Translations under genes and position numbers: made by a program
Assembly (NCBI RefSeq): GCF_009795885.1
Contig: NZ_WTEV01000001.1
Coordinates: forward strand, 62,001-126,000
Direction of reading: 5' to 3'
Length of the DNA: 64,000 nucleotides
Origin: Gilliamella sp. Pas-s25
GTDB taxonomy: Bacteria; Pseudomonadota; Gammaproteobacteria; Enterobacterales; Orbaceae
The notes under the pieces: model-generated
Database searches by the model: none
The model's input: only the letters and a program-made list of their open reading frames with translations
Told to the model about the DNA's origin: nothing
In this document: positions 1-64,000 of the stretch, piece by piece
Layout: the number at the start of each line of letters is the position of its first letter
Numbering within the stretch: the first letter of the stretch is position 1

Positions 1-1206
1 GAAACATTGCGTCATGAGGTTACGCCCAAAAATATACTTATGATTGGCCCAACAGGTGTTGGTAAAACGGAAATTGCAAGACGTTTAGCAAAATTAGCAC
101 ATGCACCGTTTATTAAAGTCGAAGCGACTAAATTTACTGAAGTTGGTTATGTGGGTAAAGAAGTTGATTCCATTATTCGTGATTTAACCGATTCTGCGGT
201 AAAAATGATCCGTCAACAAGCAATTGAACGCAACCGTAATAGAGCGGAAGAATTAGCAGAGGATCGGATTTTAGATGTACTTGTACCACCAGCTAAAGAT
301 GGTTGGGGACAGGTTGAGAATAATTCTGATTCAGCTGCAAGGCAAGCTTTTCGCAAAAAACTACGTGAAGGTGCACTTGATGATAAAGAGATTGAAATTG
401 AAGTCGCAGGTGTCAATATTGGTGTTGAAATTATGGCGCCTCCAGGTATGGAGGAGATGACTAATCAGTTACAGTCAATGTTTCAAAATTTAGGTGGACA
501 AAAAACTAAACCACGGAAAATGAAGATCAAAGATGCATTTAAACAGTTAATTGAAGAAGAAGCTGCTAAATTAGTTAATCCTGATGATCTTAAACATGAA
601 GCTATTGAGGCAGTTGAACAAAACGGAATTGTTTTTATTGATGAGATAGATAAAGTTTGTAAACGTGGTAACTCATCAGGTCCAGATGTTTCACGTGAGG
701 GGGTGCAACGGGATCTGTTACCATTAGTTGAAGGTTGTACTGTGTCGACTAAACATGGCTCTGTTAAAACAGATCATATCTTGTTTATTGCTTCAGGTGC
801 TTTCCAAACAGCAAATCCATCTGATTTAATCCCTGAATTGCAAGGTCGGTTGCCTATTCGAGTTGAATTACAAGCACTAACTAGTGAAGATTTTGAGCGT
901 ATTTTAACTGAACCAAATGCTTCGCTTACTGTTCAATATAAGGCGCTAATGGCTACCGAAGGTGTTAATATCGATTTTACTCCTGACGGTATTCGTAAGA
1001 TTGCAGAATCAGCATGGCAAGTGAATGAGCAAAATGAAAATATTGGTGCGCGTAGATTGCATACTGTATTAGAGCGTTTGATGGAAGAAGTCTCATTTGA
1101 AGCTAGTGAACTTGATGGACAAACGGTTACAATTGATGCTAAATATGTTGGTGATCATTTAGATAAACTTGTTGCAGATGAAGATTTAAGTAAGTTTATT
1201 TTATAA
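1..1206 (+). CDS. hslU: ATP-dependent protease ATPase subunit HslU (5' end outside window)
   Basis: AAA+ unfoldase of the HslUV (ClpYQ) protease; it unfolds substrates and feeds them to the HslV peptidase in the cytoplasm. The frame is already open at base 1 and lacks about the first 40 residues of the family, so the true start lies upstream; the TTG at base 7 is internal. Visible are Walker A (GPTGVGKT, about bases 46-69), the family segment [17 protein letters not shown], the intermediate (I) domain, Walker B (FIDEID, about base 640), and the conserved C-terminal tail ending in FIL, which in this family inserts into HslV. hslV is expected just upstream. A strong hairpin follows the stop codon. 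Identification is essentially certain; only the N-terminus is missing. Confidence 0.97.
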
Positions 1207-1226
1207 TCAGCTTATATCTTAGACAT

Positions 1227-1255
1227 AAAAAAGGTGAGTTTTGCTCACCTTTTTT
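1227..1255. terminator. Bidirectional intrinsic terminator between hslU and asmA
   Basis: A-run, GGTGAG stem, TTTTG loop, CTCACC stem and T-run form a perfect inverted repeat lying between the convergent stops of hslU (1206) and asmA (1260). The flanking A and T tracts let it work in both directions. Confidence 0.85.
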
Positions 1256-1259
1256 ATTG

Positions 1260-3143
1260 TTACTTTCTTAATAATTCTCCTAAAATATCGGTAGCTCTTG
1301 ATTTAGATTTCGAATTATCTTTAGAATTATGATTTTCTAATTTATCGCGAAGTTTTTCTAAACGTTCTTGTAATTTATCGCTCAGAACATCGGTAACTAA
1401 TTTGCCAATATCAATTTGGTAACGAAGCTTAGTAAATTGACCATAAATGCGTAGCGGTATTGTCAACTTTTGTAGTTTTGCAATAGTTTCATTTTTAGCA
1501 TTCCAGCCACCTAGCATTTTTAAGTTCAAATTTATATCCAAGTCCTGTTTTAATATTCCGACTTTGCCTGAACCATCAATGATATCAAGTGTTTCAGAAT
1601 TAGCAGTTAAAGTTGAAAATTCCAAATTACCTTGTTTCAAGCCAGCATTGGCCGAAATTTTATGAAATTCGGTATATTTTTTTTGATTTTCAGGTGTTAT
1701 GACATCTTTTGAATATTGAGCTACAGCATTTTGGATAATACTTTGAATATTCATATTGTTGAGTCTTGCATTAGTCACAATAATTGCCACATCACCCTGT
1801 AAGCTAGCTAATAATTTAGTGCCTGATATGCTGTTACTTTCTAAATCCCCAGTAGCGTTAAATAAACCTTCTAGATCATGAGCTGTATCTATTTGGTTAA
1901 AAAATGTATTTAAATCAACATCAGTTATCTTGGTATTAAGTTTGACTAGTGTATTTTTTTGTTTGCCATTTGCAATACCTGTTGCAACTATATGACCCTT
2001 AGCAAAATCTAAACTGATGTTTTTAAATATTGCAATACCGTCATTATTAGTCATATCAATGTCAATATTGTTTAATGTTATTTTGTTGGCATTGATTTGT
2101 TTAATATTTAACTTAGCTTTAGCATTAAAAGTATTTAGAAAGCTTAATTCATTAGTGGTTTTTGTGATATTTGATACCACAGGCGAGGTTTGTTGGTTAG
2201 TTGTCTTTTTATTCGATTTTTCATCTATTTTCAAAAATGAAGAGAGATCGATTTTATCTGAATTTAATTGCAAATCTATGTACGGTTTATTTGCTAAATC
2301 TGCATTGATAGTACCAGTAAAATAATTGTCATTAATTGAAAAAGATAAATTTTGGCTTTTCAGCAACTTAGGCGTCTGCTGATAGTTAAATACGCCATTT
2401 ATGTTACCTTTTAGTTCTTTGGTTGAATTAGCGACGCCTTTATAAGTGAAATCAAATTGTTTTAAGTTGATTGTTGCTTGTTCAGGGAATTGATTTAAAT
2501 CGACATAAGCATGGGCAATGTATGATGCATTTTGTTGATTTTTATCAATATTACCGTTTAGATCGATTGAGATATTTTTATCTTTATTTTGTTCTACTAT
2601 TAGATTAATATTTCTGAAGTTAATGAGATCATTTTTATGTTGCAGCACCACAGTACTATCAGCAACTTCAAATTTATTTAAGCTAAATTTCCAATTAGAT
2701 GAATTTTTTTGATCTTTTGAATTAGATGCCTCATGAGTATTAGCGTTAATAGATGGTCGGTTAGTATCATTTTTTGCAATATTGCCTTTACTTTCATCGG
2801 TAATGTTGATGATTGCTGATTTGATAAATACATTTTTAACTGATAATTTTTTTGAGAAAAGAGGTAGTAATTCAACATCTAGTCTCATATTATCTGCTGT
2901 TAAAATCGGTTTTTGAGCACCATTATCATATAGTTTTACTGAATCGGTTAGAATACTCACTTGTGGCCATATATGCCAGCGCAAATTGCCATCAATAGAT
3001 AACTCATAACTTGTTTTATCTTTCACTGTATCAGAGATAAACCCACGAAAGTTGTTAGGATCAACAAAAACAATAAGCGAAAAAATACTAATTGTGATAA
3101 GTAGAATTAAGGCAAATAGAATAACCAATATTTTTTTGATCAT
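1260..3143 (-). CDS. asmA: AsmA family outer-membrane biogenesis protein
   Basis: AsmA-type inner-membrane-anchored periplasmic protein; the family includes bridge-like proteins implicated in phospholipid transport and outer-membrane assembly. The 627 residues are close to the 617 of E. coli AsmA. Residues 4-27 form a single N-terminal membrane segment. It is followed by the family signature region (VDPNNFRGF, then LSIDGNLRWHIWPQ) and a long beta-rich, Asn/Lys-rich periplasmic region ending in a charged tail rich in Lys/Arg/Asp. It lies 32 bp downstream of dcd on the same strand, as in enterics (dcd-asmA), so the two are probably cotranscribed. The middle is low in complexity and strongly Asn/Lys-biased, as expected for an AT-rich genome. 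Confidence 0.9.
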   Translation of the reverse strand: MIKKILVILFALILLITISIFSLIVFVDPNNFRGFISDTVKDKTSYELSIDGNLRWHIWPQVSILTDSVKLYDNGAQKPILTADNMRLDVELLPLFSKKLSVKNVFIKSAIINITDESKGNIAKNDTNRPSINANTHEASNSKDQKNSSNWKFSLNKFEVADSTVVLQHKNDLINFRNINLIVEQNKDKNISIDLNGNIDKNQQNASYIAHAYVDLNQFPEQATINLKQFDFTYKGVANSTKELKGNINGVFNYQQTPKLLKSQNLSFSINDNYFTGTINADLANKPYIDLQLNSDKIDLSSFLKIDEKSNKKTTNQQTSPVVSNITKTTNELSFLNTFNAKAKLNIKQINANKITLNNIDIDMTNNDGIAIFKNISLDFAKGHIVATGIANGKQKNTLVKLNTKITDVDLNTFFNQIDTAHDLEGLFNATGDLESNSISGTKLLASLQGDVAIIVTNARLNNMNIQSIIQNAVAQYSKDVITPENQKKYTEFHKISANAGLKQGNLEFSTLTANSETLDIIDGSGKVGILKQDLDINLNLKMLGGWNAKNETIAKLQKLTIPLRIYGQFTKLRYQIDIGKLVTDVLSDKLQERLEKLRDKLENHNSKDNSKSKSRATDILGELLRK

Positions 3144-3175
3144 ATTAATGTTCCTTTATTATAGTTATAAACTGC

Positions 3176-3757
3176 TTAGTCTTTATCAATACGACTGGCG
3201 ACAGCGCCATGTTGGTCTTTATATTTTGCATCTTGCCTTCTATTATATGGTCTTGCAGCAGATCCAGTAAGTGTTTCAAAGCTGAGCGCTCCGATTGTCA
3301 TTCCTGGTCTAAGCGCTAATGGGATTTTTCCTGAATTATAAAATTCTAAAACAATTTGTCCTTGCCAACCGGGATCGATGCGATGAGCTGTGACATGAAC
3401 CATAAGTCCTAGTCTGGCGAGCGATGAACGTCCATCTAACCAACCAACCAAATTGTCAGGAATGGTGACTGATTCTAATGTTACCGCTAATGCTAATTCT
3501 CCAGGGTGTAGGTAAAAGGCATCACCCTCAGGTAATACAATTTCTTCACTCATCACTCGTTCTAACACTGCTGATACTTCTTCTTTAGGCCCACTTAAAT
3601 CTATATAAGGTGTGGTATGTTCTCGAAAAGTTCGAAATTGGTTGCCTAATCTAACATCAACTGTCGCACCATTAATACTGCTTGTAGCAGGTTGCGGTGT
3701 TATTTTTAATTTACCATTTTGCAAATACGCTTCGATATCTCTGTCGCATAATCTCAT
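3176..3757 (-). CDS. dcd: dCTP deaminase
   Basis: Deaminates dCTP to dUTP, the first step of the main dTTP route in many gammaproteobacteria; a cytoplasmic homotrimer. The 193 residues equal the E. coli length. The nucleotide-binding and catalytic stretch is intact ([20 protein letters not shown], then [14 protein letters not shown]), and the C-terminal tail [12 protein letters not shown] that closes over the active site is conserved. asmA follows 32 bp downstream and mltA lies 70 bp upstream on the same strand. The udk gene that precedes dcd in enterics is not here. Confidence 0.97.
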
Positions 3758-3827
3758 GAGCTATCCTCAATTCAGCTTGTATTGCTTTATTCTAACAGGT
3801 TCTTTTAATGGCGTCGATGTTAGTCGT

Positions 3828-4919
3828 TTAAGGCTTTAGCACCCATGCACGTCCATAGTGGTTATAGTATCCTGCTAATTCGCCTGGTTTATCACCAATG
3901 CCCAGATAAAGGTCAAAATGCTGGCCTTTTATCGCACCACCTACATCAAGAGCCACCATTAAACGATTTTCCCGTCTGCCACGATATGTGCCATCGTTAT
4001 CAAGAAGAGGAACATCAACTAATACTACAGAACCAATAGGTATTAGTGAAGTATCAGATGCGATAGATGCATTGGCAACTAAAGGTACTGCCGCAGCTCC
4101 TTTTACTTCAGCGTTATATTGTGGTTCGAAAAACACAAATGAGTGGTTTTGAATTAACAAGTCTTTAAGTTTTGTTTCACTGTTATTGTTAGCCCAATTT
4201 TTGATAGCTTGTATCGACATTTTTTCTTTTTCTATTTCACCTTGTTCTACCAATAATCTTCCAATACTTGAATAGCCATGACCATTTTTACCACCATAGC
4301 TGAAGAAGACTAAAGGTGAATTATCTTCAAAATCAGCATAAGCACTACCTTGTACTTCCATAATAAAGTTATCTATCAAAGAATTGCTGTAGGCTATTTC
4401 AAGATTTTTATTGGCAAGTGCACCATTATAAATTTGTTCACGATTGGGTAATTGCTCTTCACTATCAGTGGGCATTTTGTAGATAGGATATTTAAATTCT
4501 ATGGTAGGTTGGTTTCTTACTTTGATTATTGGGGTGTAATAACCTGTCAAATGTACATTTCCATACCCATCTTGTCCAGACATTTCATAGCTATTAAGTC
4601 CAACTTTATTAAACTCATCAGTTCCTAAAGAACGATTAATCCAAGCATCGATGGCCTTATAGATATGTTCATTTTTACGATACAAAGATGGTGATGATGA
4701 TTTAATTTTGGCAATTTGGATAAGGTAGTCTGAAATATTTACAGGAGTACCTAACTTAGGGTAGTTTATGTTAAGTGGTAAAAAAAGGTTTCCATCTTGA
4801 TATTGTTGACCTTGTTTGATTGGTTTATTTGAGACGCTTTGGCTACTAGTAGTTAGAAGGGATAAAATAAACAAAGTACATAAAAAATAAAAACGATAAT
4901 AGTGTTCTTTTTCTTTCAT
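3828..4919 (-). CDS. mltA: Membrane-bound lytic murein transglycosylase A, lipobox apparently lost
   Basis: Cleaves peptidoglycan glycan strands with formation of 1,6-anhydromuramic acid; contributes to sacculus turnover. The 363 residues match MltA along their length: GYYTPIIK, AYSNSLIDNFIMEVQGS, FFSYGGKNGHGY, and the C-terminal 3D-type domain with ALDVGGAIKGQHFDLY, which carries the conserved acidic residues. In E. coli MltA the signal peptide ends in a lipobox with an acylated Cys. Here the corresponding region reads FILSLLTTSSQS with no Cys at that point; the only nearby Cys is within the hydrophobic core at residue 14. The protein may therefore be soluble periplasmic or anchored by its signal sequence. 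The start chosen is the only ATG that provides a signal peptide. Confidence 0.92.
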   Translation of the reverse strand: MKEKEHYYRFYFLCTLFILSLLTTSSQSVSNKPIKQGQQYQDGNLFLPLNINYPKLGTPVNISDYLIQIAKIKSSSPSLYRKNEHIYKAIDAWINRSLGTDEFNKVGLNSYEMSGQDGYGNVHLTGYYTPIIKVRNQPTIEFKYPIYKMPTDSEEQLPNREQIYNGALANKNLEIAYSNSLIDNFIMEVQGSAYADFEDNSPLVFFSYGGKNGHGYSSIGRLLVEQGEIEKEKMSIQAIKNWANNNSETKLKDLLIQNHSFVFFEPQYNAEVKGAAAVPLVANASIASDTSLIPIGSVVLVDVPLLDNDGTYRGRRENRLMVALDVGGAIKGQHFDLYLGIGDKPGELAGYYNHYGRAWVLKP

Positions 4920-5118
4920 CTTGGTAGATTATTATAATAAGTTAAGTAATATAGCTATTTATGCTACACAATTCTATTATAAGAAACTACCAATAATTAT
5001 GAACTAACCATAAAAATTTTTCATAAAGATTCAGCTTGCGATTTAACGTTGGAGACTTTATAGTCCTATAATGAAAGAAATATTAGAACATTTTGAAAAC
5101 TAAAAGGTAATAAAAGCG

Positions 5119-6492
5119 ATGAGCATTACATCCTCAAAGCATGATCTAAAGCGAAACCTTTCTAACCGTCATATTCAATTAATTGCAATTAGTGGTGCAA
5201 TTGGTACTGGCTTATTTATGGGCTCAGGGAAGACAATTAGCCTTGCTGGACCTTCTATTATTTTTGTGTATATGATTATTGGTTTTATCCTTTTTTTTGT
5301 TATGCGCGCAATGGGGGAAATTCTTCTTTCTAATTTGAAGTACAAGTCTTTTAGTGATTTTGCCAACGACCTTTTAGGCCCTTGGGCGGGTTTTTTTACT
5401 GGTTGGACTTATTGGTTTTGCTGGGTGGTTACAGGAATTGCGGATGTTATTGCAATTGCTGGATATGCGCAGCATTGGTTTCCTGAACTGCAATCTTGGA
5501 TACCAATGTTATTGACGGTTGTCTTACTATTAACTTTAAATCTATTAACTGTAAAAATGTTTGGCGAGACAGAGTTTTGGTTTTCAATGATTAAGATTGT
5601 TGCAATTTTAGCTCTGATTGGTATTGGACTAATGCTTATTGTAACGGCTTTCCATTCCGAACAAACTGATACCACAGCTACATTTTCAAATCTATGGCAA
5701 TACGGTGGTTTATTCCCTCATGGTACTATGGGTTTTTTTGCTGGCTTTCAAATTGCGATTTTTGCTTTTGTGGGAATTGAATTAGTTGGCACAACCGCTG
5801 CAGAAACAGTCGATCCGAACAAAAATTTACCTCGTGCTATTAACTCTGTACCAGCACGTATTATCTTTTTCTATGTTTTTGCTTTAATCATTATTATGAG
5901 TGTCACACCTTGGACGTTAATTTCCCCAAATAAAAGTCCATTCGTTGAGTTATTTACTTTAATTGGACTGCCTGCGGCTGCCAGTATTATTAATTTTGTA
6001 GTACTAACATCAGCTGCATCTTCTGCTAATAGCGGTATTTACTCAACAAGCAGAATGCTATTTGGACTTGCTAAAAAACAAGATGCGCCAGAGCCTTTTG
6101 GTAAATTATCAAGTCGTTCGGTGCCAGCTAATGGTTTAGTATTTTCGTGTGCTTGTTTATTTGGTGGTGTGGTTTTGATTTACTTAGTGCCTAATGTCAT
6201 GGAAGCTTTTACTATAGTAACCACAATTTCAGCTATTTTATTTATGTTTATTTGGTCGATGATTCTTATTTCTTATCTTGCTTATCGTCGTAAAAAAGTA
6301 AACTTGCATGAACAATCTCTATTTAAAATGCCCGGTGGTGTTTTGATGTGCGGTGTTTGTTTAGCGTTTTTTGCTTTCGTGATTGTGTTACTTACTTTCG
6401 AGGCTGATACCCGCCAAGCGTTAGTAGCAACCCCTATTTGGTTTGTTATTTTAGGCGTGAGCTATTTTATTCGCTCTTTAAAACGCCAATGA
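5119..6492 (+). CDS. cycA: D-serine/D-alanine/glycine permease (CycA-type APC transporter)
   Basis: Inner-membrane proton symporter of the amino acid-polyamine-organocation superfamily that imports glycine, D-alanine and D-serine. The 457 residues carry about 12 hydrophobic segments. The N-terminal signature RHIQLIAISGAIGTGLFMGSG is family-typical, and long blocks read like E. coli CycA (ISLAGPSIIFVYMIIGF, GFFTGWTYWFCWVVTG, SAASSANSGIYSTSRMLFGL). A TATAAT hexamer lies at 5067-5072, about 47 bp upstream of the start, with no clear -35 box; an AAAAGG ribosome-binding site precedes the ATG. It is a single-gene unit, convergent with terC. Substrate preference is inferred from sequence similarity and is fairly secure because the match is to CycA rather than to other APC permeases. 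Confidence 0.9.
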   Translation: MSITSSKHDLKRNLSNRHIQLIAISGAIGTGLFMGSGKTISLAGPSIIFVYMIIGFILFFVMRAMGEILLSNLKYKSFSDFANDLLGPWAGFFTGWTYWFCWVVTGIADVIAIAGYAQHWFPELQSWIPMLLTVVLLLTLNLLTVKMFGETEFWFSMIKIVAILALIGIGLMLIVTAFHSEQTDTTATFSNLWQYGGLFPHGTMGFFAGFQIAIFAFVGIELVGTTAAETVDPNKNLPRAINSVPARIIFFYVFALIIIMSVTPWTLISPNKSPFVELFTLIGLPAAASIINFVVLTSAASSANSGIYSTSRMLFGLAKKQDAPEPFGKLSSRSVPANGLVFSCACLFGGVVLIYLVPNVMEAFTIVTTISAILFMFIWSMILISYLAYRRKKVNLHEQSLFKMPGGVLMCGVCLAFFAFVIVLLTFEADTRQALVATPIWFVILGVSYFIRSLKRQ

Positions 6493-6538
6493 ATCTAAAC
6501 TCAAAGTGGCAGGAAAACCTGCCATATCATTATTGCAT

Positions 6539-7564
6539 TTATTGAGCTTTACTTTTTTCTGGCCAGATAATACTGGCAATAATACCCAAAGCAAGTATGC
6601 CTAAAACGATATAAAGACTTGTAGTTGGATCGATATCAATACCATATCCCAATAAATGATTGCTTGCATTTAAAGCTAATTTTCCGGCAATAAAAAAGAG
6701 TAAGCAGATAACCGCCTTACCAAGGTGAACTAAGTACTGTTTCATGGCTTGTAAAATAAAGTACATCGTTCTAAGACCTAAAATAGCAAAGATCATGGCA
6801 CTATAGACGATTAGTGGCTCTTGGCTGACAGCAATTACCGCAGGAACAGAATCAAAGGCAAACATAATGTCACTAAGTTCAATTACAATAATACATAAAA
6901 ACAGCGGTGTAGCATAAAAAGTACTTTTGGGTATTGTATCAACTAAATTTTTGTTTTCAGGTTTAGTAAGTTCTGTATCAAGTTGTTTTTGAGATAATAA
7001 AAAGTGGTGGCCGACAATTTTGGGATAAGATGGAAAAATACGTTTGGCAATGCGAAACGCAAAGTGATTTGAGTAATCTTTGATATCTTGGTCATTGTCT
7101 TGATTTTTCAACATCATAATTCCTGTGCAAGCAACTAAGATTGAAAATACAAATTCCATCCAAGGACCCAAATATAACAAACCTGTACCAATTACGACAA
7201 ATATGGCGCGAAATATAATAGCACCAATAACTCCCCAATAAAGTAAGCGATGACGATAATTATTGGGTACTGCAAACCACGAAAAAATAGCCATAATCAC
7301 AAACAAATTATCGACCGATAATGCTTTTTCAAGGACATAACCTGTAATAAATAAGCTGGCTATAGTACTGCCATGATGAAGGTACAAATAGAGTGCAAAC
7401 CCTAGGGCAACTATTATCCAAAATAGTGACCAAATAATGGCATTGCTTAAACTAATTGGTTTATCGTTATGGTGAGCATATAAATCAATAATAATTGCGG
7501 CTAGGGCTAGTCCAATAAATACCAATATAGTTTCTATTGGAAAGCCTAATGAGTCTTGAATCAT
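6539..7564 (-). CDS. terC: TerC-type integral membrane protein, stand-alone
   Basis: Polytopic inner-membrane protein of the TerC/Alx family, linked to tellurite resistance and, for some members, to manganese export or metal loading of secreted proteins. The 341 residues have 8-9 hydrophobic segments and the conserved acidic signatures EKALSVDNLFV and ELSDIMFAFDSVPA, whose Asp/Glu residues lie within membrane segments. Sequence and length are nearer to TerC of tellurite operons (about 346 residues, IGFPxET N-terminus) than to E. coli Alx. No terZABDEF gene is nearby, so membership of a tellurite system is not supported. The 181-bp divergent region shared with dacB shows no yybP-ykoY manganese riboswitch that I can recognise. 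Confidence 0.88.
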   Translation of the reverse strand: MIQDSLGFPIETILVFIGLALAAIIIDLYAHHNDKPISLSNAIIWSLFWIIVALGFALYLYLHHGSTIASLFITGYVLEKALSVDNLFVIMAIFSWFAVPNNYRHRLLYWGVIGAIIFRAIFVVIGTGLLYLGPWMEFVFSILVACTGIMMLKNQDNDQDIKDYSNHFAFRIAKRIFPSYPKIVGHHFLLSQKQLDTELTKPENKNLVDTIPKSTFYATPLFLCIIVIELSDIMFAFDSVPAVIAVSQEPLIVYSAMIFAILGLRTMYFILQAMKQYLVHLGKAVICLLFFIAGKLALNASNHLLGYGIDIDPTTSLYIVLGILALGIIASIIWPEKSKAQ

Positions 7565-7745
7565 AATTATATTACCTAGTATTAAATGCTATATGGAGTG
7601 AATTTTGTTTCTTATTATGTTGAATCATTAAATAGATCATAATTATAAAAGTGATTGAGTATATATTGCTAGCTAAATCAAAAAAAGTTATATTTGCAGG
7701 TCTCGTTTAACTGTTTTAATTTAATCACTTTCTGAGCCAACATTC

Positions 7746-9182
7746 ATGATAAAATTTAGGGTAATTATTTTCTTTCTTCTTCCTCTTTTTTCAGGGTTAT
7801 TACATGCACAATCAGTGGAACCTTACGTATCTTCTTTACCTAAAGGAAGTGATTTATCCATTTTGATTCAGTCTGTAGGAAGTAATCCTAAGACATTAGC
7901 AAAATATAAAAGTGATCAGTTTAAACAACCTGCAAGCACTCAAAAAGTAATAACCGCTTTGGCTGCTGAACTTGAACTAGGACGTGATTTCAGGTTTATA
8001 ACGCGCATGCAAACTAATGGCACGGTTAGTAATAGACAGTTAAATGGTGATCTAATTATTCAGTTTAGTGGCGATCCTACTTTTACTCGCGCGCAATTAA
8101 AAAATATGATTGCGGAGCTACGTCAAAAAGGTATTGAAAAAATTGTAGGAAATGTGATTCTCGATACTTCAATATTTACAAGTCATGACAAAGCTCAGGG
8201 ATGGTCATGGAATAATCTAACAGCGTGTTACAATGCTCCACCATCAGCAGTGATTATTGATGATAATTGTTTCTATGCAACAGTGACCCCAGGTAAAGTA
8301 GGCGCGAAGGCCTCTATTTCTAAGTCATCAAATATTCCTGTTGTCGTGACAGGTGATGTGAAAACGATCGCAAAAAACAGTAAAGATCTCAATGATAAGT
8401 ATTGTGAATTAGATGTTACCTATTCAGGTAAAAATCGTTATTATCTATCAGGGTGCATTGCCTCAAGTTCGGATAAAACGCCGTTAAAATTTGCGGTAAT
8501 TGATGGTGTTGAATATTTTTCTACTATCTTTAAAAATGAACTTAAACAACAACAAATCACTTATACCGGATCACTCTTTGAACGTAATGAGAGGACTAAC
8601 GAGCAGTTGTCTTTGCTAGCTTCTAATCAATCAGCACCTCTTTCTGATCTGTTAACCGTGATGCTTAAAAAATCGAATAATTTATATGCAGATGCTATTT
8701 TTAGAACGTTAGGTGCTCATTATTATCATGTTCAAGGTACGTGGCGTAATGGTGGTGATGCTGTTAAGCAAATTTTACGCAAAAAAGCAGGTATTAATCT
8801 TGAGAACCTAGTTATTGCTGATGGTTCTGGATTATCTCGATTAAACTTGATGAGTGCTGACAAATTAATGGAAATTTTGCAATACATTGCTGCCCATAAT
8901 ACGCAATTAAGGATTATTGAAATGTTACCAATTGCCGGGGTTGATGGTACGTTGCAAAATCGTAAGAGTTTTAATCAAGCGCCTTTTAAAGAGACAATAC
9001 GAGCCAAAACTGGTTATATTCAAGGATGCTATAATTTAGCTGGATTTATCCAAAAGTCTGATGGTAGATATGTGGCTTTTGTGCAGTTAATATCGGGTTA
9101 CCACGCCGATAGACAAAATGAGCCAAAAAATAGTGCAATTATGCGATTTGAATCAGAATTTTATAAAAATTTTATTAATTAA
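7746..9182 (+). CDS. dacB: D-alanyl-D-alanine carboxypeptidase/endopeptidase, PBP4
   Basis: Periplasmic low-molecular-mass penicillin-binding protein that trims stem-peptide D-Ala and cleaves D-Ala-mDAP cross-links. The 478 residues compare with 477 in E. coli. A signal peptide occupies residues 1-21 (cleavage after LLHA). The three penicillin-binding motifs are present: S64-T-Q-K67, the SNN triad near residue 310, and KTG near residue 421. The class C insertion domain between motifs 1 and 2 contains the conserved DTSIFTSHDKA segment. It is divergent from terC and followed by a perfect 10-bp-stem hairpin at its convergent boundary with the ABC transporter. Confidence 0.95.
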   Translation: MIKFRVIIFFLLPLFSGLLHAQSVEPYVSSLPKGSDLSILIQSVGSNPKTLAKYKSDQFKQPASTQKVITALAAELELGRDFRFITRMQTNGTVSNRQLNGDLIIQFSGDPTFTRAQLKNMIAELRQKGIEKIVGNVILDTSIFTSHDKAQGWSWNNLTACYNAPPSAVIIDDNCFYATVTPGKVGAKASISKSSNIPVVVTGDVKTIAKNSKDLNDKYCELDVTYSGKNRYYLSGCIASSSDKTPLKFAVIDGVEYFSTIFKNELKQQQITYTGSLFERNERTNEQLSLLASNQSAPLSDLLTVMLKKSNNLYADAIFRTLGAHYYHVQGTWRNGGDAVKQILRKKAGINLENLVIADGSGLSRLNLMSADKLMEILQYIAAHNTQLRIIEMLPIAGVDGTLQNRKSFNQAPFKETIRAKTGYIQGCYNLAGFIQKSDGRYVAFVQLISGYHADRQNEPKNSAIMRFESEFYKNFIN

Positions 9183-9195
9183 TAATTTAGTAATA

Positions 9196-9233
9196 AGGAC
9201 ACATAAGTTTTATCGAAAATGAGTATGTGTCCT
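9196..9233. terminator. Hairpin between convergent dacB and ABC transporter
   Basis: AGGACACATA (9196-9205) pairs perfectly with TATGTGTCCT (9224-9233) across an 18-nt loop. It lies just beyond the dacB stop and 22 bp from the stop of the opposing ABC gene. The short AAAACTTATTT tail is only weakly U-rich in the dacB direction, so termination is likely but not certain. Confidence 0.55.
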
Positions 9234-9254
9234 AAAACTTATTTACTAATAAAA

Positions 9255-11090
9255 TTAAATATTAGCCGCTAAAAATCCACCGCTTTGATGTTTCCACAGC
9301 TGGGCGTACAGTCCGTTTTTTATCAGTAATTCTTGGTGAGTTCCTTGCTCGATGATTTTACCTTGATCTATAACGACTAATCTATCCATTGCTGCAATGG
9401 TTGATAACCGGTGAGCAATGGCAATAACGGTTTTACCTTCCATTAAAGTGTATAGGCTTTCTTGAATGGCTTGTTCAATTTCAGAATCCAGCGCACTTGT
9501 TGCTTCATCTAATAATAAAATAGGGGCATTTTTAAGAATGACGCGAGCAATTGCAATACGCTGTCTTTGCCCACCAGATAATTTTATGCCTCGCTCACCA
9601 ACAAATGCGTCATACCCAGTTCTACCTTTTGCATCAATTAGCGTTTGAATAAAGGTATCAGCATGTGCTTTTTGGGCAGCTTCAATCATTTGTTCTTCAG
9701 TTGCGTGATTATTACCATAGAGCAAGTTTTCTCGTACTGTTCGATGCAATAAAGAAGTATCTTGTGTCACCATGCCAATTTGTGCTCGCAGGCTTTCTTG
9801 ACTCACAGCGGTAATATCTTGATCATCAATAACAATCTTGCCACTTTGTAAATCGTAAAAGCGAAGCAATAAATTGATAAGTGTTGATTTACCTGCCCCT
9901 GAACGACCAACTAATCCGATTTTTTCACCAGATTTAATTGTTAAATCTAAATTTTCAATGACTGAATGACTCTGTTTTTTGTCATAGGAAAAATAAATGT
10001 GTTTAAATTCGATTTTTCCTTGAGTAACATTAAGTGATGTTGCATTGGGGTGATCAACAACCGTTTTAGTTGCTGAAAAAGTATTAATACCGTCTTTAAC
10101 AACCCCAATATTTTCAAATAGGGCGGCTATTTCCCACATGATCCAATGCGAAAAACCATTTAAACGAAGTGCAACGGCTGTTGTTGTTGCAATTGCGCCA
10201 ACGCCAATTAATTTATCGGTCCATAACCACAGTGCAACGCCTGTGGTACTTAGTACTAACGAAATAGACAATAAGTGATTAACAATTTCAAAACTACTGA
10301 CTAGACGCATCTGTTTATTAACAGTCACTAAAAACTCATCCATTGATTCTTTAGCATATTTTGCCTCATTGCCTGCATGAGAAAATAGTTTTACTGTCAT
10401 AATGTTAGTATAGGCATCGGTTACTCGTCCTGTCATTGTAGAACGAGCATCAGCCTGCATACTAGCCACCTTACTTAATCGGGGAATAAAATAATACATA
10501 GCAATGCCATAAGTCAGACACCAACACATAAATGGCATTAATAACCAAATATCTAATTGGCCGATGATTGTTGCCATAGTAATAAACGAAATTAGGACAT
10601 AGATAAAAATATCCGCCACTAAAAAGCAAGTATCACGAACTGCTAGTGATGTTTGCATGACTTTTGCTGATATTCTTCCGGCAAACTCATCTTGAAAAAA
10701 GCGCATACTTTGATTAAGTACTAGTCGATGTAGATTCCAGCGCATTCGCATTGGAAAATTCCCTGCTAGGCACTGATGTTTAATAATCGTTTGTAGTCCA
10801 ATGATAATGGTACTTGCGAAGATGGTTAAGGCTAATAAGACTAATGTTGCTTTTTCTTGTTGCCAAAATTGGCTAGGTTCAACAACTGCAAGCCAATCAA
10901 TGACTTTACCAAGGGCTGCGTATAAAAAGGCTTCAAAAGCTCCACCTAATGCACTAAAAATAATTAATAATAGTAGAAATAAACGAGTTCCTTTAGTTGA
11001 TTGCCATATGAAACTAAAAAAGTTTTTAGCCATAGGCTCTGGTTCATCTGTCGGATAAGATGACACCAATTTTTCGAAGAATTGATACAT
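9255..11090 (-). CDS. ABC exporter, fused membrane and ATPase domains (MsbA/multidrug type)
   Basis: Half-transporter of the type IV exporter fold, acting as a homo- or heterodimer in the inner membrane. The 611 residues begin with a membrane domain (about residues 30-330, six hydrophobic helices). The ATPase domain has Walker A GRSGAGKST, signature LSGGQRQR, Walker B ILLLDEATSALD and the switch His in IAIAHRLST. It lacks specific MsbA or CydCD hallmarks, so the substrate cannot be named; a drug, lipid or peptide is possible. It stands alone, without a second half-transporter gene, favouring a homodimer. Confidence 0.88.
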   Translation of the reverse strand: MYQFFEKLVSSYPTDEPEPMAKNFFSFIWQSTKGTRLFLLLLIIFSALGGAFEAFLYAALGKVIDWLAVVEPSQFWQQEKATLVLLALTIFASTIIIGLQTIIKHQCLAGNFPMRMRWNLHRLVLNQSMRFFQDEFAGRISAKVMQTSLAVRDTCFLVADIFIYVLISFITMATIIGQLDIWLLMPFMCWCLTYGIAMYYFIPRLSKVASMQADARSTMTGRVTDAYTNIMTVKLFSHAGNEAKYAKESMDEFLVTVNKQMRLVSSFEIVNHLLSISLVLSTTGVALWLWTDKLIGVGAIATTTAVALRLNGFSHWIMWEIAALFENIGVVKDGINTFSATKTVVDHPNATSLNVTQGKIEFKHIYFSYDKKQSHSVIENLDLTIKSGEKIGLVGRSGAGKSTLINLLLRFYDLQSGKIVIDDQDITAVSQESLRAQIGMVTQDTSLLHRTVRENLLYGNNHATEEQMIEAAQKAHADTFIQTLIDAKGRTGYDAFVGERGIKLSGGQRQRIAIARVILKNAPILLLDEATSALDSEIEQAIQESLYTLMEGKTVIAIAHRLSTIAAMDRLVVIDQGKIIEQGTHQELLIKNGLYAQLWKHQSGGFLAANI

Positions 11091-11343
11091 ATTTAGACCT
11101 AATTAATAATAAGGTTTTCTTTGATTATATTGTCAATGATATAGAAAAATGGGGTGAGTGCAAATAGCTATAAATTGTTTTTACACTCAAATTTTAAATG
11201 AAATTTAAATAAGTATTACTTAGCTATATACTTGTTATTTATAAATTTATCAATATCAAAGAAGTTAGTGAGGAAATAAAGTGTTTCATATTTCCCCGTT
11301 TTTTGATTATATCTTGAAAGTTAATATATAGCGATTAGTTGTT

Positions 11344-12033
11344 CTAAAAAATGTCTTTAATAATAAGCACCACTCGCCCAACAATATGGTATTTATGAAA
11401 ATCTATCTTGGAAACTTCAATAGTTGGATGTTGGCTATTATTACAAATTAATAACCACCCATCGAGTGTTAAACGTACTTTTCTTAAAAAGGTAATATCT
11501 TCATATTCAATTAGGTATATTGCACCATCAACAATATCAGTTATTTCAGTGTTTAAAATTAGCCCGTTATTGTTTTCTATTTCTGGCGACATTAAATCGC
11601 CTTTTGCCCAGTATATAATTAATTTTTTAGCATCTAAACCGCGATGCTTAGCCCAACCCTCAATAATAGGATAGTTCATTAATGGCGGTGTTTCTCTAAC
11701 AAAACGTTCCTTTTGCGCTTCTTCTTTGGTTGGTAATTGTTTTTTATAAACAGGGATTCGATAAATATTTTCGTTGTAAACATCTTCTTCATTTTTAGAA
11801 TCTACAAATTCTAGCCTATGTCCAGTGGCCAGCCAATTGAAAGAAACATTACATTTTTCAGCAATGACTTCTAAACGGGTAAGCGATGGGTACGTTTTAC
11901 CAGATAGGTAATCTCTAATTACTGTTTCTGACATATCGCATTTTTTCGCGAATGCAGAAACAGATAAACCTTGCATTGAGCTGTGTAATCTATCTTTGAA
12001 AGTTTTAACATTATTATTTTTAATTGAATTCAT
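11344..12033 (-). CDS. Phage-type HTH repressor with degenerate S24 (LexA/CI-like) domain
   Basis: Residues 10-70 form a Cro/CI-type helix-turn-helix (SAFAKKCDMSETVIRDYLSGKTYPS). Residues 130-229 resemble the C-terminal S24 autoprotease and dimerisation domain of CI/LexA repressors. The motif that should carry the catalytic Ser (GDSMxP) reads GDLMSP, with Leu in place of Ser. The usual catalytic Lys region reads FLRKVRL, so the dyad appears lost and self-cleavage is unlikely. It may therefore be a constitutive, domesticated phage repressor. No other phage genes are adjacent. The long T-rich region upstream could hold its operators; targets are unknown. Confidence 0.75.
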   Translation of the reverse strand: MNSIKNNNVKTFKDRLHSSMQGLSVSAFAKKCDMSETVIRDYLSGKTYPSLTRLEVIAEKCNVSFNWLATGHRLEFVDSKNEEDVYNENIYRIPVYKKQLPTKEEAQKERFVRETPPLMNYPIIEGWAKHRGLDAKKLIIYWAKGDLMSPEIENNNGLILNTEITDIVDGAIYLIEYEDITFLRKVRLTLDGWLLICNNSQHPTIEVSKIDFHKYHIVGRVVLIIKDIF

Positions 12034-12430
12034 CTTTGATCCATTATTTATCGCATAAATTCATCAATTATAGTGCATTTTTTTGTGATTTTGTATATGA
12101 AAATAGTATATAAAATCAATTAAATGGTTTTTATTCTAGGTTAATGTGCTTTTTTAATTTTATATATTCGATTTTATGTTGTTTTTTCGTTTTTTAATAT
12201 AAGAATGATCGTGTTGTTAAAAAAAATGATTATTTTTTGTTTTTTCTGCTTGATTTCTTGTATTTTTCTGTGAATTTTGTTTATTTTAATGTTTTGTAAG
12301 TGTTTTTTTTATTAAATTTGATTTTTATCAGGTGGTTGTTTATGGTTTGTTTTTGCTTATTATTATGTTTTTATTCAATTTGTTTATTTTTTGTGAGGTG
12401 GTTAAATAAGATAAAAAACAAATAAAAACG
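12034..12430. other. Long T-rich, C-poor intergenic stretch
   Basis: About 400 bp without any plausible gene in either direction. The + strand is dominated by T and G with repeated runs of 6-8 T and very few C, most marked from about 12120 to 12420. It also holds two similar AGGTGGTT words (near 12331 and 12397). It separates the phage-type repressor from the candidate small RNA and tatA. Function unknown; repressor operators or a bent-DNA/H-NS-type region are possible. Confidence 0.5.
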
Positions 12431-12458
12431 TTGACTAAAGCGAAAAAAAATGGATAAT
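12431..12458 (+). promoter_or_regulatory. Sigma70-like promoter for candidate small RNA
   Basis: TTGACT at 12431-12436 and GATAAT at 12453-12458 are separated by 16 bp (or ATAATA with 17), close to consensus. No open reading frame with a ribosome-binding site follows before the terminator at 12516-12546. Confidence 0.55.
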
Positions 12459-12464
12459 AAGCAG

Positions 12465-12546
12465 GGTAAGGATTTTTCATTGTTTTCTTTCCTTATATTC
12501 CTTATATTTCATGTTGGCCTGTATAATTTTATACAGGTCTTTTTTA
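12465..12546 (+). ncRNA. Candidate small RNA of about 80 nt
   Basis: Predicted from a near-consensus promoter (12431-12458) and a strong intrinsic terminator. In the terminator, CCTGTATA (12518-12525) pairs with TATACAGG (12530-12537), extended by G-C and G-U pairs, and is followed by seven T. The body contains a pyrimidine-rich single-stranded stretch around 12485-12508 (CTTTCCTTATATTCC). That stretch could pair with Shine-Dalgarno sequences, as in Hfq-type regulators. It does not match any small RNA I recognise. Start and end are inferred from these signals only. Confidence 0.5.
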
Positions 12547-12659
12547 TTCTCTAACTATTCATGAAATCACGTCACAAAAAGAGTATAATAAACATTTTAT
12601 AAAATCTATTTTAAAGCCTACCTTAAATAGAGCGTTATATTTATTGAGAGGATTTGATT

Positions 12660-12836
12660 ATGTCTTTTAGCATTCCACATCTTTTAGTGTTTTTGGCCGT
12701 AGTTATTTTATTATTTGGCACTAAAAAATTGCGTAATTTAGGTTCGGATCTGGGTTCAGCATTAAAAGGCTTTAAAAAAGCGATGAATGATGACGAAGTT
12801 GAATCAAAACATGATGATAAGTTAGATAATAAATAG
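12660..12836 (+). CDS. tatA: Sec-independent translocase subunit TatA/TatE, stand-alone
   Basis: Small inner-membrane component that assembles the twin-arginine translocation pore. The chosen ATG gives 58 residues; a TTG two codons earlier is ignored because a GAGAGG ribosome-binding site is better spaced for the ATG. It shows an N-terminal membrane helix ([15 protein letters not shown]), then the TatA hinge and amphipathic helix with [24 protein letters not shown], then a short acidic tail. It is shorter than E. coli TatA (89) and nearer to TatE (67). tatB and tatC are absent nearby; ubiI begins 15 bp downstream and may be cotranscribed. A TATAAT lies at 12584-12589. Confidence 0.88.
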
Positions 12837-12850
12837 TTGTATTTATTGGT

Positions 12851-14035
12851 ATGAATATTCATTTTGATGTAGCAATTGTCGGTGGTGGGTTAGTGGGTTT
12901 AGCAACGGCCTGCGCACTTAGTCAATATGCGCTAAACATTGCAATTATAGATACTAAAATTCATCAGCATGCATCCTTGTCACATGAAGAAGTTGGTATT
13001 AGAGCTTCAGCCATTAATGGTGCAAGTCAACGGTATTTTTCGCAAATCGGTATATGGGATGATCTGTGCGCTAGTCACCGTGTGCAAGAGTTTACCGAAA
13101 TAGGTGTATGGGAAAAATATGGTCAAGCTCATTTGTCTGCTCATGCTAAAGATTATGGTTATTCAAATCTTGGATATATAATCGAAAATAATGTTATTTC
13201 TCATTATCTTTACCAATATGCTAAAAAGTGTTCCAATATTCATTTTTATAGTTTTGAAGCAATTGATTGTACATTTAATGACGATTTTGCCTTTTTGACA
13301 CTTGCAGATAAAACTGTTTTACAATCTAAATTAATGATTGGTGCTGATGGTGCTCATTCTTGGGTACGTAGATGCAAAAATATTCCTGTTTTTGAACGCG
13401 ATTATCTTCATCATGCTGTTATTACAACTGTTGAAACTGAGTATCCACATCAATCTTGTGCTAGACAAGTGTTTTATCCTAATGGAATTATCGCTTTTCT
13501 TCCGCTTTGGGATGCCAATAAAAGTTGCTTAGTTTGGTCGACTAAACCAGATAATGCGGCAAATTTAACCACGCTTTGTGAATCTGAATTTGCAAATCAA
13601 TTACTAGCGTTAACGGGCGATAAAGTAGGCAAGTGCCAATTAATTAATCCGCGCATGGTATTTCCATTAAAAGCGCGTTTTGCCAAACAATTTGTTAGAC
13701 ATCGCTTAGTACTGATTGGTGATGCTGCGCACACGATTCATCCTTTAGCTGGACAAGGTGTGAATTTAGGGTTTCAAGACTCCGCTTTATTAGTTTCGAC
13801 CATTAAACAATTAATTGACACACAAAAAGATATCGGACTTGTAAATAATTTAAAGTCATTTGAGTTTAACCGTCGTAAAGATACGTTAGTGATGCTCACA
13901 GCCATGAGAACAATTCAAGATATGTTTAATGGAGATAATGTGCTGAAAAAGACATTAAGAACCATTGGCATGAATGCTATTAATCACAGTTCACTATTAA
14001 AAAAACAATTGATCAAATACGCTATGCATATTTGA
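12851..14035 (+). CDS. ubiI: FAD-dependent ubiquinone hydroxylase (UbiI-like)
   Basis: Aromatic-ring hydroxylase of the UbiH/UbiF/UbiI group, acting in aerobic ubiquinone biosynthesis. The 394 residues show the N-terminal FAD dinucleotide-binding motif VAIVGGGLVGLA, the middle IGADGAHSWVR motif, and the C-terminal GDAAHTIHPLAGQGVNLGF. Several segments (YSNLGYIIENNVI, HHAVITTVETEYPH, LVWSTKP) are closest to E. coli UbiI (VisC, C5 hydroxylase) rather than UbiH or UbiF. Assignment to UbiI is by recalled similarity and could be swapped with a paralogue. The ribosome-binding site is weak, and tatA lies 15 bp upstream, suggesting translational coupling or cotranscription. Confidence 0.82.
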   Translation: MNIHFDVAIVGGGLVGLATACALSQYALNIAIIDTKIHQHASLSHEEVGIRASAINGASQRYFSQIGIWDDLCASHRVQEFTEIGVWEKYGQAHLSAHAKDYGYSNLGYIIENNVISHYLYQYAKKCSNIHFYSFEAIDCTFNDDFAFLTLADKTVLQSKLMIGADGAHSWVRRCKNIPVFERDYLHHAVITTVETEYPHQSCARQVFYPNGIIAFLPLWDANKSCLVWSTKPDNAANLTTLCESEFANQLLALTGDKVGKCQLINPRMVFPLKARFAKQFVRHRLVLIGDAAHTIHPLAGQGVNLGFQDSALLVSTIKQLIDTQKDIGLVNNLKSFEFNRRKDTLVMLTAMRTIQDMFNGDNVLKKTLRTIGMNAINHSSLLKKQLIKYAMHI

Positions 14036-14048
14036 TTTAGGTCAACAT

Positions 14049-15260
14049 TTAGTTAATGTGATTTTTGTCAAAAAGTTTCAGGTAGCAATGCGTTTTAGTA
14101 TAAAAAAGCCAGCATATGATGCCTAATATTGCTAAAGACGTGCTTGCAATGATTATCGCTATCCATCCGTAATGACTAAATAAATAGGTCGAACCCACAG
14201 ATCCTAGCATTCCGCCAATAAAATAGCATACCATATAACCTGTATTCATTCGGCTGCGTGCTTCGGGTCTGATTTGATAAATAGCATTCATATTCGACAC
14301 ATGGGTAACTTGTACGGCTAAATCTAACAAAATTACGCCGAAAATTAAGGCGAAAATTGAATATTGCGCTAACGATAGGGGTAACCAAGCTAACAGCAAT
14401 AAACATAATCCAATAGTGGTTGCAATAAAACCTTTGCCTTTGTCTGATAATTTTCCCACTATTGGTGATCCCATTGCACCAGCCGCACCAGCAAGTCCAA
14501 ATAAGCCAATAATAAAATCAGAATAGTGGTATGGTGCATTAGTTAGTAAGAAAGCAAGAGGTGTCCATAATAGTGAAAATAGTGCAAATGATATAATGGC
14601 TAATAGTGAACGAATTCTAAGTGTTGGCTCTTGTTTATATAATATAGCAATCGACCATAACAGCTTAAAATAATTAATGTTAATATCACAGCGGTAACTG
14701 GGTAGCGAAACCCAGAGTAATAGTGTCACAATGGCCATAATACCTGTTGCAATCCAATACACATCATGCCAATCGGCAATGGTTGAAATGGCACCCGCAA
14801 AGGTTCGACCCAATAAAATACCTAGTAACATACCACTCATTAATGTGCCCACGATTTTACCACGATGTTCTGGTCTTGATAATGTAGCTGCAAAAGGAAT
14901 TAAGACTTGTGCTACCGTTGAAAATAACCCTGTCATAGCTGTGCCTATTATAAGCATTTCTATATTTTGAGATAAAGCGCTTACCATCAGTCCACAAGTG
15001 GATAATATCATTAAAATAATAATCAATCTTTTACGCTCTAGTTTATCACCAAGTGGTGTGATAAAAAGTAAACCCACAGCATAACTAAATTGTGCTGCCA
15101 TAATGATTGATCCTGCATTTTCTACTTTTATATGCAGATTATTTGTAATCGAATGTAATAGCGGCTGAGCATAATAATTGCTAGCTATAGTAATACCAAT
15201 AGCAAATGCCATTAAAAACACTAAGTAGCCAGATAAGCTTTGATGTTGTTTGCTTTGCAT
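14049..15260 (-). CDS. Major facilitator superfamily transporter
   Basis: Inner-membrane secondary transporter of 403 residues with about 12 hydrophobic segments. It carries the MFS loop 2-3 signature (GDKLERKRLI) and a second related motif after helix 8 (GKLSDKGKG). It resembles proton-driven efflux transporters of the drug:H+ antiporter type, but no substrate can be inferred. It is convergent with ubiI and downstream of mutY on the same strand, separated by 68 bp. The last residues (KTHCYLKLFDKNH) are encoded by a copy of the intergenic repeat described at 14069-14107, so the reading frame appears to have run into that repeat. Confidence 0.85.
   Translation of the reverse strand: MQSKQHQSLSGYLVFLMAFAIGITIASNYYAQPLLHSITNNLHIKVENAGSIIMAAQFSYAVGLLFITPLGDKLERKRLIIILMILSTCGLMVSALSQNIEMLIIGTAMTGLFSTVAQVLIPFAATLSRPEHRGKIVGTLMSGMLLGILLGRTFAGAISTIADWHDVYWIATGIMAIVTLLLWVSLPSYRCDININYFKLLWSIAILYKQEPTLRIRSLLAIISFALFSLLWTPLAFLLTNAPYHYSDFIIGLFGLAGAAGAMGSPIVGKLSDKGKGFIATTIGLCLLLLAWLPLSLAQYSIFALIFGVILLDLAVQVTHVSNMNAIYQIRPEARSRMNTGYMVCYFIGGMLGSVGSTYLFSHYGWIAIIIASTSLAILGIICWLFYTKTHCYLKLFDKNHIN
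14069..14107. repeat. Short intergenic repeat, copy A
   Basis: Contains the shared block AAGTTTCAGG, then ATGCGTTTTAGTATAAAAA, also found at 36019-36060 and 46227-46265. In this copy the first palindrome is imperfect (AGTTTC/GTAGCA), and the sequence doubles as the 3' end of the MFS gene. The second small inverted repeat, TTTTA-GTA-TAAAA, is intact. Confidence 0.65.
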
Positions 15261-15328
15261 AACTTAATAGAGTAAAAAATAATGAGTAATTATATACTAA
15301 AAATAATGTAGATTCTGATAAATAGGCG

Positions 15329-16372
15329 TTAATAACTCGTTTGTTTTAATAAGTTATAAACAGGCGTTGCTAAGCCTATTTTGGCATTGTCAGAGTTAAG
15401 ATTATACCAATAGCCACAAGATTCATCCCAACATTTTGTATAATTAGTGATAACACAATGGATAGGAATAATGTCTAAGTGAAAATGGCTAAAGGTGTGG
15501 CGAAAAGCAACAAGTTGCTTTGGTTTTGTTGTTTCAATGCCTTGTTTTTTTAACCAGTCAGTTAATGCTTGCTTACTTGAAAACTGAGGTAAACAATATA
15601 GTCCTCCCCAAATACCCGATGGTGGTCTTTTTTCTAGCCAAATAGCTTGATGATATTCAAGCATTAAAAAATAGGCTGTTTTTTCAGGAATAGTCTTTTT
15701 AGGTTTTGGGGCTGGATATTGTTGCCAAGTTTCATTTTTATAGGCAAGGCAATGATTATGCAATGGGCATAAAGTGCACTTAGGTTTAGTGCGAGTACAA
15801 ACCATTGCGCCAATATCCATCATGGCTTGATTAAATTTTGCAACCTCTTTTTGAGGGGTAACTTGCTCACTTAATTGCCAGAGTTTATTTTCAACAGTTT
15901 TAATACCCGGCCAGCCTTCAACAGCAAAATATCGGGTTAAAACACGTTTTACATTGCCATCTAAAATTGGATAATGCTGATTTTGTGAAAGTGATAAAAT
16001 TGCTCCTGCAGTGGAACGCCCGACACCGGGTAGGGCGATGACATCGTCAAATTGTGTAGGGAACACGCCGTTAAACTGTTCGGCAATCATTTGTGCTGCT
16101 TTATGTAAATTTCGTGCCCTTGCATAATAACCAAGCCCTGTCCAAAGATGCAACACATCGTCAATTGGCGATGTTGCTAGGTCAGTAACCTTGGGAAATT
16201 GTTCAATAAAACGGTTAAAGTAAGGGATTACCGTTGCAACTTGAGTTTGTTGCAACATCACTTCTGATAACCAAACATGATAAGCGCTTTTTTCGATTTG
16301 CCAAGGTAGCGATTTTCTACCGTACAGTTCATACCAGTTAAGTACAGCTTGCGAAAACTGTTGCATAGTCAT
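15329..16372 (-). CDS. mutY: A/G-specific adenine glycosylase
   Basis: Removes adenine mispaired with 8-oxoguanine or guanine; part of the GO repair system. The 347 residues compare with 350 in E. coli. Present are the HhH-GPD fold with catalytic region [15 protein letters not shown] and LDGNVKRVL, the [4Fe-4S] cluster ligands in C-x6-C-x2-C-x5-C form ([17 protein letters not shown]), and the C-terminal MutT-like 8-oxoG recognition domain with [12 protein letters not shown]. The gene starts 6 bp after the pheA stop, indicating a pheA-mutY operon. A second in-frame ATG two codons downstream is an equally possible start. Confidence 0.97.
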
Positions 16373-16378
16373 AGTTAT

Positions 16379-17530
16379 TTACATTACAGCAACAATGGAA
16401 TCACTTGGATAGCATCCGAGCACCTTGGTATATAATGTCATTGTTGCTAGTTCTTTGAGTGCTGTTTGCATTTCATAAGAATGGATATTGCCTTGCAAAT
16501 CAATATAAAACATTTCTTCCCATGGTGTACCATGAATCGGACGTGACTCAAGCTTAGTCATGATGATGTTATGATTACGTAATACTAATAGTGCATCAAC
16601 TAAAGCACCTGCTTGTTGACCGGTCTTCATTAAAATTGTAGTTTTAGCTGGAATTTGATCCGAAACCTCAATCGGCTGACGAGCCAGCACAATAAACCGA
16701 GTAATGTTTTCTTTTTGATTGGCAAAGTTATGTTCAAGGACTTGCAGTCCATATAATTCACCGCCATCTTTATTACCCATTGCGGCAACATTAGGCTGAT
16801 TCAATTTTGCAACAGTTTCCATTGCTGACGATGTACTATCGCAGTATACAATCTTCCAATGTGGATAGCTTTCTAGAAAGTTACTGCATTGTTGGAATGG
16901 TTGTGGATGGCTATAAATGGTATCAATTTGTTCAATTTTTGAATTTGGCCCGGCAAGAACACAATGATCAATAGGTAAAGAAAGCTCACCAATAATGTGT
17001 AAATTGGTTTTTTGCAATAAATCATAAACTTCATTAATTGAGCCCGAGCTAGAATTTTCTATTGGTAAAATGCCATAATCTACAGCACCATTTTCGACTT
17101 GTTCAAAAATGTCTTTAAAGGTTGAACAGCTTAATTCAATCATTTCATCTAAATGAGCGCTTGCATAATGGCGTGCTGCGGAATGAGAATAAGATCCTTT
17201 TGGCCCTAAAAAAGCAACTTTGGCCGTGACAATAGTGCCGCGATTAAGTTTTTCTTGTAAGATTTTTTGTTGTAATAGTACAGAATCTTCGATAATTAAT
17301 TGATATAAGCGTTTAATGAATAGATCATCAAGATGATAATTTTTGCCTTGATTGATTAAAGCTTTTATGAGTAAACGCTCACGCTCAATATCACGTACCG
17401 GAATGTTTGCTTCAATTTTAGTATGAATTACTTGCGTTGAGAGTCTGCGACGTTCAGCAATAAGTTCTAACAACGTTTTATCTAGCTCATTAATCTTATC
17501 TCGTAAAGGTAATAAAGGGTTTGTAGTCAT
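16379..17530 (-). CDS. pheA: Bifunctional chorismate mutase/prephenate dehydratase
   Basis: Converts chorismate to prephenate and then to phenylpyruvate for phenylalanine synthesis. Residues 1-90 form the AroQ-type mutase domain ([28 protein letters not shown]). Residues 100-280 are the dehydratase ([23 protein letters not shown]). Residues 295-383 are the ACT regulatory domain, including the LESRPI Phe-binding motif and [15 protein letters not shown]. It is 383 residues long (E. coli 386). A TATAAT on the minus strand at 17563-17568 gives a leader of only about 25 nt, so the pheL leader-peptide attenuator of E. coli seems absent. Confidence 0.97.
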
Positions 17531-17990
17531 TTTTATTAAATATTTTAAAAAAGATAGTTTGTATTATAACAAGCAAAAAAATAAAGACACCATCAAAGTC
17601 TATTTTTATGATAGAATAAAGGCATACCTACTAGTGGACTCGATATAACAAAAGTTTTTATTTTCTGTTTATTGTCATGATGTAAAAAGTGTCTAAATCA
17701 CCAAGATTTTTAGGTCATTATAATATATTCAAAAAATCTATCTCAAGTCTTTGGTATAAACGTGTAGCGTTTGTACAATATATTTACAAATCTTAACAAA
17801 AATCTAGTTTTTTACTTTCACACAACGGTTTTTTATTTATAATGCAAGTTCTATATGCTAATTTGTACAGTTCTTAATATCTGCATGGAAAAATATCATT
17901 AATGAATGATAAAAAAAGTACCTATAGAATTTTATTTTAGAAAATTGAAAATAAGTTAAAAAATTATCAAAAGGAATAGGTAATTATAAA
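17531..17990. other. Divergent intergenic region between pheA and adhesin-like gene
   Basis: Very AT-rich. It holds the likely pheA -10 box (TATAAT, minus strand, 17563-17568) and a TATAAT at 17838-17843 pointing to the adhesin-like gene, which would then have a leader of about 145 nt. No open reading frame, leader peptide or clear terminator is seen. Confidence 0.5.
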
Positions 17991-19607
17991 ATGAAGGAAT
18001 CAAACACATTTCTTGATCACCCACAAAAATTAATTTCAAAAAATACTTTTCTTTTTACATGGTTAGCTTCTTATTTTAATTATCGCCTCTGTGTAGTAAC
18101 TAAGTTAGTTGAACGTACTTTTTCATTGTTAAAATGTAGCAATTTACGTTTAATTCTATTGATTATTATTTATCCTGTGTTATTTGTTAATAATGCGAAT
18201 GCATTATCGGCAGCGACAGCAAATGTGGTAAATGGAAGCGCTCCGTACTTAAGCTTGGATGGTGGGGAAACTAAAATAAATAGTGCTGAAGGACTATTAG
18301 GAATAACGTTACCTAATGGCCATTATATTCCGCCAGGGGTAAATAGTGCGCTTTATCCTAATGCGACGATAGATACTTCAAGCGCAAGCAATCCTATTGA
18401 GTTACCAAGTACCACAACGTTTGCTGATATACAAACAATGGTACCAGTGGCAAGTTATCCTAGCATTGAGTTAAATAAATTGGTTAATTCGCCGTATAAT
18501 TATGGGAAAGATGACGATGGTGATGTTGAAATAAGTGCAACGGGGAGTTTGGCGATCCAATGGCAAGACAAAAAAGGTCAAGATATCACAATACAAGTCA
18601 AAAATCACCAAAAAGCAACATTAAGTGCGTGTAGCGCACCTTATAAACTGACACTAACGGCAACAAGCAGTAGTATATCAACAAAGTATGGTCAGCCAAA
18701 TAGCAATACCTTTATAGCTGATCGTTATAGCTATCATATTGTTGTTCCTAATATGGATAGGCCATGTCCTTCCGTTGCTTTTGCACAGCCCAATTTACTG
18801 TTTTCTGCTGGAGATGAGTCGCCAGATTTATGGAATGATCAAAAAGGGTTTAAAGTCGCCGATGTTGGTGACACAACAAAGAACTTCCCGACCACGGGAG
18901 CAAACAAATTGTATTTCTTTTTACTCTTAAAAAACATAACCCCAGAACAAGTAATCGCTGCAAATGGTACAAAGGTAAGTGCAACAAATGGTATGGGGGT
19001 GACATTATCATTAAGCAAGAGTACAACAGGTTGGCGCGACCTACCTTTAGGTGAAGCAGCATTAAAGATAGAACTAAATGGACCTGATATAAGCTCAAAT
19101 AATAAGGCATTTACCCCTTCATTATTTAATATTTATGCAGATAGTACCCATTTAGAATTGTTATACAGTTTCAAGATAGAGCGTTGGTATATAATCCCGA
19201 TTCAACGGAGTCACACTTATGAGGATATTCAAAAATTTTGTCGTAATTTAGGTAATGGCTATCGAGTCCCTGATGCTAATGACTTAACTAATGCTAATGG
19301 GGATGGCTGGACCGGAGGTATACCGGGCAGAAACATTAACAATTATCAAAGACGTTTAAGTTACCGAGATAGTAATCGTTGGATTGGCGGGATACTTAAT
19401 GAGTGGGGCTATATTACAGATACCCCTAACAACGCTTTCTTGAATCATGCATATTGGGTTTCCCAGTCGAATAACACCTGCCGATCTGGTTCTGAAATAC
19501 TCTTTGCAAATTCAATGTTTGGTAACGTCAATTGCTCAGGATATACCACTAGGGTAATCGAAGAAGATCAATATGATAATGTCGGCGATGTCTGTGTGAG
19601 CCCATAA
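17991..19607 (+). CDS. Secreted adhesin-like protein with DUF823-type C-terminal domain
   Basis: Not recognised by name. The 538 residues begin with an unusually long, basic N-terminal extension (about 45 residues) before the hydrophobic segment LILLIIIYPVLFV and a probable cleavage after NNANA, reminiscent of extended signal peptides of large surface proteins. The central part is Ser/Thr/Asn-rich and beta-like. The last about 260 residues (LWNDQKGF, NFPTTGANKLYFFLLL, then a paired-Cys, Trp/Tyr-rich module with FCRNLGNGYRVPDANDL, NEWGY and YWVSQS) resemble, from memory, the DUF823 domain at the end of Salmonella and Gilliamella intimin/Rat-type adhesins. No beta-barrel anchor is visible. It sits between pheA and raiA, which are neighbours in enterics. 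Confidence 0.6.
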   Translation: MKESNTFLDHPQKLISKNTFLFTWLASYFNYRLCVVTKLVERTFSLLKCSNLRLILLIIIYPVLFVNNANALSAATANVVNGSAPYLSLDGGETKINSAEGLLGITLPNGHYIPPGVNSALYPNATIDTSSASNPIELPSTTTFADIQTMVPVASYPSIELNKLVNSPYNYGKDDDGDVEISATGSLAIQWQDKKGQDITIQVKNHQKATLSACSAPYKLTLTATSSSISTKYGQPNSNTFIADRYSYHIVVPNMDRPCPSVAFAQPNLLFSAGDESPDLWNDQKGFKVADVGDTTKNFPTTGANKLYFFLLLKNITPEQVIAANGTKVSATNGMGVTLSLSKSTTGWRDLPLGEAALKIELNGPDISSNNKAFTPSLFNIYADSTHLELLYSFKIERWYIIPIQRSHTYEDIQKFCRNLGNGYRVPDANDLTNANGDGWTGGIPGRNINNYQRRLSYRDSNRWIGGILNEWGYITDTPNNAFLNHAYWVSQSNNTCRSGSEILFANSMFGNVNCSGYTTRVIEEDQYDNVGDVCVSP

Positions 19608-19701
19608 GACTACATTTTCTAAATTGAGAATGAGTATTGCTGCCAGTTTTGCGCCGAACATACTTATACTTAATATCACTGTTATTGCGATTTTATTTTA
19701 T

Positions 19702-19724
19702 AGAAGGGGAATTATTCCCCTTCT
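19702..19724 (-). terminator. Hairpin overlapping raiA stop codon
   Basis: AGAAGGGGA (19702-19710) pairs with TCCCCTTCT (19716-19724); the raiA stop lies in the loop. On the minus strand it is followed by an A/T-rich tail without a long U run. It may terminate raiA or protect its 3' end. Confidence 0.5.
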
Positions 19725-20041
19725 GGTATAGCTTCTTTTATGCTATTAAATGCTCGACGAGCTTCGCCTTTATGTTGTAGCTTATTAAGTTGTTTTTCAA
19801 GTTTATCAATAAGATCGTTAATTGCAGCATACATGTCAATATGTTTGGCAGATGCAACTAATGGCGTTCCTTTGGTGGCAATTGTTGCATCAACAATAAA
19901 TCCGTCTGGTTCTTTGGATAAAATAAAATGAGGGTTGATTAGTTGCGCTCTCCATTTATCTAATTTTGAAAACTTATCTTCTAGATAGCTACGAATTGCA
20001 GGGGTAATATCCATTTGTTTACTGGTAATACTTAACGCCAT
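19712..20041 (-). CDS. raiA: Ribosome-associated inhibitor A / hibernation factor
   Basis: Stationary-phase and cold-induced protein that binds the 30S decoding centre and stops translation. The start is set at 20041, giving 109 residues, because it has a strong GGAGG ribosome-binding site and aligns with the start of E. coli RaiA; an upstream in-frame ATG at 20095 would add an unrelated 18-residue extension. Conserved features are the N-terminal [15 protein letters not shown], the basic face [24 protein letters not shown], and the ILSKEPDGF strand. The extended C-terminal tail of E. coli RaiA is shortened. In enterics raiA neighbours pheA; here the adhesin-like gene intervenes. Confidence 0.93.
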
Positions 20042-20276
20042 AGTTGACCTCCGCTTTTTATCAATAAATCTAACCTTTTTAAAAATTGTTATCACTACAT
20101 TGGCAAATTATTTTAGTCTCGTCAATAAGATATTGGTTATTGATCACATTTTTGTGAATTTAATTCAAAAATAGATTCTATTAATTAGCTATTGCATAAC
20201 AGTGGGGCTGACACTGATTTTACTATATACTGTATCAATAAGTATTTAGTTTATTCTGCGTTATAAGATATTTTCA

Positions 20277-21038
20277 ATGAATGAGGATAATGTGAGTTAT
20301 TTAGATAATGTAAAGATTGTTTTGGTTGAAACATCTCATACAGGTAATATGGGATCTGCCGCAAGAGCAATGAAAACCATGGGATTAACGAATCTTTGTT
20401 TAGTTAATCCAGTCATCAAGCCTGATTCTCAATCAATTTCGTTAGCGGCAGGTGCGAGTGATATTATTAAAAATGCACAAATTTTTTCTTCGCTTGAACA
20501 AGCCATTGCTGATTGTACTTTAGTGATTGGCACTAGTGCCCGCTCCCGTAGTTTGCAATGGCCACACTTAACCCCAAAAACGTGTGGCGATAAGATTATT
20601 CAAGAAGCAACTAAGAGCTATGCCCAAGTTGCTTTGGTGTTTGGGCGTGAACGTGTCGGTTTAACGAATGAAGAATTGCAAAAGTGCCATTATCATGTTG
20701 GCATTCCTGCTAATCCTGATTATAGTTCTTTAAACCTTGCCATGTCGGTGCAAGTTTTGTGTTATGAAATTCGTATGTCAATGTTAAACCTTGAAAATAA
20801 CATATCAGAGCAAAAAAATGGGAATATGTCAGAAACTGAATTTCCTATTGATGCCGATATAGAGCGTTTTTACCAGCATTTGGAACAGACTTTATTACAC
20901 ACAGGCTTTATTAAGGCCAACCATCCAGGGCAAATTATGGGGCGTTTACGTCGATTATTTACACGTGCACGTATTGAACAACAGGAGCTGAATATTTTGC
21001 GAGGTATTTTAACTTCGATTGATAAAACGTTACAATAA
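20277..21038 (+). CDS. trmJ: tRNA (Cm32/Um32) methyltransferase
   Basis: SPOUT-class methyltransferase that 2'-O-methylates position 32 of several tRNAs. The 253 residues include the knotted SAM-binding core: [23 protein letters not shown] near the N-terminus, then [19 protein letters not shown] and [12 protein letters not shown]. The C-terminal helical extension carries [31 protein letters not shown]. The N-terminus is a few residues longer than in E. coli; a second start would be possible at a nearby GTG. suhB and iscR, its enteric neighbours, are absent. It is terminated by a perfect 13-bp-stem hairpin shared with cysS. Confidence 0.95.
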
Positions 21039-21043
21039 TCACA

Positions 21044-21079
21044 AAAAATAACACCCTCGGGGTTGTGGGTGTTATTTTT
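21044..21079. terminator. Bidirectional intrinsic terminator between trmJ and cysS
   Basis: AAAAATAACACCC (21044-21056) pairs perfectly with GGGTGTTATTTTT (21067-21079) across a 10-nt loop, with A and T tracts on both sides, between convergent genes. Confidence 0.85.
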
Positions 21080-21134
21080 CAATCGACAATGTTTAATGCG
21101 CTATTTATTCATCAAACTTCTTATTTTGATAATA

Positions 21135-22526
21135 TTAACTTTTTTTCCGCCATGTTGTACCATTCGCGCCATCTTCAAGTACAATATTCATTGCATTTAA
21201 TTTATCGCGAGCTTCGTCGGCTTGTGCCCAATTTTTGCTTGCTCTGGCTTCGTTTCGTTGTTTAATTAACGCTTCGACTAATGCAATATCAACATCATCT
21301 TGCTGATTACTTTGTAAAAATTTTATGGGATCTTGCTCTAATAGTCCAAGTACTGCTGATAAATAACGTAATTCAGCAGCTAATTCATTAGCAAGTGACA
21401 TATTATTATCTGCTTTGGCTTTATTTATTTCACGAGCTAAATCAAAAAGAGTTGAATAAGCTTCTGGCGTATTAAAATCATCATTCATTGCATCACAAAA
21501 TTGGCGATAATAATCGCTGTCAGGCGTCATGTGTGGATGAGTTGGATCCGTATCTCGTAGTGCTGTATAGAGTCTCTCTAGTGCCATTCTTGCTTGCTTT
21601 AAATTTTCTTCACTATAGTTGAGTTGGCTTCGATAATGACCTGATAGTAAAAAGTAACGCACTGTTTCGGCATCATAATGTTTTAATACATCGCGAATTG
21701 TGAAAAAATTATTGAGTGATTTTGACATTTTTTCTTGGTCTATCATAACCATGCCGGAATGCATCCAATAATTGACATATTGACCATCATGCGCACAGGT
21801 TGATTGGGCAATTTCGTTTTCATGATGTGGGAACATTAAATCTGAGCCGCCACCGTGAATATCAAAGTGATTACCTAACTGATAACTATTCATCGCAGAA
21901 CATTCAATGTGCCAACCTGGGCGACCTTTACCCCACGGTGAATCCCAACTTGGTTCATTCGGTTTTGACATTTTCCATAACACAAAATCCATTGGATTAC
22001 GTTTAACATCAACCACATCAACACGAGCGCCAGCTTGTAGCTGTTCTAAATTTTGTCGCGATAAAACACCATAATTAGGATCACTGTCTACTGAAAACAT
22101 CACATCGCCGTTATCGGCAATATAAGCATGATTTTTGGCAATTAATTTTTCAACTAATTGGATGATTTGTGGCATGTGATGAGTAGCACGCGGTTCTATA
22201 TCTGGGCGTTTTATATTCAGTGCATCAAAATCTGCATACATTTCTTGTAGCATTCGATCGGTAAGTTGATCGCAACTCTCGCCGTTTTCGAGTGCACGTT
22301 TGATGATTTTGTCATCCACATCAGTAATATTACGTACATAAGTTAAATCATAACCTAAAAAACGTAAATAACGGGTGACAACATCAAATGCAACAAAAGT
22401 ACGCCCGTGACCAATATGGCAAAGATCGTAAATGGTTACTCCACAAACATATAGCCCAACTTTATTTGGGATAATAGACTGAAAGATTTCCTTTTCTCGG
22501 GTTAATGTGTTGAATATTTTTAACAT
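21135..22526 (-). CDS. cysS: Cysteinyl-tRNA synthetase
   Basis: Class I aminoacyl-tRNA synthetase charging tRNA-Cys. The 463 residues compare with 461 in E. coli. The N-terminal [15 protein letters not shown] contains the zinc-ligand Cys and the HIGH motif. Further zinc ligands lie in [14 protein letters not shown] and the HHENEIAQS segment, and the KMSKSLNNF loop is intact. The C-terminal helical anticodon-recognition region ends with DGANGTTWR. It is a single-gene unit with a 200-bp AT-rich region upstream, and its stop faces the trmJ terminator. Confidence 0.97.
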
Positions 22527-22733
22527 TATTATCTACAGGTTAAAATTAATGAATTTTGTTAAATAATATAACAAAAATCTGGATATGACGAAATTACTTA
22601 TTCTAAACTTTGTAAAGAAATAGTGGGAATATGCATAGATCAAAATAATAGCTTTTCGATTATGATTTTGATCTATGCCTTAATAGATAAAGAAGATATA
22701 TCTGAAAGTATAAGCTTAAAACGAATTATTGTT

Positions 22734-22985
22734 TTAAATTCGATAGAGATAAATGAGTATAATCGTCCCAATTACTGAAATTAATATACTAGGAAAGTTA
22801 AAACCAGTTACACTCCCCCAACCAAAGATGGGGCTAATACACCCACCTATTACGGTACCTGCCAAGCCTAATAAAGTCGTTTTAATTATGCCAATATGTC
22901 CTAGTGGCATAAAAAACTTGGCAATGAAGCCAGCAATTAATCCAGAAATTAACCCTAGAGCAATTATCCAACTTATATTATCCAT
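22734..22985 (-). CDS. GlsB/YeaQ/YmgE-type small membrane protein, copy 1
   Basis: Small inner-membrane protein of 83 residues with about three hydrophobic helices; the family (transglycosylase-associated protein) is of unclear function and often stress-induced. It contains the family pattern AGFIAKFFMPLG, then LLGLAGTVIGG and FGWGSVTGFNF, ending in LIYLYR. It is a paralogue of the gene at 23585-23830. The downstream flanks of the two copies also match (near 22685 and 23506), so a segment of about 350 bp was duplicated, and a decayed IS relic now lies between the copies. Confidence 0.85.
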   Translation of the reverse strand: MDNISWIIALGLISGLIAGFIAKFFMPLGHIGIIKTTLLGLAGTVIGGCISPIFGWGSVTGFNFPSILISVIGTIILIYLYRI

Positions 22986-23029
22986 GATAATTTCCTTTGT
23001 TTAAAATGTGTTACCATTCCACTCTAATA

Positions 23030-23470
23030 ACGCATAAGGCGTTTTTCCATTTATGTAGTGAATAAATCTTTTCTATCTTTTGCATCGCCAACTATTTGCA
23101 GATTATGCCATATATCTATGAAAGTTCATATTATGTTTTCATTTTTCCTATTTGTTATCGGGCAGGTGGTGGGGGGGAATTTTTGATTGATACGATAGTT
23201 GTCACATGTTGTAACAAATAGGTACTGCAAATTCTCAATTAATTGCGAAACGGTATAGACTCCTGAATATTTTTTACAAAAAATAGAACCTAAGAAGTGA
23301 ACCGCTGGGGAAATACCTCATAGTGAGTACAAAACTGATATAGAAAATTACGCTGCCTGTTTTAGTGTTTTATATTCAATAGGTATTATGTTATTTAATG
23401 CCTCACGAGGTATTTTCGTATTAGTTTCGTTTTTATAAGTATTTATTACAGTCGTTGCTCAAATTAGGTA
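23030..23470 (-). pseudogene. Decayed IS relic with transposase C-terminus, copy 1
   Basis: Nucleotide-level relative of 53285-53720 (shared blocks such as CGAAACGGTATAGA, TCCTGAATATTTTTTACA and GTTTTATATTCAATAG). On the minus strand, upstream of a stop at 23348-23350, the translation reads NTKIPREALNN followed by IIPIEYKTLKQAA. This resembles the extreme C-terminus of IS3-family integrase-core transposases; the frame is broken further upstream. The remaining about 300 bp is non-coding and also shared with copy 2. Terminal inverted repeats could not be identified. Confidence 0.55.
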
Positions 23471-23550
23471 AACAATGCAAGTAAGGCTAGCACTACAAAT
23501 GGAGATAAGGATGATATATCTGGAAATATTAAGCATGAAATGTATTTAAA

Positions 23551-23568
23551 CTGGCGGGAAACCCGCCA
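23551..23568 (-). terminator. GC-rich hairpin after GlsB-type copy 2
   Basis: CTGGCGGG (23551-23558) pairs with CCCGCCAG (23562-23569 region) just beyond the stop of the 23585 gene. The minus-strand tail TTTAAAT is a weak U tract; probable terminator. Confidence 0.55.
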
Positions 23569-23584
23569 GTGTAACAGGAACAGA

Positions 23585-23830
23585 TTATTTTTTTATGTGA
23601 CGATAGATATAAATGACTATAATCGAACCAAGCACTGAAATTAACAAACTAGGGAAGTTAAATCCAGTTACACTACCCCAACCAAAGAAGGTGCTAATAT
23701 AGCCACCCACTAAAGCACCTGCAATGCCTAATAAAATAGTTTTAAATACACCTACACTTCCTAGTGGCATAAAAAACTTGGCAATCCAGCCGGCAATTAA
23801 TCCTAGAATTATCCAACTTATAATACCCAT
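23585..23830 (-). CDS. GlsB/YeaQ/YmgE-type small membrane protein, copy 2
   Basis: 81-residue hydrophobic protein close to E. coli YeaQ (82 residues): MGIISWIILGLIAGWIAKFF, TILLGIAGALVGGYIS, FGWGSVTGFNF, ending in IYRHIKK. It is nearer to the family consensus than copy 1, which has a two-residue N-terminal insertion and has lost the basic C-terminus. A GAGGAAATT ribosome-binding site precedes the ATG. The biological role is not established for the family. Confidence 0.88.
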   Translation of the reverse strand: MGIISWIILGLIAGWIAKFFMPLGSVGVFKTILLGIAGALVGGYISTFFGWGSVTGFNFPSLLISVLGSIIVIYIYRHIKK

Positions 23831-24146
23831 GATAATTTCCTCTTGTGATTGAAATTAACTTTAGTTTACTTAAATTAATTAAAAAATCTAACAGAAGATA
23901 ATGTTCAATGAAATAGCTTTAATCGATTAATTGAGAGTCATAAATAATATGCAAAATATATTAATAACTAATACCACTAAAGAAAATAGGGATTTAATTT
24001 AAAAACTCACTTATGGATAAAATATTGTGAATGCATAAATTATTTTACATTTTATAATTATGGATAATAAAAGCTAATAATTTTTTGTCCTGTTTTCGTT
24101 CTCTTAACATATATTAAACAAGAGAAGCTGATAATTAGAGCAAAGT
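23831..24146. other. AT-rich intergenic region, no gene seen
   Basis: About 315 bp between the lysC terminator and the GlsB-type copy 2 start. It presumably contains the promoter of the latter; no coding frame, RNA or repeat is recognised. Confidence 0.5.
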
Positions 24147-24171
24147 ATAAGGGAGATTAAATCTCCCTTAT
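24147..24171 (-). terminator. Hairpin after lysC
   Basis: ATAAGGGAGATT (24147-24158) and AATCTCCCTTAT (24160-24171) form a near-perfect inverted repeat 5 bp beyond the lysC stop; the U tract on the minus strand is weak. Confidence 0.6.
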
Positions 24172-24175
24172 AAAA

Positions 24176-25540
24176 TTATTGTTCAAAAATTGTGTTATGT
24201 AGAATTTTAATAATCGATTCTGCGTCATTGCTTTTTGCTAATAGGCAAAGATTGTGAGTACTTGCCCCATAGCAGCAAAGTCTAATAATAAAATCATCTA
24301 ATACACCAAACACCTCTTTTGCTATCCCTTTTGTTGAAGTTAGGTTATTTCCAATAATAGCAATTAGTGCTAAGTCTTCTTCAACTGTGACATGACACAC
24401 AGTTGATAGTTCATCAAATAATGCTTTTGTTAATAAACTGTTACCGTTAGTGTTAGTGCCTGTGGTATCAATAGTTAATGCGATACTGACTTCCGATGTT
24501 GTGACTAAATCAACCGAAATATTATGTTTGGCTAATATCGTAAACACATTAGCTAAAAAACCTTGTGCATGCAGCATATTTAAACTAGTAAGTGTTAATA
24601 ATGTTTGCTTGCGACGTAACGCTAACGCTCTAAATACTGGTAATTTAGATGTAATGCTGTTAGTGTTGTAAACAATAGTTCCTCCTTCTTGAGGCGCTTT
24701 ACTTGAACCAACAAAAACAGGGATATTACTACGCACAGCAGGGACTAGTGTTGCTGGGTGTAGTACTTTTGCACCAAACGTTGCCATTTCGGTCGCTTCT
24801 GCAAATGATATTTCATCAATGCGTTTAGCTGCTGGCGTAATACGAGGATCATTAGTATAAATTCCTGCAACATCAGTCCAAATGTCAATTTGAGTGGCAT
24901 TTAATGCTTCACCTAATAACGCTGCGGTATAATCGCTTCCCCCACGGCCTAAAGTGGTGGTTTTGCCTGAACTTTCACTACCGATAAATCCTTGTGTTAC
25001 AACGATGCTATGACTGCTTAGTGATTTTAAATGCGCACAGCAAAGCTGTTTAATATCTTCAATTTTAGGTGTGGCTTTACCAAATTTATCATCGGTGCGC
25101 ATAACTTTACGGACGTCAAACCATATGGCATTTTTTTGTTTTTCTTTCAATATTTCGACAAACAGTTTTGAAGACATAATTTCACCGTGACTAACCAGCT
25201 CATCAGTTAATGCAGGTGATGTAGCTAAACTTGCGGCTTCAGACAAAGAAGCTATGTTAGCAATGATTTTGTCAATTTCAGTTCGTAGTGTGGGATTTTC
25301 AGGTAATTGTTCTAAGATGTTGTATTGGATTGATTGGATTTTGGCAATATGTTGAGATCGAACTTCGGTATCACGTCCTTCGGCTAAGGCGACTAATAAA
25401 TTTGTCACGCCAGCAGAGGCCGATAGTACCACAACTTTTACGTTAGGATTCGCTATTACAATATTGGCACTATTTACCATTGCAGGATAATCGGCAACAC
25501 TAGTACCACCAAATTTAGCAATTACAAATGATGTTTCCAT
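24176..25540 (-). CDS. lysC: Lysine-sensitive aspartokinase III
   Basis: Phosphorylates aspartate, the first committed step to lysine, threonine and methionine. The 454 residues compare with 449 in E. coli LysC. The kinase domain begins with VIAKFGGTSVADYPAM and contains the TTLGRGGSDYTAALL and KVLHPATLVPAVR motifs. The C-terminal third has two ACT regulatory domains (HNISVDLVTTSEVSIALT and GASTHNLCLLAKS). Regulation by lysine is supported twice: the ACT domains are of the lysine-binding type III enzyme, and a lysine riboswitch lies in the leader at 25622-25783. Confidence 0.97.
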   Translation of the reverse strand: METSFVIAKFGGTSVADYPAMVNSANIVIANPNVKVVVLSASAGVTNLLVALAEGRDTEVRSQHIAKIQSIQYNILEQLPENPTLRTEIDKIIANIASLSEAASLATSPALTDELVSHGEIMSSKLFVEILKEKQKNAIWFDVRKVMRTDDKFGKATPKIEDIKQLCCAHLKSLSSHSIVVTQGFIGSESSGKTTTLGRGGSDYTAALLGEALNATQIDIWTDVAGIYTNDPRITPAAKRIDEISFAEATEMATFGAKVLHPATLVPAVRSNIPVFVGSSKAPQEGGTIVYNTNSITSKLPVFRALALRRKQTLLTLTSLNMLHAQGFLANVFTILAKHNISVDLVTTSEVSIALTIDTTGTNTNGNSLLTKALFDELSTVCHVTVEEDLALIAIIGNNLTSTKGIAKEVFGVLDDFIIRLCCYGASTHNLCLLAKSNDAESIIKILHNTIFEQ

Positions 25541-25621
25541 AAATTCCTCATATTAAAAATGTTTATTTTTAACAGAGTTAGAGCGGGTGTGTCCTATTTA
25601 CAATTAAAAAATACAGACCAT

Positions 25622-25783
25622 GAAGCGCTCCACCTGTTAAGGTGACAACCCAAGGGATTCAGCCCTTGCAGTCGATTTGATGGCTTCTGGATTGGCAATC
25701 AAACCTCGGCATTACATCCCCTCGATCATTTATTCGTGGTTCCAGTCCCTAAAATGATTTACCTGAGTAATGCGCCTCTTCGT
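25622..25783 (-). promoter_or_regulatory. Lysine riboswitch (L box) in lysC leader
   Basis: Reading the minus strand, the leader carries the L-box conserved words in order: GAAGAGGCGC, GACTGGAACC, GAGGGGATGTAATGCCGAGG, GGGCTGAATCCCTTGGGTTG, TCACC and GGTGGAGCGCTTC. They match the E. coli lysC riboswitch in order and spacing. P1 is formed by GAAG near 25781 and CTTC near 25622. A TTGACA lies upstream on the same strand (25841-25846). About 80 nt between the aptamer and the lysC ATG would hold the expression platform, probably acting on translation because no long U-tailed terminator is seen. Confidence 0.93.
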
Positions 25784-25896
25784 TTTTGCAACTTCAGTAA
25801 CGAAGTCAGCGTTATATAGGATTAACGATTTTATTAATTGTGTCAATAGGTTAAATATTAAAAATTATTAGGTGTAATAAGTGAAAATTGCAAGTC

Positions 25897-26355
25897 CTAT
25901 AATTCTCGCTCAAACAATTCGATAATGGTTTGATACAATTGTTTTACTGTACACTCTTTAGTTGGTGTACTAAAAATTGTGTCGTCCCCCGCAATGGAAC
26001 CTAAAATACCTTCTGATTTACCAATTGAGTCTAGTAACCGAGCAATAAGCTGGGCGGCACCAGGGCTGGTGCGTATCACTACCATTGAACTATTAAAATC
26101 AATATCAATTACTAAATTTTTTAATGGGCTGCTTGTAGTTGGTACGCTGATTTCAGCAGGTAAACAATAGACCATTTCGGATTTTGCATTTCGGGTTCTC
26201 ACTGCGCCAAATTTGGTTAGCATGCGCGAAACTTTGGATTGATTGATGTTATCAAAACCTTGTTCTTGTAGCGCTTGTACGATTTCTACTTGCGAACTAA
26301 ACTTCTCTTGACGAAGTATCTCTTTAAATGTTTTAGTGAGATCGGCTTGTTTCAT
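25897..26355 (-). CDS. argR: Arginine repressor
   Basis: Hexameric arginine-dependent repressor of arginine biosynthesis and Xer recombination cofactor. The 152 residues compare with 156 in E. coli. The N-terminal winged helix-turn-helix ([36 protein letters not shown]) and the C-terminal arginine-binding and oligomerisation domain ([26 protein letters not shown]) are both intact. The mdh gene that is divergent from argR in enterics is missing; the neighbour here is mog. I could not identify a convincing ARG box upstream. Confidence 0.97.
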
Positions 26356-26520
26356 AATGTTCCTTGGTTTTTAATTTGTTATTGATATTGTACCAATATA
26401 TGCAGTCATAATACTTATAATAAAATTTTCTTGCTATTCAAATTAAAATAACGCCTGCTATTTTAGATAGCATTAATAATAATTTCGATATAGATAATTA
26501 TGAGTTAAATTGGCATAAAA

Positions 26521-27099
26521 TTAAAGAGTTGGTTTAATTGCATCTTTAGGACGAAAAGCCTTTATGACTTGTTCATGGGTTTCAATGTAAGGACCTTCTA
26601 ATAGTTGTATACAATAGGGGATACTAGCAAAAATGCCACTAACAATGGCATTACCTTGGTTATCTTTAACTCCCTCAAGGGTTTCTTTTATTGATTTTGG
26701 TCGGCCTGGTAGGTTTATGATTAAACACTTTTTGCGAATAACAGCAACTTGCCTTGATAAAATCGCGGTTGGTACAAAATGCAAACTGATTTGACGCATT
26801 TGTTCTCCATACCCTGGCATCACCCGATCAGCGATCGCAAGTGTTGCATCAGGTGTTACGTCTCTAATTGCAGGGCCAGTGCCTCCGGTGGTTAAAATTA
26901 AATGGCAATGTAGATTATCAACCAGCTCACATAATGTTTGTTCAATGACAGCTTGTTCATCAGGAATAATACGATTTTCGGTTACAAAAGGCGTTTTCAA
27001 TGCGGTTTGTAACCATGAAACTAATGATGGAATGCCTTCATCTTGGTAAACGCCACTTGAAGCTCTATCTGATACTGAAACTAACCCAATTTTAAACAT
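26521..27099 (-). CDS. mog: Molybdopterin adenylyltransferase
   Basis: Adenylates molybdopterin before molybdenum insertion in molybdenum-cofactor synthesis. The start at 27099 gives 192 residues (E. coli Mog 195). It is preferred to an upstream ATG at 27165 because an AAGGAAT ribosome-binding site precedes it and the alignment begins at FKIGLVSVSDRASSGVYQD. The MoaB/Mog signature LTTGGTGPAIRDVTPDAT and NLPGRPKSIKETLEGV are conserved. The middle and C-terminus read as Mog rather than MoaB (SLHFVPTAILSRQ, EGPYIETHEQVIKAFRP). Confidence 0.95.
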   Translation of the reverse strand: MFKIGLVSVSDRASSGVYQDEGIPSLVSWLQTALKTPFVTENRIIPDEQAVIEQTLCELVDNLHCHLILTTGGTGPAIRDVTPDATLAIADRVMPGYGEQMRQISLHFVPTAILSRQVAVIRKKCLIINLPGRPKSIKETLEGVKDNQGNAIVSGIFASIPYCIQLLEGPYIETHEQVIKAFRPKDAIKPTL

Positions 27100-27321
27100 G
27101 CTACTTATTCCTTCAACGATAAAGGCACACAGCTTGAAAATTAAAACTACACTGTTTGTGCCCAACCAATAATAATATGCGCTATGATCTTACAATGATA
27201 ATTTATTCGCATTGATATAAATAAAATTAAAAAGACCTGTACATTGATTGATTTTATTGTCAATTGATTTAACATGATATCATATTATTTAAATAGCAAT
27301 TGATTCACTTAGGATATATTT

Positions 27322-28260
27322 ATGCCATCAATTCCCGCACTTGAGTTAATCTCACTGAAAAAAATTTATAAAAATGGTATAGAAGCATTAAAAGGTATCA
27401 ATTTAACTGTACAAGCCGGCGATTTTTATGCCTTGCTAGGACCAAATGGTGCAGGGAAGTCAACAACCATAGGCATTATTAGCTCATTAGTCACCAAAAC
27501 AGCGGGACAAGTTAAAATTTTTGGTTATGATTTAGATACAGATGTTGTCAATGCTAAAAGACAATTAGGGCTCGTCCCGCAAGAATTTAATTTTAATCAA
27601 TTTGAAGAAGTGCTACAAATAGTTACTAATCAAGGTGGTTATTATGGATTGCCCCGAAAACTTGCATTAGAGCGTGCTGAAAAGTATTTGCGAATTTTAG
27701 ATTTATGGAACAAACGCCACAGTCGAGCTAGCATGTTGTCCGGTGGTATGAAAAGGCGATTAATGATAGCCAGAGCGCTTGTGCACGAGCCTAAATTATT
27801 GATTCTTGATGAACCAACCGCAGGTGTTGATATTGAATTACGCCGTTCTATGTGGGATTTTTTACGTGAAATCAATCGGCAAGGTATCACAATTATTCTA
27901 ACCACCCATTATTTAGAAGAAGCCGAAATGCTATGTCGAAATATTGGTATCATTCAGCATGGTCAATTGATAGCTAACTCATCCATGCGTGATCTATTGG
28001 CCAAAAGCCAATCTGAAACAATTGTTATTGATTATGTCCCTACATCTGAACCAATTAAATTACAAGGCTACAGTTATTCTGATGTGGAGCCCGGCATGTT
28101 AGAAGTGCAAGTAGATAAGCAACATGGATTAAACCAACTATTTGAACAATTAAATCAACAAAATATTAAAGTGATCAGCGTACGAAATAAAGCAAATCGG
28201 TTAGAAGAGTTATTTGTTGATCTATTGCACAATGATACCAAACAAAAAGGTGATATTTGA
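27322..28260 (+). CDS. yadG: ABC transporter ATP-binding protein YadG
   Basis: ATPase of an ABC-2 type exporter. The 312 residues show Walker A GPNGAGKSTT, the Q-loop at VPQEFNFNQFE, signature LSGGMKRRL, Walker B LLILDEPTAGVD and the H-loop ILTTHYLEEAE. The whole length reads like E. coli YadG (308). The stop codon overlaps the start of yadH (TGATG), so translation is coupled and the two form one transporter. The substrate is unknown; the family is related to drug and polysaccharide exporters. Confidence 0.95.
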   Translation: MPSIPALELISLKKIYKNGIEALKGINLTVQAGDFYALLGPNGAGKSTTIGIISSLVTKTAGQVKIFGYDLDTDVVNAKRQLGLVPQEFNFNQFEEVLQIVTNQGGYYGLPRKLALERAEKYLRILDLWNKRHSRASMLSGGMKRRLMIARALVHEPKLLILDEPTAGVDIELRRSMWDFLREINRQGITIILTTHYLEEAEMLCRNIGIIQHGQLIANSSMRDLLAKSQSETIVIDYVPTSEPIKLQGYSYSDVEPGMLEVQVDKQHGLNQLFEQLNQQNIKVISVRNKANRLEELFVDLLHNDTKQKGDI

Positions 28261-29030
28261 TGAATAATTTATATTGGATTGCCTTAAAAAGTATTTGGCG
28301 TAAAGAAGTGACACGATTTTTAAGAATTTGGGTTCAAACGCTAATTCCGCCCGTTATTACCATGTCTCTTTATTTTATTATCTTTGGTAATTTAATTGGC
28401 TCTCGTGTTGGTGAGATGGGGGGATTTAGCTATATGGCATTTATTGTGCCGGGATTAATTATGATGTCAGTTATTACCAATTCTTATACCAATGTTTGTT
28501 CATCCTTTTTTAGCGCTAAATTTCAACGTAACATTGAAGAGTTATTGGTCGCACCTGTACCAACGCATATTCTTATTTTGGGGTATGTTGGTGGTGGCGT
28601 GATGCGTGGTATTTTAACTGGTATTTTAGTGACTATCGTATCACTATTTTTTGTTCGTTACGAAGTTCATTCTTGGTTATTTGTTGTTTGTACATTGCTA
28701 TTGACCTCAATTCTGTTTTCATTAGCTGGCTTATTAAATGCGGTATTTGCCAAGTCATTTGATGATATAAGCATTATTCCAACATTTGTATTAACACCAT
28801 TAACTTATCTTGGTGGTGTTTTTTATTCCATTACTATGTTGCCAGACTTTTGGCAGTGGGTTTCAAAAATTAATCCAATCGTTTATATGATTAACGGTTT
28901 TCGTTATGGATTTTTGGGCGTGACAGACGTGCCATTAGGGATCACATTTTCAATGCTGATTTTGTTTGTTACCGTACTTTATGTAATTGCATGGCGACTT
29001 ATTGAAAGTGGGCGAGGGTTAAGAAGTTAA
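28260..29030 (+). CDS. yadH: ABC-2 type permease YadH
   Basis: Six-helix inner-membrane permease partner of YadG. The ATG at 28260 is chosen because it overlaps the yadG stop and gives 256 residues, the same as E. coli YadH; a TTG one codon earlier is rejected. ABC-2 family features include FLRIWVQTLIPPVITMSLYF, IMMSVITNSYTNVCSSFFSAKF, the EELLVAPVPTH segment and LTPLTYLGGVFYSI. It ends 57 bp before the convergent eda stop. The can gene, its usual enteric neighbour, is absent. Confidence 0.95.
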   Translation: MNNLYWIALKSIWRKEVTRFLRIWVQTLIPPVITMSLYFIIFGNLIGSRVGEMGGFSYMAFIVPGLIMMSVITNSYTNVCSSFFSAKFQRNIEELLVAPVPTHILILGYVGGGVMRGILTGILVTIVSLFFVRYEVHSWLFVVCTLLLTSILFSLAGLLNAVFAKSFDDISIIPTFVLTPLTYLGGVFYSITMLPDFWQWVSKINPIVYMINGFRYGFLGVTDVPLGITFSMLILFVTVLYVIAWRLIESGRGLRS

Positions 29031-29054
29031 GAAGGATCGACAGCGAGTAGTTAA

Positions 29055-29075
29055 CCGCCGGTATTATATCGGCGG
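29055..29075. terminator. Hairpin between yadH and eda
   Basis: CCGCCG (29055-29060) pairs with CGGCGG (29070-29075) with a 9-nt AT loop, between convergent genes; no U tract, so termination efficiency is uncertain. Confidence 0.45.
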
Positions 29076-29086
29076 AATAATAACCG

Positions 29087-29725
29087 TTATTTTGCACCAG
29101 CAACGGCTTGTTTTGCCATTTCCGTAATTTTAGCAAAATCCCCTTTTGCAATTGCATCGGTTGGAATAAACCAAGTACCACCGACGCAAAGTACATTATC
29201 AAGTGCAAGGTAATCGCGATAGTTTTTAGGGTTTACTCCCCCTGTTGGACAGAACTTCATATATCCACAAGGGCCAGCAAAAGCTTTTAATGCTGCAATG
29301 CCACCATTGATTTCAGCGGGGAAGAATTTTAGTGCCGTTAGACCATATTCTTGTGCTGTTAATAGTTCAGAAATAGTTGCAATACCTGGGATAACAGGAA
29401 TAGGGCCATCAACTGCAGCTTTTAAAATAGCGTCAGTAATACCAGGAGTGATGACAAATTCAACGCCAGCTTCGGTGACTTGTTTTAGTTGTTCAACATT
29501 TGTCACTGTTCCTGCACCAACCACAGCTTCAGGAACTTCTTTGATGATTTTCTTTATTGCATCAATTGCGCAAGCTGTTCGTAACGTCACTTCCAATACT
29601 TTAACGCCGCCAGCAATGAGCGCTTTGGCTAACGGTACAGCATCTTCAATACGTTCAATCACAATAACCGGAACAACAGGTCCCATGGTTAAAATCTCTT
29701 CAGCACTTTTTTCCCAATTTTTCAT
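29087..29725 (-). CDS. eda: KHG/KDPG aldolase
   Basis: Class I aldolase cleaving 2-keto-3-deoxy-6-phosphogluconate (Entner-Doudoroff and uronate pathways) and 4-hydroxy-2-oxoglutarate. The 212 residues compare with 213 in E. coli. All key residues are in place: Glu45 and Arg49 (VLEVTLRT), Thr73, and the Schiff-base Lys133 in KFFPAE, followed by the phosphate-binding CPTGG loop. It is not accompanied by edd, so a role in uronate or gluconate catabolism elsewhere, or in oxaloacetate/hydroxyglutarate metabolism, is possible. It is a single gene, with a GTAGGTAG-like ribosome-binding site. Confidence 0.96.
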
Positions 29726-29797
29726 TTATATCTACCTACCTATACCTTATTGATACTTAAATATAGCAATAATCCCTAATAGATAGGGATTATTTTG

Positions 29798-31144
29798 TTA
29801 CTCATAAATGCCTAATTTCTTTTCTAAATAATGAATGTTGGTACCACCTTTTTGAAAGCCTTCATCATTCATGATTTCAATATGAAGATCAATATTGGTT
29901 TTGATGCCATCAATCACTAGCTCTGCTAAGGCATTTTTCATCCGCGCAATGGCAACTTCGCGTGTTTCACCATAAGCGATTAATTTACCAATCATAGAGT
30001 CATAGTAAGGCGGGACAGTATAACCAGCATAAATATGTGATTCCCAACGAATACCAAAGCCACCTGGCGCATGAAAACGGGTAATTTTCCCTGGTGATGG
30101 CATAAAGGTTTTGGGATCTTCAGCATTAATTCGGCATTCAATCGCGTGGCCTTTGATTTCAATGTCGCTTTGTTTAATTGACAGTGGTTTGCCAGCGGCG
30201 ATTAAAATTTGCTCTCTTATTAAATCAACGCCAGTTACCATTTCAGTAACCGGATGCTCTACTTGAATACGGGTATTCATTTCAATGAAATAAAACTCAC
30301 CGTTTTCAAATAAGAATTCAAATGTACCTGCACCACGATAGCCAATCTCAATACATGCATTAACGCAACGCTCACCAATAAATTTACGCATTTTAGGTGT
30401 GATGCCAAGTGCTGGTGCTTCTTCTACTACTTTTTGATGACGTCTTTGCATTGAGCAATCTCGTTCACCTAAATAAACAGCATGACCCTGACCATCAGAA
30501 AGTACTTGAATTTCGATATGACGTGGGTTTTCTAGGAATTTTTCCATGTAAACCATATCATTATTGAAAGCTGTTTTGGCTTCCAATTTGGTCATTTTGA
30601 TGGATTGTTCAAGATCCTTTTCTTCCCGAACAATACGCATACCGCGACCACCACCGCCACCAGAAGCTTTAATAATCACAGGATAGCCAATTTGTTTAGC
30701 GATTTGTTTATTGGCTTCAATATCACTACCTAGTGGCCCATCTGAACCCGGCACACAAGGCACGCCGGCTTTTTTCATGGCATGAATGGCTGATACTTTA
30801 TCGCCCATTAAACGAATGGTGTCGGGTTTTGGACCAACAAAAATAAAGCCTGACCGCTCAACTTGCTCAGCAAAGTCGGCATTTTCAGATAAGAATCCAT
30901 ATCCTGGGTGAATAGCAGCTGCACCGGTTACTTCGGCAGCTGAAATTAGTGCTGGCACATTAAGGTAACTTTTTACAGAAGCCGCTGAGCCTATACAGAC
31001 AGTTTCATCTGCTAATAATACATGTTTTAAATCTTTATCTGCCGTAGAATGAACTGCAACAGTTCTAATTCCAAGTTCTTTACATGCTCGTAATATACGT
31101 AGAGCTATTTCTCCACGATTCGCAATAAGAATTTTATCAAGCAT
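29798..31144 (-). CDS. accC: Biotin carboxylase subunit of acetyl-CoA carboxylase
   Basis: Carboxylates biotin on AccB using ATP and bicarbonate, the first half-reaction of malonyl-CoA formation. The ATG at 31144 gives 448 residues (E. coli 449) and the family start [18 protein letters not shown]; a TTG two codons upstream is rejected. The ATP-grasp core includes the glycine-rich [17 protein letters not shown]-type hinge, [17 protein letters not shown] with the metal-binding Glu and Asn, and QVEHPVTE. It forms an operon with accB, 40 bp upstream. Confidence 0.98.
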
Positions 31145-31183
31145 ATTCAATCTCTTAATCGTATAGTCATTAATAAATTCAGA

Positions 31184-31639
31184 TTATTCAATAATGAATA
31201 GTGGCTGATCAAATTCAACTGGTTGACCATTTTCAACCAAGATGGCTTTTATTGTACCAGCTTTTTCTGACTCGATTTGGTTCATCATTTTCATCGCTTC
31301 AACAATGCAAAGCACATCGCCAACATTTACTGTTTGACCAACTTCAACAAAAGCTTTTGATTCTGGACTTGGTGTACGATAAAAAGTTCCAACCATTGGG
31401 GATTTGATTGTTGTGCCATCAGTTACAACAGTCTCTGTTACGACTTCAGTTTGAGCTGTTGGAGCTACAACGACAGGAGCGGGTTGAGGAATTTGAATAT
31501 TTTGTACTGGCGCCGAATAGTTTGTAGTAGGAGCAGAACGACTAATTCGAACTGATTCCTCACCTTCAGAAATTTCAAGTTCAGAAATACCTGACTCTTC
31601 AACTAATTCAATTAATTTTTTAATTTTGCGTATATCCAT
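31184..31639 (-). CDS. accB: Biotin carboxyl carrier protein of acetyl-CoA carboxylase
   Basis: Carries the biotin arm between AccC and AccAD. The 151 residues (E. coli 156) include an N-terminal helical domain ([23 protein letters not shown]), a Pro/Ala/Val-rich flexible linker around residues 35-75, and the C-terminal biotinyl domain with the biotinylated Lys in [10 protein letters not shown]. The thumb loop typical of the enzyme ([17 protein letters not shown]) is present. It is first gene of the accBC operon. In E. coli AccB autoregulates the operon through a long leader; here more than 350 bp separates accB from divergent mreB. Confidence 0.97.
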
Positions 31640-33057
<1,418 letters not shown>

Positions 33058-33131
33058 TTGCTGCCTTATTGTTAAGTAAATTAGTTTCATATTGATGAAA
33101 CAATTAGTCAGTAAACATCTCATATTTTCTG

Positions 33132-33150
33132 CCGCCGACTTTGTCGGCGG
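33132..33150 (+). promoter_or_regulatory. GC-rich hairpin in the mreB-mreC gap
   Basis: CCGCCGAC (33132-33139) pairs with GTCGGCGG (33143-33150) around a TTT loop, a conspicuous GC island in AT-rich DNA. No T tract follows, so it is more likely a 3'-end stabiliser or partial attenuator that makes mreB more abundant than mreC/mreD than a full terminator. Confidence 0.5.
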
Positions 33151-33204
33151 AGTCATATCTTGAAATAATTAGATCTTGAGCATAAAACAGGTAAGTACTG
33201 GACA

Positions 33205-34047
33205 ATGAAATTACTTTTTTCTAAACGTTCGCCCCTCAGTGTGCAATTATTTACTTCTCTAGCGTTAGCCTTGGCTCTAATTGTATTAGATGTCAATTAT
33301 CGCCCATTTAAAGAAATTCGTTATTATCTCGATACCATTATTTCGCCTCTTTATCATGTTTCGAATGCGCCGAGATCATCGTTTGATTCGCTTTACGAGA
33401 TGTCAAAAACGCGAGAAAGCCTAATAAATGAAAACGCAAAATTGCATGCAGAGTTATTGCAACAAAAAAACGATCTATTATTACTTGAGCACTTAAAACA
33501 TGAAAATAGTAGACTTCGTGAATTACTTGGTTCCCCATTAAGGCATGATGAGCATAAAATGGCTGCGCAAGTATTGCTAGCAGATACTGATCCTTATGTT
33601 TATCAATTTGTTGTCAATAAAGGCAAAGAAGATGGCGTTTATGTTGGGCAACCTATTGTCGATGAGAAAGGAATAGTCGGACAAATTTATGAAACCGCGC
33701 AATCAACAAGTCGCGCAATTTTAGTGTGTGATTATCAACATGCAATCCCAGTACAAGTACTAAGAAATGATATTGGTATGGTTGCTGTGGGTAATGGGTG
33801 TAGTAATGATTTAACGCTAGAATTTTTGCCTAATAACGTTGATATAAAAGTAGGTGATGTTTTAGTTACCTCGGGACTTGATGGTCGTTTCCCCGAAGGA
33901 TACCCGGTAGCAATAGTCAGTTCAGTAAAACTTGATATTACCGATTCAACCCCGATTATTTCAGCAACACCAACAGCAGATCTGAAGCGTTTACGTTATT
34001 TATTGTTATTGTGGGGAAACCAAGGAGTAAAACATGAGGGGTCGTAA
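33205..34047 (+). CDS. mreC: Rod shape-determining protein MreC
   Basis: Bitopic inner-membrane protein of the elongasome, linking MreB/MreD to PBP2. The 280 residues are shorter than E. coli MreC (367), which has a long disordered C-terminal tail absent here. Residues 15-32 form the membrane helix (FTSLALALALIVLDVNYRP). Residues 65-110 form a coiled coil (SLINENAKLHAELLQQKNDLLLLEHLKHENSRLRELLG). The rest is the double beta-barrel domain (GIVGQIYETAQSTSRAILVCD, VLVTSGLDGRFPEGYPV). It overlaps mreD by 14 bp, so translation is coupled. Confidence 0.95.
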   Translation: MKLLFSKRSPLSVQLFTSLALALALIVLDVNYRPFKEIRYYLDTIISPLYHVSNAPRSSFDSLYEMSKTRESLINENAKLHAELLQQKNDLLLLEHLKHENSRLRELLGSPLRHDEHKMAAQVLLADTDPYVYQFVVNKGKEDGVYVGQPIVDEKGIVGQIYETAQSTSRAILVCDYQHAIPVQVLRNDIGMVAVGNGCSNDLTLEFLPNNVDIKVGDVLVTSGLDGRFPEGYPVAIVSSVKLDITDSTPIISATPTADLKRLRYLLLLWGNQGVKHEGS

Positions 34048-34519
34048 TCGAATATTAATTATTTGGATAACGTTATTCATTGGCTTATGTTTACAAATTA
34101 TTCCGTGGTCGCAATCATATAACATGTTTAAACCCCATTTACTGATCCTCATTTTTGCTTATTGGCTAATTGCTCTTCCGCATCGGGTTGGGATTGGCAC
34201 TGCTTTTGTATTTGGCGCTATAATGGATCTGTGTACCGGTTCGATCTTGGGGATCCATGCCTTTATTTATTCATTTATTGCTTATTTACTTGTTTTTAAA
34301 TTCCAAGTGATACGCAATTTAGCGTTATGGCAACAGTCGTTTATCATCTTTGGTGTTTCGGTATGTTACAATTTACTGGTATTTTTATTCCAAGTGAGTA
34401 TTTATCATACAATCACGATATCACCGTTAATTTTACTATCAAGCTGTATTGATGGTTTATTATGGATTGTCATCTATCTATTATTGCGACTAATAAGGCG
34501 TAGCTTTGCTATCAATTAA
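34034..34519 (+). CDS. mreD: Rod shape-determining protein MreD
   Basis: Inner-membrane protein with 5-6 hydrophobic helices, partner of MreC and regulator of PBP2-RodA. The 161 residues compare with 162 in E. coli. Family landmarks are the PWSQSYNMFKPHLLILIFAYW loop (the conserved P-x-W...RPD/KPH region) and FGAIMDLCTGSILGIHAF. It overlaps the end of mreC and is followed after 11 bp by rng. The maf (yhdE) gene found between mreD and rng in enterics is absent. Confidence 0.93.
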   Translation: MRGRNRILIIWITLFIGLCLQIIPWSQSYNMFKPHLLILIFAYWLIALPHRVGIGTAFVFGAIMDLCTGSILGIHAFIYSFIAYLLVFKFQVIRNLALWQQSFIIFGVSVCYNLLVFLFQVSIYHTITISPLILLSSCIDGLLWIVIYLLLRLIRRSFAIN

Positions 34520-34530
34520 AAGGGAATCTT

Positions 34531-36006
34531 ATGTCTGTTGAACTATTAATGAATGTAACGCCATCTGAAACGAGAGTTGCTTACATAGAAGATGGCGTAT
34601 TGCAAGAAATCCATGTTGATCGCGAATCTAGGCGTGGTATTGTTGGAAATATCTATAAAGGCAAAGTGATCCGTATTTTGCCTGGTATGCAAGCTGCGTT
34701 TGTAGATATCGGCCTTGAGAAAGCCGCTTTTTTACATGCATCAGATATTATGCCTCATACTGAGTGTGTATCTGATACTGAACAAGAACAATTTCAAGTA
34801 AAAGATATCTCTGAACTTGTTCGTCAAGGGCAGGACTTAATGGTGCAAGTGGTTAAAGATCCACTAGGAACCAAAGGCGCTAGACTGACAACCGATATTA
34901 CTTTGCCATCGCGTTATTTAGTATTAATGCCTGGACCAAATTCTGCTCATGTGGCAACGTCGCAACGCATAGAAAGTGAACAAGAACGGGAAAGGTTAAA
35001 AAATATTGTTCAGCAATATGTGACATGCGAAGGTGGTTTTATTGTTAGAACGGCAGCCGAAGGTGCAAGCGCGCATGAGTTAGAGCAAGATGCCAATTTT
35101 TTAAAACGACTTTGGACTAAAATTCAACAGCGTATGGCTCGTCCGGTAAGTAAAAATCTCGTTTATGGTGAATTGGCATTATCACAGCGTGTATTACGTG
35201 ATTTTGTTGGTGATCCCATTGAACGAATCTTGGTAGACTCGAAATTAACGTATGATTTACTGATTGAGTTTACGCAAGAATTTATGCCCGAAGTGACCAA
35301 TAAATTATCACATTATCGTGGTAATATACCGATATTCGATCTTTATGATACCGAAAACGAGATACAAAGAGCACTAGATCGTAAAGTTAAATTGAAATCA
35401 GGCGGATATTTAATTATTGATCAAACCGAAGCCATGACAACAATTGATATTAACACCGGTGCATTTGTTGGCCATCGAAATTTAGAAGAAACGATTTTTA
35501 ATACTAATATTGAAGCAACCATTGCTATTGCACGCCAGTTACGGTTACGTAATTTAGGTGGTATTATTATTATCGACTTTATTGACATGCAAGAGGAGCT
35601 GCATCGAGAGCGGGTGTTACAATCCTTACAAGATTCTTTATCAAAAGATAGAGCCAGAACGACTGTTAATTTATTTTCGACTCTAGGTTTGGTCGAAATG
35701 ACTCGCAAACGAACACGCGAAAGTATCGGGCATATTTTGTGTCAGGAATGTCCAGCATGTAAAGGTCGTGGTATGGTCAAATCGGTAGAAACAGTTTGCA
35801 ACGAAATTTTACGTGAAATAGTGCGTATTTATAAAGCGCATCACTCAGAATACTTTTTAGTTTATGCCTCAGCCGCTGTTGCTAATGCTTTAACTAATGA
35901 TGAGTCTCATGCTTTAGCCGAAGTTGAGGTATTTGTGGGAAAACGTGTTGAAGTAAAAGTTGAACCACTTTATATTCAAGAACAATACGATGTAGTGTTA
36001 ATGTAA
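34531..36006 (+). CDS. rng: Ribonuclease G
   Basis: Single-strand-specific endoribonuclease that matures the 16S rRNA 5' end and degrades some mRNAs. The 491 residues compare with 489 in E. coli. It shows the S1 domain (residues 38-125, YKGKVIRILPGMQAAFVDIGLEKAAFLHASD), the 5'-sensor and DNase I-like domain with catalytic Asp residues in AMTTIDINTGAF and IIIIDFIDM, and the Zn-link CPACKGRG. It lacks the long C-terminal scaffold of RNase E. It starts 11 bp after mreD and is probably in the same transcript. Confidence 0.97.
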   Translation: MSVELLMNVTPSETRVAYIEDGVLQEIHVDRESRRGIVGNIYKGKVIRILPGMQAAFVDIGLEKAAFLHASDIMPHTECVSDTEQEQFQVKDISELVRQGQDLMVQVVKDPLGTKGARLTTDITLPSRYLVLMPGPNSAHVATSQRIESEQERERLKNIVQQYVTCEGGFIVRTAAEGASAHELEQDANFLKRLWTKIQQRMARPVSKNLVYGELALSQRVLRDFVGDPIERILVDSKLTYDLLIEFTQEFMPEVTNKLSHYRGNIPIFDLYDTENEIQRALDRKVKLKSGGYLIIDQTEAMTTIDINTGAFVGHRNLEETIFNTNIEATIAIARQLRLRNLGGIIIIDFIDMQEELHRERVLQSLQDSLSKDRARTTVNLFSTLGLVEMTRKRTRESIGHILCQECPACKGRGMVKSVETVCNEILREIVRIYKAHHSEYFLVYASAAVANALTNDESHALAEVEVFVGKRVEVKVEPLYIQEQYDVVLM

Positions 36007-36018
36007 TAAGCACTATTT

Positions 36019-36060
36019 TGTAAAAAAGTTTCAGGAAACTATGCGTTTTAGTATAAAAAT
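36019..36060. repeat. Short intergenic repeat, copy B
   Basis: Located between rng and tldD. It contains a perfect palindrome AGTTTCAGGAAACT (36027-36040) followed by TATGCGTTTTAGTATAAAAA with a second inverted repeat (TTTTA-GTA-TAAAA). Copies occur at 14069-14107 and 46227-46265. A further shared word, AAAAAAGCTAGCAT (36108-36121), matches the flank of copy A. Confidence 0.7.
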
Positions 36061-36145
36061 GATGAAAGCTAAACAATTATTATGTTCGAGTTTTTGATTC
36101 GACCATCAAAAAAGCTAGCATCCACAATTAAAGTTTAAGGAATTT

Positions 36146-37603
36146 ATGATACTAACTCAAGTGAGTGAACGATTGCTCAATTCAAACAATCTAAGCCAAC
36201 AAGATCTTCTGCATTTGCTTGATATGTTAAGTTCAAGGCGAATTGATTTTGGTGATTTATATTTCTTATCTGGTTATTATGAAAGTTGGTTACTTGAAGA
36301 CGGTATTATAAAAAATGCCTCGTTTCATCGTGATCAAGGCGTTGGTGTTAGGGCTGTTGTGGGTGAAAAAACGGGCTTTGCCTATACTGATCAACTTTCA
36401 TTGGCGCGTTTAGAACAAAGTGTATTAGCGGCAAATTCAATCACTAAATTACAAACGCCCATGGCTGTGACGCCATTTAAATCTACTCAAACAGTATCAA
36501 TCTATCCATCAATAAACCCGATCAATTCGTTTTGTCAGGAGCAGAAAATAGCGTTGTTGCAGCAAGTTGATAAGTTAGCGCGCTCAATTGACCCAAACGT
36601 TATTGAAGTATCAGCTAGCTTAACCGGTAGTTATGAAGACATTTTAATTGCAGCAACAGATGGTACACTATGTGCCGATATTCGTCCTTTGGTTCGTTTG
36701 TCAGTTTCAGTTTTGGTTGAAAAAGAGGGTAAACGCGAGCGTGGAAGTAGTGGTGGAGGGGGGCGATTTGGGTATGAATATTTCTTAACGATCAATCCTA
36801 AAACATCAGAAAGCTATGCGGATAGTTACACGCGAGAAGCCGTACGCCAAGCACTCGTTTCTCTTTCGGCTAAAGCTGCACCCGCTGGCACTATGCCGGT
36901 TGTTTTAGGTGCAGGTTGGCCAGGTGTTTTGTTACATGAAGCTGTAGGCCATGGTTTAGAAGGCGATTTTAACCGTAAAAATAGCTCAGTATTTTCTGGA
37001 AAAATGGGTGAAAAAGTCACCTCAGAAGTTTGTACTATTGTCGATGATGGTACGATCGAAAATCGGCGTGGTTCAATTTCAATTGATGATGAGGGAACAC
37101 CAAGTCAAAAAACAGTCCTTATTGAAAATGGTATCCTAAAAGGATATCTATTTGATAAACTCAACGCAAAATTGATGAATACACATTCAACGGGCAATGG
37201 GCGTCGTGAAGGGTATGCTTGCTTACCTATGCCAAGAATGACAAACACCTATATGTTGGCGGGTAGTTCTTCTTTTGACGATATCATTAGCAGTGTTGAT
37301 TACGGGCTTTATGCACCGAATTTTGCTGGTGGGCAAGTTGATATCACTTCCGGTAAGTTTGTTTTTTCAGCCTCAGAAGCTTATTTGATTGAAAAAGGTA
37401 AAATAACAACGCCAGTAAAAGGCGCAACGCTAATCGGTTCAGGTATTGAAACTATGCAACAAGTATCAATGGTGGGTAACGACCTTGAACTCGATTCAGG
37501 TGTAGGCATTTGTGGTAAAGCAGGTCAAAGTGTGCCTGTTGGGGTTGGGCAACCCACTTTGAAAGTGAATAATTTAACCGTTGGTGGTACCATTAACCAC
37601 TAA
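36146..37603 (+). CDS. tldD: Metalloprotease TldD
   Basis: Zinc metalloprotease subunit that pairs with TldE (PmbA); together they degrade unfolded peptides and mature microcin B17 and CcdA. The 485 residues compare with 481 in E. coli. The catalytic zinc motif HEAVGHGLE (HExxxH) lies near residue 265, with [21 protein letters not shown] and [18 protein letters not shown] near the C-terminus. In enterics yhdP lies between rng and tldD; here there are only about 140 bp containing a repeat. pmbA is not in this window. Confidence 0.96.
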
Positions 37604-37633
37604 TAAAAATACATCAATGGGATTTTAGAATAG

Positions 37634-38329
37634 ATGGAAACAATAATGACACTTTATCATGCGTTTGTTAATTTGGATATTGCAACGCTTTCAAATCCTA
37701 ATGTGCTATGGGCACTATATGGTATGTTGTTTGTTATTATCCTTTTAGAAAATGGCGTCTTACCCGCAGCTTTTTTGCCTGGAGACAGCCTATTATTCTT
37801 AACGGGTGTGTTAATTAGTCAAAATGTATTTCATTTTGGTCTAATTAATCTTATTTTAATTGCTGGCGCAGCTTTAGGAACTTGGTTAGGTTATGCACAA
37901 GGTTTGTGGCTTGGCAATACTAAGCTTGTACAAGGTTGGATGGCGCATATACCTGAAAAATATCATCATAAATCTGAAGTATTATTCCATAAGTATGGAT
38001 TACAGGCGCTATTTATTGGACGATTTATTGCTTTTGTACGTACATTATTACCAATGATGGCAGGATTATCAGGATTACATAGTCGAAAATTCCATATCTA
38101 TAATTTGATCAGTGCAACACTATGGATTTTCTTGATTGTGACCTTAGGTTATTTATTTGGATTATCGCCAATTTTCAAAGAGTACGAAAAGCAAATTATG
38201 TCTTTGTTAATGTTAATACCTGTTTTTTTATTGGTATTAGGATTGCTATTTTCAGTTTTTCTTGCGGTCAAACGTTCGATAAGTAATAAAAAACAATCTA
38301 AAGCTACATCAAATCACAATAAAAAATAG
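37634..38329 (+). CDS. DedA family inner-membrane protein (YqjA/YghB type)
   Basis: Polytopic membrane protein of the DedA (VTT/SNARE-associated) family, implicated in proton-dependent envelope homeostasis and lipid flipping. The 231 residues include conserved LLENGVLPAAFLPGDSLLFLTG, GYAQGLWLGNTK and the FIGRFIAFVRTLLPMMAGLSG motif, whose Arg residues are essential in E. coli YqjA and YghB. The sequence is about equally near to both, so no single symbol is given. It ends two bases from the RNase P RNA, which is transcribed toward it. Confidence 0.9.
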   Translation: METIMTLYHAFVNLDIATLSNPNVLWALYGMLFVIILLENGVLPAAFLPGDSLLFLTGVLISQNVFHFGLINLILIAGAALGTWLGYAQGLWLGNTKLVQGWMAHIPEKYHHKSEVLFHKYGLQALFIGRFIAFVRTLLPMMAGLSGLHSRKFHIYNLISATLWIFLIVTLGYLFGLSPIFKEYEKQIMSLLMLIPVFLLVLGLLFSVFLAVKRSISNKKQSKATSNHNKK

Positions 38330-38330
38330 A

Positions 38331-38720
38331 AAGTGAAATTAACCGATAAGCCGGGTTCTGTCGTGGACAATCATTCCTCTAGGCTAATGCTCACGCATTA
38401 GCTCAAGCAGTCTACCCGGATTCAACGCGGGCCGCGCCAATGAATCCCTATTTGACCTTGCTCCGAGTGGAGTTTACCGTGCCACAACTGTTACCAGTTG
38501 CGCGGTGTGCTCTTACCACACCCTTTCACCCTTACCTGATCTTATAAAATAAGCCATCGGCGGTTTACTTTCTGTTGCACTAGTCGTGAATTTTCGCTCT
38601 CGCAAAAAAACCCCAGGCGTTACCTGGCACTCTGCCCTATGGAGCCCGGACTTTCCTCCCCTCTGTTTGTCTCCTTTAATAAAAGGACAGCAACAAAGCA
38701 GCGATTGTCTGGTTAATTTC
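38331..38720 (-). ncRNA. rnpB: RNase P RNA, catalytic subunit (type A)
   Basis: Ribozyme that removes tRNA 5' leaders. Reading the minus strand from 38720, the conserved type A elements appear in order: GAAATTAACCAGACAATCGC, the universal GAGGGGAGGAAAGTCCGGGC (near 38640-38665), GGCAGAGTGCCAGGTAACGCC, the AGGTAAGGGTGAAAGGGTG block, ACGGTAAACTCCACTCGGAG, and the 3' end GACAGAACCCGGCTTATCGG. Its length of about 390 nt is slightly above the 377 of E. coli. The predicted protein in this region on the same strand is spurious. A promoter fits the 5' end exactly. Confidence 0.97.
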
Positions 38721-38727
38721 TTTGATG

Positions 38728-38755
38728 AGTATAACCTAATGCACAATTTTGTCTA
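38728..38755 (-). promoter_or_regulatory. rnpB promoter
   Basis: Minus strand: TAGACA (38750-38755), 16-bp spacer, TATACT (38728-38733), placing transcription start about 7 nt downstream at the predicted 5' end of RNase P RNA. Confidence 0.75.
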
Positions 38756-38886
38756 GAATTTGTGTATCCTGTAGAGAATAGTTGAATGAAGTTTAAACAT
38801 TTTTTAAGGTAAGAATGTTCAATAAAGACGAGACATTAAGCGATGAGCACACCTTGACGATGTGCTATAACACTGGATAATTTGAA

Positions 38887-39249
38887 TTACCACTTTTTCT
38901 GTTTTTGGTGTTCGTCATAATTAAACCAAGTTACCACACCTTTAGAGATAATAATATCGAGTTTTCCTTCAACAATATCGTATTGAGTTTCACCAATTAA
39001 CATATGGCTGGTTGAACTCTTTTTCGTGTATTGATAAGTCCATTGTGTTTCATTTGAATTAAGTTCCTCTTGGCTTGTTGGTTTGCCAAATAGACTAATG
39101 ATTTGGTCTTCAGTCGTTGAACCTTCGACTATATTTTTTACTTTTTCTTTAGTTAACGGAGTTCCTTGTTCTACAAAATTCTTTTGTGAACAGCTTGATA
39201 ATATTACAATTGAAAATAATGCGATAAGGTATTTTGTTACATTTTTCAT
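38887..39249 (-). CDS. Small lipoprotein with SmpA/BamE-like fold
   Basis: Predicted outer-membrane lipoprotein of 120 residues. The start at 39249 is chosen because it begins a classical lipoprotein signal (KNVTKYLIALFSIVILSSC) with lipobox ILSSC; the longer frame upstream is not plausible. The mature part (VKNIVEGSTTEDQIISLFGKPTSQEEL, then TQWTYQYTKK and IISKGVVTWFNYDE) has the SmpA/OmlA pattern of a helix-helix-beta-sheet domain with GKP turn, like BamE or OsmE. It is too divergent to call BamE itself. It is alone on this strand between rnpB and sfsB, with no visible partner. Confidence 0.75.
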   Translation of the reverse strand: MKNVTKYLIALFSIVILSSCSQKNFVEQGTPLTKEKVKNIVEGSTTEDQIISLFGKPTSQEELNSNETQWTYQYTKKSSTSHMLIGETQYDIVEGKLDIIISKGVVTWFNYDEHQKQKKW

Positions 39250-39486
39250 TATATTGTTGCCTGAGATGGTAATACTTTTATTAATAATCGCTAATAATAG
39301 CACATGTTGGGCAACGTTCAAGATGAAGAAATATTTATAATTTCTGGGAAAAATTAACTCATATTTAATCATAGCAAAATTGTTATTAAGCCAGAAACAT
39401 GGAAACAACGATTTTGTTTCTATATGTTTCCATATTTTCTGTATTTTTGTTCAAATTCATTTCTTGCCTACAGCTTATTGTAAAAT

Positions 39487-39750
39487 TTATTCTTTGCTCT
39501 GCCTGATTACACGCTTTATTGGTTGCTTTGTTTTCGAATCGATATAACGGCTAGGCCATATTTGATGGGGTTCTAAATTTAATGCTTTGGCAATAATGAT
39601 CTCTCCTTTTGTCCATGGTCTAACTAATGCATTGCTGAGTGTTGATGAGCTTAAACCTGATTGACGTGATAGATTTGCAAGCGTTGTACCTTTCTTTTTT
39701 AGGGCGGCGATAATATCTGCTGGATGCCAATCATTAGACTTTATTTTCAT
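39487..39750 (-). CDS. sfsB: Ner-like DNA-binding regulator (Nlp/SfsB family)
   Basis: 87-residue helix-turn-helix protein of the Ner family (phage Mu Ner; E. coli Nlp/SfsB, reported to affect maltose gene expression). Conserved landmarks are DWHPADIIAALKKKGTTLANLSRQSGL, SSSTLSNALVRPWTKGE and the IWPSRY motif, shared by both phage and chromosomal members. A GGAGG ribosome-binding site precedes it. It is divergent, across 179 bp, from a gene resembling the N-terminal part of the Mu c repressor, reproducing the Mu early-switch topology. The enteric neighbours ispB and murA are absent. Confidence 0.88.
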   Translation of the reverse strand: MKIKSNDWHPADIIAALKKKGTTLANLSRQSGLSSSTLSNALVRPWTKGEIIIAKALNLEPHQIWPSRYIDSKTKQPIKRVIRQSKE

Positions 39751-39929
39751 TTTTTATTTCCTCCTAGTTTATAACCTTATATATCTATGTTATGCTCTAA
39801 AGTTACTAAAACAAGTAAGTTTTCAATTGAACTGAAATTGTTAATGATAAAGTATTTCTTATTTATTGTATCAAAGTTTCTTTAATTTCTATAATTTTTT
39901 CTTAAATATGTTAAAATGGGATAGTAAAA

Positions 39930-40286
39930 ATGAAAGAGTGGTTCTCATCAAAAGAGCTATCAAGTATTGCAGGGATGCCGTCAACGATACAAGGTGTTAA
40001 TCGTAAAGCCAGAGCTGAAAATTGGACAGCTCGAAAAAGAGCGGGTGTTCAAGGTAAAGCTTTGGAATATCATATTGGCAGCTTACCACTTAATGTTAAA
40101 AAAGCACTATATAGTGAAGAAGAAAGCGCTAACTATATCATTTCGCCGATCGAACCTTTACAACTTTGGATGACTGCATTTAAACAGCTATCTGCTGATG
40201 AACAATCTATTGTCTCCTCATGGTTGATGCGAAATGGTATCAAAGATTTTATTACTTTTATTAATAAACAGAAAAAAGATGATTAG
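39930..40286 (+). CDS. Mu-type HTH protein, c-repressor-like
   Basis: 118-residue DNA-binding protein. Residues 3-60 (EWFSSKELSSIAGMPSTIQG, VNRKARAENWTARKRAGVQG, KALEYHIGSLP) match the Mu-type winged-helix domain found at the N-terminus of the Mu repressor c and transposase MuA. The C-terminal part (LWMTAFKQLSADEQSIVSSWLMRNG) resembles the oligomerisation and tail region of Mu c only loosely. It is far shorter than a MuA transposase, so a repressor role is favoured. It is divergent from the Ner-like gene, and proQ follows 63 bp downstream. No other Mu-like genes are present. Confidence 0.78.
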   Translation: MKEWFSSKELSSIAGMPSTIQGVNRKARAENWTARKRAGVQGKALEYHIGSLPLNVKKALYSEEESANYIISPIEPLQLWMTAFKQLSADEQSIVSSWLMRNGIKDFITFINKQKKDD

Positions 40287-40349
40287 TGTTATTGTATAAG
40301 CTGCGATATACTTTAACGTCCGTAAAATTTAGTTGCTATGGAATAAACA

Positions 40350-40898
40350 ATGGAAAGTCAGTTTCAATTAACAAATAGTAAAGAGATTATTGCTTATTTA
40401 GCTCAACAATTCCCGAATTGTTTTACCCTTGAAGGTGAAGCAAAACCATTAAAAATTGGTATTTTTCAAGATATTCTTTCTCGTCTAGATGGTAGTGAAG
40501 CGCTTAGTAAAACTAAACTTCGTGCCGCATTGCGTGCATACACCATGAGTTGGCGCTACTTGTATAGTATAAAAGAAGGGGCTAATCGTGTTGACTTAGA
40601 TGGCAACCCTCATGAAGTCATCACCCAAGAACAGATGGATCATGCTCAACAACAGTTGAAAGATAGCAAAGAAAAGGCTAAAGCGCGCTTTAAAGAACGC
40701 GCAAAAGAAAAACGTAAAACGACTCGTGCTCCTTTTAAAAAATCTAAAACTCCAAAAATTGGTGATTTTGTTAAAGTTATTGTAGGTAATAGACCTATAA
40801 AAGTACAAATTATTAATATTGAAAAAGAGCATATTAAAGTAAAGGTTGGTGCAGGTATGGAGTTAACAGTTAAACCTGAACACATTATCAATAAGTAG
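40350..40898 (+). CDS. proQ: RNA chaperone ProQ
   Basis: FinO-domain RNA chaperone that binds structured small RNAs and mRNA 3' ends. The 182 residues are shorter than E. coli ProQ (232). The FinO domain spans about residues 5-118 (EIIAYLAQQFPNCFTLEGEAKPLKIGIFQDI, TKLRAALRAYTMSWRYLYSIKEGANRVDLDGNP). It is followed by a compact Lys/Arg-rich linker (residues 115-135) and a Tudor-like C-terminal domain (GDFVKVIVGNRPIKVQI). The shortening is in the linker. It lies 9 bp upstream of prc, as in enterics. Confidence 0.96.
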   Translation: MESQFQLTNSKEIIAYLAQQFPNCFTLEGEAKPLKIGIFQDILSRLDGSEALSKTKLRAALRAYTMSWRYLYSIKEGANRVDLDGNPHEVITQEQMDHAQQQLKDSKEKAKARFKERAKEKRKTTRAPFKKSKTPKIGDFVKVIVGNRPIKVQIINIEKEHIKVKVGAGMELTVKPEHIINK

Positions 40899-40907
40899 AG
40901 AATTTGA

Positions 40908-42989
40908 ATGAATAAATTACTGAAAGGTATTATTGCACTTAGTCTTGTTTTCGGTATTGTTAGCCAAAACGTTCAGGCAAAACCACAAGCTAAAGAACAA
41001 ATCCCAGTTTTGAAGCAAGATGAGATTCATCAGGTTGTCGCTAAACGTGTAACCAATTTTTTTACTCAATCACATTACCGCAATTTTGCCTTAGATGGTG
41101 TTTTTTCTGCTCAGATTTTTGATCGCTATTTCAAATTATTAGATGGAAATAAATCCATATTTATTCAAAGTGATGTTGATAAATTTCGAAACAGACAAGA
41201 GTTTTTAGGTCAGGAATTAATTGATGGTGATCTAAAAACGGCGTATGACATCTATAATCTTTTTTTACTAAAGCGTTATAACCGTTATCAATATGCTCTT
41301 GAAGTTTTACAGCGTCCTATGGATTTTTCTGCCAATGATGAAGTTGATTTCAATCGTGAAGAAATTGCATGGCCAACTTCTGAAGCTGAACTCAATACCT
41401 ATTGGGACAAACGCGTTAAATATGACGAACTCAGTTTATCCTTATCAGGAAAAAATGAAAAGCAGATCCGGGAAGTATTAACTAAACGTTACAATCGTGT
41501 TTTGAAAACGATAATGCAATCAAATAATGAAGATGCTTTCCAAGTATTTATGAATGCATTTGCAAGAGAGATCGATCCTCACACTAGCTATTTAGCGCCA
41601 CGTAAAAAACGCGATTTTGACTCTGAAATGAGTTTATCATTCGAAGGCATTGGAGCTACATTAAGTCAGCAAGATGATTATACAGTGATTATGTCTTTTG
41701 TTACCGGTGGTCCTGCTGAAAAAAGTAAGCAACTTTCTGTAGGGGATAAAATTATTGGCGTAGGCCAAAGCAATTCTGCAATTGAAGATGTTATTGGTTG
41801 GCGTTTAGATGATATTGTCGATAAAATTCGTGGACCAAAAGGGACTGTCGTTAAGTTAGAAATTTTACCAGCAGGTAACAATAGTAAGGCCAAAGTCATT
41901 GAGCTTACTCGAGATAAAATTCATTTTGAAGATCGCGAGGCAAAATTAAAGATTATCGATAATCCGCGCGGTAAAGTAGGTATTATTGAAATACCAAGTT
42001 TCTATTTGGGACTTACCGAAAAAGTTCAATCACTTTTATCGAAAGCAAATAAAGAAAATTTACAAGGTTTGGTTATTGATTTACGTGATAATGGTGGTGG
42101 TTCATTAGCCGAAGTTATCACTTTAACTGGTTTATTTATTGATAGCGGGCCTGTTGTTCAAGTTCGAGATAATTTGCAAAAAGTCATTACTTATGATGAT
42201 AAAAATAAAGGTATCGAATATACCGGTCCACTTGTTGTGATGATTAATCGCTATAGTGCATCAGCATCAGAAATATTTTCTGCCGCTATGCAAGATTATG
42301 GACGTGCATTAATTGTTGGTGAAACGACTTATGGTAAGGGAACTGTACAAACATCACGTAACATTTCTTATCCAGTTGATGCAAGGTTACATCCAAATTG
42401 GCCTGAACTGGGCGGTGCTCAATACACTATTCAGAAGTTCTATCGTATTAATGGCGGTAGTACACAATTGAAAGGTGTTGAACCAGATATTGAAATGAAT
42501 AGAGTTAAATATGTTGATGAGACAGGTGAACGGTTCTTAGACAATGCGTTACCTTGGGATAAAATACCATCAGCTAATTATTTGACTCTTGCCAATATTA
42601 AGCCGTTGTTACCTGATTTAGAAGTTAAACATTTGGCTCGAATTTCAAAAAATCCTGAATTTATCTATATTGATGAAGATATTAAGCGGTTTAATGATAA
42701 AAAAGATCGTCAATATATTGTCTCGCTTAATAAGAAAAAACGAGAAGCAGAACAAAAAACTAATGATGATCGTGATTTAACCAGAATGAATGAACGTCTA
42801 AAGAAAGCAGGTTTACCATCAATTACTAAATTAGATGATTTACCTAAGGACTATAAACAACCTGATGCTTACTTAGATGAATCAATCGAGATACTTCTTG
42901 ATTTTGCATCTAAATATCCAAAAATTGAAAGTAGTGGCCCTATTAACAAGATTATTTCGTTTGATTTGCCAATCGAAAAGACTAATTAA
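40908..42989 (+). CDS. prc: Tail-specific periplasmic protease Prc
   Basis: C-terminal-processing protease that, with the adaptor NlpI, degrades MepS and matures FtsI in the periplasm. The 693 residues compare with 682 in E. coli. A signal peptide occupies residues 1-25 (cleavage after VQA). A PDZ domain lies near residues 245-330, and the Ser-Lys dyad is in NRYSASASEIFSAAMQ and TTYGKGTVQ. The N- and C-terminal helical domains that contact NlpI are retained. nlpI is also in this window at 50156. A tiny ynhF-like gene follows after 28 bp. Confidence 0.97.
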   Translation: MNKLLKGIIALSLVFGIVSQNVQAKPQAKEQIPVLKQDEIHQVVAKRVTNFFTQSHYRNFALDGVFSAQIFDRYFKLLDGNKSIFIQSDVDKFRNRQEFLGQELIDGDLKTAYDIYNLFLLKRYNRYQYALEVLQRPMDFSANDEVDFNREEIAWPTSEAELNTYWDKRVKYDELSLSLSGKNEKQIREVLTKRYNRVLKTIMQSNNEDAFQVFMNAFAREIDPHTSYLAPRKKRDFDSEMSLSFEGIGATLSQQDDYTVIMSFVTGGPAEKSKQLSVGDKIIGVGQSNSAIEDVIGWRLDDIVDKIRGPKGTVVKLEILPAGNNSKAKVIELTRDKIHFEDREAKLKIIDNPRGKVGIIEIPSFYLGLTEKVQSLLSKANKENLQGLVIDLRDNGGGSLAEVITLTGLFIDSGPVVQVRDNLQKVITYDDKNKGIEYTGPLVVMINRYSASASEIFSAAMQDYGRALIVGETTYGKGTVQTSRNISYPVDARLHPNWPELGGAQYTIQKFYRINGGSTQLKGVEPDIEMNRVKYVDETGERFLDNALPWDKIPSANYLTLANIKPLLPDLEVKHLARISKNPEFIYIDEDIKRFNDKKDRQYIVSLNKKKREAEQKTNDDRDLTRMNERLKKAGLPSITKLDDLPKDYKQPDAYLDESIEILLDFASKYPKIESSGPINKIISFDLPIEKTN

Positions 42990-43017
42990 TTATAAAAAAT
43001 AATTGGAGATAATAAAA

Positions 43018-43107
43018 TGTGTTCAGATATAAAATATGCTTTGCTCACAACAGTTGGTATACTCGCTGTTTTAGCCACATTTGGTATTATTGTTTGTATG
43101 AATTAAA
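43018..43107 (+). CDS. ynhF: 29-residue single-pass membrane protein, YnhF-like
   Basis: Too short for usual gene callers. The reading frame CSDIKYALLTTVGILAVL followed by ATFGIIVCMN has the same length (29 residues) and pattern as E. coli YnhF (a Ser-Asp/Thr-Asp-x-Lys start followed by one membrane helix). A TTGGAG ribosome-binding site lies 8 bp upstream. Its position 28 bp after prc suggests cotranscription or use of a small promoter in the gap. Function is unknown in any organism that I recall. Confidence 0.75.
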
Positions 43108-43177
43108 AAAGCTTGATTAATTATCTTGTGATCATTATAGTATGCAGCCTGCTTGAAAAGGCAGGTGCTAATAATTA

Positions 43178-43265
43178 GGTGAGGTGTCCGAGTGGTTGAA
43201 GGAGCACGCCTGGAAAGTGTGTATACGGCAACGTATCAAGGGTTCGAATCCCTTCCTCACCGCCA
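43178..43265 (+). tRNA. tRNA-Ser (anticodon GGA)
   Basis: Class II tRNA of 88 nt with encoded CCA. The acceptor stem GGTGAGG pairs with CCTCACC, followed by discriminator G and CCA. The anticodon loop CTGGAAAG carries GGA. The long variable arm is TGTATACGGCAACGTATCA, and the T loop GGTTCGAATCC is standard. The body is nearly identical to the E. coli tRNA-Ser for UCC/UCU codons. Confidence 0.98.
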
Positions 43266-43412
43266 TAAATAGTTAGTCATTAAAGGGTGGAACATTAGGT
43301 TCAACATTGTTGTTAGAAGCATACTGTCAAGATTACTCTAGCAAAACCCACTGAAGGCAGTCGCCTAAAATGACAAATAACACCTTCCTCTCCTAAAGCA
43401 TTTGGAGTCATT

Positions 43413-44306
43413 ATGGAAAACTTACGCACAGTTCAGGACTTTATACGCTGGACAGCATCGCAACTTAATCTATCAGATGTCTTTTTAGGGCATGGTACGG
43501 ATAATCCTATTGATGAATCTAAACAACTCATTTTAGCAACATTAGGACTATCGTTGTTTATTCCTACGGAATTTTATTCGGCAAATCTGACTAATGATGA
43601 AAAAAATCAACTTTTTGATGTTATTCAAAAACGAATTAAAGATCGCGTACCAACTCCTTATTTAACCAATCAAGCTTGGTTTTGTGGCCATTCTTTTTAT
43701 GTCGATGAACGTGTATTAATTCCTCGTTCTCCTATTGGTGAACTCATCAATAATCATTTTGAACAGATAATATTTACTGAGCCTAAAAATATTTTAGATT
43801 TGTGCACAGGCAGTGGGTGTATTGGTATTGCTTGTGCTTATGAGTTTGCTGATGCTCAAGTTGATATCACTGATATTTCATTAGAGGCATTAGATATTGC
43901 ACAAACAAATATTGAAATGCACGAAATGGATTTTCGAGTTAAGCCTATTTTATCAGATCTATTTAATGATGTGCCTGCAAAACAATATGATCTAATTGTC
44001 ACAAATCCGCCTTACGTTGATAGTGAAGATATGAGTGATTTGCCCGATGAGTTTTTATATGAACCGAAATTAGCATTACAGGCGGGCTTTGACGGTTTAG
44101 ATTTGGTAAAAACAATTTTACGAGATGCGATGGATTATTTAACTCCAGAGGGTGTATTAGTCTGTGAAGTTGGCAATAGCTGGATTAGCTTACAGCAACA
44201 ATATCCAGATGTCCCATTTAATTGGATTGAATTTAAGCATGGTGGTCTGGGCGTATTTTCGATCACCTATGAAGAGCTAGTTCAATATCATGACTGTTTT
44301 AAATAA
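43413..44306 (+). CDS. prmB: 50S ribosomal protein L3 glutamine methyltransferase
   Basis: N5-glutamine methyltransferase that modifies ribosomal protein L3. The 297 residues (E. coli 310) include a helical N-terminal substrate domain, then a Rossmann fold with motif I ILDLCTGSGCIGIACA and the NPPY motif in VTNPPYVDSEDM. The following LPDEFLYEPKLALQAG FDGLDLV region separates PrmB from PrmC. It is followed after 30 bp by aroC, as in enterics. A TTTGGAG ribosome-binding site supports the start. Confidence 0.95.
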   Translation: MENLRTVQDFIRWTASQLNLSDVFLGHGTDNPIDESKQLILATLGLSLFIPTEFYSANLTNDEKNQLFDVIQKRIKDRVPTPYLTNQAWFCGHSFYVDERVLIPRSPIGELINNHFEQIIFTEPKNILDLCTGSGCIGIACAYEFADAQVDITDISLEALDIAQTNIEMHEMDFRVKPILSDLFNDVPAKQYDLIVTNPPYVDSEDMSDLPDEFLYEPKLALQAGFDGLDLVKTILRDAMDYLTPEGVLVCEVGNSWISLQQQYPDVPFNWIEFKHGGLGVFSITYEELVQYHDCFK

Positions 44307-44336
44307 GCTGCTTTCAATAATTGGAATAAATTTATT

Positions 44337-45410
44337 ATGGCTGGAAACTCAATCGGAAAATTATTTAAAGTGACCACATTTGGTGAGTCACACGGCATAG
44401 CATTAGGATGTGTTGTCGATGGTGTTCCTCCTGGACTTGCATTAACTGAATCCGATATGCAACATGATCTTGATCGCCGTCGGCCGGGTTCATCTCGCTA
44501 TACTACTCAGCGGCGAGAAGCCGACCAAGTTAAAATTTTATCTGGCGTATTTGAAGGTGTAACAACAGGTACAAGTATTGGGTTACTTATTGAAAACACT
44601 GACCAACGTTCTCAAGATTATAGCAAAATTAAAGATATCTTTAGACCAAGTCATGCCGATTATACTTATCAAAATAAATATGGCATACGCGATTATCGTG
44701 GCGGCGGTCGTTCTTCTGCTCGTGAAACTGCCATGCGCGTTGCTGCTGGCGCGATTGCCAAAAAATATCTGCAAGAAAAGCTTGGCATAACCATTCGTGG
44801 TTATTTGGCACAGATGGGCGATGTAAAATGTGAATTAAAAGACTGGCAACAAGTTGAACAAAATCCATTTTTTTGTGCTGATGAAAGTAAATTAGAGGCG
44901 CTTGATCAGTTACTCAGAACATTGAAAAAAGAAGGGGACTCAATTGGGGCTAAAGTTTGCATTGTTGCCGAAAATGTTCCAGTAGGACTTGGTGAACCTG
45001 TATTTGACAAATTAGATGCTGAACTTGCACATGCGTTAATGAGTATTAATGCGGTGAAAGGTGTTGAAATTGGTGATGGTTATGCAGTTGTTAATAAACG
45101 AGGCAGTGAAAATCGAGATGAAATAACTAAGCAAGGTTTTTTATCTAACCATGCTGGTGGTATTTTAGGAGGGATTAGCTCAGGACAAACGATATTAGCC
45201 AGTATCGCCTTAAAGCCAACCCCCAGTATTGAAATTGCAGGGCAATCAATCAATATTCATGGCGAAACCGTTGCAGTATCAACTCATGGTCGACATGATC
45301 CGTGTGTAGGAATTCGTGCAGTACCTATAGCCGAGGCGATGGTTGCTATTGTGCTAATGGATCATTATCTTCGCTATCGCGCTCAATGTAATGATGTCAA
45401 TTCGCTATGA
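44337..45410 (+). CDS. aroC: Chorismate synthase
   Basis: Last enzyme of the shikimate pathway, converting EPSP to chorismate with reduced FMN. The 357 residues compare with 361 in E. coli. The three chorismate synthase signatures are present: [18 protein letters not shown], the middle [18 protein letters not shown] and the C-terminal [21 protein letters not shown]. It overlaps the TSUP gene by 4 bp (ATGA-type junction), so translation is coupled. mepA, between aroC and yfcA in enterics, is missing. Its product supplies pheA in this same window. Confidence 0.98.
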
Positions 45411-46159
45411 GTTATGAGTTACTTATCTTACTGTTTATTATTGCTACTTTAGCAGGTTTTATTGATTCAATTGCCGGTGGCGGAGGTCTATTAACTGTGC
45501 CGACTTTACTTGCAGTTGGACTGCCGCCAGCCAGTGCCTTGGCAACCAATAAATTACAAAGCTGTGGTGGTTCATTTTCAGCTAGTTTATATTTTATTCG
45601 TCAGCATATGGTGGATTTAAAACAGCAAAAATGGGCAATCATGTTTGCTTTTATTGGATCGGCAGTTGGAACATTGTCGGTTATGCATGTCCAAGCTGAT
45701 TTTTTAAAGCTATTACTACCTATTTTAACCATTGGCGTGGGACTTTATTTTTTGCTTTCTCCAACCATTGGTGAAAACGATCGTAAAAGTCGCTTTTCAG
45801 TTATCCAATTTGCACTAATACCAGCTTTGGCAATTGGTTTTTATGATGGATTTTTTGGGCCTGGCGCGGGTTCATTTTATGCGTTAGCCTATATCACACT
45901 GGCTGGCTTTAATTTAACTAAAGCCACAGCACATACTAAAGTGTTAAACTTCACTTCAAATTTAGCCGGTTTACTGTTTTTTATTATTGGTGGCGAAGTG
46001 ATATGGTCAATTGGACTTGTCATGTTAGTTGGTCAATTTATAGGTGCAAGACTTGGCGCTAAGATGGTCATTGCTAAAGGTCGCAAATTAATCAGACCAA
46101 TGTTAATTACTGTTTCAACGCTTATGAGTATAAAATTAATTTACGAAAACTTCTTTTAA
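45407..46159 (+). CDS. yfcA: TSUP (TauE/SafE/YfcA) family membrane transporter
   Basis: Inner-membrane permease of 250 residues with about 7-8 hydrophobic helices. TSUP members move sulfite, sulfoacetate or other organic anions. It shows the two family repeats: [22 protein letters not shown] near the N-terminus and [19 protein letters not shown] in the second half. Location after aroC and length match E. coli YfcA (269). The start overlaps the last four bases of aroC. The substrate is unknown. Confidence 0.88.
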
Positions 46160-46226
46160 TTGCTCACCATTTTAATCATTAATATTTGTTTTTCATCACT
46201 ATTTTATAGCGCAACAAAATCGTTGT

Positions 46227-46265
46227 TAAAAACTTTCAGGAAAGTATGTGTTTGAGTATAAAAAC
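46227..46265. repeat. Short intergenic repeat, copy C
   Basis: Located between yfcA and the LysR gene. The palindrome here is ACTTTCAGGAAAGT (46232-46245), which differs from copy B by two changes at paired positions, preserving pairing. It is followed by ATGTGTTTGAGTATAAAAA and by AACAATTATT, also found after copy B. Confidence 0.7.
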
Positions 46266-46352
46266 GATAACAATTATTTACTTCACTTAAATATGATTTA
46301 GTATATATTTGTGTTAAGCAAGATAGTTTGTGTTAAGACATTAACTGATATT

Positions 46353-47276
46353 ATGAAACTCCAACAACTACGCTATATTTTAGAAATTGCACGTTCAGGC
46401 TCAATTAATGAGGCTGCTAAAAATTTGTATATTACACAACCGAGTTTATCAACGGCGGTAAAGGATTTAGAAGCTGAATTTGGTATTGAAATTTTTGTAC
46501 GTACCTCCAAAGGCGTTTCACTTTCGAGCGATGGTGTTGAGTTTTTAGGTTATGCTAAACAAGTTTTAGATCAGGCTGAGTTATTGCAACAACACTATTC
46601 AAAAAAAGCACCGTCTAAGCAGCTATGTAGTATATCTACCCAACATTATGCTTTTGCGGTTAATGCTTTTGTTAATTTAATAAAAAAAAATCATACAGAT
46701 GAATACGAGTTTACACTCAGAGAAACAAGAACATACGATATTATTACCGATGTTGCTAATTTACGCAGTGAAGTTGGCATCTTATATTTGACTGATTTTA
46801 ACCAAAAGGTAATTTTGCGACTACTGAAAGAACATCGATTGACCTTTAATCCACTTTTTGAAGCGCATCCTCATGTATTTATTAGTACTCATCATCCATT
46901 AGCGGAAATGAAGTCATTAACGTTAGATGATTTAGAGGATTATCCTTATCTCTCTTTTGAGCAGGGTGAATATAACTCATTTTATTTTTCCGAAGAGATT
47001 TTAAGTACGGTTTATCATAAAAAAAGTATTCATGTCAGTGATAGGGCAACTTTGTTTAATCTATTGCATGGACTTAGCGGTTATACCATAAGTACAGGGG
47101 TTTTAAGTACCGATTTAAATGGCTCTGATATTTTATCAATACCGTTAGATGTAGATGAAAAAATCCTAATTGGTTGGATCACATCGCAAAAAGCTCAACT
47201 AAGTCTATCAGCCCAAAATTATATTGAGGCGTTAAAAAAACTTATTCAAGAAGAGTACGGTTTTGCACTCAAGTAA
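46353..47276 (+). CDS. LysR family transcriptional regulator
   Basis: 307-residue regulator. The start at 46353 is used because the typical LysR N-terminus begins there (KLQQLRYILEIARSGSINEAA), with HTH segment NLYITQPSLSTAVKDLEAEFG. A longer frame from 46311 adds 14 residues without similarity. The C-terminal effector domain is of the periplasmic-binding type, with no clue to ligand. Style and spacing resemble LysR members widespread in Firmicutes and host-associated bacteria rather than CysB, despite the CysB-like first residues. No divergent target gene is adjacent, and the intergenic repeat copy C lies upstream. The ribosome-binding site is weak. Confidence 0.85.
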   Translation: MKLQQLRYILEIARSGSINEAAKNLYITQPSLSTAVKDLEAEFGIEIFVRTSKGVSLSSDGVEFLGYAKQVLDQAELLQQHYSKKAPSKQLCSISTQHYAFAVNAFVNLIKKNHTDEYEFTLRETRTYDIITDVANLRSEVGILYLTDFNQKVILRLLKEHRLTFNPLFEAHPHVFISTHHPLAEMKSLTLDDLEDYPYLSFEQGEYNSFYFSEEILSTVYHKKSIHVSDRATLFNLLHGLSGYTISTGVLSTDLNGSDILSIPLDVDEKILIGWITSQKAQLSLSAQNYIEALKKLIQEEYGFALK

Positions 47277-47303
47277 ATCCTGTGGTTAACTAAGTAAATC
47301 AAA

Positions 47304-47331
47304 TTGCTATTTTAATAAATTTCAGTATAAT
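47304..47331 (+). promoter_or_regulatory. rpsO promoter
   Basis: TTGCTA (47304-47309), 16-bp spacer, TATAAT (47326-47331), about 95 bp upstream of the rpsO start. Confidence 0.6.
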
Positions 47332-47338
47332 TACGCAG

Positions 47339-47396
47339 TTCATATAGAACTATATGAAAATAGCGAGGAGTGTCTGAATTAGAGATCGGTCACTCC
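47339..47396 (+). promoter_or_regulatory. Structured rpsO leader, candidate S15 autoregulatory RNA
   Basis: Two hairpins follow the promoter: TTCATATAG/CTATATGAA (47339-47347 with 47350-47358) and GGAGTG/CACTCC (47367-47372 with 47391-47396). In E. coli, S15 represses its own mRNA through a leader pseudoknot at the ribosome-binding site; this leader could act likewise, but the fold is not the E. coli one by sequence. Confidence 0.4.
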
Positions 47397-47426
47397 ACAT
47401 TTTATTTTGATTTTAAGAGGTTTGTT

Positions 47427-47696
47427 ATGTCTCTAACTGTAGAAACTAAAGCGAAAATTGTTGCTGAATATGGTCGTGATGCTAAAGATACTGGTTCAAC
47501 TGAAGTTCAAGTTGCTCTTTTAACTGCACGTATTAATGATTTACAAGGTCATTTTTCTGAGCACAAAAAAGATCACCATAGCCGTCGCGGTCTATTACGT
47601 ATGGTGTCTAGCCGTCGTAAATTATTAGACTATTTACGTCGTAAAGATATTGAACGTTATAGCCAATTAATTAAAAAGTTAGGTTTACGTCGCTAA
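47427..47696 (+). CDS. rpsO: 30S ribosomal protein S15
   Basis: Primary-binding 16S rRNA protein of the 30S platform. The start at 47427, with an AAGAGG ribosome-binding site, gives 89 residues including the initiator Met, the standard length; the longer upstream frame is a leader artefact. The sequence is almost wholly conserved: [47 protein letters not shown], ending in KKLGLRR. It is followed by an intrinsic terminator and then pnp, as in enterics. Confidence 0.98.
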
Positions 47697-47712
47697 TTCA
47701 TCATCTACTTGA

Positions 47713-47734
47713 AAAGAGGCTTAGGCCTCTTTTT
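47713..47734 (+). terminator. rpsO intrinsic terminator
   Basis: AAAGAGGC (47713-47720), TTAG loop, GCCTCTTT (47725-47732), then further T residues; it corresponds to the rpsO t1 terminator that partly separates rpsO from pnp in E. coli. Confidence 0.8.
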
Positions 47735-47736
47735 CG

Positions 47737-47764
47737 TTGTGAAAAATTGACACTCTGATATAAT
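47737..47764 (+). promoter_or_regulatory. pnp promoter
   Basis: TTGTGA (47737-47742), 16-bp spacer, TATAAT (47759-47764). Transcription would start near 47771, giving a leader of about 235 nt in front of pnp. Confidence 0.6.
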
Positions 47765-47831
47765 ACAGAGCTCGAAAAAATTAATATTTTATGTAAGTCA
47801 ACAAAGTAAAGATTGTATCTCATGTTTCGCG

Positions 47832-47874
47832 CGACTAATGAGAGCTCTATAATTTATAGATTTGTCATTAGTCG
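47832..47874 (+). promoter_or_regulatory. pnp leader hairpin, candidate RNase III site
   Basis: CGACTAATGA (47832-47841) pairs perfectly with TCATTAGTCG (47865-47874), and the inner CTATA/TATAG words extend the stem. E. coli pnp has a leader duplex cut by RNase III, after which PNPase represses its own translation; position and shape here fit that role. Further small hairpins (GCAGCATAATGCTGC near 47939) lie downstream. Confidence 0.5.
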
Positions 47875-48004
47875 TGACAGTGAAATAATCTTTTTGTTGA
47901 ATTTATCCCCACATTGTTGAAGAGAGTATCAATAAGTGCAGCATAATGCTGCTTCCTGTCGAAATATCAAACTTCAACATAATAAATAACAAGAGGACAT
48001 TATT

Positions 48005-50119
48005 TTGTTTAATCCGATTCATCAAAAATTTCAATATGGTCGTCATACTGTTACTTTAGAAACAGGTATTATGGCTCGTCAAGCAACGGCAGCTGTTATG
48101 GTTAATATGGATGACACCGCTGTATTTGTTACCGTTGTTGCCAATAAAAAAGTGAAAGAAGGTCAAGACTTCTTCCCACTAACAGTTAATTACCAAGAAC
48201 GTACCTATGCTGCTGGGCGTATTCCTGGTGGTTTTTTTAAACGAGAAGGTCGCCCAAGTGAAGGTGAAACCTTAATTGCACGTTTGATTGACCGTCCACT
48301 TCGCCCATTGTTCCCAGAAGGATTTGTTAATGAAATCCAAATTATTGCAACCGTTGTTTCAGTTAATCCTGATGTGAGCCCAGACTTAGTTGCTATGATC
48401 GGTGCTTCTGCTGCGCTTTGCTTATCAGGTGTGCCATTCCATGGGCCTATCGGTGCTGCGCGTGTCGGCTTTATCAATGATGAATTTGTCTTAAATCCAT
48501 CTGTGAAAGAGCTTGCAACAAGTCGTTTAGATTTAGTGGTTGCAGGAACTAAAAGTGCAGTATTAATGGTTGAATCTGAAGCTGATTTACTGACTGAAGA
48601 TCAAATGTTAGCCGCAGTAGTATTTGGTCATGAACAACAACAAGTTGTTATTGATAATATCAATGAATTTGTAGGAAAAGCCAATTGTGAAAAATGGGAT
48701 TGGGTAGCGCCAGCTAAAAACGAAGTGCTATACAATGCCATTGTTGAACTCGCAAAAGAGCGCCTAGGTGAAGCTTATCGTATAACCGAAAAACAAGCGC
48801 GCTATGCTCAAATTGATTTAATCAAAGAAGAAGTATTAGCCGCACTAAAAGAACAAAATGAAGAATTAGATGAAAACGAAGTTATCAATATCATCGTCGA
48901 TTTAGAGAGCCAAATTGTTCGTAAGCGTGTTATTGCCGGCGAACCTCGTATTGATGGTCGCGAAAAAGATATGATTCGTGCGCTTGATATCCGTACAGGT
49001 GTTTTACCAAGAACGCATGGTAGTGCTTTGTTTACACGTGGTGAAACCCAAGCATTAGTTACTGCAACTTTAGGGACAGAGCGTGATGCTCAGATTATTG
49101 ATGAATTAACGGGTGAATATACTGAACGTTTCTTACTTCATTACAACTTTCCACCCTATTCTGTTGGTGAAACAGGCATGGTTGGATCACCAAAACGCCG
49201 TGAAATTGGTCATGGTCGTTTAGCTAAACGTGGTGTTGCAGCTGTAATGCCAAGTCGTGAAGAATTTCCATACACTGTCCGCGTTGTGTCAGAAATTACC
49301 GAATCAAATGGTTCATCTTCAATGGCTTCTGTTTGTGGGGCTTCACTTGCACTAATGGATGCTGGCGTGCCAATTAAGTCATCGGTTGCTGGTATTGCAA
49401 TGGGGCTGGTAAAAGAAGGCGAGCAGTTTGTGGTATTGTCAGATATTCTTGGTGATGAAGACCATCTTGGTGATATGGACTTTAAAGTAGCAGGTACGCG
49501 TGAAGGCGTTAGTGCATTACAAATGGATATCAAAATTGAAGGTATCACTAAAGAAATTATGCAAGTGGCACTTAATCAAGCGAAAGGTGCACGTTTACAC
49601 ATTTTAAGTGTAATGGAACAAGCAATTAATAAACCTCGTCAAGAAATATCAGAATTTGCACCACGTATTTATACGATGAATGTAAATCCTGATAAAATCC
49701 GCGATATTATCGGTAAAGGTGGCGCAACTATTCGAGCCTTAACCGAAGAAACAGGAACAACTATTGAAATCACTGACGATGGTACAGTTAAGATTGCCGC
49801 TTCAGATGGTAATAAAGCGAAAGATGCCATGGCGCGTATTACTAATTTAGTTGCTGATGTCGAAATTGGTAAAATTTATGCAGGAAAAGTAACTCGAATT
49901 GTTGATTTTGGTGCTTTTGTCTCTGTTATTGGCGGAAAAGAGGGACTTGTCCATGTTTCTCAAATTGCTGATCATCGAGTCGAAAAAGTGGCTGATTATT
50001 TAAAAGTAGGTCAAGAAGTGAATGTGAAAGTACTCGAAATTGATCGCCAAGGCAGAATCCGTTTAAGCATGAAAGATGCTGTTGAGTCGACAGTAGACGT
50101 TGCTCCGACTGCAGAATAA
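48005..50119 (+). CDS. pnp: Polyribonucleotide nucleotidyltransferase (PNPase)
   Basis: 3'-5' phosphorolytic exoribonuclease of the RNA degradosome, also active in tRNA and small RNA metabolism. The 704 residues compare with 711 in E. coli. It starts at a TTG with a good AAGAGGA site; a UUG start is also used by E. coli pnp. Two RNase PH domains ([40 protein letters not shown]-type [12 protein letters not shown]), a KH domain ([20 protein letters not shown]) and an S1 domain ([15 protein letters not shown]) are intact. It is followed by nlpI after 36 bp. Confidence 0.98.
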
Positions 50120-50155
50120 AACTGTGATTCACGTCACTAGGCTAGGGGGGGAGAA

Positions 50156-51010
50156 GTGAAATTATTCAACCTGAGGACTGTATACTGCTTTTTGTTAGTT
50201 GTTATTCTTTTGTCGGGTTGTTCTCATTCTCAGCCTTTGCTGGCTGTGCCTGAGCAAGTTTCATATGATGATGAATTAAAAATTGCTCAGATCAGCCAAC
50301 AGTTATCACGAAAAGATCTTGATACTGTAACGCGAATGCAACTTATCTTTGAGCGTGGTATTGTTTACGATTCATTAGGTTTTAAAGCCTTTGCACAAAG
50401 CGATTTTTCGTATTTGTTAAATTTTAATCCAGAAATCCCTGATGTTCATAATTTTTTAGGGACTTATGCGCTTAGAGAAGGTAATTTTGATGAAGCTTTA
50501 ACATCGTTTAATACAACCTTAGAGCTTGATCCTACTTATGCTTATGCTTATTTAAATCGGGCAATTGCGTTATATCGTACAGGGCATTATCAAGCAGCCG
50601 AGCAAGATGCATTGCAGTTTTATCAATATGATGTGAATGAACCTATTAGGATTTTATGGCTTTATCTGATTGAGAAGGAGATCAACAATAAAGTTGCCCA
50701 AAATGAGCTACAAAAACGTTATGATCTGATTAATGATAAAACGATTTATAGTAGCAATATTGTTGCATTTTATTTAGACAAAATAAGTGAGTCTAAATTA
50801 ATGCAAAACCTTCAACAAGGTGCTGAAAATAATCGGCAGTTAGCCGAGCGCCTTTGTGAAGTCTATTTTTACTTAGGTAAGTATTATCAAAGTAAAGGTG
50901 ACAACGAGCGTGCCAAAATGTTATTTAAATATGCTTTAGCCAATAATATTTATAACTATGTTGAACATCAACAGGCACTCTATGAAATGAAGTTACTTGA
51001 AGAAAAGTAA
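50156..51010 (+). CDS. nlpI: Lipoprotein NlpI, TPR adaptor for Prc
   Basis: Outer-membrane lipoprotein with tetratricopeptide repeats that delivers MepS to Prc and scaffolds peptidoglycan hydrolases. It starts at a GTG preceded by a G-rich GGGGGGGAGA site. The signal peptide ends in lipobox LLSGC (Cys at about residue 22). TPR-type helices run from about residue 60 (ERGIVYDSLGFKAFAQSDFSYLL, DPTYAYAYLNRAIALYRTGHYQAAEQDA). It is 284 residues long (E. coli 294). Genome order pnp-nlpI-deaD is as in enterics, and its partner prc is in the same window. Confidence 0.96.
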   Translation: MKLFNLRTVYCFLLVVILLSGCSHSQPLLAVPEQVSYDDELKIAQISQQLSRKDLDTVTRMQLIFERGIVYDSLGFKAFAQSDFSYLLNFNPEIPDVHNFLGTYALREGNFDEALTSFNTTLELDPTYAYAYLNRAIALYRTGHYQAAEQDALQFYQYDVNEPIRILWLYLIEKEINNKVAQNELQKRYDLINDKTIYSSNIVAFYLDKISESKLMQNLQQGAENNRQLAERLCEVYFYLGKYYQSKGDNERAKMLFKYALANNIYNYVEHQQALYEMKLLEEK

Positions 51011-51368
51011 CAAGGGTCATGCCAGTTTTAAAAGTGAAAATATTGTTATAGCGTAGTTCTGATTTGCCAAATAACATATTCTCAACATTTGTAATGCAGT
51101 TAACTTTATCTTAGATTATATAAGCATTAATTAGCTTTAAATTTAAGTTGTTTCTATATCGAATAGTTGTTGAGTCAATATCGGCAGTTAGTTATTGGGG
51201 TGAGTTGTAAATTTTCAATTTAGTGAGCTGGCATAAATTTATATCTGCTTTCTTTATTTGGTTTAGCAAAAATAAGAGGAATCTTAATTGATATTGGTTA
51301 ATCATTATCAATCTTTTTGCTAACTAAATAAGCAAGCTTATATATTCAAAGTTTATAAGCGAGTTTAC
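51011..51368 (+). promoter_or_regulatory. Long intergenic/leader region before deaD
   Basis: 358 bp without a supported gene. It ends in a hairpin GCTTATA/TATAAGC (51336-51342 with 51354-51360) whose 3' arm overlaps the only Shine-Dalgarno-like bases (AAGCGAG) before the deaD ATG. E. coli deaD also has a very long, structured, cold-regulated leader. The small E. coli yrbN frame could not be recognised here. Confidence 0.45.
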
Positions 51369-53135
51369 ATGACAAAAGACGTTTCTTTTATTGACCTTGG
51401 TTTATCCGAGGATATCCTTAATGCATTAAATGATCTTGGTTTTAACAAACCATCACCTATTCAATCTGAATGTATACCTCTATTATTAGCAGGTAACGAT
51501 GTATTGGGAATGGCGCAAACGGGTAGTGGTAAAACTGCCGCATTTTCAATTCCTTTCTTGATGAATATCGATGCAAGCTTAAAAGCACCACAACTTTTAG
51601 TGCTAGCTCCAACACGCGAACTGGCTATGCAAGTTGCAGATGCTTGTTCTGAATATTCAAAATATATGAAAGGAGTAAAAGTACTAGCTTTATATGGCGG
51701 GCAGCGTTATGACGTGCAATTACGTGCGTTAAAACAAGGGCCACAAATAGTGGTTGGTACACCAGGGCGTTTGCTTGATCACTTAAATCGTAAAACACTA
51801 GATCTTTCCAATTTGAAAGGTTTAGTACTTGATGAAGCTGACGAAATGTTAAGAATGGGCTTTATTGATGATGTTGAAAGCATCATGGCAACGATACCCG
51901 AAAATCATCAAACAGCATTATTTTCAGCAACGATGCCCGCGCCAATTCGCCGTATTACTAAACGATTTATGCATAATCCTAAAGAAGTTCAAATTAAAGG
52001 TACTAAACAAACGGCACCTGATATTGACCAAAGCTATTGGCTTGTTCGAGGTATGCGTAAAAATGAAGCGATTGTTCGCTTTTTAGAAGCTGAAGATTTT
52101 GACGCAGCGATTATTTTTGTTCGAACAAAATCGGCTACTTTAGATGTGGCAGAAGTGCTTGAAAAACACGGTTATAGTTGTGCCGCTTTAAATGGTGATA
52201 TGACACAACAATTGCGTGAACAAACATTAGATCGTTTACGTAATGGTCGATTAGATATTTTAATTGCAACTGATGTTGCAGCTCGTGGTTTGGATGTTGA
52301 GCGTATTAGTTTGGTTATCAATTATGATATTACCTTAGATTCTGAATCTTATGTGCATCGTATCGGACGAACAGGTCGAGCAGGTCGAGCAGGTCGCGCT
52401 ATTTTATTTGTTGATAGCCGTGAACGTCGCTTGCTTAAAAATATCGAACAAACGATCAAAAAACCGATTCCTGAAGTTGGCTTACCATCTAAAGAGCTGC
52501 TCGAAAAACGTCGTTTAACTAAATTTACGGAGCAAGTCCAAAAACAGTTAGAGAGTAGTGATTTAGATCAATACCAAAATTTATTAGCGCAAATACAAGC
52601 CGAAAGTGGTGCTGATCTTGAAACAATTGCAACTGCATTGCTCAAATTAGCACAAGGTGAACGTCCATTGATTCTTCCACCTGATCCGGTATTTAAGCCA
52701 TCACGCGATAGTCGTGATCGAGATAATCGTGGTGGTGAGCGCCGTCTACGAGGAGATAACCGCGAAGCACCAAAGCGTCGTGAACGCCGAGATGTGGGTG
52801 ACATGGATATGTACCGTATCGAACTAGGTAAAGAAAACGGTGTTGAAGTGCGTCATATTGTTGGAGCAATTGCTAATGAAGCCGATATTAGTAGCCGTTA
52901 TATTGGTAATATCAAGCTTTATGATACTTATTCAACCGTTGAGTTACCAAAAGGCATGCCGAAAGACATATTAAAACACTTTGAAAAGGTAAGAGTGCTT
53001 AATCAACCAATGAAGATGAGCCTAGTTAATGGCACAATGTCCGAACCTAAGCGAGGTCGTAAAGGTAATAAATCTGATACATCTGATAAAGGATTTGCTA
53101 AAAAACGAGGTCGTCCTTCCGCTCCTAAATTTTAA
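51369..53135 (+). CDS. deaD: Cold-shock DEAD-box RNA helicase DeaD (CsdA)
   Basis: RNA helicase for 50S assembly, mRNA decay and translation at low temperature. The 588 residues (E. coli 629) include the Q motif ([13 protein letters not shown]), motif [13 protein letters not shown] box [12 protein letters not shown] motif LFSATMP and the [15 protein letters not shown] motif VI. The dimerisation region and RNA-binding domain follow ([39 protein letters not shown]). The Arg/Gly/Asp-rich spacer and C-terminal tail are shorter than in E. coli. A strong terminator follows. Confidence 0.97.
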
Positions 53136-53142
53136 TGATATG

Positions 53143-53168
53143 ACCTCTGCCGTCTGGCAGAGGTTTGT
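53143..53168 (+). terminator. deaD intrinsic terminator
   Basis: ACCTCTGCC (53143-53151), GTCT loop, GGCAGAGGT (53156-53164), then TTTG; a strong GC-containing stem just after the deaD stop. Confidence 0.75.
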
Positions 53169-53284
53169 TCATTAGTAGTTTGTTGTTATATCCTGCTAAC
53201 ATTTATTCAGAAAACTAATTATATGGCTGGTAGGAATACTTCGGGTTGTTTACACTTCATGATGAAAATAATCATCTAAAAAGC

Positions 53285-53720
53285 TCATAAAACGTTTTAC
53301 CTGTAATCGCTTAAACTTTTAGTTTTCTATCTTTTGAATGACTCATTATTTGCGGATTATGGCACATCGCCATTAAAGTACGTATTACGCTTTTGACTTA
53401 CCCATTTATTTTAGGGCTGGTTGGTTTTGTGTATTTCTAATGGATACGATGGCGAGCGCACGTTTTAACCAATGAACGATGGCAAAGTCTCAATTTATCC
53501 CGAAACGGTATAGAATCCTGAATATTTTTTACAAAAAATATAACCTAAAAGGTGAATAGTTGGGTAAATATCCGATAGTGAGCACGCAACTCATCTAGAA
53601 AATGATGCTATCTGTTCTTGTGTTTTATATTCAATAGCAGTCATGTTATTGAATGTTTAATGAGATCTTTCAGTGCGATAAATAGTTGGACGATTAGCCA
53701 TAAATATAAAGTAGTTAGCC
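53285..53720 (-). pseudogene. Decayed IS relic with transposase C-terminus, copy 2
   Basis: Related along its length to 23030-23470. On the minus strand the recognisable transposase tail reads NNMTAIEYKTQEQIASFSR, corresponding to NNIIPIEYKTLKQAA of copy 1, with a frameshift immediately upstream. Shared non-coding blocks include CGAAACGGTATAGA (53501) and TTTTCTATCTTTTG. More decayed than copy 1. The rest of the 53169-53985 gap shows no gene. Confidence 0.55.
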
Positions 53721-53985
53721 AAATCAGAGACGTGATTTTTTATAGTATAAACACCGTATCGCTTGTTTGGGGGAGACGGCGTTATACAGTCGATTTTCAA
53801 ATTACGGTAAACAACGCGAATAATTCCGATATATGACTTAAAAACTCAATCAAAATTTGTTAAAGCGGTTAGTTATCGAGTTATTATAAATAACAAAACT
53901 AAAACAAAACAGAGTTAGCACTTTGCCCTAAGTGATGATAGAGAGTATACTACTAGCAATATTAATGGCTAAACAGAGGTGTAGC

Positions 53986-54282
53986 ATGACAGATTCTTTA
54001 AACAAATGTAAAGCAAACGAAACAGCAGCATGCTGTTGTGTGGATGTTGGTACAATAATTGACAACGAAGATTGTAGCGCTGAATATGAGCGTGTTTTTG
54101 CGACAGAATCTGAAGCTCAACAAAAGTTGGCATCATTAACACAAGCCGCCAAAGATGTTGAAACCGAGCCTTGCAAAATTGAAAGTAATATTGAAAAAAT
54201 TAATGATGGTTTTAAATTATCAGTAAAATTCACTTTTTGCTGTGGTGCAGAATCCATGATTTTTCAATTAAAATTACGTTAA
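53986..54282 (+). CDS. yfcZ: YfcZ/YiiS family Cys-rich small protein
   Basis: 98 residues from the ATG at 53986 (AGAGGT ribosome-binding site); an upstream in-frame ATG at 53932 would add residues without similarity. It matches E. coli YfcZ (94 residues): NETAACCCVDVGTIIDNEDC, the acidic helix ATESEAQQKLASLTQAA, EPCKIES, and the C-terminal TFCCGAESMIFQLKLR. The CCC and CC clusters suggest metal or redox chemistry, but the function is unknown. sixA follows 10 bp downstream. In E. coli fadI and fadJ lie between these genes. Confidence 0.9.
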   Translation: MTDSLNKCKANETAACCCVDVGTIIDNEDCSAEYERVFATESEAQQKLASLTQAAKDVETEPCKIESNIEKINDGFKLSVKFTFCCGAESMIFQLKLR

Positions 54283-54292
54283 TTAAATATTG

Positions 54293-54751
54293 ATGAAAGT
54301 TTGTATTATGAGACATGGTGAAGCAGGATTTTCTGCTTCATCCGATTCAAGTCGAACATTAACAGATTATGGTATTATTCAGTCAAATCAAGCTGGAATA
54401 TGGCTTAAACAGCAGGATTATCAATTTGATTTTGGCTTAGTGAGTCCTTATCTCCGAGCACAACAAACATTGACTGAATTATCATCGCATGTTCATGTTG
54501 AAAAAGTTGAAACTAATCAATTTTTAGTGCCCGGTGGTAGCCCATCTCATATTGTTGACGTATTAACATTATTGTTAGCTGATGGGGTTGATAATGTGAT
54601 CGTGGTGTCGCATTTGCCATTGGTGGGATATTTAGTTAATGAACTGTGCCCGCAAGTTTCTCCGCCTATGTTTCCTACTGCTGCCATTGCTTGTATTAAT
54701 TTATTGCCAGACTCTGCAGGAAAGCTTGAATGGTTTCATCAAGTGGAGTAA
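54293..54751 (+). CDS. sixA: Phosphohistidine phosphatase SixA
   Basis: Histidine-phosphatase-superfamily enzyme that dephosphorylates His in phosphotransfer proteins (ArcB HPt, and in E. coli NPr of the nitrogen PTS). The ATG at 54293 gives 152 residues (E. coli 161); a TTG one codon upstream is ignored. The catalytic RHG motif lies at residues 7-9 (IMRHGEAG), with SPYLRAQQTL and the second His in VVSHLPLVGYLVNELCP. The gene end overlaps the recB start by 22 bp. Confidence 0.94.
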   Translation: MKVCIMRHGEAGFSASSDSSRTLTDYGIIQSNQAGIWLKQQDYQFDFGLVSPYLRAQQTLTELSSHVHVEKVETNQFLVPGGSPSHIVDVLTLLLADGVDNVIVVSHLPLVGYLVNELCPQVSPPMFPTAAIACINLLPDSAGKLEWFHQVE

Positions 54752-57700
54752 AAAAACTCAATCTTTTTGATTTACCTTTAACTGGTCGAACCTTAATTGA
54801 AGCATCGGCTGGAACAGGTAAAACTTATTCACTTGCCTTTATTTACTTAAGATTGTTACTTGGTATCGGTCAAAATAGTTATCCAAGACCTTTAGAAGTT
54901 AACGAAATTCTGGTTGTTACTTTTACTAAAGCTGCAACTCAAGAACTACGTTCCCGAATAAGAAAAAATATTCAAGAATTGCGAATTGGACTGCTACAAG
55001 GGCAGCATCAAGATCCGATTTATCAACAACTGATTGAGTTAATTGATGATCAAAAATTAGCAATACAACGGCTAACAGATGCTCAACAATCAATGGATGA
55101 TGCGGCAATTTATACTATTCATAGTTTTTGTCAGCGTATCTTAACTAGCCATGCGTTTGAGTCTGGCGTTTTATTTGAACAAAAGCTAATTTCTGATGAA
55201 TCTCAACTGAAATTAAGGGTAACACAAGAGTTTTGGCGTCACTACTTTACGCCACTTGATAAACAGCTTGCTTATTTAGTACTTGCAACATGGCAAGATC
55301 CAACCGCTTTATTAAAAGATATCAATCCTTATTTAAGTTTGGAACTTAACAATACTAACAAGGTAAATCCAGATATTGGTACAACAATTAAGGCATTTTA
55401 CCAACAAAATTTTGAAAGAATTGAAAGTGTCAAACAGTCTTGGTTAGCCTTGTCTGATGAATTAGTCAATATCATTACGCAATCAGGTGTTAGCAAACAA
55501 TCTTATAGTAGCCGACATTTACCCAATTGGGTAATTAAAGTATCAGCATGGGCTAATAGCGCAACTCACACGTTTGAATTACCAGATGAACTTAAAAAAT
55601 TTAAGCAATCGGTATTAATCGAAAAGACAAAAGAAGGAAAGAGCGCACCTTGTCATTTTGTCTTTGAACAAATTGATGATCTATATTCACAACCGCTTGA
55701 CTTACGTAGCCAAATCTTAATGGATATTGTCAGTGTGATTCAACAAGGGCTCTATAGCGAAAAAAGCAAAAATGGCGAAATGAGCTTTGATGATCTTATA
55801 GGGCAACTTAATCGCGCATTACAAGCAAAAACAGGTGAAAGATTAGCGCAAAGTATTGCGTCAAAATACTGCGTTGCTTTGATTGATGAATTCCAAGATA
55901 CCGATCCCACGCAGTATCAAATTTTTAACCGTATTTATGATAACCAACGGCTAGATCGAGGTTTACTATTTATTGGCGACCCAAAGCAAGCGATTTACAG
56001 CTTTCGAGGGGCTGATATATTCACTTATCTAAAGGCTAAACAATCGACTGGAGAAAATTATTTTACCATGGATGTCAACCATCGTTCATCAGCTGCGATG
56101 GTTAAAGCGGTTAATCAATTGTTTGCTAATTGCAATAATCCATTTATATTTGAAGATATTCCTTTTTTACCCATGGAGGCAGCAAAACGCAATCAGCAAA
56201 AGTTTTTGCAAGTTAACAACCAAGAGTTTGCAGCATTAACTGCTTATTTACTGCCTGATGATATCGCTAACAATACAGATTATCAAGAACATATAGCAAG
56301 CTGTTGTGCTAATCAAATTGTGACTTTATTGTCTAATTCGACAATGTTAATTGATAATGAACAACAGCAACGACCTGTAACTACAGCTGATATTGCGATC
56401 TTAGTGCGCACTGGGCGTGAAGCCGAAATTATTCAACAAAAATTAGCTAATTGTGGCGTTAAAAGTGTCTATTTATCAAACCATAGTAGTGTCTTTTCTT
56501 CAATAGAGGCAAAAGATGTATTGAGCCTATTGCAAGCTGTCTTAATGCCTGAAAACGAAACAATGCTCAAGCTTGCATTAATGACCTCGCTATTAGGGCA
56601 AACCATGACTGAACTTGAACAAATCACTGATGATCAAGATAAATGGGAAAGTTTAGTGGAAGAGTTCAAACAATACCAAGCAATTTGGCAATACTATGGT
56701 GTGTTAGTTATGTTACGCCGAATGATGAAAAAACGTCATTTAGCTGAAAATATTTTAGCTCGCCAAGATGGTGAACGAATATTAACTAACTTAATGCATT
56801 TAGGTGAATTACTCCAAGAAGCGTCAAATGAATTAGATAGTCCACATGCGTTAATTCGCTGGTTGACAAAACAAATCGTTAGTCCCGACCCTAATTTAGA
56901 AAATCATCAGCAACGCCTTGAAAGTGATGAAAATCTGGTGAAGATTATTACCATTCATAAATCAAAAGGGTTGGAATTTCCGATTGTTTGGTTACCATTT
57001 ATTTCGATGTGTCGTGCGTCGGACAGTCAATTTTATCATGATAAAGACAATGACTATCAGCTAACTTATGCATGGTTACTGACTGATGAGATCAAGCAAC
57101 AGATAGAAAACGAACGTCTTGCCGAAGATTTACGATTATTGTATGTAGCCATGACCCGTTCGGTTTATCATTGTAGTATTGGGCTTGCCTCGTTGAAGAA
57201 AAACCAATCAGCGATTAATCATTTATTAAAAAGTGAATTACGATCAATTGCAAGTATAGCTAATCTGGTTGATGTTCAACTACCAATTGATAGCCAGCAG
57301 TATATTCCCCAAATTTTGCCAAACCAATCCTTATCGGCTAATGCGTTTTCACGTAACCTCTCGAGTGATTGGCGGGTCACAAGCTATACTGAGTTACAAA
57401 AACACAATCATACAGTATCGACTTACAATCCCGATATTATTAATGATTGGGATGAACTCCAACTTGAATCTGCTAGTGCTCCGTCAACTGATATACAATA
57501 TGATATCCACCACTTTCCGAAAGGGGCATATGTGGGTACATTAATGCACAGCATTATGGAAGAGATCACACCAGATAATCTTGATGAATTATGTAATCAA
57601 ATGGTAAAAAAACTCAATTTAGAGCCAGCATGGAGTGGTGTAGCAACAAATTGGATGCAACAAGTATTGACAACACAACTGCATGAGCCAAATTTAATAT

Positions 57701-58203
57701 TATCGCAAGTATTAATGGGGCAACATATTAATGAATTACAATTTTATCTTCCTATACGTAAAACAGTAACTAGCCAGCAATTAGATAGCTTATGTAAAAA
57801 ATATGATAGCTTATCAAGAATATGTCCTGAGTTGGATTTTGATTCGGTACAAGGCATGCTAAGGGGATTTATTGACTTAGTCTTTAAATTTGAAGGTAAA
57901 TATTATGTGGTCGATTATAAATCTAATTGGTTAGGGGAATGCGCTGATTCTTATAATCAAGAAGCATTAGAAAAAGTGATGTGTGAACATCGCTACGACC
58001 TACAATATCAACTTTACTGTTTAGCCTTGCATCGCTTTTTAAAAGGTCGCTTAGCAAATTACCAATATCAAACCCATTTTGGGGGTGTTTACTATCTGTT
58101 TTTGCGTGGTATGCCAGAACATGGCATCTTTTACCATCTACCTGAGCAGGCGTTTATCGAAGAGCTTGATAAGCTATTTGAGGGTGATGTGTTAACTAAT
58201 TAA
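54730..58203 (+). CDS. recB: Exodeoxyribonuclease V beta subunit RecB
   Basis: Helicase-nuclease subunit of RecBCD, which processes double-strand breaks and loads RecA at Chi. The 1157 residues compare with 1180 in E. coli. Helicase motifs: Walker A EASAGTGKT (residues 24-32), VVTFTKAATQELRSRI, motif II ALIDEFQDTDPTQY, GDPKQAIYSFRGAD, and IHKSKGLEFPIVWLPF with LLYVAMTRS. The C-terminal nuclease domain has GFIDLVFKFEGKYYVVDYKSNWLG with catalytic Asp and Lys. The start overlaps sixA and has an AGGAAAG site. recC and recD are not in this window, so the usual recC-ptrA-recB-recD cluster is broken up here. A 13-bp-stem terminator follows. Confidence 0.97.
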   Translation: MVSSSGVKKLNLFDLPLTGRTLIEASAGTGKTYSLAFIYLRLLLGIGQNSYPRPLEVNEILVVTFTKAATQELRSRIRKNIQELRIGLLQGQHQDPIYQQLIELIDDQKLAIQRLTDAQQSMDDAAIYTIHSFCQRILTSHAFESGVLFEQKLISDESQLKLRVTQEFWRHYFTPLDKQLAYLVLATWQDPTALLKDINPYLSLELNNTNKVNPDIGTTIKAFYQQNFERIESVKQSWLALSDELVNIITQSGVSKQSYSSRHLPNWVIKVSAWANSATHTFELPDELKKFKQSVLIEKTKEGKSAPCHFVFEQIDDLYSQPLDLRSQILMDIVSVIQQGLYSEKSKNGEMSFDDLIGQLNRALQAKTGERLAQSIASKYCVALIDEFQDTDPTQYQIFNRIYDNQRLDRGLLFIGDPKQAIYSFRGADIFTYLKAKQSTGENYFTMDVNHRSSAAMVKAVNQLFANCNNPFIFEDIPFLPMEAAKRNQQKFLQVNNQEFAALTAYLLPDDIANNTDYQEHIASCCANQIVTLLSNSTMLIDNEQQQRPVTTADIAILVRTGREAEIIQQKLANCGVKSVYLSNHSSVFSSIEAKDVLSLLQAVLMPENETMLKLALMTSLLGQTMTELEQITDDQDKWESLVEEFKQYQAIWQYYGVLVMLRRMMKKRHLAENILARQDGERILTNLMHLGELLQEASNELDSPHALIRWLTKQIVSPDPNLENHQQRLESDENLVKIITIHKSKGLEFPIVWLPFISMCRASDSQFYHDKDNDYQLTYAWLLTDEIKQQIENERLAEDLRLLYVAMTRSVYHCSIGLASLKKNQSAINHLLKSELRSIASIANLVDVQLPIDSQQYIPQILPNQSLSANAFSRNLSSDWRVTSYTELQKHNHTVSTYNPDIINDWDELQLESASAPSTDIQYDIHHFPKGAYVGTLMHSIMEEITPDNLDELCNQMVKKLNLEPAWSGVATNWMQQVLTTQLHEPNLILSQVLMGQHINELQFYLPIRKTVTSQQLDSLCKKYDSLSRICPELDFDSVQGMLRGFIDLVFKFEGKYYVVDYKSNWLGECADSYNQEALEKVMCEHRYDLQYQLYCLALHRFLKGRLANYQYQTHFGGVYYLFLRGMPEHGIFYHLPEQAFIEELDKLFEGDVLTN

Positions 58204-58238
58204 AAATAAGGCACTAATTATTTGTGCCTTATTTTTTT
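58202..58238. terminator. Bidirectional terminator between recB and lacZ
   Basis: AAAAATAAGGCAC (58202-58214) pairs perfectly with GTGCCTTATTTTT (58224-58236), with flanking A and T runs, between convergent genes. Confidence 0.85.
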
Positions 58239-58256
58239 AGAATTAAGTATTTTTAA

Positions 58257-61355
<3,099 letters not shown>

Positions 61356-61467
61356 CTAATTTGGTTTGTTTATATAATGCTGATAACTGATCATTACTCG
61401 TATTATCATTGCGCTTTTATAAATTATAAATTACAGGTGATTAAAAACAGTGATGAAGTTAACATTT

Positions 61468-61483
61468 ATGTAATCGTATACAT
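61468..61483. promoter_or_regulatory. GalR-like operator 1
   Basis: ATGTAATCGTATACAT, a near palindrome centred on CG. It matches the GalR/GalS operator consensus GTGTAANCGNTTACAC except at both outer bases and one inner base. A GalR-like repressor gene ends 2.2 kb away. Confidence 0.6.
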
Positions 61484-61524
61484 TTTTATATAATATATGT
61501 TTTATTGTTTTGCAATTTTTTTAA

Positions 61525-61540
61525 GAATGACCGATTACAC
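61525..61540. promoter_or_regulatory. GalR-like operator 2
   Basis: GAATGACCGATTACAC: the right half CGATTACAC is identical to the GalR/GalS consensus half-site and the left half is degenerate (three mismatches over the whole site). Its centre is 57 bp from operator 1. Confidence 0.5.
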
Positions 61541-61574
61541 TTGTTTGTGTTGTTATATAAAGTGATAATTTTTA

Positions 61575-61592
61575 ATGTGATATCAATCACAA
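61575..61592. promoter_or_regulatory. CRP (cAMP receptor protein) site
   Basis: TGTGATATCAATCACA contains both consensus half-sites (TGTGA and TCACA) with 6-bp spacing, without mismatch. Its centre lies about 61 bp upstream of the start predicted from the promoter at 61609-61636, the class I activation position. Confidence 0.85.
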
Positions 61593-61608
61593 TATTAGTA
61601 TTTAGTTT

Positions 61609-61636
61609 TTGAATAGTCGTTTTTATTGGTTATATT
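61609..61636 (+). promoter_or_regulatory. Porin promoter
   Basis: TTGAAT (61609-61614), 16-bp spacer, TATATT (61631-61636); transcription would start at about 61644, just ahead of the antiterminator element. Confidence 0.65.
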
Positions 61637-61659
61637 GAAACCACCTATTAAAAGGTATT

Positions 61660-61690
61660 GGATTGTTACCGACTTATAGCGGGCAAAACC
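61660..61690 (+). promoter_or_regulatory. BglG/SacY/LicT-type ribonucleic antiterminator (RAT)
   Basis: 31 nt beginning GGATTGTTAC and ending GGGCAAAACC. These are the two conserved halves of the RAT bound by BglG-family antiterminators (bgl RAT: same two ends, 29 nt). The 3' end overlaps the 5' arm of the terminator at 61687, so folding of the RAT and of the terminator are mutually exclusive. No BglG-family gene is in the window; one is expected elsewhere. Confidence 0.9.
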
Positions 61691-61727
61691 TAAAGAATAG
61701 TTATAACTATTCTTTAGGTTTTTTTTT
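61687..61727 (+). terminator. Regulated intrinsic terminator in porin leader
   Basis: A perfect 34-bp palindrome (17-nt arms, AACCTAAAGAATAGTTA and its complement, 61687-61720) runs into nine T (61719-61727). It lies between promoter and porin start and would abort transcription unless the overlapping RAT is stabilised. Confidence 0.9.
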
Positions 61728-61769
61728 GTCTCAAATTTAAAAAATATTTATCTATTTTTTAAATAATGA

Positions 61770-63497
<1,728 letters not shown>

Positions 63498-63535
63498 TGA
63501 CAATTTCACATAATAGGAGATAATATTAAACTCAT

Positions 63536-63580
63536 CATCTGAACTATTATTAAGTCAAAGTTACTTATATAGTTCAGATG
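63536..63580. terminator. Hairpin between porin and GalR-like gene
   Basis: CATCTGAACTAT (63536-63547) pairs perfectly with ATAGTTCAGATG (63569-63580) across a 21-nt loop, between convergent genes; no U tract, so a weak or processing-type terminator. Confidence 0.45.
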
Positions 63581-63639
63581 AAAAGTGAATAGCTTGCTGA
63601 TGTTTATATACTGGATGTGTAAATTTCATTAAATATTAA

Positions 63640-64000
63640 CTATTTTATACAATTTACTGAATAACGTTTGGTAAGTGTTGGTATAAAAATATTAATTAAA
63701 TTTGATGGTGGCGCTTCACCTTTAGCCAGCTTTAATGCTAATTCAGCGGCTTGTTCTGCCATTGTTTGTAATGGGTAACGAATAGTGGTTAATTTAGGAT
63801 GTAAATAACGTGATAAAACAAGATCATCAAATCCAATAATCGAAATATTATTTGGAATCTTAATATCATTCTCATAAAGTACCGACATTGCACCAGCTGC
63901 CATTGAGTCGTTGTAACAAGCGATTGCGGTGATATGACAGTTTCTTTCAAGCAACGACATCATTGCTTGTTCTCCACCTATTTCATTGGGTAAGCCGATA
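63640..64000 (-). CDS. GalR/LacI family repressor, C-terminal part (5' end outside window)
   Basis: The frame stays open to base 64000, so only about the last 120 residues are visible; the ATG at 63963 is internal. The segment belongs to the periplasmic-binding-type effector domain of the LacI family: ITAIACYNDSMAAGAMSVL, the conserved SIIGFDDLVLSRYLHPKLTT, VRYP-like IRYPLQTMAEQAAELAL, and the tail FIPTLTKRYSV. These read nearest to GalR and GalS of enterics. It is a good candidate for the protein binding the GalR-like operators near 61.5 kb. The DNA-binding domain cannot be examined. Confidence 0.87.
   Translation of the reverse strand, partial: IGLPNEIGGEQAMMSLLERNCHITAIACYNDSMAAGAMSVLYENDIKIPNNISIIGFDDLVLSRYLHPKLTTIRYPLQTMAEQAAELALKLAKGEAPPSNLINIFIPTLTKRYSVNCIK

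Follow-up and report, generated by a model that had tools for sequence, protein, structure and literature searches.

Two predicted back-to-back control modules between lacZ and a bglH-type porin gene in Gilliamella: CRP with BglG-type antitermination, and CRP with a GalR-type repressor

In Gilliamella sp. Pas-s25, the region between lacZ and a divergent porin gene, bglH, appears to hold two back-to-back modules, one placing the porin under CRP and BglG antitermination and the other placing lacZ under CRP and GalR; on the sequence evidence presented below, we give this reading a probability of about 80%. The genome comprises 2.81 Mb in 109 contigs, and the window referred to throughout is the whole stretch of 64,000 nucleotides that was analysed. 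lacZ (58257–61352, minus strand) is an open reading frame of 1031 amino acids from a GTG start, whose product has GH2 Pfam domains and scores 1613 bits against the NCBIfam beta-galactosidase model (cut-off 1221). Beyond a gap of about 430 bp, bglH (61782–63497, plus strand) is an open reading frame for a 571 aa LamB-family porin (Pfam LamB, 261 bits). The 3′ part of a galR-like repressor gene (63640–63999, minus strand) is convergent with bglH; the gene in full (L011:6640-7644) specifies 334 amino acids, and the best model for its product is GalR, at 549.7 bits, slightly below the equivalog cut-off of 557. In other parts of the window, a lysine riboswitch (25615–25788, minus strand), a ribosomal S15 leader (47366–47483) and RNase P RNA (38331–38720, minus strand) are above the Rfam gathering score; the lacZ–bglH control region gave no Rfam match at the gathering threshold.

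The control block of the porin gene

The porin CRP site TGTGATATCAATCACA (61576–61591) is an exact TGTGAN6TCACA, the sole one in the window, where 0.09 would be expected. With the start taken as 7 nt past the −10, its centre is at −59.5, no more than 2 nt away from −61.5, the class I position, in keeping with the preliminary description of this DNA, which had reported a mismatch-free CRP site at the class I distance. The proposed porin promoter (61609–61636, plus strand; TTGAAT, 16 nt, TATATT) is suggested by its conserved −10 and by the conserved distance to the CRP site; a promoter scan, which found 4 promoter-like matches compared with 4.3 in shuffles, by itself lends it no support.

A ribonucleic antiterminator (RAT; 61660–61690, plus strand) begins 17 nt past the inferred start. 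It has 0 mismatches and is the sole match in the window at up to 3 mismatches, with 0.00 expected from 100 shuffles. An intrinsic terminator (61685–61727, plus strand), consisting of a 17-pair stem (61685–61722) and a T tail, overlaps its 3′ end, the 5′ arm starting inside the RAT. The terminator fold has a z-score of −8.3, and none of 200 shuffles folds equally well. Folded in isolation, the RAT does no better than its shuffles (z −0.29), and its stem, which hardly varies, yields no covariation signal, 272 of 500 shuffles matching the observed pairing. Its sequence, its overlap with the terminator and its context are what suggest a RAT. The BglG-type RAT overlapping a 17-bp-stem terminator, as first described, is borne out by these features.

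Conservation was followed in a sample of 35 genomes of the genus, the porin being found in 25 of them; for the porin match in G029, locus L050 was used and the second piece, L049, dropped. CRP site, −10, RAT and terminator lie upstream of the porin in all 25 bglH loci, the CRP site being an exact TGTGAN6TCACA in every one. By the assumed start, its centre is at −59.5 in 24 loci and at −60.5 in one, and the distance from the start to the RAT is 17 or 18 nt in 24 loci and 23 nt in one. Six pairs of the terminator stem have changed on both sides, which 1 of 500 shuffles achieves, and the observed covariation score is reached by 0 of 500, although kinship can inflate these figures. Frischella japonica has the same porin block, with one mismatch in the CRP site, and in Candidatus Schmidhempelia bombi the RAT has diverged, a terminator can be recognized by eye and the CRP-like site shows two mismatches. 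A class-wide search matched the genome of Pas-s25 alone among 369; because that sample held just three other members of the order, the result says little about spread.

Among named sequences, those most similar to the porin come from Gilliamella, the nearest being 98% identical. The porin is 47.7% identical, over 82% of the query, to a protein annotated as E. coli BglH, and 44–48% identical to porins of Brenneria and Pectobacterium; the NCBIfam maltoporin models match it below their cut-off. In Brenneria, B. salicis included, and in Pectobacterium, the porin relative lies downstream of bglG-bglF-bglB in the same direction, with a 566-aa frame between bglB and the porin relative in one locus (L132). 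Further open frames follow the porin relative, which is therefore not the final frame at these loci. Two of these three loci have a RAT on each side of bglG; the remaining locus begins inside bglG, and one RAT is visible there. Given the place of its relative downstream of bglGFB, the Gilliamella porin looks like a relocated bglH, that is, BglH outside a bgl operon and probably with its own promoter.

The lacZ promoter and the GalR-type operators

The putative lacZ −10 (TATAAT; 61423–61428, minus strand) is recognized by its sequence and by its occurrence with lacZ. A CRP-like site (61446–61467) falls at about −40.5 relative to the lacZ start predicted here, at the class II distance; it matches the E. 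coli consensus at 16 of 22 positions here and at up to 19 of 22 in relatives. Both this site and the lacZ −10 had escaped the preliminary description. The GalR-type operator TGTAATCGTATACA (61469–61482), which we assign to lacZ, is off at 1 of 12 positions. Its centre is 19.0 bp from the CRP-like site, which places it at −59.5 when the start is again taken 7 nt past the −10.

With at most one mismatch, this first operator is found in 20 of 25 genus loci, and the operator and the CRP-like site are 19–20 bp apart in 17 of the 19 lacZ loci. The CRP-like site and −10 of lacZ are present in 19/19 loci with the gene and in 0/6 without it (p 6e-6, kinship not corrected and the CRP-like pattern having been written after the alignment was seen). 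The operator, present in 17/19 loci with lacZ and 3/6 without (p 0.07), by itself shows a weak association. The porin block is kept in all 25 loci, lacZ present or absent. The upstream region that lacZ and the porin had been said to share is shared as a matter of adjacency.

Genome-wide counting of GalR operators with up to one mismatch showed no enrichment, with 6 sites compared with 19 for a reversed control pattern; it is position and conservation, not counts, that argue for the first operator as a GalR site. An internal operator, which in a gal-type promoter would lie near +53.5, was sought between 61161 and 61468, where no site has three or fewer mismatches. The gene that GalR would serve is, on balance, most likely lacZ.

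A lacY-family gene on another contig (G000 contig C37) has a CRP-like site and a GalR-type operator upstream (L141:1405-1514), 20 bp apart, and an additional operator-like site (2/12 mismatches) nearer the gene; lacZ and lacY, at two loci, may both be run by GalR. A GalR-operator-like site with 1 mismatch at 53302–53315 of the window is far from the lac genes and likely due to chance. Several Gilliamella (L116, L112, L113, L126 and L128) lack the lacZ gene next to bglH or have just a fragment of it, and in L112 the lacZ space holds four 274-aa frames with alike beginnings.

The second palindrome (61526–61539) has 3/12 mismatches, a threshold at which the window contains 43 matches, with 43.7 expected. 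Two GalR-like palindromes had been claimed for this region; the first, off at one position, suitably placed and conserved, stands, and the second is doubtful given its mismatches and this chance-level count. Across the genus, 8 of 25 loci share a CG-centred site whose distance from the centre of the porin CRP site is 44–51 bp. It has 2 mismatches in L040, L041 and L045 (0, 0 and 1 of 500 shuffles being as good), 3 in L025 (Pas-s25), L026 and L035 (15–20 of 500 shuffles), and 4 in L036 and L037; in the remaining 17 loci the best match at this place has 4 or 5 mismatches. All eight loci contain lacZ. Where the first and second sites are both present (L025, L026, L035, L036, L037 and L045), they are 57–58 bp apart; in L040 and L041 the second site is the better one and the first operator has decayed. 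The second palindrome could be a second lacZ operator or could act on the porin.

The preliminary description had gone further and placed the porin itself under repressor control. A reading in which the porin is governed by CRP, BglG antitermination and a GalR-type repressor, with lacZ and the porin co-regulated via one region, can draw on the recurrent second site, which has 2 mismatches in three of its eight loci, and on its regular distance from the first. It can also draw on the perfect first operator that stays in L038 and L039, though lacZ and its CRP-like site are gone there, on the one-mismatch operator that likewise stays in L027, and on the convergence of the galR-like gene with the porin. 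We nevertheless consider this reading unlikely. The first operator keeps gal-operon spacing (19–20 bp) to the lacZ CRP-like site and −10, whereas the gap between it and the porin CRP site ranges from 70 to 116 bp; this operator gives no support to the repressor control of the porin proposed in the earlier account. Moreover, L028, L031 and L047 have an intact porin block and no first operator; 17 of 25 loci lack the second site, and the other eight all contain lacZ; and a CRP–operator pair of the same kind precedes lacY. The galR match in G021, the genome to which L039 belongs, has two stop codons, which fits a relic operator there. The second palindrome, being nearer the porin, leaves some room for porin repressor control. 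We favour separate modules, with GalR most likely acting on lacZ.

BglG and its candidate targets

The preliminary description had named the lack of a BglG-family gene as grounds for giving up antitermination, and had called for a search for other RATs. The genome encodes one CAT-RBD (BglG/LicT) protein, on another contig than the porin and in a bgl operon; the other PRD proteins are without CAT-RBD. This protein has a CAT RNA-binding domain and two PRDs, and scores 383.7 against the LicT model, over its cut-off of 300, and 300.3 against the BglG equivalog model, under its cut-off of 322. Aligned with LicT structures, it has His at the two PRD2 positions where 1tlv carries His and 1h99 carries Asp. 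The operon runs bglG, RAT-terminator, bglF, bglB, a histidine-phosphatase-family gene, RAT-terminator and a second porin. The bglF product (631 aa), which adjoins bglG, scores 717.8 against TIGR01995 (over the cut-off of 614.7) and 803 against the narrower PRK09824 model (under the cut-off of 894). The second porin has no Pfam or NCBIfam match, and we use the name as a tentative reading of its sequence.

By pattern, the genome has four RAT-terminators, before bglF, the second porin, bglH and a GH3 gene, three of them thus additional to the one originally described. No RAT lies before bglG in Pas-s25 by the RAT-terminator pattern. The periplasmic-type GH3 enzyme (651 aa, with a signal-peptide-like start judged by eye) is encoded at an unlinked locus (L110:7166-9118) with its own CRP site and RAT-terminator upstream. 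An exact TGTGAN6TCACA is found upstream of the bglF and GH3 RATs too in Pas-s25, and is absent upstream of the second-porin RAT, which is internal to the operon. Two CRP/FNR-family proteins are encoded in the genome. At 46 nt, the RAT in the bglG–bglF gap (L010:7340-7600) exceeds the usual 29–31 nt and has a long upper hairpin; those downstream of bglG in Brenneria and Pectobacterium, at 42–44 nt, are likewise longer than usual.

The RAT-terminator pattern occurs in 29 of the 35 genus genomes, and a reversed control in none (0/35). Sorted by distance to the porin or to a CAT-domain match, the 67 sites comprise 25 at bglH, 24 just after bglG (a position before bglF being checked in Pas-s25 alone), 11 at the second-porin position and 7 others. 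Six of these seven had a testable locus, and all six precede a GH3 gene; of the 11 at the second-porin position, four were tested and all four precede a second porin. Among the 30 genomes that are at least 90% complete, 21 have both bglH and BglG, none has bglH without BglG, five have BglG without bglH and four have neither (p 0.005, kinship not corrected, a CAT fragment below cut-off in G009 being counted as no BglG). BglG-family genes with no RAT by the strict pattern occur in G010 (complete) and G033 (74% complete); in G030 (67% complete) and G031 (59%) the porin and RAT are present and no BglG was found.

The block conserved in 25/25 loci, the BglG-family gene and the RAT-terminators in the bgl operon make CRP control and PTS-linked antitermination of the porin, as originally proposed, well supported as a prediction. 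That the RAT-terminator is an inactive bgl-operon relic, with porin expression driven by some undetected promoter beyond the terminator, strikes us as very improbable: Klebsiella aerogenes, whose bglH lacks an adjacent bglGFB, does have two tandem RAT-terminators, as if bglG had been lost, but in Gilliamella RAT and terminator are kept in 25/25 loci with compensatory stem changes and at a fixed distance from an exact CRP site, the plus strand from 61728 to the porin ATG holds no promoter-like match, and the same kind of block precedes GH3.

By analogy with the E. coli (PMC9499468) and LicT (PMC1489936) systems, we propose the following mechanism, in which protein binding, transcript starts, antitermination and the inducer are all predicted from DNA sequence. 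cAMP-CRP at about −60 would activate bglH transcription when preferred sugars are scarce. In the absence of beta-glucosides, the 17-pair terminator would form and the transcript would stop near 61727. Beta-glucosides entering via BglF would lead BglF to dephosphorylate BglG, and the BglG dimer, now active, would bind the RAT and block the terminator, so that bglH is made. The same BglG would act at bglF-bglB, at the second porin of the bgl operon and at the GH3 beta-glucosidase gene, so that entry across the outer membrane, extracytoplasmic hydrolysis and uptake by the PTS would respond in concert. In the opposite direction, lacZ would have a separate gal-type promoter, with CRP bound near −41 and GalR near −60.

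We think it fairly probable that one LicT/BglG antiterminator commands a dispersed CRP and RAT regulon comprising two porins, the GH3 enzyme and the PTS operon, built by repeating the CRP-promoter-RAT-terminator block at unlinked loci. If so, the plant beta-glucosides that the host eats would control this entire chain in the bee gut. Such a regulon would show how targets can disperse while each keeps the same RNA switch.

Comparison with known systems

One close likeness is to the E. coli bgl operon, which has a CRP-activated promoter, terminators opened by BglG, the sensor BglF and the porin BglH (PMC9499468, PMC2646131). Two terminators flank bglG in E. coli and bglH is the fourth gene (PMC2646131, PMC9499468); in locus L153, two RATs and bglB-bglH are seen. 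In Gilliamella, by contrast, the RATs precede bglF, the second porin, an unlinked bglH and an unlinked GH3 gene. The bglGFB homologues of E. coli and Klebsiella are described as mapping differently, with bglH at the same place (PMC2646131). Klebsiella aerogenes (L152, LR134132) resembles Gilliamella in having a bglH, with no bglGFB in the stretch, behind upstream RAT-terminators, and so bglH apart from bglGFB is not unique to Gilliamella. It differs in having two tandem RATs about 65 bp apart, compared with one in Gilliamella, and in its best CRP-like match, which has 1/10 mismatches where Gilliamella has an exact CRP site. Its bglH adjoins phoU, as the E. coli bgl operon does, whereas the neighbourhood in Gilliamella differs; the tandem RATs next to phoU make the Klebsiella arrangement look like a bglGFB deletion.

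The LicT systems of Bacillus subtilis and Streptococcus mutans offer a second likeness. In B. subtilis, LicT serves bglPH and a separate secreted-glucanase gene. In S. mutans, the antiterminator gene is followed by a RAT and then a PTS gene (PMC1489936); the Gilliamella operon has this order too, and its antiterminator is over the LicT model cut-off. Unlike these LicT systems, Gilliamella has CRP sites, and porins and a GH3 enzyme as candidate targets. On the lacZ side the likeness is to E. coli gal P1, where the GalR operator is at −60.5 and CRP at −41.5 (PMC4693257), compared with −59.5 and −40.5 for lacZ by the assumed start; the differences are that the gene here is lacZ and that no internal operator was found downstream.

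The regulation of sugar uptake in Gilliamella, bee symbionts, is described as unclear in a 95-genome survey (PMC11325843), and the scheme proposed here gives a concrete wiring for its beta-glucoside part. Among the titles listed in searches of an open-access collection, none describes this arrangement, and that collection held no paper joining Gilliamella with BglG. All the parts are known kinds of switch, from bgl, LicT and gal systems alike; their arrangement appears to be new.
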